Shown here: positions 1-64,000 of the stretch, one piece after another
Position numbering within the stretch: the stretch's first letter is position 1
Layout of the letters: each line of letters starts with the position of its first letter
Assembly: GCA_030950365.1 (NCBI GenBank)
Contig: JAUZRQ010000014.1
Location: 62,001 to 126,000 of the forward strand
DNA from: Candidatus Zhuqueibacterota bacterium
Lineage (GTDB): Bacteria; Zhuqueibacterota; Zhuqueibacteria; Zhuqueibacterales; Geothermadaptataceae
Reading direction: 5' to 3'
DNA length: 64,000 bases
The notes under the pieces: generated by a model
Seen by the model: the letters and a program-made list of their open reading frames with translations, nothing else
What the model was told of the DNA's origin: nothing
Databases searched by the model: none
Made by a program: the position numbers and the translations under genes

Positions 1-487
1 CAAGGCCATGGAACATTTGCGTGGCCGTTCGAAAACGACGCTGCAAGAAATCGGCTTTTTAAATATCCAGGTTTCCCCCAAAAGACGCCAGGAGCCACGG
101 CAACCGACCGTACGCCGGTCATCGCACGACCAGCCGCAGGCACGCCGGCCACGGCGGCAGTCCATCGAAGAAGGCATTGCCTCGTTTTACGGTAAACGAT
201 GGAACGGGCGCAAAACCGCCAATGGCGAAATTTTTAACGATGAAAAATACACCGCCGCACACAAAACTTTGCCCTTTGGCACGTTTGTGCGCGTGGTTCG
301 GAAGGACAACGGCCGGTCAGTAGTGGTACGGATCAACGATCGAGGGCCGTTCAAGCCGGGCCGAATCATCGATCTCTCCACCGCCGGTGCCCGACGGCTC
401 GGCATGCTCGAGGAAGGACTGGTCGAGGTGGCGATCTATCCGGCCACACTGGTTGATTTTCTCAAGCAATTTGAAAGACAGAATTAA
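1..487 (+). CDS. rlpA: RlpA-like septal-ring lytic transglycosylase, 5' end cut by window
   Basis: RlpA cleaves naked glycan strands of peptidoglycan in the periplasm or outer membrane. The double-psi beta-barrel domain fills roughly residues 55-145, counted from the first ATG at position 8. It has the motifs TANGEIFN, AAHKTLPFGT, VRINDRGPF and IDLSTAGARRLG. His85 and Asp111 lie 26 residues apart, which is the spacing of the catalytic His/Asp pair I recall for Pseudomonas RlpA. The frame is open to the window edge, and no signal peptide follows the ATG at 8, so the true start and export signal probably lie upstream. The basic linker (residues 25-50) resembles the disordered region between signal and barrel in this family. 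No SPOR domain follows. A strong terminator hairpin comes directly after the stop. Confidence 0.85.
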   Translation, partial: KAMEHLRGRSKTTLQEIGFLNIQVSPKRRQEPRQPTVRRSSHDQPQARRPRRQSIEEGIASFYGKRWNGRKTANGEIFNDEKYTAAHKTLPFGTFVRVVRKDNGRSVVVRINDRGPFKPGRIIDLSTAGARRLGMLEEGLVEVAIYPATLVDFLKQFERQN

Positions 488-492
488 GCGAT

Positions 493-535
493 ACAAGAGA
501 CGCCAGGCACCTTGAAGGTGCCTGGCGTCTCTTGT
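493..535. terminator. Perfect 21-bp inverted repeat between convergent genes (REP-like terminator)
   Basis: Two perfect 21-nt arms (493-513 and 515-535) surround a single central base, giving a very stable hairpin built on a GCCAGGCACCTT core. It sits between the rightward RlpA gene and the leftward Mrp gene and could stop transcription in both directions. No long T-run follows on either strand, so it may be a dispersed palindrome rather than a classical intrinsic terminator. A related sequence occurs at 9225-9260. Confidence 0.6.
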
Positions 536-552
536 TAGTACTCGCTGACTGC

Positions 553-1641
553 TCAAAGCTTGAAATGCTTCGGCGCGGCGTGGGTTTCCGCCGGCACCTG
601 CTCAACGATCTGGCGCGCGATATCCATAAACGCGCGGGTGGCCGGTGAATCTGGATGGTGCAGCACCACCGGTTTTCCAGAATCCCCAGCCAGACGCAGC
701 TCGGGCGTGAGCGGAATTTCGCCCAGAAACGGCACCCCTTCCTTCTTCGCCGCTTTTTTCACGCCACCTTTGCCGAAAATATCGTGGTCCTTGCCGCACT
801 CATCGCAAATAAACGAACTCATGTTCTCGATGATGCCCAGCACCGGTACGTTCACCTTTTGGAACATGCGCAGACCTTTCAGCGCGTCCGAGAGCGCCAC
901 AGGCTGCGGCGTGGATACCATCACGGCGCCGGTCAGTTCCAACCGTTGCGTGAGGGTGAGCTGCGCATCGCCGGTGCCCGGCGGCAAATCGATGATGAAG
1001 AAATCCAGATCGCCCCAGGCCACATCGCGCAGCATTTGTTCGATGGCCCGGCCCACCAGCGGTCCGCGCCAGATGATGGCGGTATCTGACGGCGCCAGAA
1101 ATCCCAGCGACATTACCTGAATACCGTCCCGCTCCAGCGGCAATACTTTGTTGCCAACCACCTTCGGCCGTTTGCCTTCAAGCCCCAGCATCATCGGAAC
1201 GTTCGGCCCGTAGATATCCGCATCCAGAATGCCGACATTCTTGCCCAGTTTGTGCAGCGCGCAGGCCAGATTCACCGAAACCGTGGATTTGCCCACACCG
1301 CCTTTGCCACTGGCCACGGCGATGGTGTATTTCACATTGTGGAGCATCTTTTCAATTTGCTGCTCCTGCTCTACTTTCAGTTGCGCTTTGGCCGCGCCAA
1401 CGGTTTTCTCGTCGATTTGCAGTTCGATTCTGGCGACGCCGAGCTGCTTCAGCGCTTCCCGCACTTCCGGTTCCAGTTGCTCTTTCACGTTGCCCGATTG
1501 GCTCGCAAACTCGATGCGCACGTAAACCGAATCCTGATCGGTACGGACTTCTTTAACCAGTCCGAATGTCACGATATCGCGGGAAAAGCCCGGATATTTC
1601 ACCGAGCGAAGGGCTTCCAAAACCTGTTCTTTATCTGGCAT
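553..1641 (-). CDS. mrp: Mrp/ApbC-type iron-sulfur cluster carrier ATPase
   Basis: This is a cytoplasmic P-loop ATPase that binds and hands over Fe-S clusters. The N-terminal 100 residues form a MIP18/DUF59 domain. It is followed by the deviant Walker A GKGGVGKST (residues 112-120), the switch motif IIDLPPGTGD (about 216-225) and the cluster-binding CDEC (279-282). The length of 362 residues is normal for the two-domain form. The start is supported by GAGAGGA upstream of the ATG. It appears to be a single-gene unit, with the next upstream gene (PEBP-like) about 170 nt away in the same direction. The C-terminal tail is His- and Lys-rich. Family assignment is firm; client proteins cannot be read from the sequence. 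Confidence 0.95.
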   Translation of the reverse strand: MPDKEQVLEALRSVKYPGFSRDIVTFGLVKEVRTDQDSVYVRIEFASQSGNVKEQLEPEVREALKQLGVARIELQIDEKTVGAAKAQLKVEQEQQIEKMLHNVKYTIAVASGKGGVGKSTVSVNLACALHKLGKNVGILDADIYGPNVPMMLGLEGKRPKVVGNKVLPLERDGIQVMSLGFLAPSDTAIIWRGPLVGRAIEQMLRDVAWGDLDFFIIDLPPGTGDAQLTLTQRLELTGAVMVSTPQPVALSDALKGLRMFQKVNVPVLGIIENMSSFICDECGKDHDIFGKGGVKKAAKKEGVPFLGEIPLTPELRLAGDSGKPVVLHHPDSPATRAFMDIARQIVEQVPAETHAAPKHFKL

Positions 1642-1813
1642 GATCTATCCTCTCAGTGTATCGATTGCAAATTCAGCCACGCCGTTGGTTTGGGGCGCGT
1701 GGCGGCGGACGATGTGGGCAATAATATAAGCCGCTGGACGATCGGGTTCAAGCTCTTTTCTTTGCCATTCATGCCGCTGTTGGCTGCCGGTTTCTATCGC
1801 CCGCTCAAAACCA

Positions 1814-2383
1814 TCAGCGCTTGAATTTACCCATTAGATGCGCTTCGGCCAGAATATGGCCTTCCATGGCTTTGAGCAGCTCACTTTTTGTGGCTCCGGG
1901 CCGCAGCTCCAGCTTGTTATCCAGCGCGTAGAGCTTGAAAAAGTACCGGTGGGCCGGACCGGGGGGCGGACATGGACCGCCATAACCGATGCGGCGAAAA
2001 TCGTTTTTGCCCTGCCGGGTTCCGTCTTTCAGCTCCTTCTCCGCTTCGATGCCTTCCGGCAGCCCGCTGGCCGTCGCCGGGATATTCCAGATCACCCAAT
2101 GCACCCAGGTGCCCATTGGCGCGTCCGGATCGTCGCAGATCAGGGCGAAGCTCCTGGTTTTTTCCGGCACGCCTTTCCATTGCAACGCCGGCGAAATGTC
2201 TTTGCCCTCGCAGGTGTATTCGCGAGGGATCATCTCACCTTCCTTGAAAGCCGGACTGGTCAAGACCATTTTCTTCACCTCCTTTTTGGCCTTTTTCCCG
2301 GACTTCTGTCCTGAGACAGGCTGGCTCAGGGCCAGCAATGCCCCCATGCAAAGCAGGACAACAAATGCTCGTTTACCCGTCAT
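1814..2383 (-). CDS. Exported YbhB/YbcL-type phosphatidylethanolamine-binding-like protein
   Basis: The protein belongs to the PEBP/RKIP fold family (bacterial YbhB/YbcL branch). Its molecular role in bacteria is not established; small anionic ligands bind the conserved pocket. Residues 1-25 form a signal peptide ending near VSGQ, so this copy is periplasmic. The PEBP signatures are DDPDAPMGTWVHWVIWNIP and GYGGPCPPPGPAHRYFF, carrying the Asp-Pro and His pocket residues. The mature length of about 160 residues fits the family. The Lys-rich stretch after the signal (KSGKKAKKEVKK) is a plausible linker. It is transcribed leftward toward mrp. Confidence 0.9.
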   Translation of the reverse strand: MTGKRAFVVLLCMGALLALSQPVSGQKSGKKAKKEVKKMVLTSPAFKEGEMIPREYTCEGKDISPALQWKGVPEKTRSFALICDDPDAPMGTWVHWVIWNIPATASGLPEGIEAEKELKDGTRQGKNDFRRIGYGGPCPPPGPAHRYFFKLYALDNKLELRPGATKSELLKAMEGHILAEAHLMGKFKR

Positions 2384-2508
2384 AATACACCCCTTTCATT
2401 TGTGCCTCTGTATTCTCCTGTTTTTTGCTCATCCGACGGTTGGCACTTGCCCGAAGATTGAACACCAGCGCGGTTTTGACAACCCGTTCACGGGATAAAG
2501 GCACGCCT

Positions 2509-2850
2509 TTATGCTTTTAGTGAAGCCCGGTATCGAATCACCTCAGCTTTTTCAATGGTGATGAGGCCATCCTGAAACATGTCATCGATTTCTTCCACAT
2601 ACCGCCGCACCTTTTCATCGGTATCAACGATTTCGATAATCAGCGGCAAGTCTTCGGAAAGCCGCAAGAGCCGCGCTGAATGCAAACGGCTATGGGCACC
2701 GAATCCCATCACGCCGCGAATGACGGTCGCGCCGGCCATACCCATCTCGCGCGCTTTTTCCACCAAAGCATGATACAGCGGCTTGCCCTCGTAGCGATCC
2801 GCCTCGCCAATAAAAATACGCAGCAACTTGCCTTCGCCTTCGATCTTCAT
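2509..2850 (-). CDS. DUF190 PII-like protein, partner of CrcB
   Basis: This small (113 aa) DUF190 protein has a PII-like ferredoxin fold and is often encoded next to fluoride channels. Visible family motifs are GKLLRIFIGE near the start, AREMGMAGATVIRGVMGFG, and LPLIIEIVDTDEKV. I choose the ATG at 2850, because GGAG lies six bases upstream. The first in-frame ATG, at 2862, follows the crcB stop by three bases and has no Shine-Dalgarno site. It is the second gene of a crcB-DUF190 operon. By family context it may modulate the channel or bind a small ligand, but this is unproven. A PII regulator of nitrogen is less likely, since the T-loop signatures are absent. Confidence 0.85.
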   Translation of the reverse strand: MKIEGEGKLLRIFIGEADRYEGKPLYHALVEKAREMGMAGATVIRGVMGFGAHSRLHSARLLRLSEDLPLIIEIVDTDEKVRRYVEEIDDMFQDGLITIEKAEVIRYRASLKA

Positions 2851-2865
2851 GGCCTTCTCCATGGT

Positions 2866-3240
2866 TTAGATCAGCTTCGCGAATATCATGCCCAGATACA
2901 CGGCCAGCAGCCCTGCCAGCACGCTCGTACCCATATTGGTCAGCGCCGCCAGAAAGCTCCCCTCGCGCAGCAGCACCAGCGTCTCATAGCTGAATGTCGA
3001 AAATGTCGTAAAGGCGCCAAATACTCCAATGGCCAGAAAACTCCGCCACTCCGGATGCATCAGAAAGCGCTCCTCGGTCAATGTCAGCACGAAGCCCAGC
3101 CCAAAACAGCCAATGAGATTGACCACCAGCGTACCGTAGGGGAATAAGCTGCCCCACACACGGCACACCCAACCGGAAACGGCGTATCGGGCAATTGCTC
3201 CTAAAAAACCACCGAGCCCAACAACCACGATATGCCACAT
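2866..3240 (-). CDS. crcB: Fluoride ion channel CrcB/FluC
   Basis: This inner-membrane fluoride exporter works as a dual-topology dimer and protects against toxic fluoride. The length of 124 aa and four hydrophobic segments match the family. Signatures are GAIARY (residues 14-19), YGTLVVNLIGCFGLG with the pore Asn, and GVFGAFTTFSTFSYE with the Phe/Thr track and Na+ site. AAGGAG precedes the ATG. The DUF190 gene follows after three bases. I looked for a fluoride riboswitch upstream on this strand and could not find the consensus. Confidence 0.96.
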   Translation of the reverse strand: MWHIVVVGLGGFLGAIARYAVSGWVCRVWGSLFPYGTLVVNLIGCFGLGFVLTLTEERFLMHPEWRSFLAIGVFGAFTTFSTFSYETLVLLREGSFLAALTNMGTSVLAGLLAVYLGMIFAKLI

Positions 3241-3593
3241 GAAGCCGTGCTCTCCTTCGATTAGAATTCAGGGTTCAGTAGCAACGATTCCGCCATAAGC
3301 CGATTTCCTTCCATTCCTGTTTCCAGCAGTGCTGGCAGATGGGCGCAACCATATTGCATTCATATAACCTTGCCAATTCCGAGGCAAAGATTGCGGAATT
3401 GGCCGCTACTCCACATTCGCGGAATGGCGAAAATATTCCAAAGACAAATTAATATCGAAAAAATGGCTTTGGCTGAATAGTTCCATTCAATTCCGTTCCC
3501 CATTCAATGGTATGAAATTTATTGCAAAATTTCCATATACTTTCCATGTTAAAATTCAAACCCGCATTTTTCGTCATTCACAGGGAGAAAGCC
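3241..3593. promoter_or_regulatory. Divergent intergenic region with 10-bp inverted repeat
   Basis: This 353-nt stretch separates leftward crcB from the rightward lipoprotein gene and should hold both promoters. A perfect inverted repeat, GCCAATTCCG at 3372-3381 and its complement at 3394-3403, has a 12-nt spacer. Many further ATTCC/GGAAT words surround it, and CCAGCAGTGCTGG at 3323-3335 is another small dyad. It could be an operator. I see no clear -35/-10 pair and no riboswitch. Confidence 0.35.
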
Positions 3594-4385
3594 ATGCACC
3601 CAAAATATACACGATTCATTCCGTTATGGGTAATAATGCTGGTTTTTGGCTTCGTAGCCTGTCAAAAAAATGAAAATCCGCCCCTGTCGGGCTTCGATCT
3701 GGAAAACTCCGATGCCCGAGCCATTGAAATTGCCGACCGTGTGATGGAAGCCATGGGCGGCAGAAAGGCCTGGGACGAAACCCGATACATCACCTGGAAC
3801 TTTTTCGGCCGGCGCCGGCATCTCTGGGACAAATGGACCGGCAACGTGCGCATCGAAGCGGGGGACCGCCTGATCCTCATGAACATCAACACCAAACAGG
3901 GCCGGGTGTGGATCAATGGCGAAGAAGTCACGCATCCCGATAGTCTGCAAAACCATCTGGAGTATGGCTACCGCGCCTGGGTGAACGACAGCTACTGGAT
4001 GTTCATGCCGTACAAGCTCAAAGACACGGGAGTGACGCTCAAATACCTCGGCGAAGGTCAAATGCAGAATGGTCGCTCCGCCGATATGTTGCAATTAACC
4101 TTCCACCAGGTGGGAGTGACGCCGCAAAATAAATACCTTGTGTATGTGGACCAAAAGACCCAACTGGTTGGCGAGTGGGCGTATTTCCGCGATGCCAACG
4201 ACGATTCGGCCATGTTCCACACGCCATGGGACAACTGGCAGCGCTACGGCAACATACTGCTTTCCGATGATCGGGGCAGGCGAAAACATGCCGATATCGC
4301 CGTGTTTGCCGATTTGCCCGAATCGCTATTCACCAGTCCGGAGCCGGTGGACTGGCCGCAATTGCTCGGCCGGAACGGGCTCTAA
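3594..4385 (+). CDS. Lipoprotein of unknown function (LolA-like fold possible)
   Basis: The start at 3594 is chosen because GGGAG precedes it and it opens a lipoprotein signal peptide: basic start, hydrophobic core, and lipobox FVAC with Cys at about residue 23. An in-frame upstream start at 3522 would bury the signal. The mature part (about 240 aa) has no membrane segment. It contains a Trp-rich conserved-looking block, AMGGRKAWDETRYITWNFFG, then beta-strand-like repeats. The pattern recalls proteins loosely annotated as outer-membrane lipoprotein-sorting (LolA/LolB-like) in FCB bacteria, which bind lipid in a half-barrel. I do not recognise a precise family. It is monocistronic, ending at a bidirectional terminator. 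Confidence 0.6.
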   Translation: MHPKYTRFIPLWVIMLVFGFVACQKNENPPLSGFDLENSDARAIEIADRVMEAMGGRKAWDETRYITWNFFGRRRHLWDKWTGNVRIEAGDRLILMNINTKQGRVWINGEEVTHPDSLQNHLEYGYRAWVNDSYWMFMPYKLKDTGVTLKYLGEGQMQNGRSADMLQLTFHQVGVTPQNKYLVYVDQKTQLVGEWAYFRDANDDSAMFHTPWDNWQRYGNILLSDDRGRRKHADIAVFADLPESLFTSPEPVDWPQLLGRNGL

Positions 4386-4413
4386 CATCCGATTTCACAC
4401 GCTATCTACGAAA

Positions 4414-4443
4414 AAAGCGCCGGCACAATGGCACCGGCGCTTT
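4414..4443. terminator. Bidirectional intrinsic terminator
   Basis: A 10-bp perfect stem (4414-4423 with 4434-4443) around a 10-nt loop sits between convergent genes. On the minus strand the stem is followed by a run of six T residues, and on the plus strand by TTT. It would end both the lipoprotein gene and the radical SAM gene. Confidence 0.85.
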
Positions 4444-4475
4444 ACTTGATGAATCTGCTCCGCCACTGCCGCCAT

Positions 4476-5807
4476 TCAGTTCTCAAAAATGAACTTCTCG
4501 GCAAAGGCCGGTTCCAGCTCGTCAATCCACAGAGCGTCCTCATTGTATTTAGCAAAGAACGGCTTTAGCACCAGCTCCGGCTTGCGCGCCTGCAGCATGG
4601 TGAGCACGAACACCTTTTCGCCATGGATCTCGGTAATTCCTGAGACCTGAATTTTTCCTGGCGTGGCGGACATGCTGGGGCCGCGCACGGTACGCGCCAG
4701 TCCGCTCACCTGCATATAGGCATCGTGGAAAATCTGCCAGGCCCGGGCCAACGGCACGCCAAAGTAGTGCTGCGCGCCGGTATCGCGCACCACAAACATG
4801 TAATAGGGCACACAGCCGAGCTCCACCTGCCGCTGCCACATGCGCGCCCAGACGTCGGCATCGTCGTTGATGTGCCGCAAAATGGGCGATTGCGTGCGAA
4901 TCTGCGCACCAATGGAACGCAACCGACGGATGGCCTTGCGCACGGCCCGCGTGCTCAGTTCCCGCGGATGCGAAAAATGCGCCATGATCGCCAGATGTTT
5001 TCCAGATTCCACAATGCGCCGCAGCACGGCCAGCAATCGGTCGGCGTCATCGCCATGCAGGAATTTGTACGGCCAGAAGCTCAACGCTTTGGTGCCGAGG
5101 CGGATGGTGCGCAGATGCGGCAAATTGGCTTCCAACAGGGCATTGATATAGTTTTCAAATACGCGGGTGCTCATGATCATCGGATCGCCGCCGGTGAACA
5201 ACAAATCGGTCACTTCGGGATGCGCCCGCAAATAATCGATCAACAACTCGGTTTCCTTCATAGCGAATTTATATTCATCCATGCCCACGAACTGGGGCCA
5301 GCGGAAACAGAACGAACAATACGCATGGCAGGTCTGTCCCTGGCTCGGGAAAAACAGCACGGTCTGTGAATATTTATGTTGCAGCCCCGTCAACCGCATT
5401 CCGTTGAACAGCGGTACGTTGTATTCCATCTGCCCGGCGGGATGCGGATTCAGCTCGATGCGGATCTGATTCACCGCTTCATTCAGCTCGGATTTGTCCG
5501 CCTGGCGCTTCAGCAGACTGGCGATCCGCTCGTAATGATGCGGAAGCAACATGTCTCGCTGCGGAAAGGTCAGCTTGAACATGGGATCATTGGGCACATC
5601 GTCCCAACGAATCAGCTCATTGATCACATAGCTGTTCGCTTTAAACGGAAAGACCTGAGCCACCACCTCGATATCGAATAACAGCTCTTCAGGTAGGCGC
5701 TGAATTTGCGGTATGTTACGATAATTGTGCAATGCATAAGATTTGTATATGGGCATGTCCCCCGATGAACGTTTGGCTTTGTTGCGGGTCATCAATACTT
5801 GCGTCAT
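4476..5807 (-). CDS. KamA-family radical SAM protein (lysine 2,3-aminomutase-like)
   Basis: Lysine 2,3-aminomutases use a 4Fe-4S cluster, S-adenosylmethionine and PLP to move an amino group from C2 to C3. Here the cluster motif CxxxCxxC is C160, C164, C167 in the unusual context QTCHAYCSFCFRW. The SAM-binding GGDP is at 206-209. A TPGKIQV segment near residue 385 aligns with the PLP-lysine loop (GGGKIPV) of classical enzymes. The 443-aa length is normal. The start has GGGA seven bases upstream; a second Met at residue 18 is possible. The context differs enough from Clostridium KamA that the substrate (lysine, glutamate, other) cannot be named. It stands alone between a terminator and a 600-nt gap. 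Confidence 0.8.
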   Translation of the reverse strand: MTQVLMTRNKAKRSSGDMPIYKSYALHNYRNIPQIQRLPEELLFDIEVVAQVFPFKANSYVINELIRWDDVPNDPMFKLTFPQRDMLLPHHYERIASLLKRQADKSELNEAVNQIRIELNPHPAGQMEYNVPLFNGMRLTGLQHKYSQTVLFFPSQGQTCHAYCSFCFRWPQFVGMDEYKFAMKETELLIDYLRAHPEVTDLLFTGGDPMIMSTRVFENYINALLEANLPHLRTIRLGTKALSFWPYKFLHGDDADRLLAVLRRIVESGKHLAIMAHFSHPRELSTRAVRKAIRRLRSIGAQIRTQSPILRHINDDADVWARMWQRQVELGCVPYYMFVVRDTGAQHYFGVPLARAWQIFHDAYMQVSGLARTVRGPSMSATPGKIQVSGITEIHGEKVFVLTMLQARKPELVLKPFFAKYNEDALWIDELEPAFAEKFIFEN

Positions 5808-6414
5808 ACTCGGTCCCTATCGATTGATTCGCTTACCATTTAAATGAATTGTTCCGTCATTGCCAGTAGCCTGAAGTACTTTTTATAACAATCTTAAAAT
5901 ATCTTCATGAGACTGGTGACCCCACTGCAGCCAGAGAGAAGATGTGATCCTTTCCCTGCTTTACAAGCGGGAGGTTTGTCAGGATTTCACGACAGGATCG
6001 TTGTATTGAATGAGTGGCTCAGGAGATATGCAGCCTCATGAATCCAGGCCTGTATATGACAATATATAAATAATTTTTAATTCCGCAAGGAGTCTTTTCA
6101 AATTGCCCATACCACCAATTCCATCAGTGTTATCCCCAATTAGGATTCTACTCTATGATTCGTTCACCACTGCAATCATCCAATCCCCATCGCTCCGTAC
6201 GCTCTTTTTTTCTTTGCGATGCGCCGAGGGTAGATTACATTTTGAAATCACATTACATTCTTACGTGGTAGCCACCAGGGAGGCTTACAATGGTATCGGG
6301 AAGGTAATTCAAAAGAAAATAACCATTTTGCCGCTACTGAAACTCATTTCACTGACGTTTAAAGTCCCCTTTGGACAGTGTGAGGTATCATACACTCATC
6401 AATAAGGAAGGTCT
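5808..6414. other. Intergenic region without convincing gene
   Basis: This 607-nt AT-richer stretch separates the divergent radical SAM and Asp-box genes. A 100-codon rightward frame at 6103-6405 has no Shine-Dalgarno site, signal peptide or recognisable motif, so I do not call it. Promoters for both neighbours must lie here, but I see no strong hexamer pair. AATATATAAATAATTTTTAA near 6061 is notably AT-rich. Confidence 0.4.
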
Positions 6415-7431
6415 ATGCGAGCCGTTTTGCTGCCTATGAAATTGGTACTGATGAGCGCAATGATCGTGGGCGCGAGTTTCCCTGCATTGAGTCAGCCGAG
6501 GACGTATCAGATGTTTGCCGCCGTACTGAGCAACAAATCGTATGTGGTTGGCGGTGAAAATCCGGGAGCCGGTCTGTTTGTAAGCCGAGTGGATGCGCCT
6601 GGCTGGCAGAGTCGGTCTTTCTCCAATCTACGCATGTTCAATCTGGAAATTCTGCCTGAGGAAGGCGAAGGGCTCTACTACACGGCCAATGGCAACGGCG
6701 TGATCGTGAGCCGTGACAGCGGGCGGCACTGGCGGGTCACCACGGGCTGGCAAATCACCGAGGTGCTGAAGATCGCCGCCGTGCCGGAGAACCCCGCCGT
6801 GGTGTACATTGGCACGGCTTATGGCGCCTACCGATCATCGGATTTTGGCGAGACCTGGCAGCCGATCAGCCAGCGCTTCGTGTATGCGTTGCAGATCGAC
6901 CAGCAGCACCGCCATCGGCTTTATATCGGCGAAGAAGATGGCCTGCGCATCGGCACCGATGGCGGCGATCACCTGATGCGCGCAAAAGGGATTGCCGCGC
7001 CGGTGCTGTCCATTGCCCAGCATCCCGGGCAGCCAGACATTCTCTTCGCCGGGACCGAAGATGCGGGCCTGTTTATGTCCCACGATCGCGGGCTGAGCTG
7101 GCAGCCAATTGAGTCAGGCGATGCAGCCGGCGCCACGGTGTACGATATCCTCTTTTCGCCGCACAACCCGGACAGCTTGCTCGCCGCCACCTTCGCGCAT
7201 GGCGTGCTGATTTCCGCGGACGGCGGCAGAACCTGGCGCCCGTACCGGTCCGGCCTCGAACGCATGCCGGTGAGCTGCCTTGCCGCGCATCCCGGACAGC
7301 CCGGCACCTATTTCGCAGGGACCCTCAATTATGGCGTGTTTTGCTCCAGGGACGGCGGCCGTATCTGGCAACCCTTCGGGTTGAACGGCGCGCAGATTAT
7401 GGAACTCGAAATTCATGCAATGACGAGGTGA
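6415..7431 (+). CDS. Exported Asp-box (BNR) beta-propeller protein
   Basis: The signal peptide ends near ALSQ (about residue 27), so the 338-aa product is periplasmic or secreted. Five Asp-box motifs of the form SxDxGxxW lie at residues 99-106, 141-148, 222-229, 267-274 and 311-318, spaced about 40-45 residues apart. A degenerate sixth (TDGGD) is near 181. This is the signature of six- or seven-bladed propellers such as sialidase/Vps10/YCF48-like proteins. No catalytic sialidase triad is apparent, so a binding or scaffold role is more likely than hydrolysis. AAGGAAGG precedes the ATG. The next gene starts two bases after its stop, making an operon with a secreted toroid-like protein. Confidence 0.8.
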   Translation: MRAVLLPMKLVLMSAMIVGASFPALSQPRTYQMFAAVLSNKSYVVGGENPGAGLFVSRVDAPGWQSRSFSNLRMFNLEILPEEGEGLYYTANGNGVIVSRDSGRHWRVTTGWQITEVLKIAAVPENPAVVYIGTAYGAYRSSDFGETWQPISQRFVYALQIDQQHRHRLYIGEEDGLRIGTDGGDHLMRAKGIAAPVLSIAQHPGQPDILFAGTEDAGLFMSHDRGLSWQPIESGDAAGATVYDILFSPHNPDSLLAATFAHGVLISADGGRTWRPYRSGLERMPVSCLAAHPGQPGTYFAGTLNYGVFCSRDGGRIWQPFGLNGAQIMELEIHAMTR

Positions 7432-7433
7432 GC

Positions 7434-9209
7434 ATGCGCGGTCTGATCCTGGCATTTGGATGTCTGTTGGGATTGCAGCTATCCGGCTCATTTGCGGTTG
7501 CAGTGCCCGGCAACCAGCATGATTATGAGCTGCGCCGGCAGCGCTTCCTCCAGACCGTGGCGGAAGCGGGCGGCCTGTCCTTCGCGACCATCAGTGCGCG
7601 GCTGGCCCTGGGCCGGGAAATCGAGCAGTGCCGCGCCGATTTTCTGGCCCTGCTCGAGTCGCCGCGCGGCGACATGTTTTACTCGCTGCCGATAATGGGC
7701 ACCTATCTGCATGGGTACACTTTCTGGACCGAGGAAATTCACCGTAAAGCGCGCGAGGTGTGGAGAACCTATTTGCCCTATCGCGGTGACACCGAAAACC
7801 ACTGGGTGATGTGGCATACGGCGCTGTTGCTGGCGGCACAGACCTGGCCCGATCTGCCCGCCAGCGAATGGGCCAATGGCCGCTCTTCGCAGGAAAACTA
7901 TGAGGATGCACGGGAGTTTCTCGAATACTGGTTCCGCACCACTGCCACCATGGGCCAGGGCGAGTTCGACTCGCCGGATTACATGGACAAGTTTATCGCT
8001 CCGCTGTGCCTGCTGTACGACTTCGCCGCCGACTCCCTGCTCCGCTTACAGGCCGAGATGGCCCTGCACTGGCTTCTGGCCGATTACGCCATCGATTATC
8101 TTGACGGCGCGTACACCGGTGGCCACAGCCGCATCTACGATGCGCGAATCCTCGATCCCATGACCGACTCCGCCCGTGGAACAGGCTATCTGTTCTTCGG
8201 AGCCCCCCGGTTTCCCGATGAAGCATGGCATGGCTTAATGTTATACGGAGCGCTTTCGTCGTATCGCGTCCCGGACATCATCCGTTGCATTGCCACCGAC
8301 CGCAGCAGGCCGTTTTTTGCCCGGGAACGCAAGCGCGTGCGCAACATCATTCGTTTTGGCCGCGAGCGGAATCCACCGGTGTACAAGGCCAATTACATGT
8401 CGCGCCACTTTTCGCTTGGCAGCGTCGATGGCGGCCTGCAGCAGCCCATCCAGCTCCATACCTGGGACGTCACGTATTTGCTCGACGACGGCCGCTCCGA
8501 CCAATTGTTTTCACTGCATCCGTACTATTCGGCAATGGAGCTGGCGATGTTTTTTCCCGAGCCGGTGAAAATGCTGGTCGAGGATATCGTCAAATCGAAA
8601 ACCACTTACAGCAGTGAAGATAAATGGACCGGCGGCTCTCCCTACGAACGCACCTTTCAGCACCAAAACACGCTGATAGTGCTGTACGATCTGGCGCCCG
8701 ACACACCGTACCGGCACATCGATTACTACTTTCCGAAGACGCTCTCGCGGCGTGAGGTGGATTCAAGCGGCTGGATATTTGCGCAAGGGGGAAAAACCTT
8801 GATCGCCGTGCGGCCGTTCCGGCCAGGGCAGTGGCGGGAAGAAAAAACCGCCTATCGGTTCCGCAGCCCGTATCTGAAAAACGGGCACGTGACTGTGGCG
8901 TTTGAGGCTGAGGCGTTTTCGAACTGGGACGCCTTCAAAGCGGCCATTCGCGCCACCCGCCTGGATCTGTCCGCGCTGGACTCGCGCTGTGAGGTTAGCT
9001 ACATCACCCTGGATGGCGATACACTCCGGTTCCGTTTTCCGGATCAGCGCCGGCTCAACGGCCGCGCCGTTGACCTGTCCCAAACGCCGCTGTTCGACAG
9101 TCCCTATTTGCAGGGCAACGACGGCGTTTTGCGGATCATGCATGGTGGCGAGACCTTGATCCTGGATTTCAACAAGCCGGAGATACACTACGAAAAAGCG
9201 GGAGAATAA
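7434..9209 (+). CDS. Exported protein, possible (alpha/alpha)-toroid polysaccharide lyase-like
   Basis: The start at 7434 is favoured by GAGGTG upstream and by the signal peptide it opens (hydrophobic core to about residue 22); the same frame runs open further upstream but overlaps the Asp-box gene. The 591-aa product has a helical N-terminal half rich in Trp/Tyr with segments such as HWVMWHTALLLAAQTWPDLP, GEFDSPDYMDKFIAPLCLLYD and GGHSRIYDARILDP. The C-terminal half looks like a beta-sandwich. That order resembles alginate, heparin or chondroitin lyases and similar toroid enzymes, but I recognise no specific family or catalytic residues. Co-transcription with the propeller protein suggests the two act together outside the cytoplasm, perhaps on a glycan. 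Confidence 0.6.
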   Translation: MRGLILAFGCLLGLQLSGSFAVAVPGNQHDYELRRQRFLQTVAEAGGLSFATISARLALGREIEQCRADFLALLESPRGDMFYSLPIMGTYLHGYTFWTEEIHRKAREVWRTYLPYRGDTENHWVMWHTALLLAAQTWPDLPASEWANGRSSQENYEDAREFLEYWFRTTATMGQGEFDSPDYMDKFIAPLCLLYDFAADSLLRLQAEMALHWLLADYAIDYLDGAYTGGHSRIYDARILDPMTDSARGTGYLFFGAPRFPDEAWHGLMLYGALSSYRVPDIIRCIATDRSRPFFARERKRVRNIIRFGRERNPPVYKANYMSRHFSLGSVDGGLQQPIQLHTWDVTYLLDDGRSDQLFSLHPYYSAMELAMFFPEPVKMLVEDIVKSKTTYSSEDKWTGGSPYERTFQHQNTLIVLYDLAPDTPYRHIDYYFPKTLSRREVDSSGWIFAQGGKTLIAVRPFRPGQWREEKTAYRFRSPYLKNGHVTVAFEAEAFSNWDAFKAAIRATRLDLSALDSRCEVSYITLDGDTLRFRFPDQRRLNGRAVDLSQTPLFDSPYLQGNDGVLRIMHGGETLILDFNKPEIHYEKAGE

Positions 9210-9224
9210 GAGGATGGATACAGC

Positions 9225-9260
9225 AAACACCTGGCACCTTGAAGACGCCAGGTGTTTTTT
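9225..9260 (+). terminator. Intrinsic terminator sharing a core with the 493-535 palindrome
   Basis: An 11-bp perfect stem (9225-9235 with 9247-9257) encloses an 11-nt loop and runs into six T residues at 9255-9260. It lies between the convergent toroid-like gene and the symporter gene. The left arm and loop read CCTGGCACCTTGAAG, almost the same as in the 493-535 element. Confidence 0.85.
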
Positions 9261-9271
9261 GCCGCGTCAAA

Positions 9272-10732
9272 TTACGCTTCTTCCACAAACGGCTGCCATT
9301 TTTCGGGCGGGGGTGGCGGCGAGACCAGGCTGACAATCACCAGCGACAGGATGCTGGCCGTGGCGGCCGGATAAATGATGTAATCGTAATCCCAATGCGT
9401 AATCCCCAGCGAATTCAGCAGCCCAAAAAGGATCGTCACCACCATTCCCGAGGCGATGCTCCACACCCCGGCCATGGGCGTCACCCGCCGCCACAGAAAG
9501 GCCGCCAGCAGCGCGGGCGTCACTGCGGCGCCGACCATGGTGTACGCATACAGTGCCATGTCCAGAATGCTTTTGAAAAACGACGATACCACATAGGCCG
9601 TGATCGCCAGCAGCACGATCATGATTCGCTGGAACAGAATGATGCCCTTCTCACTCACATCCGGATTAATAAACCGCTGATAAATATCGCGCGCCAGGTT
9701 GGTGGATGGCACCATAAGAAAGGTGTTGGCCGTGGAAAAAATGATCGCCACGGCACCGGCCAGCAGCAGGCATCCGGCCACCACCGGCAAATTGTGCCGC
9801 GCCAGTTGCAGCAGAATGGTTTCGGTGGTGCGCTGCTGTTCTGGCGTGAAGGCACCAGCGCCGCCGCCAAAGGCCGGATCATTCCAGTACAGCCCACCGC
9901 CGAAAATGGCGGTCGCATCAATAAGCGTTTCGATGATCACCACGCCGACGATCATGCCGATGACCGCCTTGCGCGCCGAGGCCGCATCTTTGGCCGAAAA
10001 AAACTTCTGGTACATGCTGCTCTCTCCCAGGAGCAGGAAAAACGTCGGGAAAAACAGGCCCAGCGCCGGCAGCACGCCTAACCGACCGAATACGGTGAAA
10101 TGGGTCTCCGGAAGCGTGGCGGTCAGGCCGCTCCAGCCGCCGGCCTGCGCCAGGGTCAACGGAGCAGCGATCAGAATGCTGCCGATGATCATCAACCCGT
10201 TGAACACATCGAGGGTCACGATGGACATCATCCCGGCCATGACGGTGTACACCACCACCAACCCACAGATGATCGCCTGGCCGTAAGCTGGATCGAGGCC
10301 GGGAAACAGCAAGCTCAGCAACCGCCCACCGCCGATGAACTGATAGCTGGCGATGGTGAGGTAGGCGATGATGATGGCGATGGTTCCGAGCACGCGCGCC
10401 GCCGGATGATAGCGGGTTTCCAGAATATCCGGCACGGTGTATTGCGCAATTTTACGCACACGGCCGGCCAGAAAATACACAATGGCGATACCCACCCAGG
10501 CGCCGGCGCTCATCCACAGCGCGGAAAAGCCCTCGCGGAAGGCGCGCCCGGCGCCGCCAAACAGGCTTCCCGAGCCGATCCAGGTGCAAACGAGCGTGCC
10601 GACCAGAAAATACCAGGTCACTTTGCGGCCGGCCACCATGAAATCATCCTGGGTTTTGACCGCCAGACTTTTATAAACGCTGATGGCCACCAGAATGGTC
10701 AGATACACCGCGACCGTGATGATGAAGATCAT
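9272..10732 (-). CDS. Sodium:solute symporter (SSS family)
   Basis: This inner-membrane Na+-coupled transporter has 486 aa and about 13 predicted hydrophobic segments. The family start is visible as KTQDDFMVAGRKV followed by LVCTWIGSGSLFGGAG, which is the unwound first core helix of LeuT-fold SSS proteins. Later segments include the AIIFSTANTFLMVPSTNLARDIY signature block, where the Ser/Thr pair typically binds Na+. The substrate could be an amino acid, sugar, pantothenate or carboxylate; the sequence does not decide. It reads in the same direction as the M49 peptidase gene 54 nt upstream, so uptake of peptide-derived products is an attractive inference. Confidence 0.9.
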   Translation of the reverse strand: MIFIITVAVYLTILVAISVYKSLAVKTQDDFMVAGRKVTWYFLVGTLVCTWIGSGSLFGGAGRAFREGFSALWMSAGAWVGIAIVYFLAGRVRKIAQYTVPDILETRYHPAARVLGTIAIIIAYLTIASYQFIGGGRLLSLLFPGLDPAYGQAIICGLVVVYTVMAGMMSIVTLDVFNGLMIIGSILIAAPLTLAQAGGWSGLTATLPETHFTVFGRLGVLPALGLFFPTFFLLLGESSMYQKFFSAKDAASARKAVIGMIVGVVIIETLIDATAIFGGGLYWNDPAFGGGAGAFTPEQQRTTETILLQLARHNLPVVAGCLLLAGAVAIIFSTANTFLMVPSTNLARDIYQRFINPDVSEKGIILFQRIMIVLLAITAYVVSSFFKSILDMALYAYTMVGAAVTPALLAAFLWRRVTPMAGVWSIASGMVVTILFGLLNSLGITHWDYDYIIYPAATASILSLVIVSLVSPPPPPEKWQPFVEEA

Positions 10733-10786
10733 ATCCTTATCTCCGTGCGTTTATGGGTTCATGAGCTCGCGAGTCAATCGCTACTT

Positions 10787-12844
10787 TCAATCGGCACTGA
10801 TGCGTTTGTCTTCGACGAGTTTTTCAGTCGCCGCCTGATGCCGGTACGCCAGCATTTGCTTCGCCACGTCCATCGGATATTCGAGCTGAATGTCGATGAT
10901 TTCGCCCGTGTCCGGATCGGTGATTGGTTTTAGCATGGGCGTCACATTGGCCACCCAGTTGGGATAACCGATCGCGCGGGCGCGCTGCACCACTTCATCA
11001 CGCAATGCCGGATCGAAGCGGGTGCCGTACGTTTCTATCAGTTGCCGGGCGGCCGCATAATCGCCCTCGGCTTTGATGCGCATCAGCTCGGCCAGCAACT
11101 GCCCCACGCCTTCGCGCATGCGCTCCAGGTCAACGACTGTCAGATAATGCTTGCCATCCCGCTGCTGTAACTCGATGGCGCCGGTAGTTTTGGCGATATA
11201 GTTCACGATCATCTGCTGGCCGCGCATGTGATCCTCTTCCAGCACCTCGCCCTCGGGCACGCGCGACAGTTGCACCAGTGCGCCCATGGCGTATTTTCGG
11301 TACATGGCTTCCACCATTCGCGCATCCGAAATGATGCCAGTCTTCAAGGATTGCGGATCGGCCAGATTCCACAGCGCCACCAGATCGGAGCGGGCCTCTT
11401 CGATGGTGGAATAGTATTCCTGCAAATACACCGACGGATCGTCTTTGAGCTCCGGCGACACGCGGCCCGATGCATGGCCGAGCACCTCGTGCATGGCCAC
11501 GAACACCAGCGACGCCCGGCCGCCGAATCGCTGCACCACGTCGCGCTGGGCCTGAGTGGCCAGAAACTCTTCCGCCGCGATGGCTCCGCGCGCCGCCTCA
11601 CGCGCCTCGATCACGTTAGTGAGCAGAAAACTTTTGCTGCCGTAATTCTGGCGGATCTCTTGCGCATTCGGCAAATTGATGCCGGCCCAGGAAATCGGCC
11701 CGCCGTGACCGGTGGCCGTAAGCACGGTAATGGCGTTGGCCACCGGGATATTGAACCGCTCGCGTTTGTAGCGATCGTCCCACGGCATTTTGGCCTCGTA
11801 GTAGGCCGCATTTTCCGCCAAACGCTTCATGAGCTGCGAACCATTGCGGTCCCGCATGGCCACGATGCCCTCGTATTCGCCCTTGGCGCCGCGGGCATCC
11901 TTATACACCTCGATGAATCCCAGAATGGTTTCGATCTCCGGATCGTCCTGCACCCACTCGATATTGTACTTTTTAAAAAACGCCGGATCGCCGGTTTCGA
12001 AATACTGGATGAGGTAGGTCAGCGCCTGCCGCTGCCGTTCGCTGGCATGCGGCAACGACTTGCGTAAATAAAACACCACGTTTCGCAACTGGCTGGCATA
12101 CAACCCGGCCGGGATGGTGTCATTGCCGCAGCGGTAGGGCAGCTCCACAATCACGCCTTCAACCTTGATCATTTTTGAATTGAGCGAATAGCGTTCAGGA
12201 AAGGCATTGGCCTCGTCAAGGGTCACGTTTTCATAGAGGTTGTTGGCGCTGGCGGTGAGAATATCCTCGCCCGGCGGAGGGGACTTGGTGGTGCAAAAGG
12301 GCTCATAATCGGGATCAAATATCGATCGGCGCAACCGCTCCAGTTTGGTTTGCAGATTTTCGCCTTTTTGCAATGCAAAATTGGCGCCATGTTCGAGCGC
12401 GTGTTGTGCGGCCATCTGCAATTCATCGAACGTGAAGCGGGGCAAAATCTTCTTGAACGTGCGCATGTTGTAATTAGCCGAATGAATCCAGAGCAGCTTT
12501 ACATATTCGGTCAGCTTTTCGCGCACATCGGCCGGAATGGTTTCGGAATGCAGGTAAATTTCTTCCATCAAATCGCGAATTTCCAGCGCATGGCGATGGG
12601 TTTGATCGGTGCTGATATCGCGACCGGCGATGGCCGCCTGTGAGAGGTAATAGGCCAGCAATTTCTGGTTGAGCGGCAGGGTCTCAAACGCATCGGCATA
12701 GATTTGCACTACCGCCACATCCCGCACCCGCTCAAGCAAGTAAGTATGCTGCTTCGGGCTGACTTTCTGCTTTTTCTGGCAGCCAGCAAGCAGCAATCCC
12801 CCCACCAGGCCGATGACAACGCCCCTCCTTAATCCAGACTCCAT
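10787..12844 (-). CDS. M49-family peptidase lipoprotein (dipeptidyl-peptidase III-like)
   Basis: This zinc peptidase is related to dipeptidyl-peptidase III, which removes dipeptides from peptide N-termini. The zinc motif HEVLGH lies at residues 452-457 and the second ligand motif EEARSD begins at 482. The spacing of about 30 matches bacterial rather than human members. Residues 1-22 form a lipoprotein signal with lipobox LLAGC, so it is anchored in a membrane outside the cytoplasm, unlike the cytosolic eukaryotic enzyme. GAGAGGGA precedes the ATG. The length of 685 aa is typical. It is followed by a sodium symporter gene, consistent with peptide digestion and uptake. Confidence 0.92.
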   Translation of the reverse strand: MESGLRRGVVIGLVGGLLLAGCQKKQKVSPKQHTYLLERVRDVAVVQIYADAFETLPLNQKLLAYYLSQAAIAGRDISTDQTHRHALEIRDLMEEIYLHSETIPADVREKLTEYVKLLWIHSANYNMRTFKKILPRFTFDELQMAAQHALEHGANFALQKGENLQTKLERLRRSIFDPDYEPFCTTKSPPPGEDILTASANNLYENVTLDEANAFPERYSLNSKMIKVEGVIVELPYRCGNDTIPAGLYASQLRNVVFYLRKSLPHASERQRQALTYLIQYFETGDPAFFKKYNIEWVQDDPEIETILGFIEVYKDARGAKGEYEGIVAMRDRNGSQLMKRLAENAAYYEAKMPWDDRYKRERFNIPVANAITVLTATGHGGPISWAGINLPNAQEIRQNYGSKSFLLTNVIEAREAARGAIAAEEFLATQAQRDVVQRFGGRASLVFVAMHEVLGHASGRVSPELKDDPSVYLQEYYSTIEEARSDLVALWNLADPQSLKTGIISDARMVEAMYRKYAMGALVQLSRVPEGEVLEEDHMRGQQMIVNYIAKTTGAIELQQRDGKHYLTVVDLERMREGVGQLLAELMRIKAEGDYAAARQLIETYGTRFDPALRDEVVQRARAIGYPNWVANVTPMLKPITDPDTGEIIDIQLEYPMDVAKQMLAYRHQAATEKLVEDKRISAD

Positions 12845-13169
12845 GCTTCCCTCTCTCCCATCTTTTAAAAGCAGGCTTGCTTCGCTTCAAAAGAACAAGC
12901 GGAATATGCTTTTTTCAAACGATGAAATCAAGGAGTTTGAAACCAAATAGCCTCGTATCTCATATAACCGAAACAAGGCGCTGGTCAATGATAGCGATAA
13001 TTCCATTAGCCGCGAAATACCGAGCAAATGTTTTCTGTCATAAATAAGCCCTGCACATAAAAAATGTGTTTCCCCCATCCAACATTGCTTATATTACCTT
13101 ACATGCAATTGCACCGCTTTTGGTGCCGTTTCAAACATAACCATTTCACCCAATTTTTAGTGTGGTTCT
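12845..13169. other. Divergent intergenic region
   Basis: This 325-nt AT-rich gap separates the leftward M49 gene and the rightward Kef-type gene. Besides the candidate leftward promoter at 12961-12988, it holds a small dyad GCACC(N6)GGTGC at 13111-13126, close to the antiporter start. No gene is seen. Confidence 0.35.
12961..12988 (-). promoter_or_regulatory. Candidate sigma-70 promoter for the M49 gene
   Basis: Read leftward, TTGACC (12988-12983) is followed after 16 nt by TATATG (12966-12961), about 115 nt upstream of the peptidase ATG. The -10 match is only moderate. Confidence 0.35.
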
Positions 13170-15161
13170 ATGGATATTCCCTTATTGCGCGATATCGTCA
13201 TTTTATTTAGCCTATCGATCATTGTGCTTTTTTTATGCCACCGTTTCAAAATTCCCGCCATTGTTGGTTTTTTGCTTACGGGAATTGTGGTGGGGCCCTA
13301 TGGCCTTGGTCTGATCGAGGCCATTCATGAAGTGGAAGTGTTTGCCGAAATTGGCGTGGTATTGCTACTGTTTACCATCGGCATTGAATTTTCTTTTGAG
13401 CGCTTGCTACAAATCAAAAAAGCCGTCCTTCTCGGCGGTTCCTTACAGGTGCTGCTGACTTCCTTCGTTGGCTTTTGGCTGGTGCGGCAATTCGGCTTTG
13501 CACGGGATACTGGCGAAGCGGTATTTATCGGCTTCCTGATTGCCCTCAGCAGCACAGCCATTGTGCTCAAAATGCTACAGGAGCGGGCGGAAATTGATAG
13601 TCCGCACGGTCGCACCACACTGGGCATCCTAATTTTTCAAGACATCGTCATCGTTCCCATGATCCTCATTACGCCGTTTCTGGCCGGTATGACCGGAGGG
13701 CAGGGTGCCTCGGTGATTCTACTTTTGTTCAAGGGCATCGGCATCATTGGACTGGTTGTGCTTGCAGCCAAATGGGCGGTGCCCTATTTGCTCTATCATA
13801 TCGCGCGGACTCGCAATCATGAGCTATTTTTGCTTTCTGTGGTGGTCATCTGTTTTGGCGTGGCCTGGTTCACCAGCTCGGCGGGCCTTTCGCTTGCACT
13901 GGGGGCGTTTCTCGCCGGCCTGATTATTTCAGAGTCCGAATACAGCCATCATGCCCTAGGCAACATTCTGCCCTTCCGCGACGTGTTTACCACCTTCTTT
14001 TTTGTATCCATAGGGATGATGCTAAACCTAGGATTTTTATTGCATGAGTTTGCGCTTATCTTAATTATGGTCACCATGGTATTTATTCTTAAAACCGTAG
14101 TGGGAGCCATCGTTACCGTGCTGTTGGGTTTCCCATTGCGCATTGGCATTCTCGTCGGGTTTTCGATTAGCCAAATCGGGGAATTTTCGTTTATTTTATC
14201 ACGTGTCGGTCTGGAAAACGGGCTGCTTTCCGGAGACATCAACCAGCGGTTTCTCGCCGTCACCATTCTAAGTATGGCCGCCACACCTTTTATTATCATT
14301 TTAGCGCCTCGGTTGGCCAATGCCGTGGCAACATGGCCACTGCCCAAGTGGCTTTTGCGAGGCATGAATCCACCCTCCGAACCTGAAATGCCCACGCTTC
14401 ATGATCACCTGGTCATTATTGGTTTCGGCGTTAATGGCCGAAATGTGGCAAGAGCGGCCAAAGAAGCCGGCATTGCTTACACCATCATCGAGATGAATCC
14501 GGAGACGGTACGCAGTGAAATTGCACGAGGCGAGTCCATTTTTTACGGCGATGCCACGCGTGAAACGACCCTCAAACATGCACGGGTCGAGGCTGCGCGA
14601 GTGGTGGTGGTCGCAATCAATGATCCGACCGCCACGCGAAGGATCACCGAAGCCGTGCGTCGCCTTAACCCCGACGTCCATCTCATCGTCCGCACCCGAT
14701 ATGTGCAGGAAATGCAGCCTTTATATGGACTGGGAGCCAATGAGGTTATCCCGGAGGAATTCGAAACCTCTGTGGAGATTTTTGCGCGTGTTTTGAATAA
14801 ATTTTTCATACCGCGGGACAAAATTGAACAACTCATAGCGAGGGTGCGCGCAGACGGTTATGAAATGTTCCGCAGTCTGACACCTGCATCGAATGCCGCT
14901 TCCAATTTGAAAATTCATTTCCCAGACATCGACATCAGCGCCTTTCGCATTCCGGCTGATTCGCCGTTTGTCCATCAGTCTCTGGCAGGTATTAATTTGC
15001 GTCGCCGGTATGGCATATCCGTTGTGGCCATCGAGCGAGATTCAGAAGTCATTACCAATCCAGATGCCGACATGGTTTTACAGCCCGATGACATCCTTTA
15101 CGTTCTTGGTCCAGCAGAGAAAGTGGCCAAAGCGGTGGCAAGGTTTATCTTTAAAAAATAG
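13170..15161 (+). CDS. Kef-type CPA2 cation:proton antiporter with RCK domains
   Basis: This inner-membrane monovalent cation/proton antiporter of the CPA2 family has about 12 hydrophobic segments in residues 1-395. A cytoplasmic TrkA-N domain opens at about 410 with the NAD-binding GFGVNGRNVA and acidic IIEMNPE. A TrkA-C domain ends the 663-aa protein (SVVAIERDSEVITNPD, ILYVLGPAEKV). The KefB/KefC/YbaL architecture is complete. Glutathione gating as in Escherichia KefC is not implied. The RCK part suggests control by nucleotides or redox state. No strong Shine-Dalgarno site precedes the ATG. It is convergent with the NamZ-like gene. Confidence 0.92.
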   Translation: MDIPLLRDIVILFSLSIIVLFLCHRFKIPAIVGFLLTGIVVGPYGLGLIEAIHEVEVFAEIGVVLLLFTIGIEFSFERLLQIKKAVLLGGSLQVLLTSFVGFWLVRQFGFARDTGEAVFIGFLIALSSTAIVLKMLQERAEIDSPHGRTTLGILIFQDIVIVPMILITPFLAGMTGGQGASVILLLFKGIGIIGLVVLAAKWAVPYLLYHIARTRNHELFLLSVVVICFGVAWFTSSAGLSLALGAFLAGLIISESEYSHHALGNILPFRDVFTTFFFVSIGMMLNLGFLLHEFALILIMVTMVFILKTVVGAIVTVLLGFPLRIGILVGFSISQIGEFSFILSRVGLENGLLSGDINQRFLAVTILSMAATPFIIILAPRLANAVATWPLPKWLLRGMNPPSEPEMPTLHDHLVIIGFGVNGRNVARAAKEAGIAYTIIEMNPETVRSEIARGESIFYGDATRETTLKHARVEAARVVVVAINDPTATRRITEAVRRLNPDVHLIVRTRYVQEMQPLYGLGANEVIPEEFETSVEIFARVLNKFFIPRDKIEQLIARVRADGYEMFRSLTPASNAASNLKIHFPDIDISAFRIPADSPFVHQSLAGINLRRRYGISVVAIERDSEVITNPDADMVLQPDDILYVLGPAEKVAKAVARFIFKK

Positions 15162-15269
15162 ACGCCTGGCCAACCTCAGGCCATCATGCACATCGCTACA
15201 AGAATCATCATTTCGGGGCGGAACTATGGATACGGACGATGCTTTGACAGCTAATTTTTTTCTAAAATA

Positions 15270-16541
15270 TCATTCATATAGCAAGTACTTTGACCGCAAT
15301 TGGAGAAATTGCTCAACATCCGGCTGCCAGCGGCTGATCAGCTCATCCGCCGTAGCGCCCTGCTTCAAAGCCCCGGCGACCCAGCGCTGGCCGGACATGA
15401 GATGCATGCGGGGATCATGGATATGGAAGACATCGGCATGATGCTTCTGCAGCGCCAGAATGAGGGCAAATCCCAGCTTCACGGCCTGCAGGCGGTGTCC
15501 GTCTCGTACGGTAAAGCGAATGCCCTGGCAGGTTTCGCCCTCGAATTTCGGATTGGTGGCCTTGCCCGGGATATCCTTCGGCACGAACGTCACCGGCTGG
15601 AATTCGATTTCATCGCCGAATTGTCCGCGCAATTCATGGATAACCGCTTCGCTGTCCAACCACGGGGCGCCCACCCTTTCAAACGGCCGGTCGGTGCCAC
15701 GGCCTTCGCTGAAGTTGGTCGCTTCCAATAAGCCCATGCCCGGATACAGCAACGCCGTCTGCAGCTTCGGCATGTTTGGCGATGGCGCAATCCACTTCAG
15801 GCCGGTTTCATCATACAGCATGCTGCGTTTCCAGCCCTGCATCGGGATCACATGCAGTTCGGCATACACGCCGTTCTTCAGCCAGCCTTCTTCATTGAAC
15901 ATGCGCGCCAGCTCGCCAACCGTCATGCCATGGCGCAGCGGGATGGGATGAATGCCCACAAAACTGCGCAACGCAGGGTCCAGCACCGGCCCCTCCACAA
16001 GCACTCCGCCGATGGGATTCGGCCGATCCAGCACCACGAATGGAATGCCTTTTTCTGCCGCGGCTTCCATTGCCAGGCTCATGGTACTGATATAAGTGTA
16101 AAATCGAGTCCCAACATCCTGGATATCGAACGCCAGGACGTCGAGGCCATCGAGCATGTCCGGTGTGGGTTTGCGGGTTCGGCCATACAAACTAAACACG
16201 CGCAACCCGGTGGCTTCATCGATGTCGCTTTCTACCCGTTCGCCTGCCTCGGCGCGCCCACGAATGCCGTGCTCCGGTCCGAATAGCGCCGCAAGCTCAA
16301 TCTGCTTATCCTCGTGTAGCACATCAGCGATGTGCCGACCGTCGCGGGTGATACCGGTATGATTGGTAATCAAACCAACACGCTTGCCCAGCAGCAGGGC
16401 CTTTTCGCCAGCGGCCACCCGATCTGCGCCGGTGAGGACGGCCACCGTTCGGTTGTCTGGCCGTGAACAGCCGGTTGCCGAAATCAGCAGCAAAAAAATT
16501 GGAATACGCCGTCGAATGGTCATCCAGAATTGCAGGTTCAT
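15270..16541 (-). CDS. namZ: NamZ-like exo-beta-N-acetylmuramidase lipoprotein (DUF1343)
   Basis: NamZ releases terminal MurNAc from peptidoglycan fragments outside the cytoplasm. DUF1343 signatures are all present: GLITNHTG, LFGPEHGIRG, SLYGRTRKPTPDMLDGLD, FDIQDVGTRFYTY and VLDRPNPIGG. I choose the ATG at 16541, because AGGA lies upstream; the ATG at 16559 has none. The signal ends in a lipobox-like SATGC, so the protein is probably a lipoprotein. The length of 423 aa is normal. It stands alone and is convergent with the antiporter gene. With RlpA and the LysM transglycosylase it gives the window three wall-degrading enzymes. Confidence 0.9.
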   Translation of the reverse strand: MNLQFWMTIRRRIPIFLLLISATGCSRPDNRTVAVLTGADRVAAGEKALLLGKRVGLITNHTGITRDGRHIADVLHEDKQIELAALFGPEHGIRGRAEAGERVESDIDEATGLRVFSLYGRTRKPTPDMLDGLDVLAFDIQDVGTRFYTYISTMSLAMEAAAEKGIPFVVLDRPNPIGGVLVEGPVLDPALRSFVGIHPIPLRHGMTVGELARMFNEEGWLKNGVYAELHVIPMQGWKRSMLYDETGLKWIAPSPNMPKLQTALLYPGMGLLEATNFSEGRGTDRPFERVGAPWLDSEAVIHELRGQFGDEIEFQPVTFVPKDIPGKATNPKFEGETCQGIRFTVRDGHRLQAVKLGFALILALQKHHADVFHIHDPRMHLMSGQRWVAGALKQGATADELISRWQPDVEQFLQLRSKYLLYE

Positions 16542-16711
16542 GCTCGTTTTCCTATCCATAATTCATTGGAATTCGATTCACCTCGCCAGTTAACACGCCA
16601 GGTATTGAATTCTGCAGGGCAGCAGCAAAATAGAACATGGGCCCCTTATGAGAAGCGATTTCCCGAAAACTTCATATCAGCAAATAAATAACCGCCTCTG
16701 CAAAAAGGTCT

Positions 16712-17122
16712 TTATACATCTGCGCCGAACGGCTTCACCCGCCGCCAGTTGCCGATGACGAATAAGATCACGGCCGCGGTTTCCAGAAATCGGCCTGCGA
16801 TGATGAGCCAGGCGCTTCGTATCCACAGGTGCAACACAATCATCCCGATGCCGGTATTGAGACTCGCATAGGCCAACCAGATCCACCGCTCGTTTCCGCG
16901 CGGCGGGCCGCTGGCATACCGCGGCAATATCCAGAACGCCACCCCCATGGCCAGTTGCACCATCCAGCCCAGGAGCAGAAATTCCATGTGCCAGGGCAGC
17001 GTCAGCCAGACGACCGGCCAGAAGGAAATGCCTTTGTCCGCCAGCAGCAGGGCGCCCAGAGTGCTGCCCGCGGCAAGATGGATCAACGAGGTACGTACCA
17101 ACCAGCGACTGAGTTTTGGCAT
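16712..17122 (-). CDS. Four-helix membrane protein, tandem paralogue B (heme-copper oxidase subunit I-like)
   Basis: The start is set at 17122 (MPKLSRWLVRTSLIHLAAG), where its ATG shares one base with the stop of the gene upstream. This gives 136 aa, nearly the length of that paralogue, whereas the longer in-frame start at 17215 would overlap it. Four hydrophobic segments are visible. The core LPWHMEFLLLGWMVQLAMG then ILPRYASGPPRGNE resembles the His-containing helix and following loop of oxidase subunit I/NnrS-like proteins. It is too short to be a catalytic oxidase, so a heme- or metal-related accessory role is an inference. The two genes are translationally coupled. Confidence 0.7.
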   Translation of the reverse strand: MPKLSRWLVRTSLIHLAAGSTLGALLLADKGISFWPVVWLTLPWHMEFLLLGWMVQLAMGVAFWILPRYASGPPRGNERWIWLAYASLNTGIGMIVLHLWIRSAWLIIAGRFLETAAVILFVIGNWRRVKPFGADV

Positions 17123-17538
17123 CACTTCCCCCGTACCCGCGGCCAAATATTGACGATAAACAGCATCACGGCCAACCACTGCAGCAGCGCCGAAATGACC
17201 AGCAACCATGCCCAAACCGATTGCGTCTGCCGCATGGCTACCATCTCACCTGCTGCGCGCAGGAGCAGGCCAACATTGAACAAAACGTAGGTCGCCCAGC
17301 CGAGAGTTTCACTACCGCGGGGCTGTCCCCTGGCGTATTTTGGAAACATCCAGTAGGCCACGCCAAAAATCAGTTGGGTCAGCCAGCCAAACACCAGCAG
17401 ATGCAAATACACCGGGAACAGTCCGGCCAGACCACCTTGGCCCAACACCGGCCCAAAGGCAATCCAGATTCCCATGATCAATGAAAACGCCAGATAAACC
17501 ATGGCGGTTTTGACAAACCAGCGGGTGAGCGTCGGCAT
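17122..17538 (-). CDS. Four-helix membrane protein, tandem paralogue A (heme-copper oxidase subunit I-like)
   Basis: This 138-aa membrane protein with four hydrophobic segments is clearly paralogous to the next gene. Both start MPxLxRWxVxTxxxxLA, share GWxxQLxxGVAxWxxPxYAxGxPRGxE in the middle, and end near a WxRV motif. Here the central helix reads FPVYLHLLVFGWLTQLIFG, with one His placed as in heme-ligating helices of oxidase subunit I relatives. It is the first gene of a two-gene operon. No oxidase subunits are nearby, but c-type cytochrome maturation genes lie about 8 kb away. Function unknown. Confidence 0.72.
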   Translation of the reverse strand: MPTLTRWFVKTAMVYLAFSLIMGIWIAFGPVLGQGGLAGLFPVYLHLLVFGWLTQLIFGVAYWMFPKYARGQPRGSETLGWATYVLFNVGLLLRAAGEMVAMRQTQSVWAWLLVISALLQWLAVMLFIVNIWPRVRGK

Positions 17539-17703
17539 GACAGCGGATTCCCGATTTGGGTGTTGGCTCTCATTCTTGGAAATGACATCTGCAAAGTTTC
17601 AGACAGGAAAATAGCCGAAAATCCGGACGAAGTCAATGGCGATCGGACTATTGCATACAGGCGATTTCCGGAAGTATCGCCGCAACTTCGACGGGAGTGA
17701 TAC

Positions 17704-17742
17704 AAAAAAGGCGAGGAACCTTCGGTGTGCCGGCCCTCGCCC
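17704..17742 (-). terminator. Intrinsic terminator of the LysM transglycosylase gene
   Basis: Read leftward, a GGCGAGG/CCTCGCC stem (17741-17735 with 17716-17710), with further pairing in the loop, runs into six T residues. It lies about 25 nt past the stop of the gene ending at 17768. Confidence 0.8.
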
Positions 17743-17767
17743 TGTTTGCTTTCATTCAACCAATCGG

Positions 17768-19909
17768 TCACTGCATCGACGCATCGATGGTTGTGACCAC
17801 CGGGATCATGATCTCGTCACCCGGATGCAGGTTTTGCAAATCGCGGTCCGGATTGTATTTGGCCACCAGCCACAAGGGCACGTCGTAAAGCCGGTGGGTG
17901 ATGTACCAGATATTTTGACCGCGCCGCACTTTGTGCACTTTTACGTTTTCCACCCGGTAGCTGGAGAAGAAATCCTCTTCGATACTTTTGAGATATTCAT
18001 ACCGTCGGCGCATGAACTCTTCCGGCGATACTTTTTCGAAACTCAGTTTGATGCGCTGTCCGATGCGGATTTCCTCGCCATACGCCAGGTGATTGATTCG
18101 CCGCAAACGCTGCGTGGGGATCTCCAGCCACTCGGCATAATGCCCCAGAGTCTCTTCCGGTTCGACGCGGATCCACTCGGAAATCGGCTCGTCGATTTGC
18201 GGTTGTTCGGTTTCATCCGGCACCGAAGCCGTGGGCTCTTCGGCCGGCACCAGAATCAGGCTCACATCATCGCCGGCGGCCAGTTCCACGCGCATGTTGG
18301 GCGGAGCCACTTCATGCTCCGGCGCCGCCAGCCCGGTAGGAATCTCCACCGGCTCGATTTGATCAGCGGCCGCTGTTGCCGGCACGGCTGGCGAAGCTGC
18401 CGGCTGAATCGACTCGGCGACCGGTTTTGGCGCCACAGCCGGCGCATTGGGTTTGGGGGTGGCATCGACCAATACAGTAGGCCTGGATTTCTTACGATTG
18501 CGCTTATTTGCCAGCCTGGCCGCACGGGCGCTTTCGGGTATTTTCAAAATCTGTCCGGCATAAATACGATGCGCATTGCGGATATTGTTGTATTCCATTA
18601 GCATGTACAGTGGAACCCCGAACCGCCTGGCGATGGCGCTCAAGTTATCACCGCGGCGCACTTTGTACCATTGTGAAAATACCTGAGTGCGGTAGCCTTC
18701 GCGCGATGACAGCGCCGCCCAGAGCGCACGCTCGTCCACATCCGGCCGATCGGGTAATCGTAGCGCATACCCTTTCGGAATGCGGCGCTCGCCGCGCAGC
18801 ACCGGCGGACGCAACGCAGGATTGAACGCCTTGAACTCATCCATGCTCAGGTTGAAGGCTCGCAAAATCGACTGTACGGTATAGTATTTATCCGTGACAA
18901 AGGTTTGAAAAATCATGGGCTGATGGAATTTCACATCGCCGAAATAATCTTCATAATCGGTGGCCACTTCCAGAGCGGCCAGAAATTCCGCATAAAAATT
19001 GCGGCTGGCAAATCCAAAGGTCCGGCTCTTGTAGTACCGCACGATTTTGCCGAGGTCATCGCCGAACTTGCGCTTGGCGCGCTTCATGCCATACAGACCG
19101 TGATTGTAAGCGGTAATCGCCAGCGGCCACGACTGCAATTCCTGATAATTGCGTTTCAGCAATTTGGCCGCAGCCTCGGTCGAGAGAATCGGGTCCAGGC
19201 GTTCGTCCACGTCGTAGCCAATTTTCATAAAAAGGCGGCCCGTACTGCGCGTGAATTGCCAAATTCCGGCGGCGCCGTATTTAGAATAAGCTTTATAGTT
19301 GAATGACGATTCAACGTGCGGCAGCATGATCAATTCTTGCGGCAAATTGTGGCGCTTAAAAATCTCGCTGATGTAATCAAAATAAAGACCGGACCGTCGT
19401 AGGCCTTCGTGAAATTTCTCTTTCATTCCGCGTTGGCCGCGAAGATTACGTGCTGCTTTCCGCAATCGAAATGGAGTAGCACGATCGCCAAACAGGGTCA
19501 CAATGCGACGTTCTTCTTCAGTAAGTGACTGACGCCGCTGCAATTTGTCGGCAATATTGTATAGTTTACGCTTATAGCGCTTTTTAATCCTCTCTATACG
19601 TTTCCACTTGGTGCGCTCGCTGACATCATCGGGATTGCTGAAAAGATTGCGAAAATCCACCACCTCATAAATGATATCGAGGTCTTCCGCATCGTGAATC
19701 AACACCTGATTGGAAGAATATTGTGCATAGATTTTTTTCCAGAATGCCACGTTTGGTTTCAGTACTTCCGGTAGAGGGAAGCGCGCTGCAAAAGCATGGT
19801 CATTATGGGCTAAGGCCTGCGTCTGTGCGCGCATCTGTGTAAAAGCAAATGAAGCGATCGAAAAAACCACGACAGCCCATGTCCAGCCCAGTGCAGTTGG
19901 TTTGTTCAT
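17768..19909 (-). CDS. MltD-like lytic transglycosylase with three LysM domains
   Basis: This 713-aa exported murein hydrolase has a signal peptide or anchor at residues 8-30. The SLT domain lies at about 170-310, with catalytic Glu200 in LPHVESSFN, then GAAGIWQFTRSTGR and ITAYNHGLYG. LysM domains start near 414 (VRRGDNLSAIARRFGVP), 578 and 657 (VRRGQNIWYITHRLYDVP). A Pro/Ala-rich linker of about 70 residues (480-550) separates the first LysM from the second. The basic segment before SLT (residues 95-160) is longer than in Escherichia MltD. A clear terminator follows. AAGGGA precedes the ATG. Confidence 0.93.
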   Translation of the reverse strand: MNKPTALGWTWAVVVFSIASFAFTQMRAQTQALAHNDHAFAARFPLPEVLKPNVAFWKKIYAQYSSNQVLIHDAEDLDIIYEVVDFRNLFSNPDDVSERTKWKRIERIKKRYKRKLYNIADKLQRRQSLTEEERRIVTLFGDRATPFRLRKAARNLRGQRGMKEKFHEGLRRSGLYFDYISEIFKRHNLPQELIMLPHVESSFNYKAYSKYGAAGIWQFTRSTGRLFMKIGYDVDERLDPILSTEAAAKLLKRNYQELQSWPLAITAYNHGLYGMKRAKRKFGDDLGKIVRYYKSRTFGFASRNFYAEFLAALEVATDYEDYFGDVKFHQPMIFQTFVTDKYYTVQSILRAFNLSMDEFKAFNPALRPPVLRGERRIPKGYALRLPDRPDVDERALWAALSSREGYRTQVFSQWYKVRRGDNLSAIARRFGVPLYMLMEYNNIRNAHRIYAGQILKIPESARAARLANKRNRKKSRPTVLVDATPKPNAPAVAPKPVAESIQPAASPAVPATAAADQIEPVEIPTGLAAPEHEVAPPNMRVELAAGDDVSLILVPAEEPTASVPDETEQPQIDEPISEWIRVEPEETLGHYAEWLEIPTQRLRRINHLAYGEEIRIGQRIKLSFEKVSPEEFMRRRYEYLKSIEEDFFSSYRVENVKVHKVRRGQNIWYITHRLYDVPLWLVAKYNPDRDLQNLHPGDEIMIPVVTTIDASMQ

Positions 19910-20654
19910 GAATCAATCCCTTGTTCTACATTCAGTCTGCTTGGTCAATGGACATCCTTTCCGGTGATGACAGCAATCTTAAACAATTTCCCACAATATA
20001 AGGCTCAGCAAATGATAATCAACAAAATTGTGGGCAAAATTCTGTTATCTCTATTCAATTTACAGGCTAACTGAGGTAGCCGCAGAATTCCAGTAATAAG
20101 GAATTGCCTCGCCATGCCATCATATTATTGGCATCGGGAATGGTTTAAAAAAATAGACCAGAAATTTATCATTTTCGGCGCCTCTTGGTCGTTCTGCTTT
20201 TTTACCATTCCATGAAATTAGAAAGGGTAAGAAGATTGGCACCTCAACTACACAGAATAAACCTGGGGATGGAATACCAGCATTTTGCCGGCCTGCTTGC
20301 ACTAGCTACCGAAAACAACGACAGGTTTTATGGCAACCTTTGGATAACGTTGAACAACGGCTCATACCGTCGTTTTGATCCTGATGCGACATTAAAGGCA
20401 TGAAAATAAGGAAGATAATTCAAGGTTTTTTATGGCCTGTCGAATATTGAAATAGTGATTGGTTCTTTTTGATTTCCGATGGTCCTGTATGAGCCGGCCA
20501 TGTCTCTGTCATCGGAAATGAACCTGCCGGTTTTTGAAAATGGGATTGAGAGCATGATGGCCTTAGCCCGGCTCGACCGGGTTTTGCACGACTAACCGCG
20601 CAGAATGCAATTCGTTGCAGCCGGGGGCGATATAGACATCAGGAGCAAATTTCC
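19910..20654. other. Divergent intergenic region with two inverted repeats
   Basis: This 745-nt region separates the LysM gene and the rightward substrate-binding-like gene. One inverted repeat, CCCACAAT/ATTGTGGG (19990-19997 and 20027-20034), lies about 85 nt upstream of the LysM gene. Another, ATTTCCGATG/CATCGGAAAT (20472-20481 and 20510-20519), has a 28-nt loop and sits 136 nt upstream of the next gene, where it could fold as a leader hairpin. Short frames (20120-20302 leftward, 20185-20403 rightward) lack ribosome sites and motifs. No gene is called. Confidence 0.4.
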
Positions 20655-21212
20655 ATGGTTATTAAGTTGTCCTTTGCATGCAGCTTTTTTATAATCAGCC
20701 TGTATCACATGGGCTTCACCGTCGGAGATCACAGTGAGAGAGCTCCCATTTCCCCGCTGCAACAGGTTTTCTTGTTAAAACAGCTCAAACCCCAATTAAC
20801 TAAAATTGGTATTCTTTGCGACCTCAGCCAGCATCCCGAATTGCCGGATCGTCTGGCACGAGTCGGCGCTCAGTTAGATGTAAAAATTGTTATAAAAGAT
20901 ACGCGTCAATTAAAAAACGTTCTTAAAAATTTTAAATTTCTGGTGTATCGCCAGGCGGTCGAGGTAGTGTGGATTTTCCCCGATAAAGTTCTGATCCATC
21001 CGTCCGCAAGCCGATATCTGATCAAAGAAGCCGTGTCCGCGCGAGTGCTTCTTATCGCTCCGGATTCGGACATGGTCAAAAAAGGCGCCACCCTCTTCGC
21101 CGAAAAAAATGCCGATCGGATCAAAGTGCACCTTAATTCAAAGGCCATGGAATTGCTCGGCCTAGATGTTACGCCTCAACTCTTGAACTCAGCTGTAGTC
21201 CTGGTAAAGTAG
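20655..21212 (+). CDS. Exported ABC substrate-binding-like or YfiR-like protein
   Basis: The 185-aa product has an N-terminal hydrophobic signal (residues 4-20). The single alpha/beta domain contains QLTKIGILCDLSQHPELPDRL, a middle VEVVWIFPDKVLIHPSASR, and ARVLLIAPDSDMVKKGATLFAE. The last matches the style of type-I periplasmic substrate-binding proteins (ABC_sub_bind/TrpX-like), where the domain would be one lobe only. YfiR-like periplasmic proteins are another possibility. It has no partner permease here. It lies rightward of the cytochrome c maturation region with a 340-nt gap, so joint transcription is uncertain. Confidence 0.5.
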   Translation: MVIKLSFACSFFIISLYHMGFTVGDHSERAPISPLQQVFLLKQLKPQLTKIGILCDLSQHPELPDRLARVGAQLDVKIVIKDTRQLKNVLKNFKFLVYRQAVEVVWIFPDKVLIHPSASRYLIKEAVSARVLLIAPDSDMVKKGATLFAEKNADRIKVHLNSKAMELLGLDVTPQLLNSAVVLVK

Positions 21213-21555
21213 CCCGCCATTCTAAGGTTATCTTCGTTTCCATTACCGTTTTTCTTTCCCTAAATGATGATGCCCAATATATCCTGCGCCGCTATTCAGC
21301 CCCACCAATGCTTTCGATATATATTTATTCTTTCCCGAAACGAATCAGAAATGAGATTTCAGCATTTCTGTGGCTCGCATGAGGTCGCTACTGATAGCAA
21401 AAATGACCAATAGGGGTGTAGTCTGAATAACTGTTGTCTTTCTAATGCATGCCACGCATTTTCCTTCCTTAAATTATCACATGATAGTTGCTTTTATGCT
21501 TAGTATGTATTAATTTTGTTAAAAGTTCGATTTGAACCTTAAATGACCTTATGCC
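21213..21555. other. Intergenic region, nothing recognised
   Basis: This 343-nt AT-rich stretch separates two rightward genes. I see no hairpin with a T-run, no convincing hexamer pair and no small coding frame. Confidence 0.4.
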
Positions 21556-22092
21556 ATGAAATGTCCTGAATGTCACCGGAAAGTATTTAAACGCGACCGG
21601 TTTTGTCCTCACTGTGGAGCCCGCATTGTACCACGACAGGCATATACCCGGCCGCTACCAAGCAAATCATCGCATTCCATCAACTGGCCTGTAATCGCCG
21701 GTGCGGTGTTGATCGGCGTGATCATCGGCGCTATGGCCATGTATTCACGCTCCGGCCACGGTAGCAATGCGGCGCAGGCATTTAATCCGAGCCTCCGTGG
21801 GCCACAACTGGCAGCCATGTTTCCTCTGGTGTACGAGGTGGCCTCACAATTCAATTGTCCATGCGGCTCCTGCAACGATGGCCTGGAAATTTGCGACTGT
21901 GAAATGAAAAATGGCGCGTCAGAAGTACGAGCGTTTATTTACGCCCAGCTTCAGGCGGGGCATAAGCCGTTTCACGTGGCCGAAATGGTGGAACAACGCT
22001 GGGGACACCGCAAAGGCGTGCCCACCCCCGATGCCGGTCGCCTGAAAGAAAAATTGCAATTGCAACCGAAAATGCAACTGCCTCAAAACTGA
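21556..22092 (+). CDS. Zinc-ribbon membrane protein with CcmH-like C-terminal domain
   Basis: The 178-aa product begins with a cytoplasmic double CxxC zinc ribbon (CPEC at 3-6, CPHC at 18-21), followed by one membrane segment at about 50-68. The periplasmic part has PLVYEVASQFNCPCGSCNDG, then CDC, and VRAFIYAQLQAGHKPFHVAEMV. That order (Cys-rich loop, then a helix with a 'GxxxxxV/I' turn) resembles the three-helix domain of CcmH, the apocytochrome thiol reductase. The gene ends 14 nt before the Lgt-family gene, so the two are probably co-transcribed. No Shine-Dalgarno site is evident. A role in thiol or heme handling is inference. Confidence 0.65.
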   Translation: MKCPECHRKVFKRDRFCPHCGARIVPRQAYTRPLPSKSSHSINWPVIAGAVLIGVIIGAMAMYSRSGHGSNAAQAFNPSLRGPQLAAMFPLVYEVASQFNCPCGSCNDGLEICDCEMKNGASEVRAFIYAQLQAGHKPFHVAEMVEQRWGHRKGVPTPDAGRLKEKLQLQPKMQLPQN

Positions 22093-22106
22093 AATAAGGA
22101 CAATTC

Positions 22107-22907
22107 ATGTATCCAGAACTGATTAAAATCGGCCCGATCACCATCCACAGTTTCGGCCTGATGGCGATGCTGGGCTTTCTGATAACCACGCTGGTACTGC
22201 GAAAGGAATTCGTACGCAAAAATCTGGATCCCGATCTGGCCAATTCGATCGCGGTGGCCGCGGTGCTGGGTGGATTTGTTGGCGCCCGGCTGTATTTTAT
22301 CATTGAACACTGGCACGAATTTGTACAGGATCCGTTCGGCATGATATTCTCCGGCGCCGGACTGGTCTGGTACGGCGGCCTTATAGGTGGTACTATGGCG
22401 GTCGTCTGGACCTTGAAGCGGCACAACATCCCCATCATGAGCGGCGGCGATTCCATTACGCCGCTCATTTTGCTCGGCTATGCTATTGGCCGGCTGGGCT
22501 GCCAGCTTGCCGGCGATGGCGATTACGGGCCTCCTTCCGATCTGCCCTGGGCCATGGCCTATCCCAATGGCGTAGTGCCTACCACAGTACCAGTACATCC
22601 AACGCCCATTTACGACTTTTTGCTGTCGATGATCTTGTTTTTAATATTATGGAAGCTACGGGGTCGCTTTGCCAAAACCGGCCAGCTTTTTGGATTGGCG
22701 CTGGTAGCACTGGGGTTGGAGCGTTTTATAACAGAATTTTTCCGGGTAACTCCAAAGATTCCCGAATTGGGCATTACGCATGCGCAGGGGATTAGTATTC
22801 TCCTTGCCCTCGCAGGAATTTACATCTGGCAAACTGCCAGTAAACAGCGAGGGCCTACTGGAACTTCTGAACCCTCCCCAAAAGCCAATCGGCGCAAAAG
22901 ACAATAA
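22107..22907 (+). CDS. Lgt-family (prolipoprotein diacylglyceryl transferase) paralogue
   Basis: Seven hydrophobic segments, the start [17 protein letters not shown], the [10 protein letters not shown] block and the length of 266 aa place this in the Lgt family. True Lgt adds diacylglycerol to lipobox Cys. However, the signature block reads [14 protein letters not shown] instead of GRxGNFxNxExxG. The position of the essential Asn is Cys, and the usual FHGG His position reads WYGG. The protein may be a diverged paralogue (such forms are known in Bacteroidetes) rather than the housekeeping enzyme. It overlaps no neighbour; copA follows after 43 nt. A Ser/Lys-rich tail closes the protein. Confidence 0.8.
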
Positions 22908-22950
22908 ATCAAATGGAGACGAAAACTGCAAACATATTCTGACATCCATT

Positions 22951-25455
22951 ATGAATATGAATAGGAATACAGACGCCCAGTTGCCGGACTCTGTAACTGA
23001 CAACAAGATTCAGAAAACGCAACTCAAGGTCACCGGCATGCATTGTGCGGGCTGTGTGGCGACGGTAGAAAAAGCGATAAAACGAACACCTGGCGTGCTG
23101 GAAGTGGGCGTCAATCTGGCCACAGCCAAAGCCATCGTGAAGTACGATCCTAACAAACTGAATCTTATGGAACTGGAAAAGGCAATTATCAATGCCGGCT
23201 ATGGCGTGGAGCACGACAGCGCCAAAGTGGTGCTGAAAATCGATGGCATGCACTGCGCGGGCTGCGTAGCCAGCGTGGAAAAAGCGCTAAAAAAGGCGCC
23301 CGGCGTGCGTGATGCCGTAGTCAATCTAACCACGGAAAAGGCTTTAGTGCAAATTGACTCGGACGGAGCTTCCCCTGACGAGCTAATCAAAGCGGTCGAA
23401 CAGGCCGGTTATCAGGCCCGGCTGGAGATGGATACCGATACCCGATCGACAACCAAAGCCGATGAAGACGCCAAAGGGCACGATGCCCGCCGACGTATGG
23501 TTCTGGCCTGGGCCTTTGCGGTTCCGGCCATGCTTTGGATGTTGCCGGAAATGCTGTTCGGCATTATGTGGCCCAACGAGCATGTTTTTCACCTGGTGCT
23601 GTTCCTGCTTTCGGCACCAGTGGTGTTCTGGCCGGGCAGCGAAACCCTCGCTTCGGCCTGGCGGAGTGTCCGCCACGGTGGCGCCAATATGGACGTGCTT
23701 ATTGCTCTCGGTACTCTGGCGAGCCTTGCCACCGGGATCATTGGATTTGTCCTTCCCATGGCTAATTTTTCCGCGATCGCGGCGATGATCATGGCCATCC
23801 ACCTCACCGGCCGGTACATCGAGTCGCGGGCGCGCGGCAAGGCCTCGCAGGCCATTCGCAAGCTGCTGGAGCTGGGCGCCAAATCCGCGCACGTGCTTCG
23901 TGATGGTCAGGAAGTCGAAATCCCGGTCGAGCAAATCCAGCCGGGCGATTTGATGGTGCTTCGGCCGGGCGAAAAAGTTCCCACTGATGGTGTGGTGGTT
24001 GAGGGCGAAAGCAGTATCGATGAGTCCATGGCCACCGGCGAATCCATGCCAGTGCGCAAAAAACCCGGCGACGAGGTGATCGGCGCCACGGTCAACCAAA
24101 CCGGTCGGCTGATTGTCCGGGCCACGCGCGTGGGCAAGGACACCTTCCTGGCCAAAATGATTGAGCTGGTGGAAGAGCTGCAGAGCACGCGTGTGCCCAT
24201 TCAGGCGCTGGCGGACAAAATCACCGCGATTTTTGTGCCGATCATCGTCGCACTGGCGTTGGGCACCTTTTTCATGTGGCTGTTCGCCGCCGATTCACTG
24301 CGTTTCATCCTCGAAGCTGCTTCGCAGGTACTCCCGTGGATCCACCCCGACATGAACACCCTAACGCTGGCCATTTTTGCGGCCATTGCCGTGCTGGTGA
24401 TCGCCTGTCCGTGCGCGCTGGGACTGGCCACTCCCACGGCGATCATGGTAGGCAGCGGCATGGGCGCACAGCGCGGTATCCTGTTCCGCAAGGGCGAGGC
24501 CATTCAGGCCATGAAGGATATCAAAATCGTCGCGTTCGATAAAACCGGCACACTGACGCTTGGCAAGCCGCAGGTGACCGAGATTGTCGCGGTCAACGGT
24601 TTTGACGAAAAGGCGTTGCTGCGTCTCGCCGGCTCACTGGAGTCGGCCTCGGAGCATCCGCTGGCGCATGCAATCATGGAAGCCGCAGAGACCCGCGAGG
24701 TGGAAATGACTCCGGTTACGGATTTTGAAGCCCTGCCGGGCAAGGGCGTGTACGGCCGCATCAACGGCCATGAGATATTGCTGGGCTCACCGACCTATTT
24801 CGAATCCCGCGGCATCGACGTCACGCCCGTTCGCGACAGCATAGCGACGCTCGAAAGCCAGGCCAAAACGGTGGTATGCGTTGCCGAGGGCCGCACGCTG
24901 GTGGGTGTGCTTGGCATTGCGGACACACTCAAGCCCGAGGCCAGGGAGGCCATATCCGAGCTGCACCGGTTGGGGCTCAAAATTGCAATGATCACCGGCG
25001 ACCGCCGCGGCACCGCAGAGGCCATCGCCCGTGAGGCCGGCATCGATTATGTGGTGGCGGAAATCCTGCCCGACGAAAAAGTGCTGGAGGTCAGTAAACT
25101 GCGCCAGCGGCACGGTCCGGTGGCCATGGTCGGTGATGGCATCAACGATGCGCCGGCTTTGGTGCGCGCTGATGTTGGCATTGCCATAGGTACCGGCACC
25201 GACATTGCCATCGAAGCGGCGGATATCACCCTGGTGAGTGGCAATTTGAACACTCTGGTTGCTGCTGTTCGCCTATCCCGGGCCACGTTTCGGAAAATCC
25301 AACAAAACCTTTTCTGGGCCTTTTTCTACAATCTGCTCGCCATTCCCATGGCGATTCTGGGGCTTCTGCATCCGGTGATTGCCGAAATCGCTATGGCCAC
25401 GAGCTCGATCACAGTGGTGAGCAACGCCAATTTGCTGAAAAAGGTACGAATTTGA
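22951..25455 (+). CDS. copA: Copper-exporting P1B-type ATPase with two HMA domains
   Basis: The enzyme pumps Cu(I) out of the cytoplasm using ATP. Two N-terminal metal-binding domains each carry GMHCAGC (near residues 24-30 and 94-100). Later come the membrane Cys-Pro-Cys motif [15 protein letters not shown], the phosphorylation site DKTGTLT, the SEHPLA nucleotide-site motif and GDGINDAP. The last membrane helix contains [11 protein letters not shown], matching the P1B-1 (Cu+) group. I start it at the ATG at 22951; the open frame extends back into the Lgt gene. No Shine-Dalgarno site is obvious, so translation may be coupled. The position between Lgt-like and Ccm genes hints at copper supply to respiratory enzymes. 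Confidence 0.95.
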
Positions 25456-25963
25456 CGCATTCGGCGTTGATCTTTGAAGGGCTTAATAAGTTCAGCTTAC
25501 CATAGGCCCTGATACAGGCCCCTCCGGCTGATGTGTTAAAGAATCGGTGGCTAGTGTTTCCCACTTTCAGGTCTGGCGGAATGAGGGTTGTGTTTTCTAT
25601 TCCCAGGGCGTTGCCCCGGTCTGCATTTGGTTTACCGCGTTGCAACAGGGAAATGGAGGGAATGCTTTTTCAGGTAGCTATTCCGCCGCACTAGCCATAT
25701 GGAGATTTACAGTCTCATTCCGGTTTTCAGTAGTTGGCTTTCGGTCTCCGCTGAAAATCGGAACGACAAAGAACTGTACCTGCTAAATAGTAACTCTTTA
25801 AGTATTTCTAATCATTGGGGAATTAAGTATTTGACTAATACCATAGAATGAATTATCTTAGTGCCTATCGGATAGGCCTTGTTATTTGTTGTAACCTTTG
25901 TTCTAATTTAATTACTCACTTTTGAATGCCTTTGGTCTAATTATAGATCCTGGAGGGTTATCC
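25456..25963. other. Intergenic region upstream of the ccm operon
   Basis: This 508-nt stretch follows copA. Its last 150 nt are AT-rich and carry the ccm promoter candidate. I see no gene and no clear terminator for copA. Confidence 0.4.
25831..25859 (+). promoter_or_regulatory. Candidate sigma-70 promoter of the ccm operon
   Basis: TTGACT (25831-25836) and TATCTT (25854-25859) are separated by 17 nt, each matching consensus in five of six positions. The expected start is about 95-100 nt upstream of the first ccm ATG. Confidence 0.6.
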
Positions 25964-26485
25964 ATGTACCCCAGAATCATTCAGGTTACGGTATTATTGC
26001 TTGCTGTTTCTGTACTGGCCCTGTCCACTGCACAGGCCGGTCTGGCGCCCGATCAAAAAGCGTTGATGAAAAAAGTGGATTCGCAACTGGCATGCTACTG
26101 CGGTTGTAGTCTGACCGTATCGGATTGCCGCGTGTCCATGACCTGTGGCGAATCAGCCAAACTTGAAAAAGAAGTAATTAGCTACATCGAAGCCGGGCTG
26201 GACGAAAAGGCCATCCTGGCCAAAATGCGCGAGAAATATGGTGAAACCATCCTGGCAGCTCCCACCAAAGAAGGCTTCAATATCACCGCCTGGACGTTTC
26301 CGTTTCTCGCCATTGCCCTAGGGGGAATCATCGCCTTTTATTACATGAAAAAGTGGAAAGCAACAACGCCGGAAATGACTGGTGCTGCGACCGTCGCATC
26401 TGCAGCCGACAGGGCAAATCCGGCCAACGCTTCAGATGAGTATGATTCGCGTGTGGAAGAGGAATTGAATAAATTGGATCAATAA
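25964..26485 (+). CDS. ccmH: CcmH-like cytochrome c maturation protein
   Basis: CcmH keeps the CxxCH of apocytochrome c reduced for heme attachment in the periplasm. The start at 25964 is fixed by GGAGGG upstream and opens a signal peptide (to about AQAG). The Cys-rich motif is QLACYCGCSLTVSDC (Cys 44, 46, 48, 55, with another at 61), which departs from the classical LRCxxCQ. The helical part EVISYIEAGLDEKAILAKMREKYGE is typical. A membrane helix at about 109-127 and an acidic tail follow. The 173-aa protein is the first gene of a ccmH-ccmI-like-ccmABCD operon. Confidence 0.85.
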   Translation: MYPRIIQVTVLLLAVSVLALSTAQAGLAPDQKALMKKVDSQLACYCGCSLTVSDCRVSMTCGESAKLEKEVISYIEAGLDEKAILAKMREKYGETILAAPTKEGFNITAWTFPFLAIALGGIIAFYYMKKWKATTPEMTGAATVASAADRANPANASDEYDSRVEEELNKLDQ

Positions 26486-26507
26486 TGATTAATGAAGGAA
26501 TTGGGAA

Positions 26508-26906
26508 ATGATTGAATTGATCGCACTTTCGCTTGCGATTCTGACGGCCATTTATATTGGCTATCCCTTTTACAAATCCAGACAAACGTCCATGAACTTT
26601 AATGTGAATCACAGCATCGAAGACCTCGAAGCCCAAAAAATCGAAATTTACAAGGCAATCAAAGATATCGAGTTCGATTACGAAATGGGCAAATTGTCCC
26701 GGGAAGATTTCGAACAATTGCGTTCCCAGTACAAGGCCGAGGCCGTAAACATTCTCAAACAATTGGATCAGATTCGGCCGGGGCAGCGAAGGCGCGCCAC
26801 GAAAACGCCTGCACAGGCCGGACAGCGTTTCTGCGCGCAATGCGGATCGCCGGTGCATGCCCAGGATCGCTTCTGTTCGAACTGCGGAGCCGCGCTGCAT
26901 AGCTGA
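26508..26906 (+). CDS. CcmI-like short membrane protein with C-terminal zinc ribbon
   Basis: The 132-aa product has one N-terminal membrane helix (3-22), then a charged coiled segment EIYKAIKDIEFDYEMGKLSREDF, characteristic of the start of CcmI/CycH-like proteins. It ends in a zinc ribbon with two CxxC pairs (CAQC and CSNC, from about 110). CcmI proper chaperones apocytochrome c through TPR repeats; those are missing here. AAGGAA lies before the ATG. It sits between ccmH and ccmA with short gaps, so a maturation role is likely. The zinc ribbon echoes that of the CcmH-like gene at 21556. Confidence 0.75.
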   Translation: MIELIALSLAILTAIYIGYPFYKSRQTSMNFNVNHSIEDLEAQKIEIYKAIKDIEFDYEMGKLSREDFEQLRSQYKAEAVNILKQLDQIRPGQRRRATKTPAQAGQRFCAQCGSPVHAQDRFCSNCGAALHS

Positions 26907-26940
26907 GCCAGAAACGAACCTCCGAAAACAAAGCACGCCC

Positions 26941-27651
26941 ATGATCGTTGTCAAAAACCTGACAAAGTCGTTCGGGACCCAGTATGCCCTGCGGGGCATC
27001 CATCTGGAAATCCAGGAGGGCACCTTTCTCAGTATTTTCGGCCCCAACGGTGCCGGTAAAACCACGTTTATCCGAATCCTGTCCACCCTTTCCAGGCCAT
27101 CCACGGGCGAAATCCTCATCGACGGCAAAAAGCTTCAGGATCACGCCGAGTCGTTTCGTCAACGTATCGGTGTCATTGGCCATTCCACTTTTCTGTATGA
27201 CGAGCTCACCGCTTACGAAAATCTGCAGTTTTACGCCCGGCTGTACAGCATTCCCGATGCCAAAGCCCGCATTCATCAAGCGCTGGAAGAAGTGGGGCTG
27301 AAAGCGCGGGCGGATGATTTTGTGCGCACCTTTTCACGCGGCATGCAGCAGCGGCTGTCCATCGCTCGCGCCATGCTGCACCAGCCCGATATCCTGCTGC
27401 TCGATGAACCGTTCACCGGTCTGGATCAGCACGCCTCGTTCATGCTCATGCACTGGCTCAAGGAACTGAAAAACGAAAAACGCACCATTCTTTTGGTTAC
27501 GCACGATCTGACGCATGGGCTGGAACTGGCCGAACACGTCGCTATTTTCGTCCGCGGCAAGGTCGCCTATTTTGAACACACCGATCACTTTGACGAAAGC
27601 GAATTCCAGAACCACTATCACAAGGTCGTCGCTGCCGGAGGTGCTGCTTGA
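26941..27651 (+). CDS. ccmA: Heme exporter ATPase CcmA
   Basis: This is the ABC ATPase of the CcmABCD complex, which loads heme onto CcmE. Walker A is GPNGAGKT (38-45), the signature is FSRGMQQR and Walker B is ILLLDEPF. The Q-loop region reads GVIGHSTFLYDELTAYENL. The start at 26941 gives a normal 236 aa; the open frame further upstream overlaps the zinc-ribbon gene. Its stop overlaps the TTG start of ccmB by four bases. Confidence 0.93.
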   Translation: MIVVKNLTKSFGTQYALRGIHLEIQEGTFLSIFGPNGAGKTTFIRILSTLSRPSTGEILIDGKKLQDHAESFRQRIGVIGHSTFLYDELTAYENLQFYARLYSIPDAKARIHQALEEVGLKARADDFVRTFSRGMQQRLSIARAMLHQPDILLLDEPFTGLDQHASFMLMHWLKELKNEKRTILLVTHDLTHGLELAEHVAIFVRGKVAYFEHTDHFDESEFQNHYHKVVAAGGAA

Positions 27652-28325
27652 ATTATCTCGGCAAAATACTGGCCATTGCCTATAAAGATTTGCTGCATGA
27701 ATACCGAAGCCGTGAAACCATCACCACCATGATGATTTTCAGTTTTTTAGTGGTGGTCATTTTTAATTTTACTTTCGATCCGGGAAGCTCATATGCGCTG
27801 GAAGCTGCGCCGGGCATCATCTGGGTCGCGTTCACGTTCAGCGGCATGCTCGGCTTGAACCGCTCATTCATCTACGAAATCGACAAAGGCTGTTTCCATG
27901 GCTTGCTGCTGTCGCCGGTGGACCGGGGTGCCATTTATCTCGGCAAGATGATCGGCAATATCATTTTCATGACGATCGTGGAGCTTCTAACGCTACCGCT
28001 GTTTATTGTTCTCTTCAATCTGCAATTTTCTAATTATTTGCTGCAACTGTTGGTTATTATTGTTCTCGCAACCATTGGGTTCGCCGCCGTAGGAACGTTG
28101 TTCAGCGCCATTGCCGTCAACACCAAGGCGCGCGAAATCATGCTGCCAATTTTGCTATTTCCCGTGGTGGTGCCGGTAATTCTCTCGGCCGTCAATGCCA
28201 CGGGCAGCCTGTTGCGCTCGGATGACTGGAGCCAGGTTTTTGCCTGGATCCGCATCCTGTTGGCGTTTGATGTAATTTTCGTCGCCATCTGTTATGCGAC
28301 GTTTGAGTATGTGGTGGAAGAATAA
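27648..28325 (+). CDS. ccmB: Heme exporter membrane subunit CcmB (TTG start)
   Basis: This 225-aa inner-membrane permease with six hydrophobic segments is the membrane partner of CcmA. The start is a TTG inside the ccmA stop (TTGA overlap), preceded by GGAGGTG at good spacing, so the non-ATG start is well supported. Typical CcmB stretches are AYKDLLHEYRSRETI at the start, EIDKGCFHGLLLSPVDRGAIYLGK and TKAREIMLPILLFPVVVPVI. Together with ccmA, ccmC and ccmD it completes the heme-handling ABC complex. Confidence 0.93.
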   Translation: MNYLGKILAIAYKDLLHEYRSRETITTMMIFSFLVVVIFNFTFDPGSSYALEAAPGIIWVAFTFSGMLGLNRSFIYEIDKGCFHGLLLSPVDRGAIYLGKMIGNIIFMTIVELLTLPLFIVLFNLQFSNYLLQLLVIIVLATIGFAAVGTLFSAIAVNTKAREIMLPILLFPVVVPVILSAVNATGSLLRSDDWSQVFAWIRILLAFDVIFVAICYATFEYVVEE

Positions 28326-28351
28326 GACGGAAAAGCAAAGGAGCCAGGATC

Positions 28352-29038
28352 ATGGAACGATGGACGAAATGGTTGGGTTTGCTACTCCTGGTCGGTATGA
28401 TACTGAATTTGTATTTTATTTTTATCTACGCTCCGATCGAGAAGACCATGGGCATCGTGCAGAAGATCTTTTACTTTCACGTCCCATCGGCCTTTGCCGC
28501 CTTTCTGGCGTTTTTTGTGGTCGCGCTGTTTAGCGTGGCTTTTCTGATGAAACGCAACTACTTTTACGATCGCATCAGCTATGCTTCGGCAGAAATCGGC
28601 GTGATGTTCACCACCATTGTCCTGGTCACTGGACCTATTTGGGCCAAACCGGCCTGGAACACCTGGTGGTCATGGGATCCACGCCTGACCACGACGCTGA
28701 TTTTGTGGTTCATCTATATCGGCTATCTGGTTTTGAGGGATTTCACCGGCGAAGACGAGCGGGGCGCGCGGTTCGCCGCCGTGTTCGCCATTGTGGGCTT
28801 TGTGGATGTGCCCATCGTGTATTTTTCCATTCGCTGGTGGCGCACCATTCATCCGCAGCCGGTGCTGATGGGGGGCGAAGGCAGCGGATTGGCCCCCAAA
28901 ATGTTGTTTGCGTTGATGTTCAGCCTGGCTGTATTTTTGATTTTGTATTTCTATCTCCTGCTCACGCGCCTGCGCCTGGAAAAGGCCAGGATGGACGTGA
29001 ACGAAATGAAAAAGGCCATCGCGTTGCAGGAACAATGA
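28352..29038 (+). CDS. ccmC: Heme-handling protein CcmC
   Basis: CcmC holds heme with its Trp-rich periplasmic loop and presents it to CcmE. The Trp-rich motif is WNTWWSWDPRLTTTLILW (about 109-126). Candidate heme-ligating histidines are in YFHVPSAFAAF and RTIHPQPV, on either side of that motif. Six hydrophobic segments and 228 aa match the family. AAAGGAG precedes the ATG. The short ccmD gene follows 20 nt downstream. Confidence 0.95.
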   Translation: MERWTKWLGLLLLVGMILNLYFIFIYAPIEKTMGIVQKIFYFHVPSAFAAFLAFFVVALFSVAFLMKRNYFYDRISYASAEIGVMFTTIVLVTGPIWAKPAWNTWWSWDPRLTTTLILWFIYIGYLVLRDFTGEDERGARFAAVFAIVGFVDVPIVYFSIRWWRTIHPQPVLMGGEGSGLAPKMLFALMFSLAVFLILYFYLLLTRLRLEKARMDVNEMKKAIALQEQ

Positions 29039-29058
29039 TCGGATAAGGAGAATATATC

Positions 29059-29199
29059 ATGGAAAATCTGGGCTACTTGTTTGCGGGCTATGCTGTAGTT
29101 TGGCTGCTGCTGTTTGGTTATATGTTCAGCATTGCCAAGCGGCAGAAGCAACTGGAGAAAGAAATCGAACTATTGAAAGACTTGAAATCTGAAAATTAG
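29059..29199 (+). CDS. ccmD: CcmD-family small membrane protein
   Basis: The 46-aa product (MENLGYLFAGYAVVWLLLFG at the start) has one membrane helix (about 6-24) followed by a charged helical tail, the classic CcmD layout. CcmD stabilises the CcmABC complex and helps release holo-CcmE. GGAG lies nine bases before the ATG. It is the last gene of the ccm operon. CcmE, CcmF and CcmG are not found downstream, where the next gene is convergent. Confidence 0.88.
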   Translation: MENLGYLFAGYAVVWLLLFGYMFSIAKRQKQLEKEIELLKDLKSEN

Positions 29200-29238
29200 C
29201 CTGACCAGTTCAGGCGCGAACGGACTGCGAGGCTTATG

Positions 29239-30009
29239 CTACCCGTGGCCAAACCCTCTCTTCAGAAACAGTTTGATTCCCTGATATACATTGCATATCC
29301 AGTCCAGGAAAGTTACCTTTCCCGACTGCCAGTCTGGCCGGGCCGGAATGGCCGAATAGCCGTATTCACACACCAGAATGAACTCGTGCAGAAGCCGTGG
29401 CGGATAAAACGGCTCTTTTCGCTTGAGCTCATCCAGCATTTCATAAAACCACCAGCGTTCCTCCACAGTGAAATTCTCGGTCAGGTCCTCGAAAGCAGAA
29501 TAAGCAATACGTTCTGCTTTCATCTGCTCATCAATATTCGATACGCGGAAATAATTCGGCACACTGTGAATTTTATCGATCCATCTGGATTTCATTTCGT
29601 CGGTGATTTCGCCAGGTTTCCGCGTTTTCTGCGGCGCTGGAGCCGCTGCTGGTTTACGGCTGCGGTCAAAAAATCGGATGCCGCAAAACACATTGTCAGC
29701 GTTTTTCTGAATCCTGACGACCTCACCCGAAAATTCGACCGTAGGTTTGCGCCGAAAAAGCAGTCGGATACGATCCAGAACATCATTTTCTTGCAGGGGT
29801 AGATCTCGCGGTCCGTAGCAGAACAGCCCGGACACGCTATAGTTGATCACCTCCACCGGGATAACGGTTCCGTCCACGAGCTGCAGCTCGCCGCGCACCG
29901 GGATGTCCGAATCCGGAACATCGATTCGGTAATTGCGGCGCCGGTCCAGCAACTCGTCCGACTGCTCCTGCACAAGCGGTTGAGAATCGCCAGGGGGGTG
30001 TTCCTTCAT
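29239..30009 (-). CDS. PilZ-domain protein (candidate c-di-GMP receptor)
   Basis: The PilZ domain covers about residues 22-110. It has the RxxxR motif R24-R28 in RRRNYRIDVP and the second motif NYSVSG (56-61), the two elements that grip c-di-GMP. The C-terminal 130 residues are mostly helical and charged, with LTENFTVEERWWFYEMLDEL; I do not recognise a family for that part. The protein is cytoplasmic and 256 aa long. It is 104 nt downstream of, and parallel to, the SpoIIE-like/TPR gene, so the two may form one regulatory unit. No c-di-GMP cyclase is in the window. Confidence 0.85.
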   Translation of the reverse strand: MKEHPPGDSQPLVQEQSDELLDRRRNYRIDVPDSDIPVRGELQLVDGTVIPVEVINYSVSGLFCYGPRDLPLQENDVLDRIRLLFRRKPTVEFSGEVVRIQKNADNVFCGIRFFDRSRKPAAAPAPQKTRKPGEITDEMKSRWIDKIHSVPNYFRVSNIDEQMKAERIAYSAFEDLTENFTVEERWWFYEMLDELKRKEPFYPPRLLHEFILVCEYGYSAIPARPDWQSGKVTFLDWICNVYQGIKLFLKRGFGHG

Positions 30010-30113
30010 AAGCCCATCCTTTTACTGCATCTTCCTGTTTCACTTACATATATCGACCCTGATGCAAAATAAAAAAGTCGAAGCATAGAAGTAGCGACGG
30101 TATGGCCAGTCTG

Positions 30114-31688
30114 TCAGGCAATCCATTCCTTGTGGCCGTTTTGTTTGTCCAGTACGGCGAGCATGTGATGGAGGAAACGCTCATAGAGTTTCAGGCTGCT
30201 ATCGAGGCGAATGGCGGTTGAAAGATAGTGGATGGCGCCTTCATAATCCTTGTGTAGCAGCGCGATGTACGCCAGGGCCAGATACGCATGGACGCAACGC
30301 GGATTCAGGCGCAGGGCTTTCAGATACTCCTGCCGGGCCTTGATGGTCATGTTAAGCAGCAAGTACAGATTACCAAAAAAACAGTACACCGATTCGTTTT
30401 CCACGATGGCCTTGCGGACTTTGACGAATTCGATCAGGGATTCCTGAAAATGGCCATTTTGATAGTGCTCCAGCGCCCGGGCGATCGCGTCTGTATTGCC
30501 GCGGAATTCGTATTTGCGGTACAGCAGTTGCCGGATGGGAAAGGCTTCGATCAGCTTCTGATGAAAATGCTTTTCCAGGCCATCGAATCGCCTGGGGGCA
30601 AAGCCGTTTTGCACGCCGCCATTCAGCCAGAGAGTATGGTCGTTTTTCAGATAAAAGCGAATGCGATCCGGGCCCAGCCGCTGAAACTGACTGCCGACCA
30701 ATTGCAGCAACTCGCGTAGCCGCAGATCCGGATGTTCCTGCGATACCTGCCACAGTTCCTCCTCCTCATTCAGGGTGAGAAACCGGGAATCGAGGTCCAC
30801 GGCGGTTTCGTCGTACATGGCCTCGTCATTGGGGAGCATGTTTTTCACGGCCACTACGGTTACATCGTGCTGCAACGGCTCGCCCATGGTGAATTCTTCG
30901 ATCTCGGCCTGCAACCTGCGCAAAAACGGCCCCGGTTGCATGTGGCCGTAATCATTCAAAAATTTTTTCAGCCGGGCCATGCCCAGGTTTTCACCCCAGG
31001 TGTTTTTAATTGCCAGGAAACCATCGGAAATCATCAAGATGAGATCGTGCTGTTCCAGGCGAATGGCTTCACTGGGGGAGCTGGGCAATAGTGTGGGCTT
31101 CTGCGTGCGGAATGGCATTTCATCCAGGGAGGTACCGGGAAGCGTACCATCATCGGACAATAAACGGTAGATCTGTCGATGTTCCTGTCGGAATAGGAAA
31201 AGGGGAGCATTGGCGGTGGTGGCGAACCGGATGGTGCGCGTTTGCGGGCTGAATTCGGCATAGGCGGCTTTTAATTTTTCGTGCTGGTCAAAGTGTTCTA
31301 CTAACAGACTTTCAAGAGCGCGAATGGCGCCCGACGGCGATTGTCCGGCGTTTTGATCGCGGATGGTGCGTTTCAGGATGGAGAAATCATGCAACCGCTC
31401 ACGCACATGCACGGGCAATTTGGCCAGGAGCACGCCATACTGCTTGCTCCCAAGCATGATCAGATCGAGATGATCAGTGCCGCCAGCCTGCCCGCGAATA
31501 TAGAGAAAATCCACCAGGAAACCACTGCGCTGCTGCTGCGTCTGCGGTATGTAAGGAAGCACCTCGGCATGCGGTGCAAATCCGTTTTCCTCTACCGACG
31601 AAACCGATTGTTCTGAGGCACCGTCTTTTCCCCGGTATTCCCCATTCTGTTTTTGCATCTCCACCCACGTAGACCTGAAATGAAACAT
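30114..31688 (-). CDS. SpoIIE/PP2C-like domain protein with C-terminal TPR repeats
   Basis: The 524-aa cytoplasmic protein has a SpoIIE/RsbU-like phosphatase fold at about residues 50-285 and TPR-type helices at about 400-515 (YCFFGNLYLLLNMTIKARQEY and following). The late phosphatase motifs are present: DLILMISDGFLAIKN and LQHDVTVVAV, each with its Asp. The early motif, normally GDxxD then DVSGHG, reads GGTDHLDLIMLGSKQYGVLLAKLP, so the metal-binding Asp-Gly element is lost. It may be a non-catalytic relative that binds partners. Start choice is uncertain (Met1 or Met11). A PilZ gene follows in the same direction. Confidence 0.75.
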   Translation of the reverse strand: MFHFRSTWVEMQKQNGEYRGKDGASEQSVSSVEENGFAPHAEVLPYIPQTQQQRSGFLVDFLYIRGQAGGTDHLDLIMLGSKQYGVLLAKLPVHVRERLHDFSILKRTIRDQNAGQSPSGAIRALESLLVEHFDQHEKLKAAYAEFSPQTRTIRFATTANAPLFLFRQEHRQIYRLLSDDGTLPGTSLDEMPFRTQKPTLLPSSPSEAIRLEQHDLILMISDGFLAIKNTWGENLGMARLKKFLNDYGHMQPGPFLRRLQAEIEEFTMGEPLQHDVTVVAVKNMLPNDEAMYDETAVDLDSRFLTLNEEEELWQVSQEHPDLRLRELLQLVGSQFQRLGPDRIRFYLKNDHTLWLNGGVQNGFAPRRFDGLEKHFHQKLIEAFPIRQLLYRKYEFRGNTDAIARALEHYQNGHFQESLIEFVKVRKAIVENESVYCFFGNLYLLLNMTIKARQEYLKALRLNPRCVHAYLALAYIALLHKDYEGAIHYLSTAIRLDSSLKLYERFLHHMLAVLDKQNGHKEWIA

Positions 31689-31815
31689 CCGTATCCGAAC
31701 ATTTGCAGGGCCCCCTGATGCCAGCCATCTTTAAAATATATCCTTCTATCCCTGGAATGTCAAGAAATAACCATAAAGGTTTAGAATTCTTAACAACTTG
31801 CACCGGTCAACGCAA

Positions 31816-32235
31816 TCACTCGCCAATGATTTTCACCACCACTCGCTTGCGGCGTCGGCCATCAAACTCGCCGTAGAAAATCTGCTCCCAGGGGCCGAAA
31901 TCGAGCCTGCCTTTGGTGATGGGCACCACCACCTCGCGGCCCATGACCTGCCGCTTCAAGTGCGCGTCGGCATTGTCCTCGCCCGTACGATTGTGGCGGT
32001 ATTGGGAAACCGGCTCGTGCGGCGCCAGGCCTTCCAGCCAGTCATCGAAATCGCGAATCAGGCCGGGCTCATCGTCGTTGATGAATACCGACGCGGTAAT
32101 GTGCTGCGCTGCCACCAGCACCAGTCCCTCTTGCACCCCGCTCTTCGCCACCAGCTCTTCGATCTGCGGTGTGATGTTGATGTAGGCGCGACGCTCCGGA
32201 GTCTCAAACCAGAGATATTCGGTCAAATGTTTCAT
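31816..32235 (-). CDS. YjbQ/UPF0047 family protein
   Basis: The small conserved cytoplasmic protein (139 aa) carries [38 protein letters not shown] and [18 protein letters not shown], all UPF0047 signatures. The conserved His cluster marks a likely metal site. Some members show weak thiamine-phosphate synthase activity, but the physiological role is unsettled. AAGGAGG precedes the ATG. It follows queD by 11 nt in the same operon. Confidence 0.93.
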
Positions 32236-32246
32236 GCCGTCCTCCT

Positions 32247-32588
32247 TCAGTCTTCACGACTGTCGATTTCGCACCACTTGCCTTCGCCTTCCCAGACGCG
32301 CAGCATGAATGGGAAGGCCAGTCTGGTTTTCAATTTGGTTTGCAGCATTTCGGCAATGTTTTCCACCGAAGGGTACTCCAAAAAATCATTGAGTGAGCGA
32401 TGATCATACTCAGCGAGGACTTCCCTCAGCACAAGCTTCAGGTCGCCGAATTCCATGATCATGCCATTTTGCTTTTCGCCTTCAATGACGATTTCCACTT
32501 TGTAGGTATGCCCATGCAGCGTACCGCATTTCGGATGCCCGGGCAAATAATGTGCGCAGTCCATGTATTCAATATATCCGAGCCTCAA
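32247..32588 (-). CDS. queD: 6-carboxytetrahydropterin synthase QueD (TTG start)
   Basis: QueD makes 6-carboxy-tetrahydropterin on the queuosine/7-deazaguanine path. Zinc-binding histidines are in DCAHYL and LHGHTYKVE, the catalytic Cys in [10 protein letters not shown], and the Asp-His pair in DHRSLND. SVENIAE is the usual late motif. The start is a TTG with AAAGGAGG at good spacing, so the non-ATG start is convincing. The length of 113 aa is normal. Other queuosine genes are not in the window. Confidence 0.92.
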
Positions 32589-33016
32589 GGTTGCCTCCTT
32601 TGCGTAAGTCCAATGACATCGCTTTCACAGTCGGTTCAAGTCAATTCGTAATATTGTCTGGGGTAAAAAATACCGCTGCGAGAGCAAGGCAACGGCATTT
32701 GAAGATTTTCGATCCAATAGCGTTCCTACGGCTGAATCGGATTAATATACGTAACCGGCCAGCGGATCACAATACAATTTTTTCCTGTTCTTCAACCATT
32801 TTTGCTTGTCCATGTGTTAAAAAATTTTAGTTTAGAAGCCAAAATCCGTAACGATTCAACCGATGCAGCGATTATCTCATTCCCGCGCAAAACCTAGAAA
32901 GAGGGAAAGTTAAGGAATCGAAACTAAATTGGTTTGCATGCATTTACGGAAATCGACGCAAAAGTATTAACCAAAACACGACAGGTCTCAAATAAAGAAA
33001 CTATTCGGAGGAGGTT
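32589..33016. other. Divergent intergenic region
   Basis: This 428-nt stretch separates leftward queD and rightward spmA. It is AT-rich and ends in the GGAGGAGG ribosome site of spmA. I see no gene, strong hairpin or clear hexamer pair. Confidence 0.4.
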
Positions 33017-33649
33017 ATGCTGAATTACGTTTGGTTGGGATTGATCGTGATCGCTTTGATTGTGGCTGCGGTAAACGGTAACATGGCTGATGTCGGTAAA
33101 GAGGCCGTAAACATGTCCAAAACTGCTGTGGATATTTCCATCGGCTTGATCGGTATCATGGCGCTTTGGCTTGGCGTGATGCGCATTGCCGAAGAGGCCG
33201 GCCTGATCAAATTGCTGGCGCGCATCATCCGGCCCATCACCTCGCGGCTGTTCCCGGACGTGCCCTCGGAGCATCCGGCCATGGGTGCAATGATCATGAA
33301 CATCGCGGCGAACTGGCTGGGCCTGGGCAATGCCGCAACGCCGCTGGGCATCAAGGCCATGGAAGAGCTGCAAACGCTGAATCCGCAAAAAGACACGGCC
33401 ACCAATGCCATGGTGCTGTTTTTGACGTTGAACACGGCCAGCATCACTCTGATTCCGGCCACAATGATCGGAGTGCGCGTGGCCACTGGCTCACAGGACC
33501 CGTTCGGCATCATCTTCACCACCATTTTCGCCTCGGCTACGGCCACGGTGGTGGGCGTGATCACGGCTATTTTGCTGGGCAAACTGCCGATGTTCAAAAA
33601 TTCCGATCCGATGTACGCACCATCCCAACAGTCCACCGAAACCGAATAG
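33017..33649 (+). CDS. spmA: SpmA-like nucleoside-recognition (Gate) membrane protein
   Basis: The 210-aa membrane protein has Gate-domain motifs GLIGIMALWLGVMRIAEEAG, NIAANWLGLGNAATPLGIKAM and LNTASITLIPATMIGVR. In Bacillus, SpmA and SpmB help dehydrate the spore core; in non-sporulating Gram-negative bacteria the pair is widespread with unknown transport function. GGAGGAGG precedes the ATG. The spmB gene follows 25 nt downstream, keeping the usual pair. Confidence 0.92.
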   Translation: MLNYVWLGLIVIALIVAAVNGNMADVGKEAVNMSKTAVDISIGLIGIMALWLGVMRIAEEAGLIKLLARIIRPITSRLFPDVPSEHPAMGAMIMNIAANWLGLGNAATPLGIKAMEELQTLNPQKDTATNAMVLFLTLNTASITLIPATMIGVRVATGSQDPFGIIFTTIFASATATVVGVITAILLGKLPMFKNSDPMYAPSQQSTETE

Positions 33650-33674
33650 CACTTAACTAATTGGAGAACAGACC

Positions 33675-34220
33675 ATGGGCGAGCTTTTTAAAAATCTCAT
33701 GCAAGCGGTTTCCGACTGGGCGATTCCACTGATGCTGGTTGGCATTCCCGTTTATGGTTTTGCCAGGGGGGTGAAAGTTTATGAGACATTCATCGAGGGA
33801 GCCAAAGAAGGGTTCGAAATCGCGGTCAAAATCATTCCATATCTCGTCGCCATTCTTGCGGCCATCGGCATGTTTCGGGCCTCCGGGGCCATGGATATTT
33901 TCGTGCATCTGGTCTCGCCGATCACCAATCTCATCGGCATGCCGGCGGAAGTGCTGCCTGCGGCGTTCATGCGGCCGCTTTCCGGCAGCGGCACGCTCGG
34001 CATCGTCACCGAATTGATCAAAACTCACGGGCCGGACAGCTTTATCGGCTATCTGGCATCCACAATTTATGGCAGCACCGAAACCACATTTTATGTACTG
34101 GCGGTGTACTTCGGCGCCGTGAACATCAAAAAGACGCGTCATGCGGTAGCGGCCGGCCTCGTCGCCGATGCCGCCGGTATTTTTGCGGCCGTGTTTATCT
34201 GCCGGCTGCTGTTTGGCTAA
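33675..34220 (+). CDS. spmB: SpmB-like nucleoside-recognition (Gate) membrane protein
   Basis: This is the partner of SpmA (181 aa). Typical motifs are VYETFIEGAKEGFEIAVKI, MRPLSGSGTLGI and YGSTETTFYVLAVYFGAVN. Its TAA stop overlaps the stop of the convergent TIM-barrel gene, so neither has room for an untranslated 3' terminator. Presence of both Spm proteins in a diderm without other spore genes argues for a general membrane function. Confidence 0.92.
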   Translation: MGELFKNLMQAVSDWAIPLMLVGIPVYGFARGVKVYETFIEGAKEGFEIAVKIIPYLVAILAAIGMFRASGAMDIFVHLVSPITNLIGMPAEVLPAAFMRPLSGSGTLGIVTELIKTHGPDSFIGYLASTIYGSTETTFYVLAVYFGAVNIKKTRHAVAAGLVADAAGIFAAVFICRLLFG

Positions 34221-35065
34221 ACATCGGTTTCGGCGAGAATGCGCGACAGCTCTTTTTTCACGGCGGGGACTTTCCATAACAGCCCCGCCTTAGTCACGTA
34301 ATAACGGCCGGGTTGCAGATATTTCATCACCAGCAGATAACTTTCGATGAGGTGACGCAGGTTGTCCAGCGAGCCAGGATTGATCTCCAGGTTAACGATG
34401 GCATCAATTCCGGAACTTTTCAGCGTCTTCAAAAATTCGCGGATGGGAAATGCGCCCCCCATGCCAAACGGCAGATGCAGATCTTCGGTCTGGCTGCAAT
34501 CCGACAGATGCAGACAGCGCACATCCGGCGAAAGCGCTCGGAAGCGACTAAAAATGTCCTCCCCTTCCAGCAAACTGTGCGGGCCGTCAAAGCAAACTCC
34601 CCAGAATTGTGGACCCAACTCAGCTTTCATGTGGTGGACCAGATTATCGAAATCAGTCTCCCCCCAGTTCACCACATTTTCTATCAAAATGGGGACGTCG
34701 AGCTTTTTTAGATTGTGCAGCCAAAATTCGATCGAGGATTCGATTTCTTGCTCGGCCAGATCGGGTTGTGGGGGATGGGTCAGGGCGTAGCGCAGATTCA
34801 AGCGCGAGGCGTAACCATTGATCGCCCGCACCACCTGGTCGATCTGACGCTCGTGATCATGGTATGAAAAATCGAAGCCATCTTCCTCGGCCAGCGGCAG
34901 GTGATAGCCGCTCTGAGTCGCACCCATCTGGCTGGCCACTTCTTCAATATCGCCAATCAACGAGCGGTTGAATTCAACAAATTCCACCCCCATTTTCTGG
35001 GCGATGCGTAGCAGCCGGGAAGGCCGAATTCCATCAAAATGGCTTACGGTAATCCCTATCAGCAT
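34217..35065 (-). CDS. Xylose-isomerase-like TIM-barrel protein
   Basis: The 282-aa protein fits the AP endonuclease 2/sugar phosphate isomerase-epimerase superfamily. It has strand-end residues in VEFVEFNRSLIGD, ALTHPPQP, ILIENVVNWGET, GVCFDGPHSLLEGED, RCLHLSDC and VNLEINPGS. The Glu, Asp, His and Glu at these strand ends would form the metal centre. The substrate is unknown. It is convergent with and overlaps spmB by three to four bases. Promoter and neighbours give no further clue. Confidence 0.8.
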   Translation of the reverse strand: MLIGITVSHFDGIRPSRLLRIAQKMGVEFVEFNRSLIGDIEEVASQMGATQSGYHLPLAEEDGFDFSYHDHERQIDQVVRAINGYASRLNLRYALTHPPQPDLAEQEIESSIEFWLHNLKKLDVPILIENVVNWGETDFDNLVHHMKAELGPQFWGVCFDGPHSLLEGEDIFSRFRALSPDVRCLHLSDCSQTEDLHLPFGMGGAFPIREFLKTLKSSGIDAIVNLEINPGSLDNLRHLIESYLLVMKYLQPGRYYVTKAGLLWKVPAVKKELSRILAETDV

Positions 35066-35124
35066 ATGGTTTTCCTGTTTTGTTCAGAGGTTCGCACGCT
35101 TCGGTTTCATGATTCCATTCCGAT

Positions 35125-35532
35125 TTAAATTCGGTTGACGATGAGATACAGTTCATTCGCCGCTAGCAGTCCGAGCCAGAGCAGGGTCCAGCGCGCGCCC
35201 GTTCCGGGCCGGAACCCGAGCCCGATCTTATAACCAGTCGTTGCCTGAATGAACGCAGCCAGCCCTGCCGCGATACCGCCGATCATGATCATCGCAATAA
35301 GGGGATTGAAATACACGGCATCGATCAGGTTGAATTGAGCCAGGGCAAACACGGAGCGCGTGGCGCCGCAGGTGACGCAGGGGATATTCAAAAGCTGCTT
35401 CCACGGACAGGAAAAGGCCAGCATTTGCGGGAACTGTTGCAACCATATCCAGCCCAACAGGACAGCACCCCAGAAAATCCAGCCGGCATGAAAGTGGAAA
35501 CGGGGGGCTTTTTCTATACGTAACAATCCCAT
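35125..35532 (-). CDS. DUF2752 membrane protein
   Basis: The 135-aa product has three hydrophobic segments and the DUF2752 motif CPWKQLLNIPCVTCGATRSVFAL followed by NAV/DAVYFNPLIA. The Cys-x-x-Cys-Gly resembles a metal or thiol site; the family function is unknown. It lies just downstream of the zinc-ribbon/Yip1 gene in the same direction (33 nt gap), so the two are likely co-transcribed, a pairing common for DUF2752. Confidence 0.88.
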   Translation of the reverse strand: MGLLRIEKAPRFHFHAGWIFWGAVLLGWIWLQQFPQMLAFSCPWKQLLNIPCVTCGATRSVFALAQFNLIDAVYFNPLIAMIMIGGIAAGLAAFIQATTGYKIGLGFRPGTGARWTLLWLGLLAANELYLIVNRI

Positions 35533-35565
35533 TACAGGATCACATACTTTTGTTTCGATATTCGC

Positions 35566-36351
35566 TCAATCGATCGGATTGGGATTAGCCAGAAAGCTGC
35601 CGACCATGAGAACCATGATGAGAACTAGGGCGCAACAGAAAATAATGGGCAACAAAAAGGCAAACACTGCCCGGCCTGTTGTGGTCTCGTGTACCTCTTT
35701 AAATCCGATGATAATCAACACTACACTCCAGATCATGGCTATAAACTGCCCCAGGATCGGGATGACCAGAAGCAATTGGGAGCTCTCGCTATAGGCTAAA
35801 ACCCGAAAGGTGGCGGCCATTCCGTTTTTGGCCCCACCCACGATGACCAGACACAGATGGTAAATCAACGTACCAATGAACAACCCCAGCAAGGTCAGCA
35901 GCGGTACCAGTAGCAACTGTTGTGCCCCGGTCGCGGCAACCAACTGTTCGAGCACCGGCGAAACGTCGCCAAACCGCTCTACCAATCGGTTGACAATCAG
36001 TTGCTGCCAAAATAAATTGAACGACTGGCCCATGACAATCAGAATAAAAGCATATAGCAGCGCGGGACCGGCGCTGCCGTCCACGCGCATATTACGGAAA
36101 AATTCACCTGGCTGAAACATCGATTGTGACCAGGTGCGGGTCAACCGTTGTACGAAACTCCATTCATCAGTGCTATCTTCCCACGGGATGCCTGCCCGTT
36201 CCAATGGCTCCTCTGCAGGCTCTGGCGCGCCTACAGTCTTCGACCGGTGCTCGACCTCTTCAAGATCGGTTCCACAATACGGGCAAAACTGCGCTTGCAA
36301 ATCTTCCGGTAATGCTTTTGAACAGGCCGGGCACGTGCGGAATTCGGTCAA
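35566..36351 (-). CDS. Zinc-ribbon and Yip1-like membrane protein
   Basis: The start is proposed at the TTG at 36351, with GAGGGA upstream; a longer TTG start at 36393 would touch the receiver gene and has no ribosome site. The 261-aa protein opens with a zinc ribbon (CPAC and CPYC within the first 35 residues), has a Pro/Glu-rich linker, and then a Yip1-type domain of about five membrane helices (YAFILIVMGQSFNLFWQQL to the C-terminus). Bacterial Yip1 proteins have no settled function. It probably forms an operon with the receiver gene upstream and DUF2752 downstream. Confidence 0.78.
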   Translation of the reverse strand: MTEFRTCPACSKALPEDLQAQFCPYCGTDLEEVEHRSKTVGAPEPAEEPLERAGIPWEDSTDEWSFVQRLTRTWSQSMFQPGEFFRNMRVDGSAGPALLYAFILIVMGQSFNLFWQQLIVNRLVERFGDVSPVLEQLVAATGAQQLLLVPLLTLLGLFIGTLIYHLCLVIVGGAKNGMAATFRVLAYSESSQLLLVIPILGQFIAMIWSVVLIIIGFKEVHETTTGRAVFAFLLPIIFCCALVLIMVLMVGSFLANPNPID

Positions 36352-36389
36352 GATTTTCCCTCCTCTGCAACTCGTCGATCTGACTGTGT

Positions 36390-36767
36390 TCAAACGACGC
36401 GCGCTTTTGTCTTCACGGGTTTGAGTAACCGATGCACGGTCTGTACAAGATCGTCTAGATTCGAAGATTTCAGCAAATACGCATCCGCCGACCAGGTGTT
36501 GAAATCTTGCTTGTAAATGGCGTACGCGGTGTTAATGACAATACGCAAACGTTTGTTGCGGTTGAGCATCTCCTGCATATAATCCAGGCCGCTGCTTGCG
36601 CTCAGTTTGATATCAACGATCGCCAAATCGCACGGATACCGTTCCAGCAAATTCAAGGCCGTTTCGCCATCTCTGGCCACAACGACGGCAAAGCCTTCGT
36701 CCACCAAAACCTGCTGATACAGGTGACACAGGTTTTCTTCGTCCTCTAAAATGAGTATTCGTTTCAT
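36390..36767 (-). CDS. Stand-alone response-regulator receiver domain
   Basis: The start at 36767 has AGGGA eight bases upstream and gives a 125-aa receiver without the low-complexity extension of the longer frame. Conserved residues are the acidic pair in LEDEEN, the phospho-acceptor Asp in LAIVDIKL, Thr in VINTAYA and Lys in AYLLKSSN. There is no output domain, so it would act like CheY/Spo0F by protein contact. The partner kinase is not in the window. It lies upstream of the Yip1-like gene. Confidence 0.88.
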   Translation of the reverse strand: MKRILILEDEENLCHLYQQVLVDEGFAVVVARDGETALNLLERYPCDLAIVDIKLSASSGLDYMQEMLNRNKRLRIVINTAYAIYKQDFNTWSADAYLLKSSNLDDLVQTVHRLLKPVKTKARVV

Positions 36768-37317
36768 TGCCATGTCCCTGATGCTGTTTTTCGTCCCTGT
36801 CCCCCTGGATGATTTTTCTGCTCCGGGCACTCCGGGAGGCAGATCATAGCATAATATAAGCCAGCGTTGGCTTCAGTCCCACGCGAAACACCATTTCGTT
36901 GCATTCGCGGTGAGGATACATCGGTATGATCCCACAAACGCCAATCGCAGACAGTCGATGGTGCTTACGAACTTATCGCAACTGATGATACCAAAACAAC
37001 ATCAGTTCAGCGTCTGCAGCGATGATTACTCCTATGCCAGGTGATAAGCCGTATAGAAACTCGCGTGCCGGTTTCTTGCCTCCATGGAAGAACAATATCC
37101 AAAAGGTGGCCAATTCGTGTAACAGCCCCAATCGATTGCATTTCCGTTCTCCACAGAATCCAAACCAAAACTATAAAAAGTTTTCCAAAAAACAAACAAA
37201 AAAAGCCGCTTCTTACTCAAGAAGCGGCCTTTACCATTTCCGGGAGTCGCTTTAAGGCGTTGTGTCGCAAATCCTTCGTGCCGACCGTACCGGTGTTGCC
37301 TCACTGTGATGGATAGA
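36768..37317. other. Intergenic region between two receiver genes
   Basis: This 550-nt stretch contains, next to the left receiver gene, a candidate extended -10 promoter on the minus strand (TGC TATGAT, complement of 36843-36851), and on its right side the terminator of the second receiver gene. Short open frames at 37007-37316 are not supported by motifs or ribosome sites. Confidence 0.4.
37198..37231 (-). terminator. Intrinsic terminator of the degenerate receiver gene
   Basis: Read leftward, the stem GCCGCTTCTT/AAGAAGCGGC (37228-37219 with 37214-37205, 4-nt loop) is followed by seven consecutive pyrimidines, mostly T. It lies about 90 nt past the stop at 37318. Confidence 0.85.
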
Positions 37318-37707
37318 TCAGCTAAATACGGATTTCAAGCTTGGCAGAATTCGGTCCACGCTTTCAAGCACTTCATCTTCATGAATCGGTCGAAGTAAAA
37401 CGCCATCCCCTCCCACCTCGTGGACTTTTTCCAACATCTTGCGATCATTGCTTTGCATGATAGCAACGACCTTGAGGTCCTTGTACTTCTTTTTGATTTT
37501 TTGAATGGTCTTGAAAACTGTCTTTCCGTTTCCATTGAAACCACTATAATCGGCATCAATAAAAACAAGTTTTGGATTTTTCCTGCGAATCATCCGCATT
37601 AAGTTCGCTTCATCCTCAGCAATTTCAACACGGTAACGATCGCATAACGACAAATACATCCTCATCTGCGACTCCAGCTCCTCGTTCAGGATGATGATTC
37701 GGTTCAT
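37318..37707 (-). CDS. Degenerate stand-alone receiver domain
   Basis: The start at 37707 trims an unlikely 12-residue extension and leaves 129 aa with receiver fold order. The phospho-acceptor position is kept in LVFIDADYSG, but the first acidic pair is NEE (in IILNEELE) and the conserved Lys is replaced by Arg (LLRPIHEDE). The Thr/Ser position reads QSND. These changes suggest altered or no phosphorylation switching. It is a single-gene unit with its own terminator, about 900 nt upstream of the other receiver gene. Confidence 0.75.
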   Translation of the reverse strand: MNRIIILNEELESQMRMYLSLCDRYRVEIAEDEANLMRMIRRKNPKLVFIDADYSGFNGNGKTVFKTIQKIKKKYKDLKVVAIMQSNDRKMLEKVHEVGGDGVLLRPIHEDEVLESVDRILPSLKSVFS

Positions 37708-37814
37708 TGATGCCTGCCCAATGATAAGGTTTTTGGTTAACACGTACCGTTAGATTTTAGTGACATCATTCAGCGGATGCGGAACAGATTTTCACATTGA
37801 AGAAAAATTTTACA

Positions 37815-38663
37815 TTATAAAGGCTGGTTCAACAGGGTGGGAATTTCGGTGTCTTCCTCGATAAATCGATAGAATAGGCGCATGCCATAATACAGGCCCA
37901 CGCCTGCCGCAAGCAGGATCAACGGGTGCACGTGCCCATTCCAGAGAAACATATCGGTTTTTTCGTCGGACAGGTTGTTGGCCACCAGCGCCAGACCGTT
38001 GTTTACGGCATGCACGATGGCACTCGGAAAAATCGACTGGCTTTTCCAGGCCAGCACGCCCAGGAACACGCCAAGAATGGCAATGGGCACCACCCAATAG
38101 GGGTTAAAGTGGATGAGGCTGAAAATGATGGCCGTGGAAATAACCGCTCGTGTGATGTCCATGCGTTCTTCCAGGGCATTTTGCAGCATGCCCCGGAACA
38201 GCATTTCCTCGAACAGCCCCGCGATCACCACAAGGGTCATGATCAGCAGAATCCATTCCGGAATGCTGCCGGCAGTCAGGATGTCCTTGAGCAATTCAGA
38301 AGAAAACAGCGATTCCAGCTCATTGGGCAGAGGCAGAATCAGGTGGGTCAGCCGCTCGATTTCATCGCCGATGATGGCCAATGCCAGGCCAATGAACACG
38401 CTCAGCGCCAGCACCCGAGCGCTGACGGGCCGCAGGCGCAAGACTAGTGGTAAGGGGTAACCTCGCCGCCTGAGCAACATCACGGCAGGCACAATCATAA
38501 ACAGTTCGGTAAGAAAAAGGCTCCATTTGCTCTGTGGATCGAATCCAAACACAAGGCGCAAAAACGGGACAAATAGAATCGACAGGAAAAAAGTCAGCGC
38601 CAGAATCGCGAAGGCTTCGCCCGGCGATGGATACAATTTCGGTTGATCGTTGTATTGCTCCAT
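37815..38663 (-). CDS. CPBP-family intramembrane metalloprotease
   Basis: The 282-aa polytopic membrane protein has the Abi/CPBP motifs EEMLFRG (about 160-166), FSLIHFNP and a C-terminal HAVNN. The Glu-Glu, Arg and His residues form the glutamate-dependent protease site. Members process CAAX-like or other membrane peptides, or protect against bacteriocins; the client here is unknown. It starts ten bases after the stop of the TrmH-type gene, so the two share an operon. Confidence 0.9.
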   Translation of the reverse strand: MEQYNDQPKLYPSPGEAFAILALTFFLSILFVPFLRLVFGFDPQSKWSLFLTELFMIVPAVMLLRRRGYPLPLVLRLRPVSARVLALSVFIGLALAIIGDEIERLTHLILPLPNELESLFSSELLKDILTAGSIPEWILLIMTLVVIAGLFEEMLFRGMLQNALEERMDITRAVISTAIIFSLIHFNPYWVVPIAILGVFLGVLAWKSQSIFPSAIVHAVNNGLALVANNLSDEKTDMFLWNGHVHPLILLAAGVGLYYGMRLFYRFIEEDTEIPTLLNQPL

Positions 38664-38672
38664 AAACGTTTT

Positions 38673-39467
38673 TTAGCTCCGTACCATTTCAGCCATGAGG
38701 ATCGCTGCTGCAATCGACACGTTGAGGGACTCCATTTTACCACGTTTAGGAATGACGATTTTATAATCGGCGTATTGCAAACACTCCTGCGAAAGCCCAC
38801 GCGCTTCTTCGCCGAGCAGCAACACCTTTTTCGGGGCATAGCGCAGGGTGGAATAGGGGAAGTCACCCTTCTGATCGGCGGCATAAAATACGGCTCCGCG
38901 CCGCCTGGCCTCGGCCAGAAAATCATAAAAATCGTCGAGTTCGTACACCGGAATATAAAATATGGCGCCCATGCTGGCGCGCAGTGCCTTAGGATTGCCC
39001 CACTCGACGCAATCCGGACCCAACACCACCGCGCTGGCGCCCAGCCACTCAGCGCAGCGAATGATAGTGCCCAGATTGCCGGGATCCTGCAGCCGTTCAA
39101 TGACCACAAACAGATTTTTGGCCGTTCGGTCCAAAAGTTCAATGGGCGAAAGTGGCCATCGCTTGATCCGCACCACTGCCAGAACGCCCTGGGTATTCAC
39201 CGTATCCGATAGCTTTTTGAACTCGGTACGCGAGATTTCAAACGCGCGGATGTTTTTATTTTTGACGATTTCGAGCAGGTCGCTCGCCAGCGGGCGTTCG
39301 TGGAAGTCCGGGGTGTACACCAGTTTCTCTACCACCCAATCGGAGCGCAATGCTTCGATGATCAGCCGGGGGCCTTCAACGAGGATTTTCTGTTCGGCCA
39401 GGCGAAACTTTTTCTGCTGCAGCCTGGCCAGCGTTTTTACGTCGCTCCGTGACAGCATGTCTTCCAT
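38673..39467 (-). CDS. TrmH/SpoU-family RNA ribose methyltransferase
   Basis: This SAM-dependent 2'-O-methyltransferase acts on rRNA or tRNA. The N-terminal substrate-binding part begins KTLARLQQKKFRLAEQKILVEG. Three SPOUT motifs follow: RLQDPGNLGTIIRCAEWLGA, LLLGEEARGLSQE and the trefoil-knot MESLNVSIAAAILMAEM. The length of 264 aa is normal. Whether it methylates 23S rRNA (RlmB-like) or tRNA is not clear. AGG precedes the ATG. Confidence 0.93.
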   Translation of the reverse strand: MEDMLSRSDVKTLARLQQKKFRLAEQKILVEGPRLIIEALRSDWVVEKLVYTPDFHERPLASDLLEIVKNKNIRAFEISRTEFKKLSDTVNTQGVLAVVRIKRWPLSPIELLDRTAKNLFVVIERLQDPGNLGTIIRCAEWLGASAVVLGPDCVEWGNPKALRASMGAIFYIPVYELDDFYDFLAEARRRGAVFYAADQKGDFPYSTLRYAPKKVLLLGEEARGLSQECLQYADYKIVIPKRGKMESLNVSIAAAILMAEMVRS

Positions 39468-39609
39468 GAAGTTCGCCTATTGCACATGCCGGGCTTTTTC
39501 ATTATGTACGAACAATTGCCCCCATTTTACAATGAAAATTTCCGCGGCCGGTCGTTTCTGCTCCAAATCGTGTTCAAGGTGCGGGGAGTTCCCCGCGTTT
39601 CGCAGCGAA

Positions 39610-40884
39610 TCAGCCTGGCTTTCCGAGCCGCGCTTCCAGCTCACCGACCAGAGAGTCGATCGCCACGGTTTCCTGCTCGCTGCTGCTCAAATTACGCAGC
39701 ACCACTTTTCTGGCCTGCAACTCATTTTCTCCCACAATCAGGGCGAAGCGCGCGCCGGAGCGGTTGGCTTCTTTCATCTGCGCTTTCAGGCTGCGGCCGA
39801 GAAAATCGTAATCCACCCGCAGGCCGCGCTGCCGCAATTGCCGCGCCGTTTGCACCGCCCACCGCCGGGCTTCCTCTCCCAGGGTGGCGATGAACACATC
39901 CGGCCCGCTGTCGAAATCCGACAGCAAATTTTCCTTTTCCAACACCATCAGCAGCCGCTCGATGCCAGCGGCAAATCCCACCGATGGCGTTGGCTTGCCG
40001 CCGAGCTCTTCGGCGAGCAGGTCGTAGCGACCACCGCCGCCGAGAGCGTTCTGCGCCCCCAGCGCTCCGCTAAGGATTTCGAATGCCGTGCGCGTGTAAT
40101 AATCCAGCCCACGCACCAGCCGGTGATCCACCTCAAAAGCGATACCCAGCCGGCTCAGCAAGGATTTCACCGCTTCGAAATGGGCATGACAGTCCTCGCA
40201 AAGGTGATCGATGATGAGCGGCGCTTCGGCGGTTTCTGCCCGGCAGCCCTCTTCCTTGCAATCCAGAATACGCAGCGGATTCTTATCGAACCGCTCCTGG
40301 CAGGAGCGGCACAGTTTGTCCAGCCGTGGCCGCAGATAATCTTTGAGGCGCTCCTTGTAGGGTGCCCGGCAGGTCGCATCGCCCACGCTGTTGATTTTCA
40401 GAGTGTATTTTTTCAGCCCGAGCTGCTCATAAATATCAACAGCCAGGGCAATGGTTTCCACATCGGCTTCCGGTGCGGCGGAACCGACCAGCTCGGCACC
40501 GAACTGGTGAAACTGGCGCAGACGCCCCGCCTGCGGGTTTTCTTGCCGGAACATCGGGCTGATGTAATACAGCTTGTGCACCGGCTTTTTTTCACCCAGG
40601 CTGTGCTCAATGAACGCCCGAATCACCGGCGCTGTGCCCTCCGGTTTCAGGGTCAGCGACTTCTTGCCACGATCGAGAAAGGTGTACATTTCCTTGGATA
40701 CGATGTCCGTCAACTGCCCGATGCCGCGCGCAAACAGAGCGGTTTCTTCGAAAATCGGCGTACGGATTTCATCGAAATTGTAGCGCTGCATGACCTCCTG
40801 CACCACGCCCTCGACATAGCGCCATTTGCGGGCATCCTGCGGCAGAATATCATGCGTTCCTTTAATGCGTTGAAACTTGGGCAT
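39610..40884 (-). CDS. hisS: Histidyl-tRNA synthetase
   Basis: HisS charges tRNA-His. The 424-aa class II synthetase has motif 1 near FDEIRTPIFEE, motif 2 YYISPMFRQENPQAGRLRQFHQFG, the His-specific VRGLDYYTRTAFEI, and motif 3 VGFAAGIERLL. The C-terminal anticodon domain follows. A Cys pair (CRSC, then DCKEEGC) in the insertion domain is a possible zinc site seen in many bacterial HisRS. It follows the PII-like gene by 8 nt, an uncommon neighbour for hisS. Confidence 0.97.
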   Translation of the reverse strand: MPKFQRIKGTHDILPQDARKWRYVEGVVQEVMQRYNFDEIRTPIFEETALFARGIGQLTDIVSKEMYTFLDRGKKSLTLKPEGTAPVIRAFIEHSLGEKKPVHKLYYISPMFRQENPQAGRLRQFHQFGAELVGSAAPEADVETIALAVDIYEQLGLKKYTLKINSVGDATCRAPYKERLKDYLRPRLDKLCRSCQERFDKNPLRILDCKEEGCRAETAEAPLIIDHLCEDCHAHFEAVKSLLSRLGIAFEVDHRLVRGLDYYTRTAFEILSGALGAQNALGGGGRYDLLAEELGGKPTPSVGFAAGIERLLMVLEKENLLSDFDSGPDVFIATLGEEARRWAVQTARQLRQRGLRVDYDFLGRSLKAQMKEANRSGARFALIVGENELQARKVVLRNLSSSEQETVAIDSLVGELEARLGKPG

Positions 40885-40892
40885 ACTCCGTC

Positions 40893-41231
40893 CTATTCGA
40901 TGCTGGGTGACAATCCTTTGACAAAATCCACCGGGATGGCAAACGCAATTCCGGTGCCCGGATTCTCCAGCGGTCCGATGATTTGCTCCACCGCGGTGAT
41001 CACATCCGGGATTTTCTCCTCTTCCACGAGGGTAAAGATGGTTTTGTTGAACGGTCGGTTGCCGGGCAAAAGGCTGCGCAAGCCAGCAAAAATCGGGATT
41101 TCGTAGGCCAGGATGCGGCCCATGCCCACGCTATCGATCACGGTGGCGCCGCGCAAACCCAGCTCCAAAAAGGCTTCCAGCACTTCGTCGAGATATTCCT
41201 CTTTATTCAAAATGATAAAAAGAAGCTTCAT
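40893..41231 (-). CDS. PII-like signalling protein
   Basis: The 112-aa protein has the PII-like ferredoxin fold pattern: MKLLFIILNKEEYLDEVLEAFLELGLRGATVID, then a variable loop, then TIFTLVEEEKIPDVITAVEQII and a PGTGIAFAIPV end. The Tyr-containing T-loop of GlnB is absent, so it probably senses another small molecule (as do CutA- and DUF190-type relatives). It is encoded between an EIIA-domain gene and hisS in one direction. GGGAA precedes the ATG. Confidence 0.75.
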   Translation of the reverse strand: MKLLFIILNKEEYLDEVLEAFLELGLRGATVIDSVGMGRILAYEIPIFAGLRSLLPGNRPFNKTIFTLVEEEKIPDVITAVEQIIGPLENPGTGIAFAIPVDFVKGLSPSIE

Positions 41232-41300
41232 ATAGATAATTCCCTGATTTTTTCCGCCTGCTGCCCTGAGCCCATTCCGATTGAACCATGCCTGTCCGGC

Positions 41301-41771
41301 TCACATCTCGAAATACTTGTCCTCTTCCTTCTGAATCTCCGAAAGCACGGCTTCAGGGCTGCCTGCTTGAATCAGGCGTTCGCGGAATTCCTTTTTGTGC
41401 ATCAATCGAGAGATACGGCTGAGTGCCTTCAAATGCGGGCCGGTTTTTCCAGGCGGGCCGATTAAAAGCCAGATGATCTGCACCGGTTTATTGTCAATAG
41501 CTTCGAAATCCACCGGCTCCGAGGCAATGCCCAGTGCAGCAACCAGATTAGGAGCTCCATCGCTCTTACCATGCGGAATCGCCACGCCGTCCCCAATACC
41601 GGTACTCATCACCGCTTCACGATCCAGAATGGCCTTGAGCACTTTTTCACGATCGTCAATTTTTTCCTTGGCCTTCAAAACATCAACGAGCTCTTCAATG
41701 ATCGCTTTCTTCTCTTTATTCTCCAGGGGGACTTTGATGGTTTCCTCTGATAAAATATCCACCAGTCTCAT
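41301..41771 (-). CDS. PTS EIIA domain protein (fructose/Ntr type)
   Basis: The start at 41771 has AGGAG seven bases upstream and opens the normal 156-aa domain; the frame further upstream is not protein-like. The phosphorylated His is in GVAIPHGKSDG (about residue 66), with IGDG before it and LIGPPGKTGPHLKALSRISRLM after, all EIIA-Fru/Ntr motifs. No EIIB/EIIC permease accompanies it, so a regulatory PtsN-like role is more likely than sugar transport. It is followed by the PII-like gene. Confidence 0.9.
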   Translation of the reverse strand: MRLVDILSEETIKVPLENKEKKAIIEELVDVLKAKEKIDDREKVLKAILDREAVMSTGIGDGVAIPHGKSDGAPNLVAALGIASEPVDFEAIDNKPVQIIWLLIGPPGKTGPHLKALSRISRLMHKKEFRERLIQAGSPEAVLSEIQKEEDKYFEM

Positions 41772-42322
41772 CCATGCACTCCTAATTAAAGGTGTTGCCG
41801 CGATCAATAGCGGATTGATCAGCATGTTTATGTACTGGCCATCGCAAAAGGCCTTTGCGTATTTGCCCGCAGCGTATGTCGGTTCGCGCCGCACACGCCC
41901 GCATGCTGGTTTTTGTGGCCCGGCAGCCCCTGCGATCGCCTGAATGATCAGGTACTTCGTTCGCAATATAAGCACAAATTCGGCTATACGGCGTTGTCGT
42001 CATGCCAGCGATCCTTGTTAGCCGCCTGCTATTGATACTGGCGAACAAAAGGACCCTAAACTTATTCATTTCAGGATTACTGGCATGGATAAACATGTAT
42101 TGTTCTATGGCGTTTTCGATTGGCTCCGGTTCCATTGAACTGCCAAAAAGCACAAAACAAATATTACAATATAATATTATCGGCTTCAATTGCAATTTAT
42201 TTCTTTATGGCCAATCCGCAAATCACTGCTGCGCATTTCACCGGCTCGTTGCACACGTGCCAGTGATAGTAAAGGCTCCTCGAAAGTGAAGAAAAATATC
42301 TGTTTTTAAAAAAGAGATGCCG
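41772..42322. other. Intergenic region with small dyad
   Basis: This 551-nt stretch lies between the EIIA gene and the YfhO gene, both leftward. A GATCAAT/ATTGATC dyad (41802-41808, 41814-41820) sits just upstream of the EIIA ribosome site. The central part is AT-rich around 42165-42182. No supported gene or T-run terminator is seen. Confidence 0.4.
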
Positions 42323-44893
42323 TCATATTGTATCCTTTTTTTGTTTGGCGCCGCGCACGCCCAGCACGATGCAGCCTGCAATTACCAGCAAACTCACCAG
42401 GCTGATCCACAAACCGGTGCGGAAGGCCCGGGAATTGTAGCGGAACTCGATGGTATGCGATCCCGGCGGCACGGCCACGGCCCGGAAGGCATGATTGGCC
42501 TGCAGAATCTTCACCTCTTTGCCATCGAGAAAGGCATGCCAGCCTGGCGGATAATAGGTATCGGACAGCAACAGCAATTGCGGTTTCTGTGTTTCGACTT
42601 TGATTTCGACGCGGTGGAGGCCATAATCGAGAATCTTGCTGGTGGCAAGACTGTCCGGCTCTGGCGTGAGGCCAGGCTCCTCGTACAGCACCACCTCCTT
42701 GCGCGGGTCAAACGACTCAGAGGTCAGGTAAATCAGCGCCTCTCGCGGCGAATTGAAGGTGCGGTATCCGCCAACCAGAAACGCCCGCGGCAGCACGCGC
42801 GTGTTTTCATAGATGTTCATGTTCACGGGTTGCCCACCGAGGAAGTAATTCACCCGGTTTCTCAGGATCAACGTCGGTTCTGGCAGCGGATAAGGTGAAA
42901 TCACATATTTGATGTTCAGAAAATCGATCAGGTTTTGATGGCTGATGCGCTGCCGCACATCCACTTTGTCCGGCTCGATCGGCTGTAAGCGACGCTGGGC
43001 GCCCTGGCCGACGATGCGGTAGTATTTCATCGCGTAATTGCGCTCGAGCTGGGTGACATCGAACAGGTCCTGAATCACCCGCGGCTTGGCCGCATGATAA
43101 CCACCGAGCGATTGAATGCCCTGGGCCGCCCAGCGGTTTTCGCCGAACAGGCTGCCCAGCGGCAGGATGCGGTACAGGGTCGTGTCTTGCTGCAAAAATC
43201 GCGTTATTTCATCGGCTTGCAAATAGCGATCCAGTTGCGCCTTAGAGGTCGGCTTGTTGAGCCGGAAGTCCACCGCCCAAAGGTCGGCCAGGGTGATGAT
43301 CAGCACACCAAGGCCAAACACCAACTCACGCAGCTGCCGCCGGATGGCCAGCGCTAACACGGTCAGGCCGCCGGCGAGCCACACGCTCACCAGCCACCCG
43401 TCCTGCAGCAGCATATCGAACCGGCGGCGGTCCAGCATGAGCTGATCGGATGGCGAATACTGATCGGGATAGAGTCCCTGCATCACTTTAAAAAATAAAT
43501 CACGGGCCACCGTGAGAATGAGCGCCAGGCCAATGATCACCGTCGCCGCCATGAACAGCCGGCCGCTCAGCCATTGCCGCTGTTTCGCGTCGCGGTTGGC
43601 GCGCACAAACGCCATCAGCCGCTGCAAACCAAATCCGGCCAGAATGGCCACGCTCATTTGCACCACGATTAAAATCATCACCGGCACGCGGAAGCGGTTG
43701 AAAAACGGCAACACGTTGTACAGCAACTTGTAAAGCAAGGCAAAATGCTTTCCAAACGAAATCAGCAGCGCCACAACCGCGACCACGGCCCAGAACAGCA
43801 CCGGCGCCTGCCTGCGATAAACCACGGCAAAAATCGCCAGCAGCAAAATGAGAATGCCCATGTAATTGGGGTAATCGGTGAACGGCATGGTGCCCCAGTA
43901 GGTTTGCCCACCAAATCCGAAAAACGAGGGATTAATGAAGGTGAGCATTTCCGCTGGAGAAAAGGACCAATTTGTGGCGTATTCGAATCCAACGCCCTTT
44001 TGCGCCGTGGCAGCGGCTGTGGCCAGCGCCGATTCGGAGCCACGGATGGAGTAGGGCATATATTCATAAATCGACAAATACAGCACCGCCGACAGGCCAA
44101 ATGCCAGCAGGCTCATCAAGGCGAATTTGCCGGTCATGGGAAGCACAGCCGTGGCCTCTCCCTTGCGAATCTTACGGATGGCATAGTACAGAAAATAACC
44201 GCCCAGCACCATCCAGGTGTAATACACGATCTGAACATGACCACGCTGAAACTGAATCCCGAGAATGAGCGCGGCAATGCCGAGATGCAGCATCCGGCCG
44301 CTCTTGAACAGCCGCTCGACCGCCCAGAGCGCCATAGGCATGTACACCGCGGTCATCATCTGTGAGCCATGCCCAAACACTTCCATGGTAATGAGATACG
44401 GCGTAAACATAAAGGCGACGCCACCGAGTAGGGCGGGCAGAAAATCCACCTTGAATTCGCGTAAATACAGATACACGCCGATGCCGGCAATCGGATAATG
44501 AATCACATGCTGAAGCAACGGCGGCAGGCTGATAATCTGATTGAGGAGGGTGAACAGGATATATGGCAAATAGACGAAAGGCGTGTAGATCAAACTGGCG
44601 AAACTCGGCATCCCCGCGAAAATGAAGGGCGTCCATAATGGATAGATACCATCGTCCCACAGCGCTTTTTTCAGCGGTGTGGCCAGCGCGGCCGGCGCCT
44701 GCAGATCCGGGCTGAAATAGATTTTGCCGCCGAAAATGATCTCGTGAAAGAAAATGGCCATTAAAAAAATGAAGATGCCCAGCGCGGTCCAGTCCGGATA
44801 CTGGGCCAGAGTCTCCACCAGCGGCTGCGAGCCTGAGGACGACGCCGGTTGAGCTGGTCGTGGGATTTTGCTTTTACGCTTCTTCTTTGCCAT
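42323..44893 (-). CDS. YfhO-family membrane glycosyltransferase-like protein
   Basis: The 856-aa protein has about 12-14 membrane helices and the YfhO pattern: an N-terminal GGKIYFSPDLQAP and LWTPFIFAGMPSFASLIYTP block, and a C-terminal periplasmic domain ending in YYPPGWHAFLDGKEVKI and GSHTIEFRYNS before a last helix. The fold is related to GT-C transferases that use lipid-linked sugars; in Firmicutes YfhO glycosylates lipoteichoic acid. GGAGGGAGG precedes the ATG. It is the last gene of the glycan operon, 60 nt after the flippase. Confidence 0.9.
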   Translation of the reverse strand: MAKKKRKSKIPRPAQPASSSGSQPLVETLAQYPDWTALGIFIFLMAIFFHEIIFGGKIYFSPDLQAPAALATPLKKALWDDGIYPLWTPFIFAGMPSFASLIYTPFVYLPYILFTLLNQIISLPPLLQHVIHYPIAGIGVYLYLREFKVDFLPALLGGVAFMFTPYLITMEVFGHGSQMMTAVYMPMALWAVERLFKSGRMLHLGIAALILGIQFQRGHVQIVYYTWMVLGGYFLYYAIRKIRKGEATAVLPMTGKFALMSLLAFGLSAVLYLSIYEYMPYSIRGSESALATAAATAQKGVGFEYATNWSFSPAEMLTFINPSFFGFGGQTYWGTMPFTDYPNYMGILILLLAIFAVVYRRQAPVLFWAVVAVVALLISFGKHFALLYKLLYNVLPFFNRFRVPVMILIVVQMSVAILAGFGLQRLMAFVRANRDAKQRQWLSGRLFMAATVIIGLALILTVARDLFFKVMQGLYPDQYSPSDQLMLDRRRFDMLLQDGWLVSVWLAGGLTVLALAIRRQLRELVFGLGVLIITLADLWAVDFRLNKPTSKAQLDRYLQADEITRFLQQDTTLYRILPLGSLFGENRWAAQGIQSLGGYHAAKPRVIQDLFDVTQLERNYAMKYYRIVGQGAQRRLQPIEPDKVDVRQRISHQNLIDFLNIKYVISPYPLPEPTLILRNRVNYFLGGQPVNMNIYENTRVLPRAFLVGGYRTFNSPREALIYLTSESFDPRKEVVLYEEPGLTPEPDSLATSKILDYGLHRVEIKVETQKPQLLLLSDTYYPPGWHAFLDGKEVKILQANHAFRAVAVPPGSHTIEFRYNSRAFRTGLWISLVSLLVIAGCIVLGVRGAKQKKDTI

Positions 44894-44953
44894 GGAGTTT
44901 CCTCCCTCCTGCTTCGGTGCGCGATTCCGGAGCGGAATCGCCGGAAAATCGAC

Positions 44954-46273
44954 CTATTGCCGTTTCTTGCGTTTTTTTCTGGTTTGCCGAAGGTATTCCA
45001 CAATATCCCGGCGGCGGCTGAGAATACCGCTGACACTGACGCCGATGCTTCGGTGCACGAAATAGGTCACCAGCAGCGCCAGCAATCCAATGGAGATCAG
45101 CGATGCGACCGCCGCGCCGGTGATGCCGAAAAAGTGAATCAGCGCTACGTTCAGCACCAGGCTGGACACCGTGGCCACCATCCGGGACACAAATGCCTGC
45201 CGCGCCGCCCCAATGCCGAACAGCACGCCCTCGCCGATGGTCTGCCAGCCGATGACCAGTCCCAGCAAACTGAAAAGGCGCAGCAGGTTCGCGCCGCCCG
45301 GATATTTACCCGCCAGGATCACATCGTAGAAAAAATCCGCGGCCAGAATCAAAAAAATCATCATGGCAAAAAGGATGATATTGGCATAGAACACGCCTTT
45401 TTCGTACAGGTTCTTGATGTCGTGCTGCCGGCGCTCGGCATGCAACCGGGCAAACGCCGGAAATGCCACCAGCGTCACAGCCTGTTTGAAAATATCATAC
45501 AGCCGCAAAAACAATTTCACCGTGCCGAACAGCGCCAGCGCGCGGACGCCCAGCATGGCGGAAATGATGTAATTATCGGCGCGATCGTAAATGGTGGCGC
45601 TGACACCGGCGCCAAAGGCATACTGCCCGAAACGCGCCATTTTGCCCAACAGCTTGCCATCGATGCGAAAACCGGGTAGGATGTGCCGGCGCGCGCTCCA
45701 GAAGCCGACCGCGGTTGAGCAGGCATAGGCAACCACGTTGATGTTCAGCAGGGTGGCTGCCGTATCCAGCCGCTGTTCGATGATATACCAGAGAATGATC
45801 GTAATGTTGAACGCATAATAGGTGAAATCGACCCAGAAGATGCGATTGATCTCATGCGTGGCGCGAAAGATTTCATTGGCGAACAATTTACCGAAGGCAG
45901 CCAAAAAAAGCAAGGGTACAAAATACGCAAGCTGCTCGAAATGTTGGCTTTTAAAGAAGACGCTCACGGGCACCCGAAAAAACCAGATGCCCGCCGCCAT
46001 GAGCGCGAAAAAAAACAGCACCAGAATTAACGCATTGGTCTGCAGCGCCAGCCGGTCATCGGTTTCATAAAAATATTTAACGTAGGGCGCCATACCCCAG
46101 GAAAACGACAGATGCGACAGGATGAGAAAGGTGTACTGGACAAACAGGTAATCGCCGAATTCGACATCGGGCAGAATACGGATAACCAGCAGCAGAAACA
46201 CCCCGAAGGCGGCCACCAATCCCTTGTCGGCCACAGTCCAGAAGCCTTTTTCCAGATGACGACTGAGCTGCAT
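44954..46273 (-). CDS. Polysaccharide flippase (Wzx/MATE-like)
   Basis: The 439-aa inner-membrane protein has 12 or more hydrophobic segments and typical oligosaccharide flippase features, such as VEFGDYLFVQYTFLIL near the start and the YDRADNYIISAMLGVRALALFG loop near the middle. It would move lipid-linked glycan units to the periplasm. Its ATG directly follows the TGA of the GT2 gene, so translation is coupled. The C-terminal tail is strongly basic. Confidence 0.88.
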   Translation of the reverse strand: MQLSRHLEKGFWTVADKGLVAAFGVFLLLVIRILPDVEFGDYLFVQYTFLILSHLSFSWGMAPYVKYFYETDDRLALQTNALILVLFFFALMAAGIWFFRVPVSVFFKSQHFEQLAYFVPLLFLAAFGKLFANEIFRATHEINRIFWVDFTYYAFNITIILWYIIEQRLDTAATLLNINVVAYACSTAVGFWSARRHILPGFRIDGKLLGKMARFGQYAFGAGVSATIYDRADNYIISAMLGVRALALFGTVKLFLRLYDIFKQAVTLVAFPAFARLHAERRQHDIKNLYEKGVFYANIILFAMMIFLILAADFFYDVILAGKYPGGANLLRLFSLLGLVIGWQTIGEGVLFGIGAARQAFVSRMVATVSSLVLNVALIHFFGITGAAVASLISIGLLALLVTYFVHRSIGVSVSGILSRRRDIVEYLRQTRKKRKKRQ

Positions 46274-47245
46274 TCAGCCTCCTGCATCGTTCGATTGCGA
46301 CCGGGACGGCAGCACGGCGCGAACCAGGGCGCGGATCGCCTGCCAGTTGCCGCGTATGGCCAGCCAGAATACCACCCGCATGGCCTCGATGGTCATGAAA
46401 ACCGGGATGGTCAGCCAGTGATACCAGCGAGCGTGCTTCCAGAAAAATTTCAGCATGCTGCGAACTTTATGGAACACCTTGAATCCCGTGAGGCCCTCCG
46501 GGGTTCTCGGCCCCCCGGAACTGGATGAAATCTTGTGCCAGATTTTCGCCTTCGGTTCATACACCAGCCGGAAACCTGCCTGCCGGGCGCGGAAGCTCCA
46601 ATCCACATCTTCGCCGTAAATGTAGTACGATTCGTCCAGCAGGCCGATGGTCTCAATGCAGGCGCGTCGGACCAGCACACAGCAGCCGGTAATGTAATCG
46701 ACATCCCGTGGCTGGTCGAACTGGCCGCGGTCCTCCTGTCGCAGACCATGATGCCAGATGCGGCCGCGCCACAAATCCACTCCGCCGCCGACGAACCACA
46801 ACCGGTCAGCCGGTTCGGCGTAGTAGATTTTGCCCCCCACCATGCCGATGGCCGGGTCGCTTTCCGCGCGATTCACAAGATGCCGCAAAAACTCCGCATC
46901 GACCAGCGTATCGTTATTCAGCAGCAGCACGTAATCGGCGCCCTCCTGCAGCGCCAGTTGCATGCTCTGATTGTTGGCGCGGGCAAATCGCTCGTTGTGC
47001 TCATTGCGGATCAGCCTCACCTCCGGGAAGCGGCGACGGATGGCCTCGACACTGCCGTCGCTGGAGCCGTTATCCACCACCACGATGGTTTTGTTGGCAT
47101 AATTCACCTGCTGTAGCGATTCGAGGCAGGCCAGGGTATCCGCTTTGCCGTTCCAGTTTACCAGAAGGATGAACACGCGCGGCTCGGAAACCGGTTCAGT
47201 CGCAGCTCCGGCTCTCGTTGCGGATGTTGTATCTGAGGCAGTCAT
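46274..47245 (-). CDS. GT2-family glycosyltransferase
   Basis: This 323-aa GT-A transferase of family 2 has VFILLVNWNGKADTLACLESL at the start, the first acidic site in VVVDNGSSDGSVEAI, the metal-binding region LLLNNDTLVD and the late GEDVDWSFRAR. A C-terminal amphipathic or membrane segment is likely. The order resembles rhamnosyl- or other dTDP-sugar transferases (WbbL-like), but the sugar is not decided. Its ATG overlaps the stop of the GT4 gene by four bases. Confidence 0.92.
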   Translation of the reverse strand: MTASDTTSATRAGAATEPVSEPRVFILLVNWNGKADTLACLESLQQVNYANKTIVVVDNGSSDGSVEAIRRRFPEVRLIRNEHNERFARANNQSMQLALQEGADYVLLLNNDTLVDAEFLRHLVNRAESDPAIGMVGGKIYYAEPADRLWFVGGGVDLWRGRIWHHGLRQEDRGQFDQPRDVDYITGCCVLVRRACIETIGLLDESYYIYGEDVDWSFRARQAGFRLVYEPKAKIWHKISSSSGGPRTPEGLTGFKVFHKVRSMLKFFWKHARWYHWLTIPVFMTIEAMRVVFWLAIRGNWQAIRALVRAVLPSRSQSNDAGG

Positions 47246-48387
47246 GATCGGGACGTTTGCTCGCGTTTCAGGCGATGGTACAGGGCCAGCAAGGCGTCGG
47301 CAAATACCGGCCAGCTATATCGCTTTTTGCGCTTCTGCATGTTTTGCGAAAACGGCTCGCGCAAGTGGGCGGAAAAATAATCTCGAACCATCGCGGCCAA
47401 AAGCTCCGGATCGGTGCGCGGTAGCACCAGCCCGGTGACGCCGTGCTCCACCATTTCCGCCAGTCCGCCGACATCGGTCACGATGGCCGGCAGATGGTAG
47501 TGATAGGCAATCTGCATGATGCCGCTTTGCGTGGCGGAACGGTACGGCAGCACCAGCACATCGGCCGCGGAAAAATAAGCAGGAACCTCGGGATCAGGGA
47601 TATAATCCAGCACCAGCCGCACCCGGGAATGCAATCGGTAATCATCGATGATCTGCTGGTACGGTTTGAAATCGCCGTACACCTCGCCGGCCACCAGCAG
47701 CCAGTAGTCTGACGGCAATCGTGTCAGGGCCTTTAACGCCAGATCAAGCCCTTTGTATTTGCGAATGAAGCCAAAAAAAAGCAGCACCTTTTTGTCTTGC
47801 GGAATGCCCAGTTTCTGCCGCGCCTCTGCCTTGGGCATGGGCGCCGGGAAGTGATCGTACACCGGATGCGGTTGCAGCACATACTGCGCGCCGCGCTTGT
47901 AATAGTTCAGCTCCGCCTCCACGGCGCGGGTCATCACCACAAAGCCATCGTGCCGGTTCAAAAAATAGCGAATTAAGATATCATCCCCGGGACGCCGCTC
48001 ATGCGGCACCACATTATCGAGAATGCTGATGGTGATCACGCCCTGCTTGCGCAAACGGCCGGCCACCGTGCCCAGGGATGGCGCGAAAAACGGCATCCAG
48101 AACCGGGTGACCAGCAGATCCGGCTGCAGTTGCCGCAGCCGGGCGGCGGTGCGGCAATAGGTCCACGGATTGATCGAATCCAGCACCGGCACCGCTTCGA
48201 TCGCGTCTGCCGTATCACCCACGGCGACGTACTGCGTTTTGCCAGGGAACAGCAGTTTGGGATACTGCCGCGTAAACGTAAGCGCATGCACCTCGTGGGC
48301 TTTTTGCAATTCCCGCACGAGTTTGGCGTTGAACTGGGCAATCCCTCCACGAAACGGGTAAAATGTTGACAGGAAGGCGATTTTCAT
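47242..48387 (-). CDS. GT4-family glycosyltransferase
   Basis: This 381-aa GT-B transferase has an N-terminal domain that opens MKIAFLSTFYPFRGGIAQFN with the Gly-rich acceptor loop. In the donor-binding half are LLFFGFIRKYKGLDLALKA, RLVLDYIPDPEVPAYFSAADVLVLPYRSATQSGIM and GLVLPRTDPELL, a GT4 pattern with the EX7E-type region. It is upstream of and overlaps the GT2 gene. It probably acts on a lipid-linked sugar in the cytoplasm. Confidence 0.92.
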   Translation of the reverse strand: MKIAFLSTFYPFRGGIAQFNAKLVRELQKAHEVHALTFTRQYPKLLFPGKTQYVAVGDTADAIEAVPVLDSINPWTYCRTAARLRQLQPDLLVTRFWMPFFAPSLGTVAGRLRKQGVITISILDNVVPHERRPGDDILIRYFLNRHDGFVVMTRAVEAELNYYKRGAQYVLQPHPVYDHFPAPMPKAEARQKLGIPQDKKVLLFFGFIRKYKGLDLALKALTRLPSDYWLLVAGEVYGDFKPYQQIIDDYRLHSRVRLVLDYIPDPEVPAYFSAADVLVLPYRSATQSGIMQIAYHYHLPAIVTDVGGLAEMVEHGVTGLVLPRTDPELLAAMVRDYFSAHLREPFSQNMQKRKKRYSWPVFADALLALYHRLKREQTSRS

Positions 48388-48474
48388 GGTCCAATCCGAA
48401 ATGTTGCCATTTCGGCAAACATGGGAGCCGAAACGTCAAAAGAATTGAAAGAATTCATCCAATCCCGGCCAGAA

Positions 48475-49443
48475 TCAGGCGGCATCTTCAAAGCCGATTT
48501 CATTACGAATGCTGTAATGCAAACTCTCGGCTCGGGATTCGGTGATCATCTCACCCAACAGTCCCAACGAAAATAATTGGATGCCAACGATGACCAGCAA
48601 GATCCCCAGAAACAGCAGCGGCCGGTTGGTCAGGTACTTGTGCAGCACCAGCCGCTCGTAGGCCAGGTATATGTTGATACCGCTGCCGACCAGAAAACTG
48701 AGGAGACCGATGCCGCCGAACAAGTGCAGCGGCCGCTTGACATAGCGTGATAGGAACAGCAGTGAAATCAAATCCAGCAGGCCGGAGAGAAACCGCGATG
48801 GGCCGAATTTGGTCTGCCCATACTTGCGGGCATGATGCTGCACAGCAATTTCGCCGACGCGGAACCCTTCTTCCGCGGCCAGGACCGGAATGAAGCGGTG
48901 CCGTTGCCCATACACCTGCACGCTTTTCACCACCTCGCGCCGGTAGATTTTGAGGCCGCAGTTCATATCATGCAGGTGCACACCTGTGAGAAAGCTAGTC
49001 ACGGCGTTGAAAATCTTCGAGGTGAACCGCTTGATGAATGGATCGCGGCGTTTTTTCTTCCAGCCAGAAACCAGATCGAAGCCGCCCTGTTCCAGCGCCT
49101 GGATGAGATTTTTGATTTCGAACGGATCGTCCTGCAAATCGGCATCCATGGTGATGACGTAATCGCCGCGCGCCCGGCGGAAGCCCTCGGCCAGCGCGGC
49201 CGACTTGCCGAAATTGCGGCGGAATTGCACGATTTTGACCCGCGCATCGGACGCGCGCAGCTCCTGCAGAACCTCAAACGAGCCATCGGTCGAGCCGTCG
49301 TCCACGAAAATGATTTCCACCTCGCCCAAGGGCGGCTCGGCGACCTCCTGCAGGGCCTGCTGAATTTTACCATGCAGCTCGCGCAGCGATTCGGCCTCAT
49401 TCAAAAGCGGAACGATGATCGACAGAGTTCGCTTTTCAGTCAT
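48475..49443 (-). CDS. DPM1-like GT2 transferase with two C-terminal membrane helices
   Basis: The 322-aa protein resembles polyprenyl-phosphate sugar transferases (dolichol-phosphate mannose synthase, ArnC, GtrB). It has SIIVPLLNEAESLRELH, IIFVDDGSTDGSFEVL, DYVITMDADLQDDPFEI and the late HARKYGQTKFGPSRF, then two hydrophobic helices at about 230-300. It would load a sugar onto undecaprenyl phosphate. The start at 49443 has GGAG upstream; the ATG at 49470 overlaps the DUF4292 gene and has no ribosome site. Confidence 0.92.
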   Translation of the reverse strand: MTEKRTLSIIVPLLNEAESLRELHGKIQQALQEVAEPPLGEVEIIFVDDGSTDGSFEVLQELRASDARVKIVQFRRNFGKSAALAEGFRRARGDYVITMDADLQDDPFEIKNLIQALEQGGFDLVSGWKKKRRDPFIKRFTSKIFNAVTSFLTGVHLHDMNCGLKIYRREVVKSVQVYGQRHRFIPVLAAEEGFRVGEIAVQHHARKYGQTKFGPSRFLSGLLDLISLLFLSRYVKRPLHLFGGIGLLSFLVGSGINIYLAYERLVLHKYLTNRPLLFLGILLVIVGIQLFSLGLLGEMITESRAESLHYSIRNEIGFEDAA

Positions 49444-49459
49444 TTCGCTCCGATACGGA

Positions 49460-50254
49460 TTATTTGCCATTCAATTGCACGCGTCGCGCATTTTCCGGGA
49501 CGGTGAACACAAACGCATCGGCTTTGAGTGGCCGGTTGAGCTTGACGCTTTCATAATAGATGGTTAGCCGTTCGCGCGTTTGCGGCCGGAACAGCCGGAT
49601 GATTTGCGGCAGCCACACACCATCGATTTTGCGAAAACGCGAGAAGGTCTGCTTGGCGTGTATTTTTCCCTTCCGGTCAATCAGCAGCGCCTCGGTGACC
49701 ACAAATTTGCCCGGATCGATCTTCTGCACCAGAAAATAATCGCCCCAGGGCCGCGCGAACACGTACTGATTGTCCACCACCTTGACTCTGGTCGAATCAT
49801 CGAATCGGAGTTGAGCGGTTCCGAGGATGGCGTATAAAAGCTGTTCATACGAAAGTTGCATTTCGAACAGAATCAACTGATGCATCTGATCCACCGGGCC
49901 AGTATAATACATATTTTCCAGCGGCGAATAGCTGCTGAAATGCTCGCGATTGGCAAAAAAGAATCCGACTTCCACTCCCAGGATGGCTTTGGCAGTGATG
50001 AACAGCGAATCTGGCTTTTTGACCAAAATTTTCGCATGGCCGGCGAATTGCGCGCCCGGCATCTCCACGATCAGCCGTCCCCTCCCGGTCAGGGTCTGAA
50101 TTTTCTCAAAATTCCGCTGCACCCTGCTGTAAATTTCTTGCGGTGTGATGCGAGTCAGGTCCGCCACCGGCGGCCGGTGCAACAGGGCGCATCCGCTTGC
50201 CTGCCAGCCTATCAACAGCGCCAGCCACAGAACCACGACTGACCGGATCATCAT
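49460..50254 (-). CDS. DUF4292 outer-membrane-type lipoprotein
   Basis: The start at 50254 (or 50251) opens a lipoprotein signal MMIRSVVVLWLALLIGW with lipobox ASGC; the frame can extend to 50335, next to the TPR stop, but that region is not signal-like. The 264-aa protein has the DUF4292 pattern EIYSRVQRNFEKIQTLTGRGRLIVE, KPDSLFI and ENMYYTG, then a long beta-rich part ending YYESVKLNRPLKADAFVFT. The family resembles the LolA/LolB half-barrel that carries lipids. It lies between the TPR lipoprotein and the transferases of the glycan operon. Confidence 0.82.
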   Translation of the reverse strand: MMIRSVVVLWLALLIGWQASGCALLHRPPVADLTRITPQEIYSRVQRNFEKIQTLTGRGRLIVEMPGAQFAGHAKILVKKPDSLFITAKAILGVEVGFFFANREHFSSYSPLENMYYTGPVDQMHQLILFEMQLSYEQLLYAILGTAQLRFDDSTRVKVVDNQYVFARPWGDYFLVQKIDPGKFVVTEALLIDRKGKIHAKQTFSRFRKIDGVWLPQIIRLFRPQTRERLTIYYESVKLNRPLKADAFVFTVPENARRVQLNGK

Positions 50255-50336
50255 GAAAGAATAAAAGGAAGGGAAACGGCTGTGGGTAGGCGCGTCTGCG
50301 GCAATTCTGTTTGTGAACACGGGTGCCCCGGGCATG

Positions 50337-52181
50337 TCAATTTTTGTATAAATTGAGTTTCTTCAACACGGCTTCGCGCTTGTTATCCAGATCATAGGCC
50401 TTCTGCCATGCTTCGACGGCTTCTTGCACCTGACCAAGCTTTTCGTACACATCGCCCAGATGCTCCCAGACTTCGGCGCTGGTGTCCCGAATATCCAGCG
50501 ATTTCTGAATGTACTCGAGCGCTTCGCGGTAGCGCCCCATCTGGTACAGCACCCAGCCTTTGGTATCCAGAAATGCTGGATTGTCCGGCTGCTTTTGCAG
50601 CGCGCGATTGACCAGGTCCAGGGCTTCCTGCAGGCGAATGCCGCGCACGGCGAGGCCGTAGCTAAAATTGTTTTGCAGGATCGGATCGTCCGGGGCGAGC
50701 CGCAAGGCGCGCTCGTAAAGCGAATCGGAGCGGGCGTACTGGCCCAGATCGTTGTAAATGGCCGCCAAGATGCCCATGGCGTTGACATCGGTGGAATCGA
50801 TGCGTAGAGCCATCTCGAAATACGGAATGGCGTCTTCGGTACGGTGCTGCTGGTTTAGAATCAGGCCAAGCAAATAATTGGTAATGAACATCTCCGGCGC
50901 CAGCCGGTGCGCCCGCACCGCCGCACGCTCGGCGCGATCCAGTTGCTGCATCTGAAAATAAGTCTGTCCCAGCATCAGCCAGACTTGCGGATTGCTGGTA
51001 TTCAGCTGCCACACGCGATCCAGCATGGCGTTGGCCTGCTCCAGGCTATCCATGCGCCAGAAAGCCTGCCCGAGCATAATCCAGATTTGCGGCACGTTGG
51101 GGTTTTTGTCCGCGGCCTTTTGCAGAAACTTCGCCGTTTCCTGCCACTTCTGGCCATCGTAGCTGAGCTTGCCGAGATTGTAGTACACGCGCCAGTCATC
51201 AGGATGGCGCTTAACCAGCCACTCGAAAAGCTTCCGGGCTTTCAAGGTATCGCCCTTTTGTAGATACAGATTGCCGAGCTGACTGATTTGCACCAAATCG
51301 CTGGAATCGGCGGCCACGCGCTGCTCGAACATGGCGATGGCGTCATCGATCTGGCCGAGGTCCACCAGCAGATTGGTCATTTCTTCGCGGATATATTGAA
51401 AATCGGGATGGTCTTTGAGGGTCTGGCGGTACCACTCAATGAGGGCCGTGGTGTCTTTTTTGACTTTATAAATTAAGCCGATTTCCACATACGGTTCCTG
51501 GTTGTAGGGATCGCTTTCCACCCAGTTTTTCAGCGTGCGAATGGCGTCATCGTACCGCTTCGCCTGAATATACAACCGCCCGAGCGGCCGCCACACTTCG
51601 GGACCAGCCTGTCCCAGTTCCATCAGCCGCTGAAATTCCTGGATGGCTTTCTGAGTTTCTCCCTTTTGCGCATACAGGGTGGCCAGTCTCCCGCGCAGCT
51701 CGGGGTCGTATGGGGAGAGCCGGGCCAGTCGCTCATAAATTCGCAGCGCGGCATCGTAATCGCGGCGGAATTCATGCAAAATCGCAAGGGTTTCCAGCGC
51801 ATCGCGATTGTCCGGCTCGATGACCAGCGCCTGATTCAGCACCTTAATGGCGCTCTCGATTTTGTGCAGTCGTTGGTAGGCCGTGGCAATGGCAACATAC
51901 AGGCCGACCGAGGTGGAGTCGTACAATTGCGCTTCCTGATAGGCCAGGAGCGCCGCCTGGTAATTGCCCATCAGCTCTTCCAGGGCACCCCGAATCACCA
52001 GATCGACAGCGCGCGGATTGGGTTCTTTTTGCGTCGGAAGGGACTGCACCGGCCTGTCTTTTTCAAGCAGGCCCTGCGAGCCGCCACAGGCTTGCGTCAG
52101 CAAAAGGCCGGCAAGCAAAAGGCCATTCAGAAAAATACGTTTTGCAATGGATTTTTTTTTCATCAAAAGGGGGCCAATCAT
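50337..52181 (-). CDS. TPR-repeat lipoprotein
   Basis: The 614-aa protein consists almost wholly of tetratricopeptide repeats (about 15), recognisable as repeated A-x-x-x-L-x-x-x-P units such as NPAFLDTKGWVLYQMGRYREAL and AEVWEHLGDVYEKLG. Residues 7-35 form a lipoprotein signal with lipobox LTQAC; the start is at Met1 or Met7 (52163). It is the first gene of the leftward glycan operon. TPR lipoproteins often scaffold export or assembly complexes. A good promoter lies 60 nt upstream. Confidence 0.88.
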   Translation of the reverse strand: MIGPLLMKKKSIAKRIFLNGLLLAGLLLTQACGGSQGLLEKDRPVQSLPTQKEPNPRAVDLVIRGALEELMGNYQAALLAYQEAQLYDSTSVGLYVAIATAYQRLHKIESAIKVLNQALVIEPDNRDALETLAILHEFRRDYDAALRIYERLARLSPYDPELRGRLATLYAQKGETQKAIQEFQRLMELGQAGPEVWRPLGRLYIQAKRYDDAIRTLKNWVESDPYNQEPYVEIGLIYKVKKDTTALIEWYRQTLKDHPDFQYIREEMTNLLVDLGQIDDAIAMFEQRVAADSSDLVQISQLGNLYLQKGDTLKARKLFEWLVKRHPDDWRVYYNLGKLSYDGQKWQETAKFLQKAADKNPNVPQIWIMLGQAFWRMDSLEQANAMLDRVWQLNTSNPQVWLMLGQTYFQMQQLDRAERAAVRAHRLAPEMFITNYLLGLILNQQHRTEDAIPYFEMALRIDSTDVNAMGILAAIYNDLGQYARSDSLYERALRLAPDDPILQNNFSYGLAVRGIRLQEALDLVNRALQKQPDNPAFLDTKGWVLYQMGRYREALEYIQKSLDIRDTSAEVWEHLGDVYEKLGQVQEAVEAWQKAYDLDNKREAVLKKLNLYKN

Positions 52182-52237
52182 CGTCGTTATCTATATAAAA
52201 AAACATGAGCTAACGAATTTCGTTTCCCAAAGCAAAA

Positions 52238-52266
52238 AATATAGGACAGTTGTATCCGAATTACAA
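52238..52266 (-). promoter_or_regulatory. Sigma-70-like promoter of the glycan operon
   Basis: Read leftward, TTGTAA (52266-52261) and TATATT (52243-52238) are 17 nt apart, about 60 nt upstream of the TPR gene start. Confidence 0.55.
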
Positions 52267-52582
52267 GCAAAATTTGGGTAACGGCAGAGTTTTTGGCCGG
52301 ATCACTTGCAACGGAACACGCATACCGTTGCGGTATGTCAATCCTAAAGCCTGAAGATTCGGTAGTTGCTTCCAGTCACACTTCGCCTCGTTAAATGATC
52401 GAAACTATTCAGCCCTATCTACAAGCTATAATAGGATCCGCAGCATCGAACGGATTCCATAGTTCCGGAAAGCCCCAAAGGCAGATTGAACGACGGTGTT
52501 CCAAAAGCGGCTAACGGAAATACAGCAAAAGACGACTCCTTTAACGAGCGCAACCGGAACGGGGCAGCTAGTCAGAAATCGC

Positions 52583-52612
52583 TTGACAGGTTCTCGGACT
52601 TTGGCCTATATT
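52583..52612 (+). promoter_or_regulatory. Sigma-70-like promoter of the aminopeptidase operon
   Basis: A perfect TTGACA (52583-52588), an 18-nt spacer and TATATT (52607-52612) lie about 135 nt upstream of the aminopeptidase ATG. It is the best hexamer pair seen in the window. Confidence 0.7.
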
Positions 52613-52745
52613 GAACATTCATTTTCAGCATCGTTGACTGCGGCGCTGCTTATTTCTCAACAACCAGCCAACTGTCAGGAGTCAGGGGGAGATCAAAACG
52701 GATTCGTCAGCGATATTTCTTTCTCCCCTATAGTCAAGGAAACCA

Positions 52746-54146
52746 ATGAGGTCAATGATGACAAAAGGGTTACGCTGGTTTATTCTGTTTTTGCTGTTCG
52801 TTTCCTCGGTTGCCGCTCAAAATTCCACCGAATTGTACCGCGGGCGACGCAAAGCTCTACTCAAAAAAATCGGCCGAAACAATATGGCCATTTTCAAAGC
52901 GGCACCGGTGGCGCGCCGCAACGGCGATGTGGATTACGAATATCGCCAGGACAGTGATTTCTACTATTTGACCGGCTTCGAAGAGCCCGGAGCCATCCTG
53001 GTTCTCAGTCCGCGCGGCATCTATGTCCGCGATGAATCGAAGTTCGTCAAGGAAATCCTATTTTTGCGGCCTCGCGATCCGCACATGGAAATCTGGCAAG
53101 GGTACCGTCTGGGCGTGGAGCGCGCAAAAGAGAAGCTCGGCGTACAGGCCGCTCTGCCCATTGATCGCTTCGAGGATTATCTGACGGCCATTCTCGGAAG
53201 GGTGGATACGCTGTATATCAAAACCAGTCGAGTGAAGCTGGATGAACCACTGAGCAAGGAAATGGAGTTCATCAAACGCGCACGTGAGCGGCTGTACGAT
53301 TTCACGGTGGCGAGCCCGGGCAAGCTTTTAACACCCATGCGCGAAATTAAAAGCGAGGCCGAGCTGGCGTTGTTGCAGAAAGCCATCGACATCACCTGCG
53401 AAGCGCACCGTGAGGCCATGAAGGCCGCCCGGCCGGGCATGTTTGAATACCAGCTTGAAGCGGTTATCGAATACGTGTTCAAGAAAAACGGCAGCGAACG
53501 GCCAGGATTTCCCAGCATCATCGGTTCGGGACCCAACTCCTGCATCTTGCACTACAACACCAACCGCCGGCGCATGCAAAAGGGTGACATGGTGGTGATG
53601 GATATCGGCGCCGAGTATGGTATGTACACCGCCGACGTGACTCGCACCATTCCGGTCAATGGCAAATTCAGTAAGGCCCAGCGCGAGATTTACAACATCG
53701 TGCTGGAAGCGCAAAATGCCGGTATCGCCGCGGCGAAAGTGGGCGCCCCATTCGGCGCGCCCGCACAGGCCGCCGTGCGCAAGGTAGTGGAAGGGCTGAT
53801 CCGGCTCGGCATCCTCAAAGGCGATGTGCAGACCAACATTCAAAACGGCAGATACCGCGCCTTTTTCATGCATGGCACCAGCCATCACATCGGTCTGGAT
53901 GTACACGATGTCAGCACGTACCGACCGCTCAAGCCGAACATGATCATTACGGTGGAGCCTGGCATTTACATTTCCGAAGCGACCGGCCGGGAGCACGGCG
54001 TTCCGAAAAAATATTGGAATATCGGCGTGCGCATCGAGGATGATGTGCTGATCACCGAAGAAGGGCCGAAAATCCTGTCTGCAGGAGCGCCGCGCACCAT
54101 CGAAGCGATCGAAAAAATGATGTCCAAATCTTCAACCATCTTTTAA
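52746..54146 (+). CDS. Exported Xaa-Pro aminopeptidase (M24, PepP-like)
   Basis: This enzyme removes an N-terminal residue before proline. A signal peptide (to about VAAQ, residue 25) places it in the periplasm, unlike cytosolic PepP. The aminopeptidase-P N domain covers about residues 28-160 (DSDFYYLTGFEEPGAILV). The M24 metal ligands appear in order: Asp in MDIGAEYGMYTADVTRT (two Asp), His in HGTSHHIGLDVHD, Glu in VEPGIYI and Glu in RIEDDVLIT. The length of 466 aa is normal. It forms an operon with the Tat-exported hydrolase 26 nt downstream. Confidence 0.93.
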   Translation: MRSMMTKGLRWFILFLLFVSSVAAQNSTELYRGRRKALLKKIGRNNMAIFKAAPVARRNGDVDYEYRQDSDFYYLTGFEEPGAILVLSPRGIYVRDESKFVKEILFLRPRDPHMEIWQGYRLGVERAKEKLGVQAALPIDRFEDYLTAILGRVDTLYIKTSRVKLDEPLSKEMEFIKRARERLYDFTVASPGKLLTPMREIKSEAELALLQKAIDITCEAHREAMKAARPGMFEYQLEAVIEYVFKKNGSERPGFPSIIGSGPNSCILHYNTNRRRMQKGDMVVMDIGAEYGMYTADVTRTIPVNGKFSKAQREIYNIVLEAQNAGIAAAKVGAPFGAPAQAAVRKVVEGLIRLGILKGDVQTNIQNGRYRAFFMHGTSHHIGLDVHDVSTYRPLKPNMIITVEPGIYISEATGREHGVPKKYWNIGVRIEDDVLITEEGPKILSAGAPRTIEAIEKMMSKSSTIF

Positions 54147-54172
54147 CACCAACAGCGTAAAGGGATTCAACC

Positions 54173-55240
54173 ATGAGTCAACACATGGATAGGAGACAAT
54201 TTTTAGGTGCGTTAACCGGACTGAGTGTGGGGAGCCTTTTGCCTTCCAGGCTGGCCTTTCCGGCCATCCGCACCAGCAAAAGCATGCGTGGCCCGGTGGC
54301 CAAAGGCCCGGTCATCGTCTGCAGCCGGGGCAAGGAATGGGGCGAAAAGGTCACCCGGCCGGGTTATGAAATTTTGACCCATGGCGGCCATTTGCTGGAT
54401 GCGGTGGAAAAAAGCGCCAACGTCGTCGAGCTCGATCCGGAAGATGTTTCGGTGGGCTATGGCGGCATCCCCAATGAGGACGGTGTGGTGCAGCTCGATG
54501 CCTCCATCATGGATGGCCCGACCCACAATTGCGGTGCCGTGGCGGCGCTGGAAGGCATCAAAACCCCGTGCAGCGTGGCGCGCCGGGTGATGGAGCGCAC
54601 CGATCACATCATGCTGGTTGGCAAGGGTGCCCAGCGTTTTGCCGTGATGCATGGCTTCAAAATTGAAAATTTGCTAACCGAAAAGGCCCGTCTGCTGTGG
54701 TTAAAATGGAAGGAAAACCTCAGTGACAAAGACGACTGGTTTCCGGCGCCCGAGGGCGTGGATTACAACCAGAAACGCATCACTGGCACCATCAACGTGT
54801 TTGGTCTGGACGCCAAAGGCGATCTGGCCGGCATCACCACCACCAGCGGTCTTGGTTTCAAAATTCCCGGCCGGGTCGGCGATTCACCGATCATCGGAGC
54901 CGGGCTGTATGTGGACAACGAAGTGGGGGCCGCCGGCGCCACCGGCCGCGGCGAGGAGGTGATCCGCACCCTGGGCAGCTTTTACGTGGTGCAGTTGATG
55001 CGCGAGGGCAAATCGCCCAACGAAGCCTGCAAACTGGCCTGCGAGCGCATCGTGGAAATCAACAAACGCAATGGCGTGCCCATCGATTTCAACGACAAAT
55101 TCATCGCCCTCAATAAGAAAGGCGAGGTCGGCTGCTATTCCATTCTCGGCTCGAAAGAACGCCCGCCGCGTGTCGCCTGGATGGATGATAAAGGCTTCCA
55201 TGTATATGAAGGCGGTTACCTGATCGAACGCAAAAAGTAG
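54173..55240 (+). CDS. Tat-exported glycosylasparaginase-like Ntn hydrolase
   Basis: The 355-aa protein belongs to the N4-(beta-N-acetylglucosaminyl)-L-asparaginase (T2) family, which autocleaves to alpha and beta chains. The likely nucleophile is Thr206 after Gly205 in RITGTINVFG, corresponding to the HDT|IGM junction of known enzymes. The second Thr-rich loop is GDLAGITTTSG, and DNEVGAAGATGRGEE supplies the conserved Gly residues. A twin-arginine signal (MDRRQFLGALTG) shows Tat export of a folded protein. It follows the aminopeptidase gene and is closed by a strong terminator. It would release amino acids from glycopeptides or asparagine derivatives. Confidence 0.9.
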   Translation: MSQHMDRRQFLGALTGLSVGSLLPSRLAFPAIRTSKSMRGPVAKGPVIVCSRGKEWGEKVTRPGYEILTHGGHLLDAVEKSANVVELDPEDVSVGYGGIPNEDGVVQLDASIMDGPTHNCGAVAALEGIKTPCSVARRVMERTDHIMLVGKGAQRFAVMHGFKIENLLTEKARLLWLKWKENLSDKDDWFPAPEGVDYNQKRITGTINVFGLDAKGDLAGITTTSGLGFKIPGRVGDSPIIGAGLYVDNEVGAAGATGRGEEVIRTLGSFYVVQLMREGKSPNEACKLACERIVEINKRNGVPIDFNDKFIALNKKGEVGCYSILGSKERPPRVAWMDDKGFHVYEGGYLIERKK

Positions 55241-55272
55241 GGGTAGCCGGGCCCCACGAATCCAGAAACACC

Positions 55273-55301
55273 AAAGCCGGCTGTGAACAGCCGGCTTTTT
55301 T
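55273..55301 (+). terminator. Intrinsic terminator of the aminopeptidase operon
   Basis: The arms AAAGCCGGCTGT (55273-55284) and ACAGCCGGCTTT (55287-55298) form a near-perfect stem, followed by T residues to 55301, 32 nt past the hydrolase stop. Confidence 0.9.
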
Positions 55302-55337
55302 GTATCAGAAGAACCTCATTGTCTTCAAAGCGAAACC

Positions 55338-55931
55338 ATGCAACCATCCATGCCCATCATTCTTGCTTCCACGTCGCCGTACCGACGGCAATTGCTCGAG
55401 CGGCTGCGGCTGCCGTTTGAGGCGGTGGCGCCCGGTGTGGAAGAAACTCTTTTGCCGGATGAAAAACCGGCCGGCCGGGCCCTGCGCCTGGCCTGGATGA
55501 AAGCCGAAGCGCTGGCCAACCGTTATCCCGATGCGCTCATCATCGGCGGCGACCAGGTGGCCGCGCTTGGGGACACCGTGCTGCAAAAACCCGGCATACC
55601 GGAACGCAATGCCGAGCAGCTTGCGCGGATGCGCGGGCGCATGCATCGCCTGCTCACGGCGGTGGCGTTGCTGCATCCGGCCAGCGGCCGTACGGTCCAG
55701 TTTCTCAACGAGGCTCGCCTGTGGCTGCGCGACGACATCACCGATGCGGCGCTGCGGGCGTACGTCCGCGCCGATAACCCGGTTAACTGCGCCGGCGGCT
55801 ACAAACTGGAATCGCTGGGCATTGCGCTGTTTTCGCGTATCGAGTGCGACGACTGGACGGCCATCATCGGCCTGCCGCTTCTGCAATTGGTGCGCGAACT
55901 CAGAGCCTTCGGCATCCACGTGCCGGGCTGA
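55338..55931 (+). CDS. maf: Maf-family nucleotide pyrophosphatase
   Basis: Maf proteins hydrolyse non-canonical nucleoside triphosphates (dTTP/UTP or m7GTP) to monophosphates. ILASTSPYRRQLLERL is the conserved start, with IIGGDQVA for the catalytic Asp and NCAGGYKLESLGIALF near the end. The latter resembles the YceF (m7GTP) group more than YhdE. The start may be Met1 or Met5. The 197-aa gene follows a terminator and is convergent with the peroxidase fusion gene; the stops are one base apart. Confidence 0.92.
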   Translation: MQPSMPIILASTSPYRRQLLERLRLPFEAVAPGVEETLLPDEKPAGRALRLAWMKAEALANRYPDALIIGGDQVAALGDTVLQKPGIPERNAEQLARMRGRMHRLLTAVALLHPASGRTVQFLNEARLWLRDDITDAALRAYVRADNPVNCAGGYKLESLGIALFSRIECDDWTAIIGLPLLQLVRELRAFGIHVPG

Positions 55932-58256
55932 TCAGCCCAAAAGCCGCATCAAAAGCTGCCAAAACCGCCAGTTGGCCCGGCGCACAAGGTCAGGCCAGGA
56001 TTTTTTCGGCAGCACCGCCGGCATGCTGCTGGCGCCGGGTTCATCCCAGCTATTGTCGTAGCCGCTCAAATCCCAGATGATGTCCCTGCCTTCAAACCCC
56101 ATCTCTTTGATCATGCCCTGCGGCGCAAACCCGTTGTTTTCATAGCGGTTGCCGTGGAACCAGTTTCGTTCCGGCACCGGATCGACGTCGTAGCGGGCGC
56201 CGGGACCGAACACCATATCCAGCCCGATGACGGCCAGCCCGAACGACTGGTTGTCGCGGATGTCATTGCCGGTGGCTTCCACTTCATCCGCCGCCAGAAT
56301 AAGCAGCCCGCTGCCCGACGGCACTTTGCTCACGATGGCGTGGGGATCGGCAAAGTTTTCGTGGTTGTTGGCGTAAATGCGGTTGTTGATCACCCTGCAG
56401 CCAACGGACACTTTCGACGGATTATTAGGCAGCAGAAACACCAGAATGCCGCCGGCGTTGTCGTACGCCTCATTGTTTTCCACCAGCGCATTCACGCAAT
56501 TTTCAATTTCGATGCCGGTGACGTTGCCAAAGGCTTTGGAATCGCGCACCACGATATCGCGCGATTGGCCGACATAAATCCCGGCATCGCGGGCGCCGGT
56601 AACCGTGCAGCGCTCGATCAGCACATTCACGCACTCCACCGGATACACCCCGTACAGCCCGGGATTTTCGCAGTACAAATCACGAAACGTGACATCCACC
56701 GCGCCGTTCAGCATCAGGCCGTTGGCGGTGTAGTTTTTTATCACAAAATTCCGAATTTCCACCTGGCTGCCCGAGCCGATCAGGCCGTCGGCCAGCTCGT
56801 TGCGGCCATCGAGCACCGGCCGTTCGCCATTCACTTCATGCCCGATCAGGGTGATTCCGGAAATGTCCAGAGTCAACGTTTCGTGATACACGCCCGGCAT
56901 GACCAGCACCGTATCGCCCGCACTGGCCATATCGATGCCGGCCTGAATCGATTGCCCCGGCCTAACGATGACGCGGCGGCCCACCCGCTGCAAACGCACG
57001 CGCTTCCGCCGGACAGGTTGTTGCTGGAAGACGGCCAGCTCCGGCGACCGATTCTGCAACCGCGGCACCACCGGCAGCCCGGACGGCACCCGATCAGGGA
57101 TGTCCGGCTTGTTGGATTCATCCGTCAGCGCGTGCAAAAACGCGATGAGATCCTGCTTTTCCTGCTTTGTGAGCCCGAACGCGCGAATCTTGTCGTCAAT
57201 GTTGGGCACATCCAGCCCCAATCCGCGACCACCGCCGCCGGCATAAAAATCAATCACCTCTTCGAGGGTGCTGAACACGCCGTTGTGCATGTACGGCGCG
57301 GTGAGGGCCACATTGCGTAGGGTCGGCACCTTGAACGCGCGGTTGTAAGCCGGTCCGTCGATCTCGCCTCGGCCAAGGTCCGGTTCCTGCCCCGGCAGGT
57401 CTGGCACGCCGATCACCTTGAAATCCGGATTGGCAAAGGTGGAGAAATTATGGCATTCGAAACAGCGGGTCTTGAGCGAACGAAACACATTGAGTCCGCG
57501 GCGCTCGGCGGGCGATAGTGCGTCGCGCTCGCCACGGGCATAGCGATCGAACCGTGAGTTGTTGGAAATGATAGTGCGCTCGAAAGCGGCGATGGCGTAC
57601 ACCACGTTTTGAAAGGTCACCGCCTCCTCCATCGAACCGCCAAAGGCATTTTGAAACAGCGTCACGTATTCGGGAATCGCCCGTAGCTCATTCACTAGCT
57701 CGGTGGTATCCTGAGCCATTTCGCTTGGGTCCTGAATGGGACTGCGTGCCTGATCCTCGAGATCCCGCGCGCGGCCATCCCAGAACTGCGCGTGATTGTA
57801 GGCCGCGTTCCAGATGGTGGGCGCCCCCCGGCGCAGCACGGCACCCCCTTTGCGCTCCGGCCCGATGCCCTTGCCGCCGCGGCCCATGGACCGGCCGCGG
57901 TTGTCGGAAAAGCCCAGATCGGGATGGTGGCAATGGGCGCAGGAGATATCGTTGTCGCCCGACAGGATCGGATCGAAATACAAAAGGCGGCCGAGTTCGA
58001 TCTTCTCCAGCGTAGTGGGGTTGTCGGGCCGGATTTTCATTTCGGGGAAAGGCCTCTGCAGATTGCGCGCCTGGCGGATTTGTTCGAAACGCGCCGCCTG
58101 ATTGTTTCGAAGACGCGCCTGTTCCGCCTCGTCGCTCCAGCCAACCGATTTCTGGTGCGGCGATTGCAGCCCGGGGATCGGGGCGTAGATGAACGCCAGC
58201 AGGAAGACTCCGGCCAGGGCCAGCCAGAGCCCCGCTTTTTTCCATGTCGGTGCCAT
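55932..58256 (-). CDS. Fusion: di-heme cytochrome c peroxidase/MauG domain plus parallel beta-helix
   Basis: The 774-aa exported protein has an N-terminal anchor or signal helix (8-25). A CCP/MauG domain (about 75-380) holds two heme sites, CAHCH (106-110) and CFECH (265-269), and Met323 in APYMHNGVF as a possible axial ligand. A right-handed parallel beta-helix occupies about 430-720, opening [19 protein letters not shown], with many NNxI/xNN-type turns such as [14 protein letters not shown]. In databases these two parts are more often separate neighbouring genes of unknown function (I recall the TIGR03805/TIGR03806 pair); here they are one chain. It needs the Ccm system for heme attachment. 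The substrate is unknown. Confidence 0.88.
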
Positions 58257-58488
58257 AGCTCCTCCGCAAAAAATTTAGGGCCAATTATAATGAGGGACGC
58301 GTTGAATCTCGTTTTATAGCTATCCAGCCTTTTCTGGAATGTGGACAACTATTTTGTTATTCCGCGAGGTGAAATGACAAAAATACAGGAATGCGCTTCC
58401 ACGCAACGAGCCGGGGATGCAATTCGCTATTTCAGCGACAAATCCTGCACAGGCTTCCAGGTTCGCTCGTTTTCCCTGCCATGGCTTT

Positions 58489-59673
58489 TCAAGCCGCGGC
58501 GGCGCGCTTTTCAAGCTGCTCGATCAACTTTTGAATGAAAGCAACGCTGCGTTCGTAAGCCTGCCAGTCGATGTGCTCAAGAGTATCGCTGGGGTGATGC
58601 CAGTAGGGAATCCAGCCCGATGATGTGTGGTTGACGATGCTGATGCAGGACAGTCCGGCCTGCAGGACCGGCGTGCCGTCGGTATAGGCGCCGCGCTGCG
58701 AAAACGGCCGCGCGCCCAGTTCCGGATGCGCCTTCGCCACCGATTCGGCCATTTGCACCATGTCCTCGGGATACACCATCGGCAAAAGCATGGTCTCGTT
58801 CCGGTAGTAGCACGGAAACGTGTCTTTGCCGGCAATGTTGTCGATCACCAGCACCGCGGCTTTTTGCAATTCATTGCGATGGTTTTTGACGAACACCCGC
58901 GAGCCATGCGCTCCGACCTCCTCGCAGCCGGTAATCACCAGCCAGACGTCCTGATGAGCCAGCGGATTCTGGCGGAATTGCCGCGCCAGTTCCAGCAGCA
59001 GCGCCACGCCCGAGGCGTTGTCGTTGGCGCCGACGGTGTATGGCGACCATTCCGCCTGCAGGGTCATCAGAAAAATGATGGCGATCAACATCAGCAGGGG
59101 GGCAAAGTGCACCGCGGTAAACCGTAGCATGCCCAGTTGCTGGAGGCCGTACATCAGGGGTAAACCGACAAACGCCAGCATCGCCAGGGTACTGAGGAGC
59201 TGATACAGGCGAAAATGCAGCGGCTTGCGGAAAATCCACGGCGTGCGGTGCGAATCCACATGGCTCATGATGATCAGGGTTTGTCCGGCTTTGTGGCTGG
59301 CAGGAATTCGAGCAATCAGGTTGCGGCTCAATTTTTTGGGCAGCACCCAGGTGAGCAGATTGGGCAACAACATCAGCTCCATAAATGCAGACACGGTGAC
59401 CAATAGGGCCAGCGCCGTGGCCAGCCAGGGATACGTGGCGAACAGAGGATAGCTCAGCAACAGCAGTCCGGATGCCAGGATAAACGGGCGGTACGCCGAG
59501 GCCGTGGTCATGAATTCCTCGGCTTCGGGGTCGAAGCCAAGTTCCCGCAGCACATCCGCGCAGTACTGATGCGCCCGGGCTTCTTCCAGGGTAGCGCTAC
59601 CGCGGTGCGGCAACTCCGCAGCGAGCTTTTGGATATGCGCGCGCAGCCGGTCGCGCAAAAGGTCGTCATTCAT
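58489..59673 (-). CDS. Membrane-anchored M28-family aminopeptidase
   Basis: The 394-aa protein combines membrane helices with a dizinc M28 peptidase. Hydrophobic segments lie at about 65-105 and 165-200. Metal and catalytic residues appear as His-x-Asp in MSHVDSHRTP, Asp in NDNASGVALLLELAR, Glu-Glu in GCEEVGAHGSR, Asp in GAYTDGTP and His in YWHHPSDT. M28 members split single amino acids or acyl groups from N-termini. The helices interrupt the peptidase fold between the first His and the Asp, an unusual layout. It lies upstream of the peroxidase fusion with a 230-nt gap. Confidence 0.88.
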   Translation of the reverse strand: MNDDLLRDRLRAHIQKLAAELPHRGSATLEEARAHQYCADVLRELGFDPEAEEFMTTASAYRPFILASGLLLLSYPLFATYPWLATALALLVTVSAFMELMLLPNLLTWVLPKKLSRNLIARIPASHKAGQTLIIMSHVDSHRTPWIFRKPLHFRLYQLLSTLAMLAFVGLPLMYGLQQLGMLRFTAVHFAPLLMLIAIIFLMTLQAEWSPYTVGANDNASGVALLLELARQFRQNPLAHQDVWLVITGCEEVGAHGSRVFVKNHRNELQKAAVLVIDNIAGKDTFPCYYRNETMLLPMVYPEDMVQMAESVAKAHPELGARPFSQRGAYTDGTPVLQAGLSCISIVNHTSSGWIPYWHHPSDTLEHIDWQAYERSVAFIQKLIEQLEKRAAAA

Positions 59674-60075
59674 TTTTCATTGGCTTTTTTATTTTTTCTC
59701 AATTAGCAAAAAATTAATGCCTGCGCGGATGCATGTCAAGCGATCTGCGCCCAGCGGGCTGGAGTATCGTTCCTTTCATTTCGTGGGTTTGTTTTGCATT
59801 CATCGTTTGCGCGGATTATATTTTAGCATCGATTCAGCCATACTTGCCATTTTGATATTCACTTTGTCATTCCATGGAACGAACCGGGCTATGAGATTCT
59901 GGCATTTCAGCGGCTCGCCATCGCTCACCGCAGAACGCCGGAATGACAAATATCGAATTATGGCTGAAGCATTGCGGTTTTATGGTTTATGATCCTAAAT
60001 GTTGAAAAACGCCAAGCACAGCAGAGATTGCATCAAAATCTGATTGATCATGAATGACTCATTGAGGAATGTCCC
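59674..60075. other. Divergent intergenic region
   Basis: This 402-nt stretch separates the M28 gene and the E1 gene. It ends with GAGGAATG upstream of the E1 ATG. I see no convincing promoter hexamers, hairpin or gene. Confidence 0.4.
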
Positions 60076-62595
60076 ATGGCTATACAGAGCAAACCGCGCG
60101 CACGCAAAGCGAAAAAAGCGGCGGCATCGTCCCAGTTCGACAAATCCGTCATCCTGACCGAACTGTATCAAACTCTGTTTCAAATCGTCCCGGCGGCGGC
60201 CGGCGCCTTGCTGCAAAAGCTGCAGGAGCTGTTGCCGCAGAAATCTGCCCGACTAAGCGTGGCCGCCCTGCGCAAATTCGAAGGCCAATTCTTGCAAAAG
60301 GTGCCGGATGTGCTGGATAGCGTGCCCGCAGCCTGGCGCAAAAAGGAAATCGTCCCAATGATGACCGCGGCCGAAGCCCGGGAACGGTTTCTGCAAAAAC
60401 TGCATGCCGGCCTTGCCGCCGCCTTCGAGCGGCTGCGGCTGCGCGCCAGTCTGACGCCGCAGGAAAAGATTGAAATCCTTCGTGGCATGCTCCGCACCCG
60501 CTATCTGGATGCCCGCCTGAAAAAGTTTTTCGCCAGCAATGAGGTGAAGCTCCCCGACGGCGCGCCATTTCAGGGCAAGGGATTCCGCTCCATGGGCCAG
60601 GAGGCAATTTACGCCGCTGGAATCCGCCTCCGGCGCGGCGAGCGGTACCGTAAAAATGGCCAATACACCGGCGACATCATCGCGCCGATGATTCGCGACC
60701 TCGGGCTGGCGCTGGCCATGGGACTGGAGCCGTACGACGTGATGGCCGCTCAGATGGGCAAGCCAGGCAAACCCACCCAGGGCAAGGATCTACACATCGG
60801 CGATTTCGATATCGGCGTGCTGCCGCCGGCGGCGCCGATCACCATCAGCACTGGCACCACCTGCGGCATTGGGCTGGCGCTGAAGGGCACCGGCCGGGTG
60901 GTCATCAACTGCAACGGCGAGGGCGCCACCTCCGCCGGCGAATGGCACGAGGCCATCAATTTTGCTGCCGTGCAGCGCATACCCATCGTGTACGTGCTGC
61001 AAAACAACCAGACCGCGCTGTCCACGCCCATCAACGAGCAGTTTGCCTGCGACCGGCTGGCCGAGCGCGCGGAAGGCTACGGCATCCGTGGCATCACCAT
61101 CGATGGCACCGATCCCGAGGCTGTGTTCGCGGCCGTGACCGAGGCCGCCGAGGCCTGCCGCCGCGGCGAAGGACCCGTGATCGTGGAATTGCTGTGCATG
61201 CGCATGTGCGGCCACGCCCACCACGACGACATGCTGTACTTCGGCCATGAACCGGATCAGTATCTGGAGTACCCGGACATCCGCGAGGGCGGCTACGTCG
61301 ATCCGGAAAAATACGCCTACTGGCGCGAAAAGGATCCCATCGCCCGCTACCGCGAGCAACTGCTGCAGGAAAAGGTGCTGACGCCCGGCGAGTATGAGCA
61401 AATGGTCGCTGAGGTCGAAGCCGAAATTGAAGAGGCCGCCAACCGAATCAAACTGGCAAAGTGGCCACCGGTATCGCTGGCCGGGCATCCGGTCTTTACA
61501 GACGGCGCCCCGGCTGTGCATGTGGATCCGCTGGAAAACCGCACCAGCATCTTTCCCGATATTCCCGACTGGCACAGCGATGAGCCGGTCGGCTTTACGG
61601 CCGATCCAAAGGGCAAGACCTTCTGGCAGGCCATTGTCGAGGCGCTGGAAGAAGAAATGCGCCGCGATCCGAGTGTGTTCATCCTGGGTGAAGATGTCGG
61701 CGGACAATACGGCAATGCCTTCGTGATCCTGAAATCGCTGCTGGATGAGTTTGGAGACCGGTTTCTGAACACCCCACTGGCCGAGGCAGCCATCATCGGC
61801 GCAGCTACTGGCGCGGCGCTGATGGGCAAACGGCCGGTGGCCGAAATTCAGTTCAATGATTTCGTCGCCAGCGGTTTCAACCAACTGGTCAACAACACCG
61901 CAAAAATTTACTACCGCTGGCACCAGCCGGTGCCGCTGACCATCCGCATGCCGTGGGGAGGCCTGCGTCAGGCGGGACCGTACCACTCGCAAAACACCGA
62001 GCCATGGTTTTACCGCACGCCCGGGCTGAAAATCGTGTGCCCATCCACGCCGCGCGAGGCCAAGGCGCTGCTCAAAGCCGCCATCCGCGATGACAATCCG
62101 GTGCTGTTTTACGAGCACATCGCGCTGTACCGCGCCGCCAATATCAAAGAGCACCTACCGTCCGCGGAGGAAGATGTTGTGCTGCCCCTGGGCCGGGCGC
62201 ACCTGAAACGGGACGGCTCGGATCTGACCATCATCACATACGGTGCTTACGTGCACCGCTGTCTCGAGGCCGCGCGACAACTGGAGGCCGCCGGTGGCGT
62301 GCAATGCCTGGTGTTGGATTTGCGCTCCATCCAGCCAATGGACCAGCAGGCCATTTTGTGGAGCGTGAAAAAGACGGGCAAAGTGCTGATCGTGCAGGAA
62401 GACAGCAAGACCGGCGGCATCGGGCAGTCGGTGGCTGCGATCATCGCGGAGGAGGCGTTCGAATATCTGGATGGGCCGGTGCGTGTGCTCGGGGCGTTGG
62501 ACTCGCCCGTGCCATACAGTCCGCCGCTGGAGGAGAGGTTTCTCGTAAGTACGGAGCAGATCGAGCAGGCAGCCCGGCGACTACTGAACTATTGA
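60076..62595 (+). CDS. Single-chain 2-oxoacid dehydrogenase E1 (alpha-beta fused)
   Basis: The 839-aa protein joins an E1-alpha half (about 130-480) to an E1-beta half (about 512-839), as in some branched-chain or pyruvate dehydrogenases. The thiamine-diphosphate motif is NCNGEGATSAGEWHEA with Asn310, so the usual GDG is GEG (Glu282), with the expected 26-residue spacing. Beta-half motifs include ILGEDVGG, FNDFVASGFNQLVNNTAK and MPWGGLRQAGPYHSQNTEPWF. The first 120 residues are a helical extension. It would decarboxylate a 2-oxoacid and pass the acyl group to E2, but no E2 or E3 gene is near. GAGGA precedes the ATG. Confidence 0.9.
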   Translation: MAIQSKPRARKAKKAAASSQFDKSVILTELYQTLFQIVPAAAGALLQKLQELLPQKSARLSVAALRKFEGQFLQKVPDVLDSVPAAWRKKEIVPMMTAAEARERFLQKLHAGLAAAFERLRLRASLTPQEKIEILRGMLRTRYLDARLKKFFASNEVKLPDGAPFQGKGFRSMGQEAIYAAGIRLRRGERYRKNGQYTGDIIAPMIRDLGLALAMGLEPYDVMAAQMGKPGKPTQGKDLHIGDFDIGVLPPAAPITISTGTTCGIGLALKGTGRVVINCNGEGATSAGEWHEAINFAAVQRIPIVYVLQNNQTALSTPINEQFACDRLAERAEGYGIRGITIDGTDPEAVFAAVTEAAEACRRGEGPVIVELLCMRMCGHAHHDDMLYFGHEPDQYLEYPDIREGGYVDPEKYAYWREKDPIARYREQLLQEKVLTPGEYEQMVAEVEAEIEEAANRIKLAKWPPVSLAGHPVFTDGAPAVHVDPLENRTSIFPDIPDWHSDEPVGFTADPKGKTFWQAIVEALEEEMRRDPSVFILGEDVGGQYGNAFVILKSLLDEFGDRFLNTPLAEAAIIGAATGAALMGKRPVAEIQFNDFVASGFNQLVNNTAKIYYRWHQPVPLTIRMPWGGLRQAGPYHSQNTEPWFYRTPGLKIVCPSTPREAKALLKAAIRDDNPVLFYEHIALYRAANIKEHLPSAEEDVVLPLGRAHLKRDGSDLTIITYGAYVHRCLEAARQLEAAGGVQCLVLDLRSIQPMDQQAILWSVKKTGKVLIVQEDSKTGGIGQSVAAIIAEEAFEYLDGPVRVLGALDSPVPYSPPLEERFLVSTEQIEQAARRLLNY

Positions 62596-63210
62596 AGCAA
62601 AGGTTAATCTACCGCGCCGGATTGCGGTCAAACCGCGGCTCAATAACTATTGGGAGCCTCAGGAACAGCTTCTCTGGTTAGCATCCTGGCTCTGATTTAT
62701 TTTTTATTGCAACCTGCCTCCGACGGTCAACGAAGGCAAGTTCTGGAATAGCGCAATACGTAGCTGCCTTTGCAGTCTGGTTACACAATCACGACGTTTC
62801 ATCGATAAAAAATTTGGCTTGTTTAATTCATAAATCCCCCACGAAAAGGCACCAAATCGCAAAGAAATAATACGTTATGATTGTGTTTGATAAAAAACTT
62901 AGCTTTTAAAATCTTTGATAGATAAACCTTTTACGCTTTCGAATGATCAACGCGTTGCGTTCGTTGCTCCTTTGTGTGATAAATTATCTAGGTTAGAAAC
63001 CTGCGTTTTTATCACCCAATAAAGCCTTCCTTTTTTCATGCCCCTTTAATGTTCCTCTAAGCTTTTTCAACTAAGATTTTCTCTTTCCCGCCGATGTAAT
63101 AGCTTAAAATCGAGCATTGGGCTTTCCTCGGGCGCATTACGCATCGAGGGAATTTTTTATCACGAAAAGTTAAAAAGTGCCGAACTAAACATAAAACAAA
63201 GGAAATGGCC
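62596..63210. other. AT-rich intergenic region
   Basis: This 615-nt AT-rich stretch separates the E1 gene and the sensor gene. It holds a short GATAA/TTATC dyad near 62979-62989 and AT tracts suited to promoters, but no clear hexamer pair, terminator or coding frame. The base composition is lower in GC than its neighbours. Confidence 0.4.
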
Positions 63211-64000
63211 ATGCTTTTCGCGAAATCTATTCTGGTTATCTTGCTTGCCTTGATCTTTTCCTGGCAGTGCGCTCAGAACCAGGCTAAAGATACGCCGCAA
63301 CATGATTTTTGTCAACTGGATGAAATCGGTTCCAAAATCAATCAGGATTTCTTCCAGATTCGCAAGATGGTAGAATTCTACAGCCACTACATTCAGGGGA
63401 TCTATGAGCATCAAAAGCAGCTTAAAAACGGCCTGACCCGCTCTAAGTATGCCATGCATGACAAAACCGTGCTGTACAAACCCCAGGATGACGGCGGCTC
63501 GGCCCTGTTTGTGTCCGGCGCTGTGCCCGTCAATCCTAAAATTCGTGAGCGCGCCAGGTTCACCGAATTTTTTGACCTGTTCATGAAACCGGTCGTCGAG
63601 ATTTATCCCGAGGTGAGCCAGATCTATTTCAATGATCCCGAAAGCTTCTGCCGCATCTATCCGTATTTCGATGTGCTCATGGTGTTTGAGCCCCGGCTGG
63701 ATGTGCGGCAGTTTAACTTTTTTTATCTGGCTGATGAGCAGCATAATCCAGAGCGCAAAAGCCTATGGATCAACAAGCCCTACGTCGATCCGGCCGGCCG
63801 AGGTTGGACGGTCTCCACCATTGCGCCCGTCTATGTCAAAGATCGTTTCGTGGGCGTGGCCGGCATCGATGTGACCATCAAAAATATTGCCGACCGCTAT
63901 CTCGAATCGGCCGATGGCATTTTTATGATTGTCGATCACGAGGGGCTGGTGATCGCCACGGGTGAAAAAGGCGCCAAAATTATGCGGCTTCCTCCGCTGG
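63211..64000 (+). CDS. Cache-domain extracytoplasmic sensor, 3' end cut by window
   Basis: The frame is open from the ATG at 63211 (AAAGGA upstream) to the window end, giving 263 residues. A hydrophobic helix at 5-18 precedes a Cys at 20, but the site (FSWQC) is not a good lipobox, so it may be an anchor. The visible domain is Cache-like: a long helix with Phe/Tyr-rich FYSHYIQGIYEHQKQL, strands around EVSQIYFNDPES, and the typical late segment GWTVSTIAPVYVKDRFVGVAGIDVTIKNI. Cache domains bind small ligands. The output module (kinase, cyclase, phosphatase or chemotaxis domain) lies beyond the window. Confidence 0.8.
   Translation, partial: MLFAKSILVILLALIFSWQCAQNQAKDTPQHDFCQLDEIGSKINQDFFQIRKMVEFYSHYIQGIYEHQKQLKNGLTRSKYAMHDKTVLYKPQDDGGSALFVSGAVPVNPKIRERARFTEFFDLFMKPVVEIYPEVSQIYFNDPESFCRIYPYFDVLMVFEPRLDVRQFNFFYLADEQHNPERKSLWINKPYVDPAGRGWTVSTIAPVYVKDRFVGVAGIDVTIKNIADRYLESADGIFMIVDHEGLVIATGEKGAKIMRLPPL

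Follow-up and report, generated by a model that had tools for sequence, protein, structure and literature searches.

On the current view, fusion of three copies of a four-helix unit gave rise to the respiratory oxidases and the nitric oxide (NO) reductases. In subunit I of the heme-copper oxidases (HCOs), the first His of the helix X HxH motif holds the high-spin heme and the second holds the low-spin heme, the other ligand of which is the His of helix II; CuB is held by His residues of helices VI and VII, and each His of helix X points into a different pore of the ring. NnrS is also HCO-like, with about 12 helices in one chain, and is tied to the NO response. Free-standing units are known as well: the single-unit HCO homology (HCOH) proteins of Pei, Li, Kinch and Grishin (2014; Protein Sci 23:1220) reportedly have four helices, are said to be most like TM9-12 of HCOs and NO reductases (NORs) and to be encoded by separate genes, and were reportedly proposed to form homo- or heterotrimers in a denitrification or NO context. 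The work of Pei et al. (2014) is cited in PMC4602095, on the YgdD trimer, and in PMC11218638.

Here we compare these systems with two adjoining genes, A and B, found in a Zhuqueibacterota genome within the window, by which we mean the whole stretch of 64,000 nucleotides that was analysed. Like the Pei-type HCOH proteins, A and B are products of separate four-helix genes and are closest to TM9-12; documented here are a complementary split of His between tandem paralogues and a link to a defined 12-helix partner protein, and these features, single-unit HCO homologues being already known, may be new. No title or abstract opening naming the pair was found, a weak negative since most journals lie outside the coverage.

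A tandem pair of four-helix membrane proteins

The pair and its main features are as follows.

17538-17122 (including stop), minus strand: gene A, 138 aa, a four-helix membrane protein and single HCO-type unit; helix 2 reads Y44-L-H46
17122-16712 (including stop), minus strand: gene B, 136 aa, a paralogue of A; helix 2 (from the alignment with A) reads H45-M-E47
17120..17124, minus strand: A/B junction TGATG, in which the stop of A (TGA) and the start of B (ATG) overlap by one base
17401..17403, minus strand: codon of A His46, which aligns with the second His position of HxH
17407..17409, minus strand: codon of A Tyr44, at the site of the first His in single-copy relatives
16988..16990, minus strand: codon of B His45 (the same in all B proteins), which aligns with the first HxH His and weakly with that of helix II in cbb3
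16982..16984, minus strand: codon of B Glu47, at the site of the second His in single-copy relatives

The first-pass annotation had read this locus as tandem duplicates of about 137 aa with four helices, joined by a one-base overlap and sharing the motifs GWxxQLxxGVAxWxxP and AxGxPRGxE, and this description holds. The minus-strand open reading frames (ORFs) encode 138 aa (A) and 136 aa (B), with a single adenine common to the TGA stop of A and the ATG of B. The two proteins are clear paralogues (35% identity and 54% positives over 142 columns, E 4e-24), both motifs are present in both (GWLTQLIFGVAYWMFP in A and GWMVQLAMGVAFWILP in B; ARGQPRGSE and ASGPPRGNE, respectively), and the AlphaFold model of A has four helices. 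The central His helix noted at the same time requires qualification: each protein does have a conserved His, but it is not the same one, as H46 of A and H45 of B are offset by two residues in the A/B alignment. The arrangement is not a matter of chance, given that the same pair occupies the same place in a sister species (L003/L015; A 80% identical) and that tandem A-B genes occur in dozens of genomes. The nearest named record to the host is a candidate division KSB1 MAG, in which A is 80% identical. The genes around the pair in the window are unrelated housekeeping genes (an SLT/LysM transglycosylase, a NamZ exo-muramidase, a TrkA-domain Na+/H+-type exchanger and an M49 peptidase), and relatives of the transglycosylase and of NamZ also flank the pair in the sister species (L015).

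A scan with an N-terminal pattern gave 47 loci, chiefly from Chloroflexi (Anaerolineae) and also from KSB1, Calditrichota, Gemmatimonadetes and Chitinophagaceae; three duplicate views of the same places (L001, L002 and L012) had been removed before loci and His were counted. The pair type accounts for 41 of the 47 loci (L015-L054 and L061; B is lost at some contig ends), and the other six are single HxH relatives. When A was searched in the host and 59 relatives, ten genomes matched, not all with the pair type, and among 297 genomes (the class of one Anaerolineae record) A had a match in 134, which was strong (E<=1e-20) in 100. A set of 40 further loci came from genomes other than those of 35 looked-up loci, with overlap possible with the few remaining ones. 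Two Gemmatimonadetes loci (L058 and L060) carry two adjoining four-helix genes that both have HxH, which shows that duplicates can also stand together with their His unsplit.

Relationship to heme-copper oxidase subunit I

A resemblance to oxidase subunit I and to NnrS had been proposed for the pair, and the profile searches supported the first of these. Pfam COX1 matched A (E 1.7e-5) and B (E 0.0056), both under the gathering cut-off, and at E<=0.01 it matched 79 of 88 family members (best 1.4e-10). A profile of the 88 members (alignment A2, 88 of 93 rows, five near-duplicates having been removed by hand) matched TM9-12 of the cbb3 subunit I (CcoN) in the PDB at E 1.1e-5. In this alignment the HxH of family helix 2 falls on the HVH of CcoN, and in a weak alignment of the same profile to TM1-4 of CcoN the helix II His falls on the first HxH position. 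Against the CcoN of the host itself, hhalign gave E 2.9e-6 for TM9-12, 0.022 for TM1-4 and 0.082 for TM5-8. A profile of B only also found CcoN in the PDB (E 0.0049) and one of A only had no HCO match there, so the combined profile of A, B and single-copy relatives was needed. NCBIfam gave nothing for A or B at E<=10. Judged from these profiles, A and B belong by homology, at the family level, to the HCO subunit I superfamily. The likeness to NnrS stood in part: NnrS (PF05940) was not among the Pfam matches of A or B at E<=10, but five of the 88 family members match it at E<=0.01 (best 9.8e-6). With NnrS, A and B have in common that they are HCO-like membrane proteins, although they themselves lack an NnrS match.

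We also considered whether B corresponds by profile to TM1-4. This was rejected, because B, like A, is closest to TM9-12, and a helix II role of B therefore leans on the position of its His and on the weak alignment.

Three 12-helix proteins (L009, L010 and L056) are matched three times in tandem by the four-helix profile, and L010 and L056, which were the two tested, exceed the Pfam COX1 cut-off; the four-helix unit is thus the repeat from which the 12-helix fold is made. Near the L056 protein are genes for a small cytochrome c and a DUF2249 protein and a single HxH four-helix gene, which recalls the NorBC arrangement. At L013/L014, a 480-aa protein with a weak COX1 match (L013; E 0.0048) is encoded directly 3' of a gene that reads as cytochrome bd subunit II-like.

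The AlphaFold model of A (pLDDT 92.4, pTM 0.86; helices 3-32, 35-64, 77-101 and 107-135) agrees with this placement. It superposed on TM9-12 of qNOR (585-743; Z 14.5, rmsd 2.5, 132 of 138 residues), on CcoN 303-463 (Z 13.5) and on bovine subunit I 333-479 (Z 12.0). Chains of cbb3, ba3 and aa3 oxidases gave Z of 11 to 14, with many HCO rows above 12; the exception among the rows listed was an aa3 row, 9f5x, which fits the model on TM1-4 (Z 13.2). Foldseek likewise placed HCOs on top (best E 0.021, none reaching E 0.001). By the tool's own warning, helical bundles may reach Z of about 13-14; here sequence and structure point to the same third, TM9-12. As modelled, A corresponds to one four-helix unit of the subunit I fold of HCOs. 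The first-pass annotation had put the pair at a fraction of the size of an oxidase, and since A aligns to TM9-12 over nearly its full length, that fraction is one repeat unit out of three.

Each of A and B, then, resembles one third of the oxidase or NO reductase core. What they share with subunit I of HCOs and NORs (CcoN, CtaD, qNOR and cNOR) is the one-third fold and the register of the helix X HxH. They differ in that each chain is a single unit, where subunit I has three, with one invariant His and no CuB/FeB set: the six conserved His, including the CuB/FeB ligands, are absent, leaving H46 in A and H45 in B. Functional HCOs and NORs have three units in a single 12-helix chain, as opposed to proteins of 138 and 136 aa with, in the model of A, four helices. 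An independent four-helix protein closest to TM9-12 is instead what reportedly defines a Pei-type HCOH protein, and A and B fit this description.

The model of A also matches mPGES-1 of the MAPEG group (Z 10.6) and styrene oxide isomerase (8pnu; Z 10.9), and the fold could in principle be put to a non-heme use, as in a membrane enzyme of MAPEG-like or isomerase-like type whose His bind the substrate or have a structural function. However, these Z values lie under the best HCO ones and inside the range flagged for helical bundles, and the frame of the HxH and the complementarity of A and B fit heme ligation. Furthermore, styrene oxide isomerase itself binds heme b, at the trimer subunit interface through H58 (PMC11374702). 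We regard a non-heme use as very improbable. The isomerase, a four-helix protein of about 170 aa, has a similar protomer fold, but it is a homotrimer and an isomerase, unlike the A/B pair. Sequence homology to it found no support (hhalign E 0.012, out of register), and we keep it as a structural analogy only; it was not among the PDB matches of profiles A2, A3 and A4 at E<=1. Its authors report no substantial DALI similarity (PMC11374702). Its H58 lies seven residues before a Gly, as does the His of B, and N99 and G101 of its NVGFY motif recall, in our reading, the conserved helix-3 N-x-G of the A/B family.

Histidines divided between two paralogues

In the alignment of 93 rows, helix 2 of A-type proteins has Y, F, V or I followed by H at the two HxH positions (42 of 42), B-type proteins have H followed by E, D or A (39 of 39), and the single-copy relatives have H at both (12 of 12). 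The conserved His on which the first-pass reading depended is thus present in every member counted, although it differs between A and B. Because the labels A, B and single had been set by motif, both in these rows and in the tree (they agree with gene order as read from the coordinates), the 40 further loci served as a test by gene order. Gene 1 has Y or F and then H in 39 of 39 cases, and the A half of a fused gene (L101) reads F-Y-H; in gene 2 the first position is always H (40 of 40) and the second is E or D in 37, F in two and H in one, with the start of gene 2 taken as the profile start and the B half of L101 counted twice. One locus (L098) holds the sole B-type protein seen with both His (HIH), beside a normal A.

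The tree was built from 92 of the 93 rows (one short row was left out) and 146 columns, including the two His columns, which makes it slightly circular. In it A (41 rows), B (39) and the singles (12) each fall on one side of a branch, with support of 96/89, 99/94 and 97/90, respectively. On this reading of alignment and tree, one duplication followed by complementary loss of His explains A and B. The gene order of the pair is constant and the gap between A and B is four bases or less in 31 of 39 further loci; in a single genome the two are fused as one ORF of 321 aa (L101:5287-6249). Taken together, the split His, the single duplication, the tight coupling and the natural fusion in L101 are in our view good evidence for an A-B heteromer, and there is fair evidence that both His would serve one common site. 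The first-pass suggestion of a possible heterodimeric heme protein thus withstood the checks. As the His that would hold a heme are divided between them, A and B probably function only as a pair, perhaps in the handling of NO or nitrite.

From these patterns we infer a heteromer, its orientation, a heme with its ligands and a role in NO metabolism, as follows. The A and B units would assemble together in the cytoplasmic membrane, where one more unit, probably a second copy of A or of B, would close a three-unit ring. A would give the His corresponding to the low-spin heme ligand of HCO helix X (we take A His46 to occupy that ligand position), and B would give the His at the other position, the one lining up with the low-spin ligand of helix II. 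Between them A and B would hold one bis-His heme b at their interface, a heme site that in the 12-helix oxidases is formed by a single polypeptide. In adjacent A and B units the second-position His of A and the first-position His of B would face the same pore, and the remaining pores would lose one or both ligands; the complementarity of the two His would follow from this neighbouring placement around one pore. Such a heme b in the membrane might serve in electron transfer or in the binding of NO.

A more far-reaching version can be drawn from the same geometry. A ring of A, B and a third A or B would contain the bis-His heme b pore and, in addition, a His/Tyr (A-A) or His/Glu (B-B) pore, whose five-coordinate heme might bind or reduce NO, making the complex a split NO reductase. 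We consider this quite a long shot.

The 12-helix partner and the role of the pair

Unrelated contexts in other genomes would have spoken against the first-pass reading of the locus; in fact, the context of the pair is non-random, and one partner recurs. This commonest neighbour, a membrane protein some 350-410 aa long, is found at 18 of the 41 loci and 28 of the 40 further loci. Two copies are referred to below.

L028:4206-5267: 12-helix partner, the copy used for the model (the partner lies at 17 further pair loci)
L105:1420-2562: 12-helix partner in the sister genome G001, adjoining an ORF that reads as cupin-like

In Pfam two members of the partner family had no match and a third had weak matches, the L028 copy had no NCBIfam match, and NnrS matched 2 of 17 members (best E 0.0017). 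The model of the L028 copy (pLDDT 95.0) is nevertheless a complete 12-helix HCO fold; Z is 29.6 against CcoN (344 residues) and 27.7 against cNOR, and the best Foldseek E is 3.3e-4. Its conserved His are H45 in helix 2, which is invariant, and H269 and H283 in helix 10 (90% or more). As we read the register, H45 and H269 of the partner occupy the positions where B and A, respectively, keep their His. The partner seems to be without the first His of helix X. It co-occurs with the pair in 83 of 100 pair genomes as against 28 of 197 others (p 6e-32; raw counts, kinship ignored). It was not found in the host genome (G000), which is 95% complete, and is present in G001.

NirS or NirK is encoded in 46 of 100 pair genomes and in 17 of 197 others (p 5.5e-13; raw counts, kinship ignored), with NirK counted where its match exceeded the family cut-off (39 of 65 matching genomes) and NirS at E<=1e-20 (30 genomes); matches to both are missing in 54 of the 100. 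No association of the pair with Nir apart from the partner was seen: Nir is found in 3 of 17 pair genomes that lack the partner. Close to the pair, Nir-like genes occur at 12 of the 41 loci (NirK-like at eight, NirS-like at four), and a convincing Nir gene occurs at two of the 40 further loci, which have shorter flanks (one NirK and one NirS, a second NirS match being the same ORF as the NirK). CRP-type regulators lie near the pair at 15 of the 41 loci and DUF2249 genes at nine, neighbour families having been assigned from one member each; the shorter flanks of the 40 further loci hold CRP-type regulators at 14, cupins at 13 and DUF2249 at seven. DUF2249 is tied to denitrification and the HCO superfamily in PMC11218638. 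Regulation through an FNR/DNR box was considered and dropped: TTGA-N6-TCAA lies upstream of A at 3 of 40 starts and at none in the window, which is about the background frequency (15 sites in 523 kb of the same sequences; 2.5 kb upstream of A was scanned, less at contig ends).

True HCOs are present in 96 of 100 pair genomes and in 103 of 197 others (raw counts, kinship ignored; of 215 genomes, the 16 whose COX1 matches were weakest were excluded), so the pair tracks true HCOs and aerobic respiration may be the real correlate. This bears on the main rival explanation, in which A and B are an accessory or assembly factor of terminal oxidases, engaged in heme or copper insertion or in protection from NO, with no nitrogen-oxide pathway of their own. 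The host would suit such a role: its full-length HCOs, as found in G000, are one aa3-type and one cbb3-type oxidase, and NirS and NirK had no match in G000 or in the sister genome G001 (at the threshold used there the NirS search matched no control genome; the same search matched 30 of the 297 Anaerolineae-class genomes). SCO/PCuAC copper chaperones also lie near some pairs, and the pair of L068 has a gene for subunit I of an aa3-type oxidase in its vicinity (L068:7525-9273), the sole one among 81 loci. Against this, an oxidase subunit I ORF like those of the host (BLAST E<=1e-15) is near the pair at 0 of 41 and 1 of 40 loci, as compared with the 18 of 41 and 28 of 40 for the partner, and the link with Nir persists among HCO-positive genomes (46 of 96 with the pair and 16 of 103 without; odds ratio 5.0). 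We think an accessory role rather unlikely, and it is the genomic company of the pair that leads us to favour NO or nitrite handling.

Another explanation takes the Nir association further, with an A/B ring whose five-coordinate heme binds or reduces NO and so replaces the missing NO reductase in NirS- or NirK-bearing Chloroflexi. Schwartz et al. (PMC8756737) state that most genomes with a chimeric NirS are without a nor gene, and NirS of the chimeric type is found here, as read from sequence (Pfam was run on L036 only, and in the L029 genome the NirS frame is in pieces). In addition, qNOR is the best structural match of A, though tied with others. Nevertheless, A and B have no CuB/FeB ligand set and one invariant His each, and the pair is present in many genomes without Nir, so that we hold this explanation to be improbable.

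The reading we prefer, and which we judge to be an even call, is that A and B together make up a heteromeric heme-b protein of the membrane that rebuilds the low-spin heme site of the oxidases and takes part in NO or nitrite handling together with the 12-helix partner. The complex would act with this HCO-fold protein, which keeps the same two His positions, and its most likely role would be NO detoxification or a heme-based electron transfer that protects the respiratory chain.

Free units that divide the His of HxH between them are a natural test of ring formation and of the assignment of each His to its heme site. In Chloroflexi the presence of nirS with NOR reported missing is an open question (PMC8756737), and the pair and its 12-helix partner are candidates for the missing parts of nitrite and NO handling there. 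If the split NO reductase were real, it would be a living example of the stage before the fusion of the three-unit HCO core, and it would provide those denitrifying Chloroflexi that seemingly have no NOR with their NO step.
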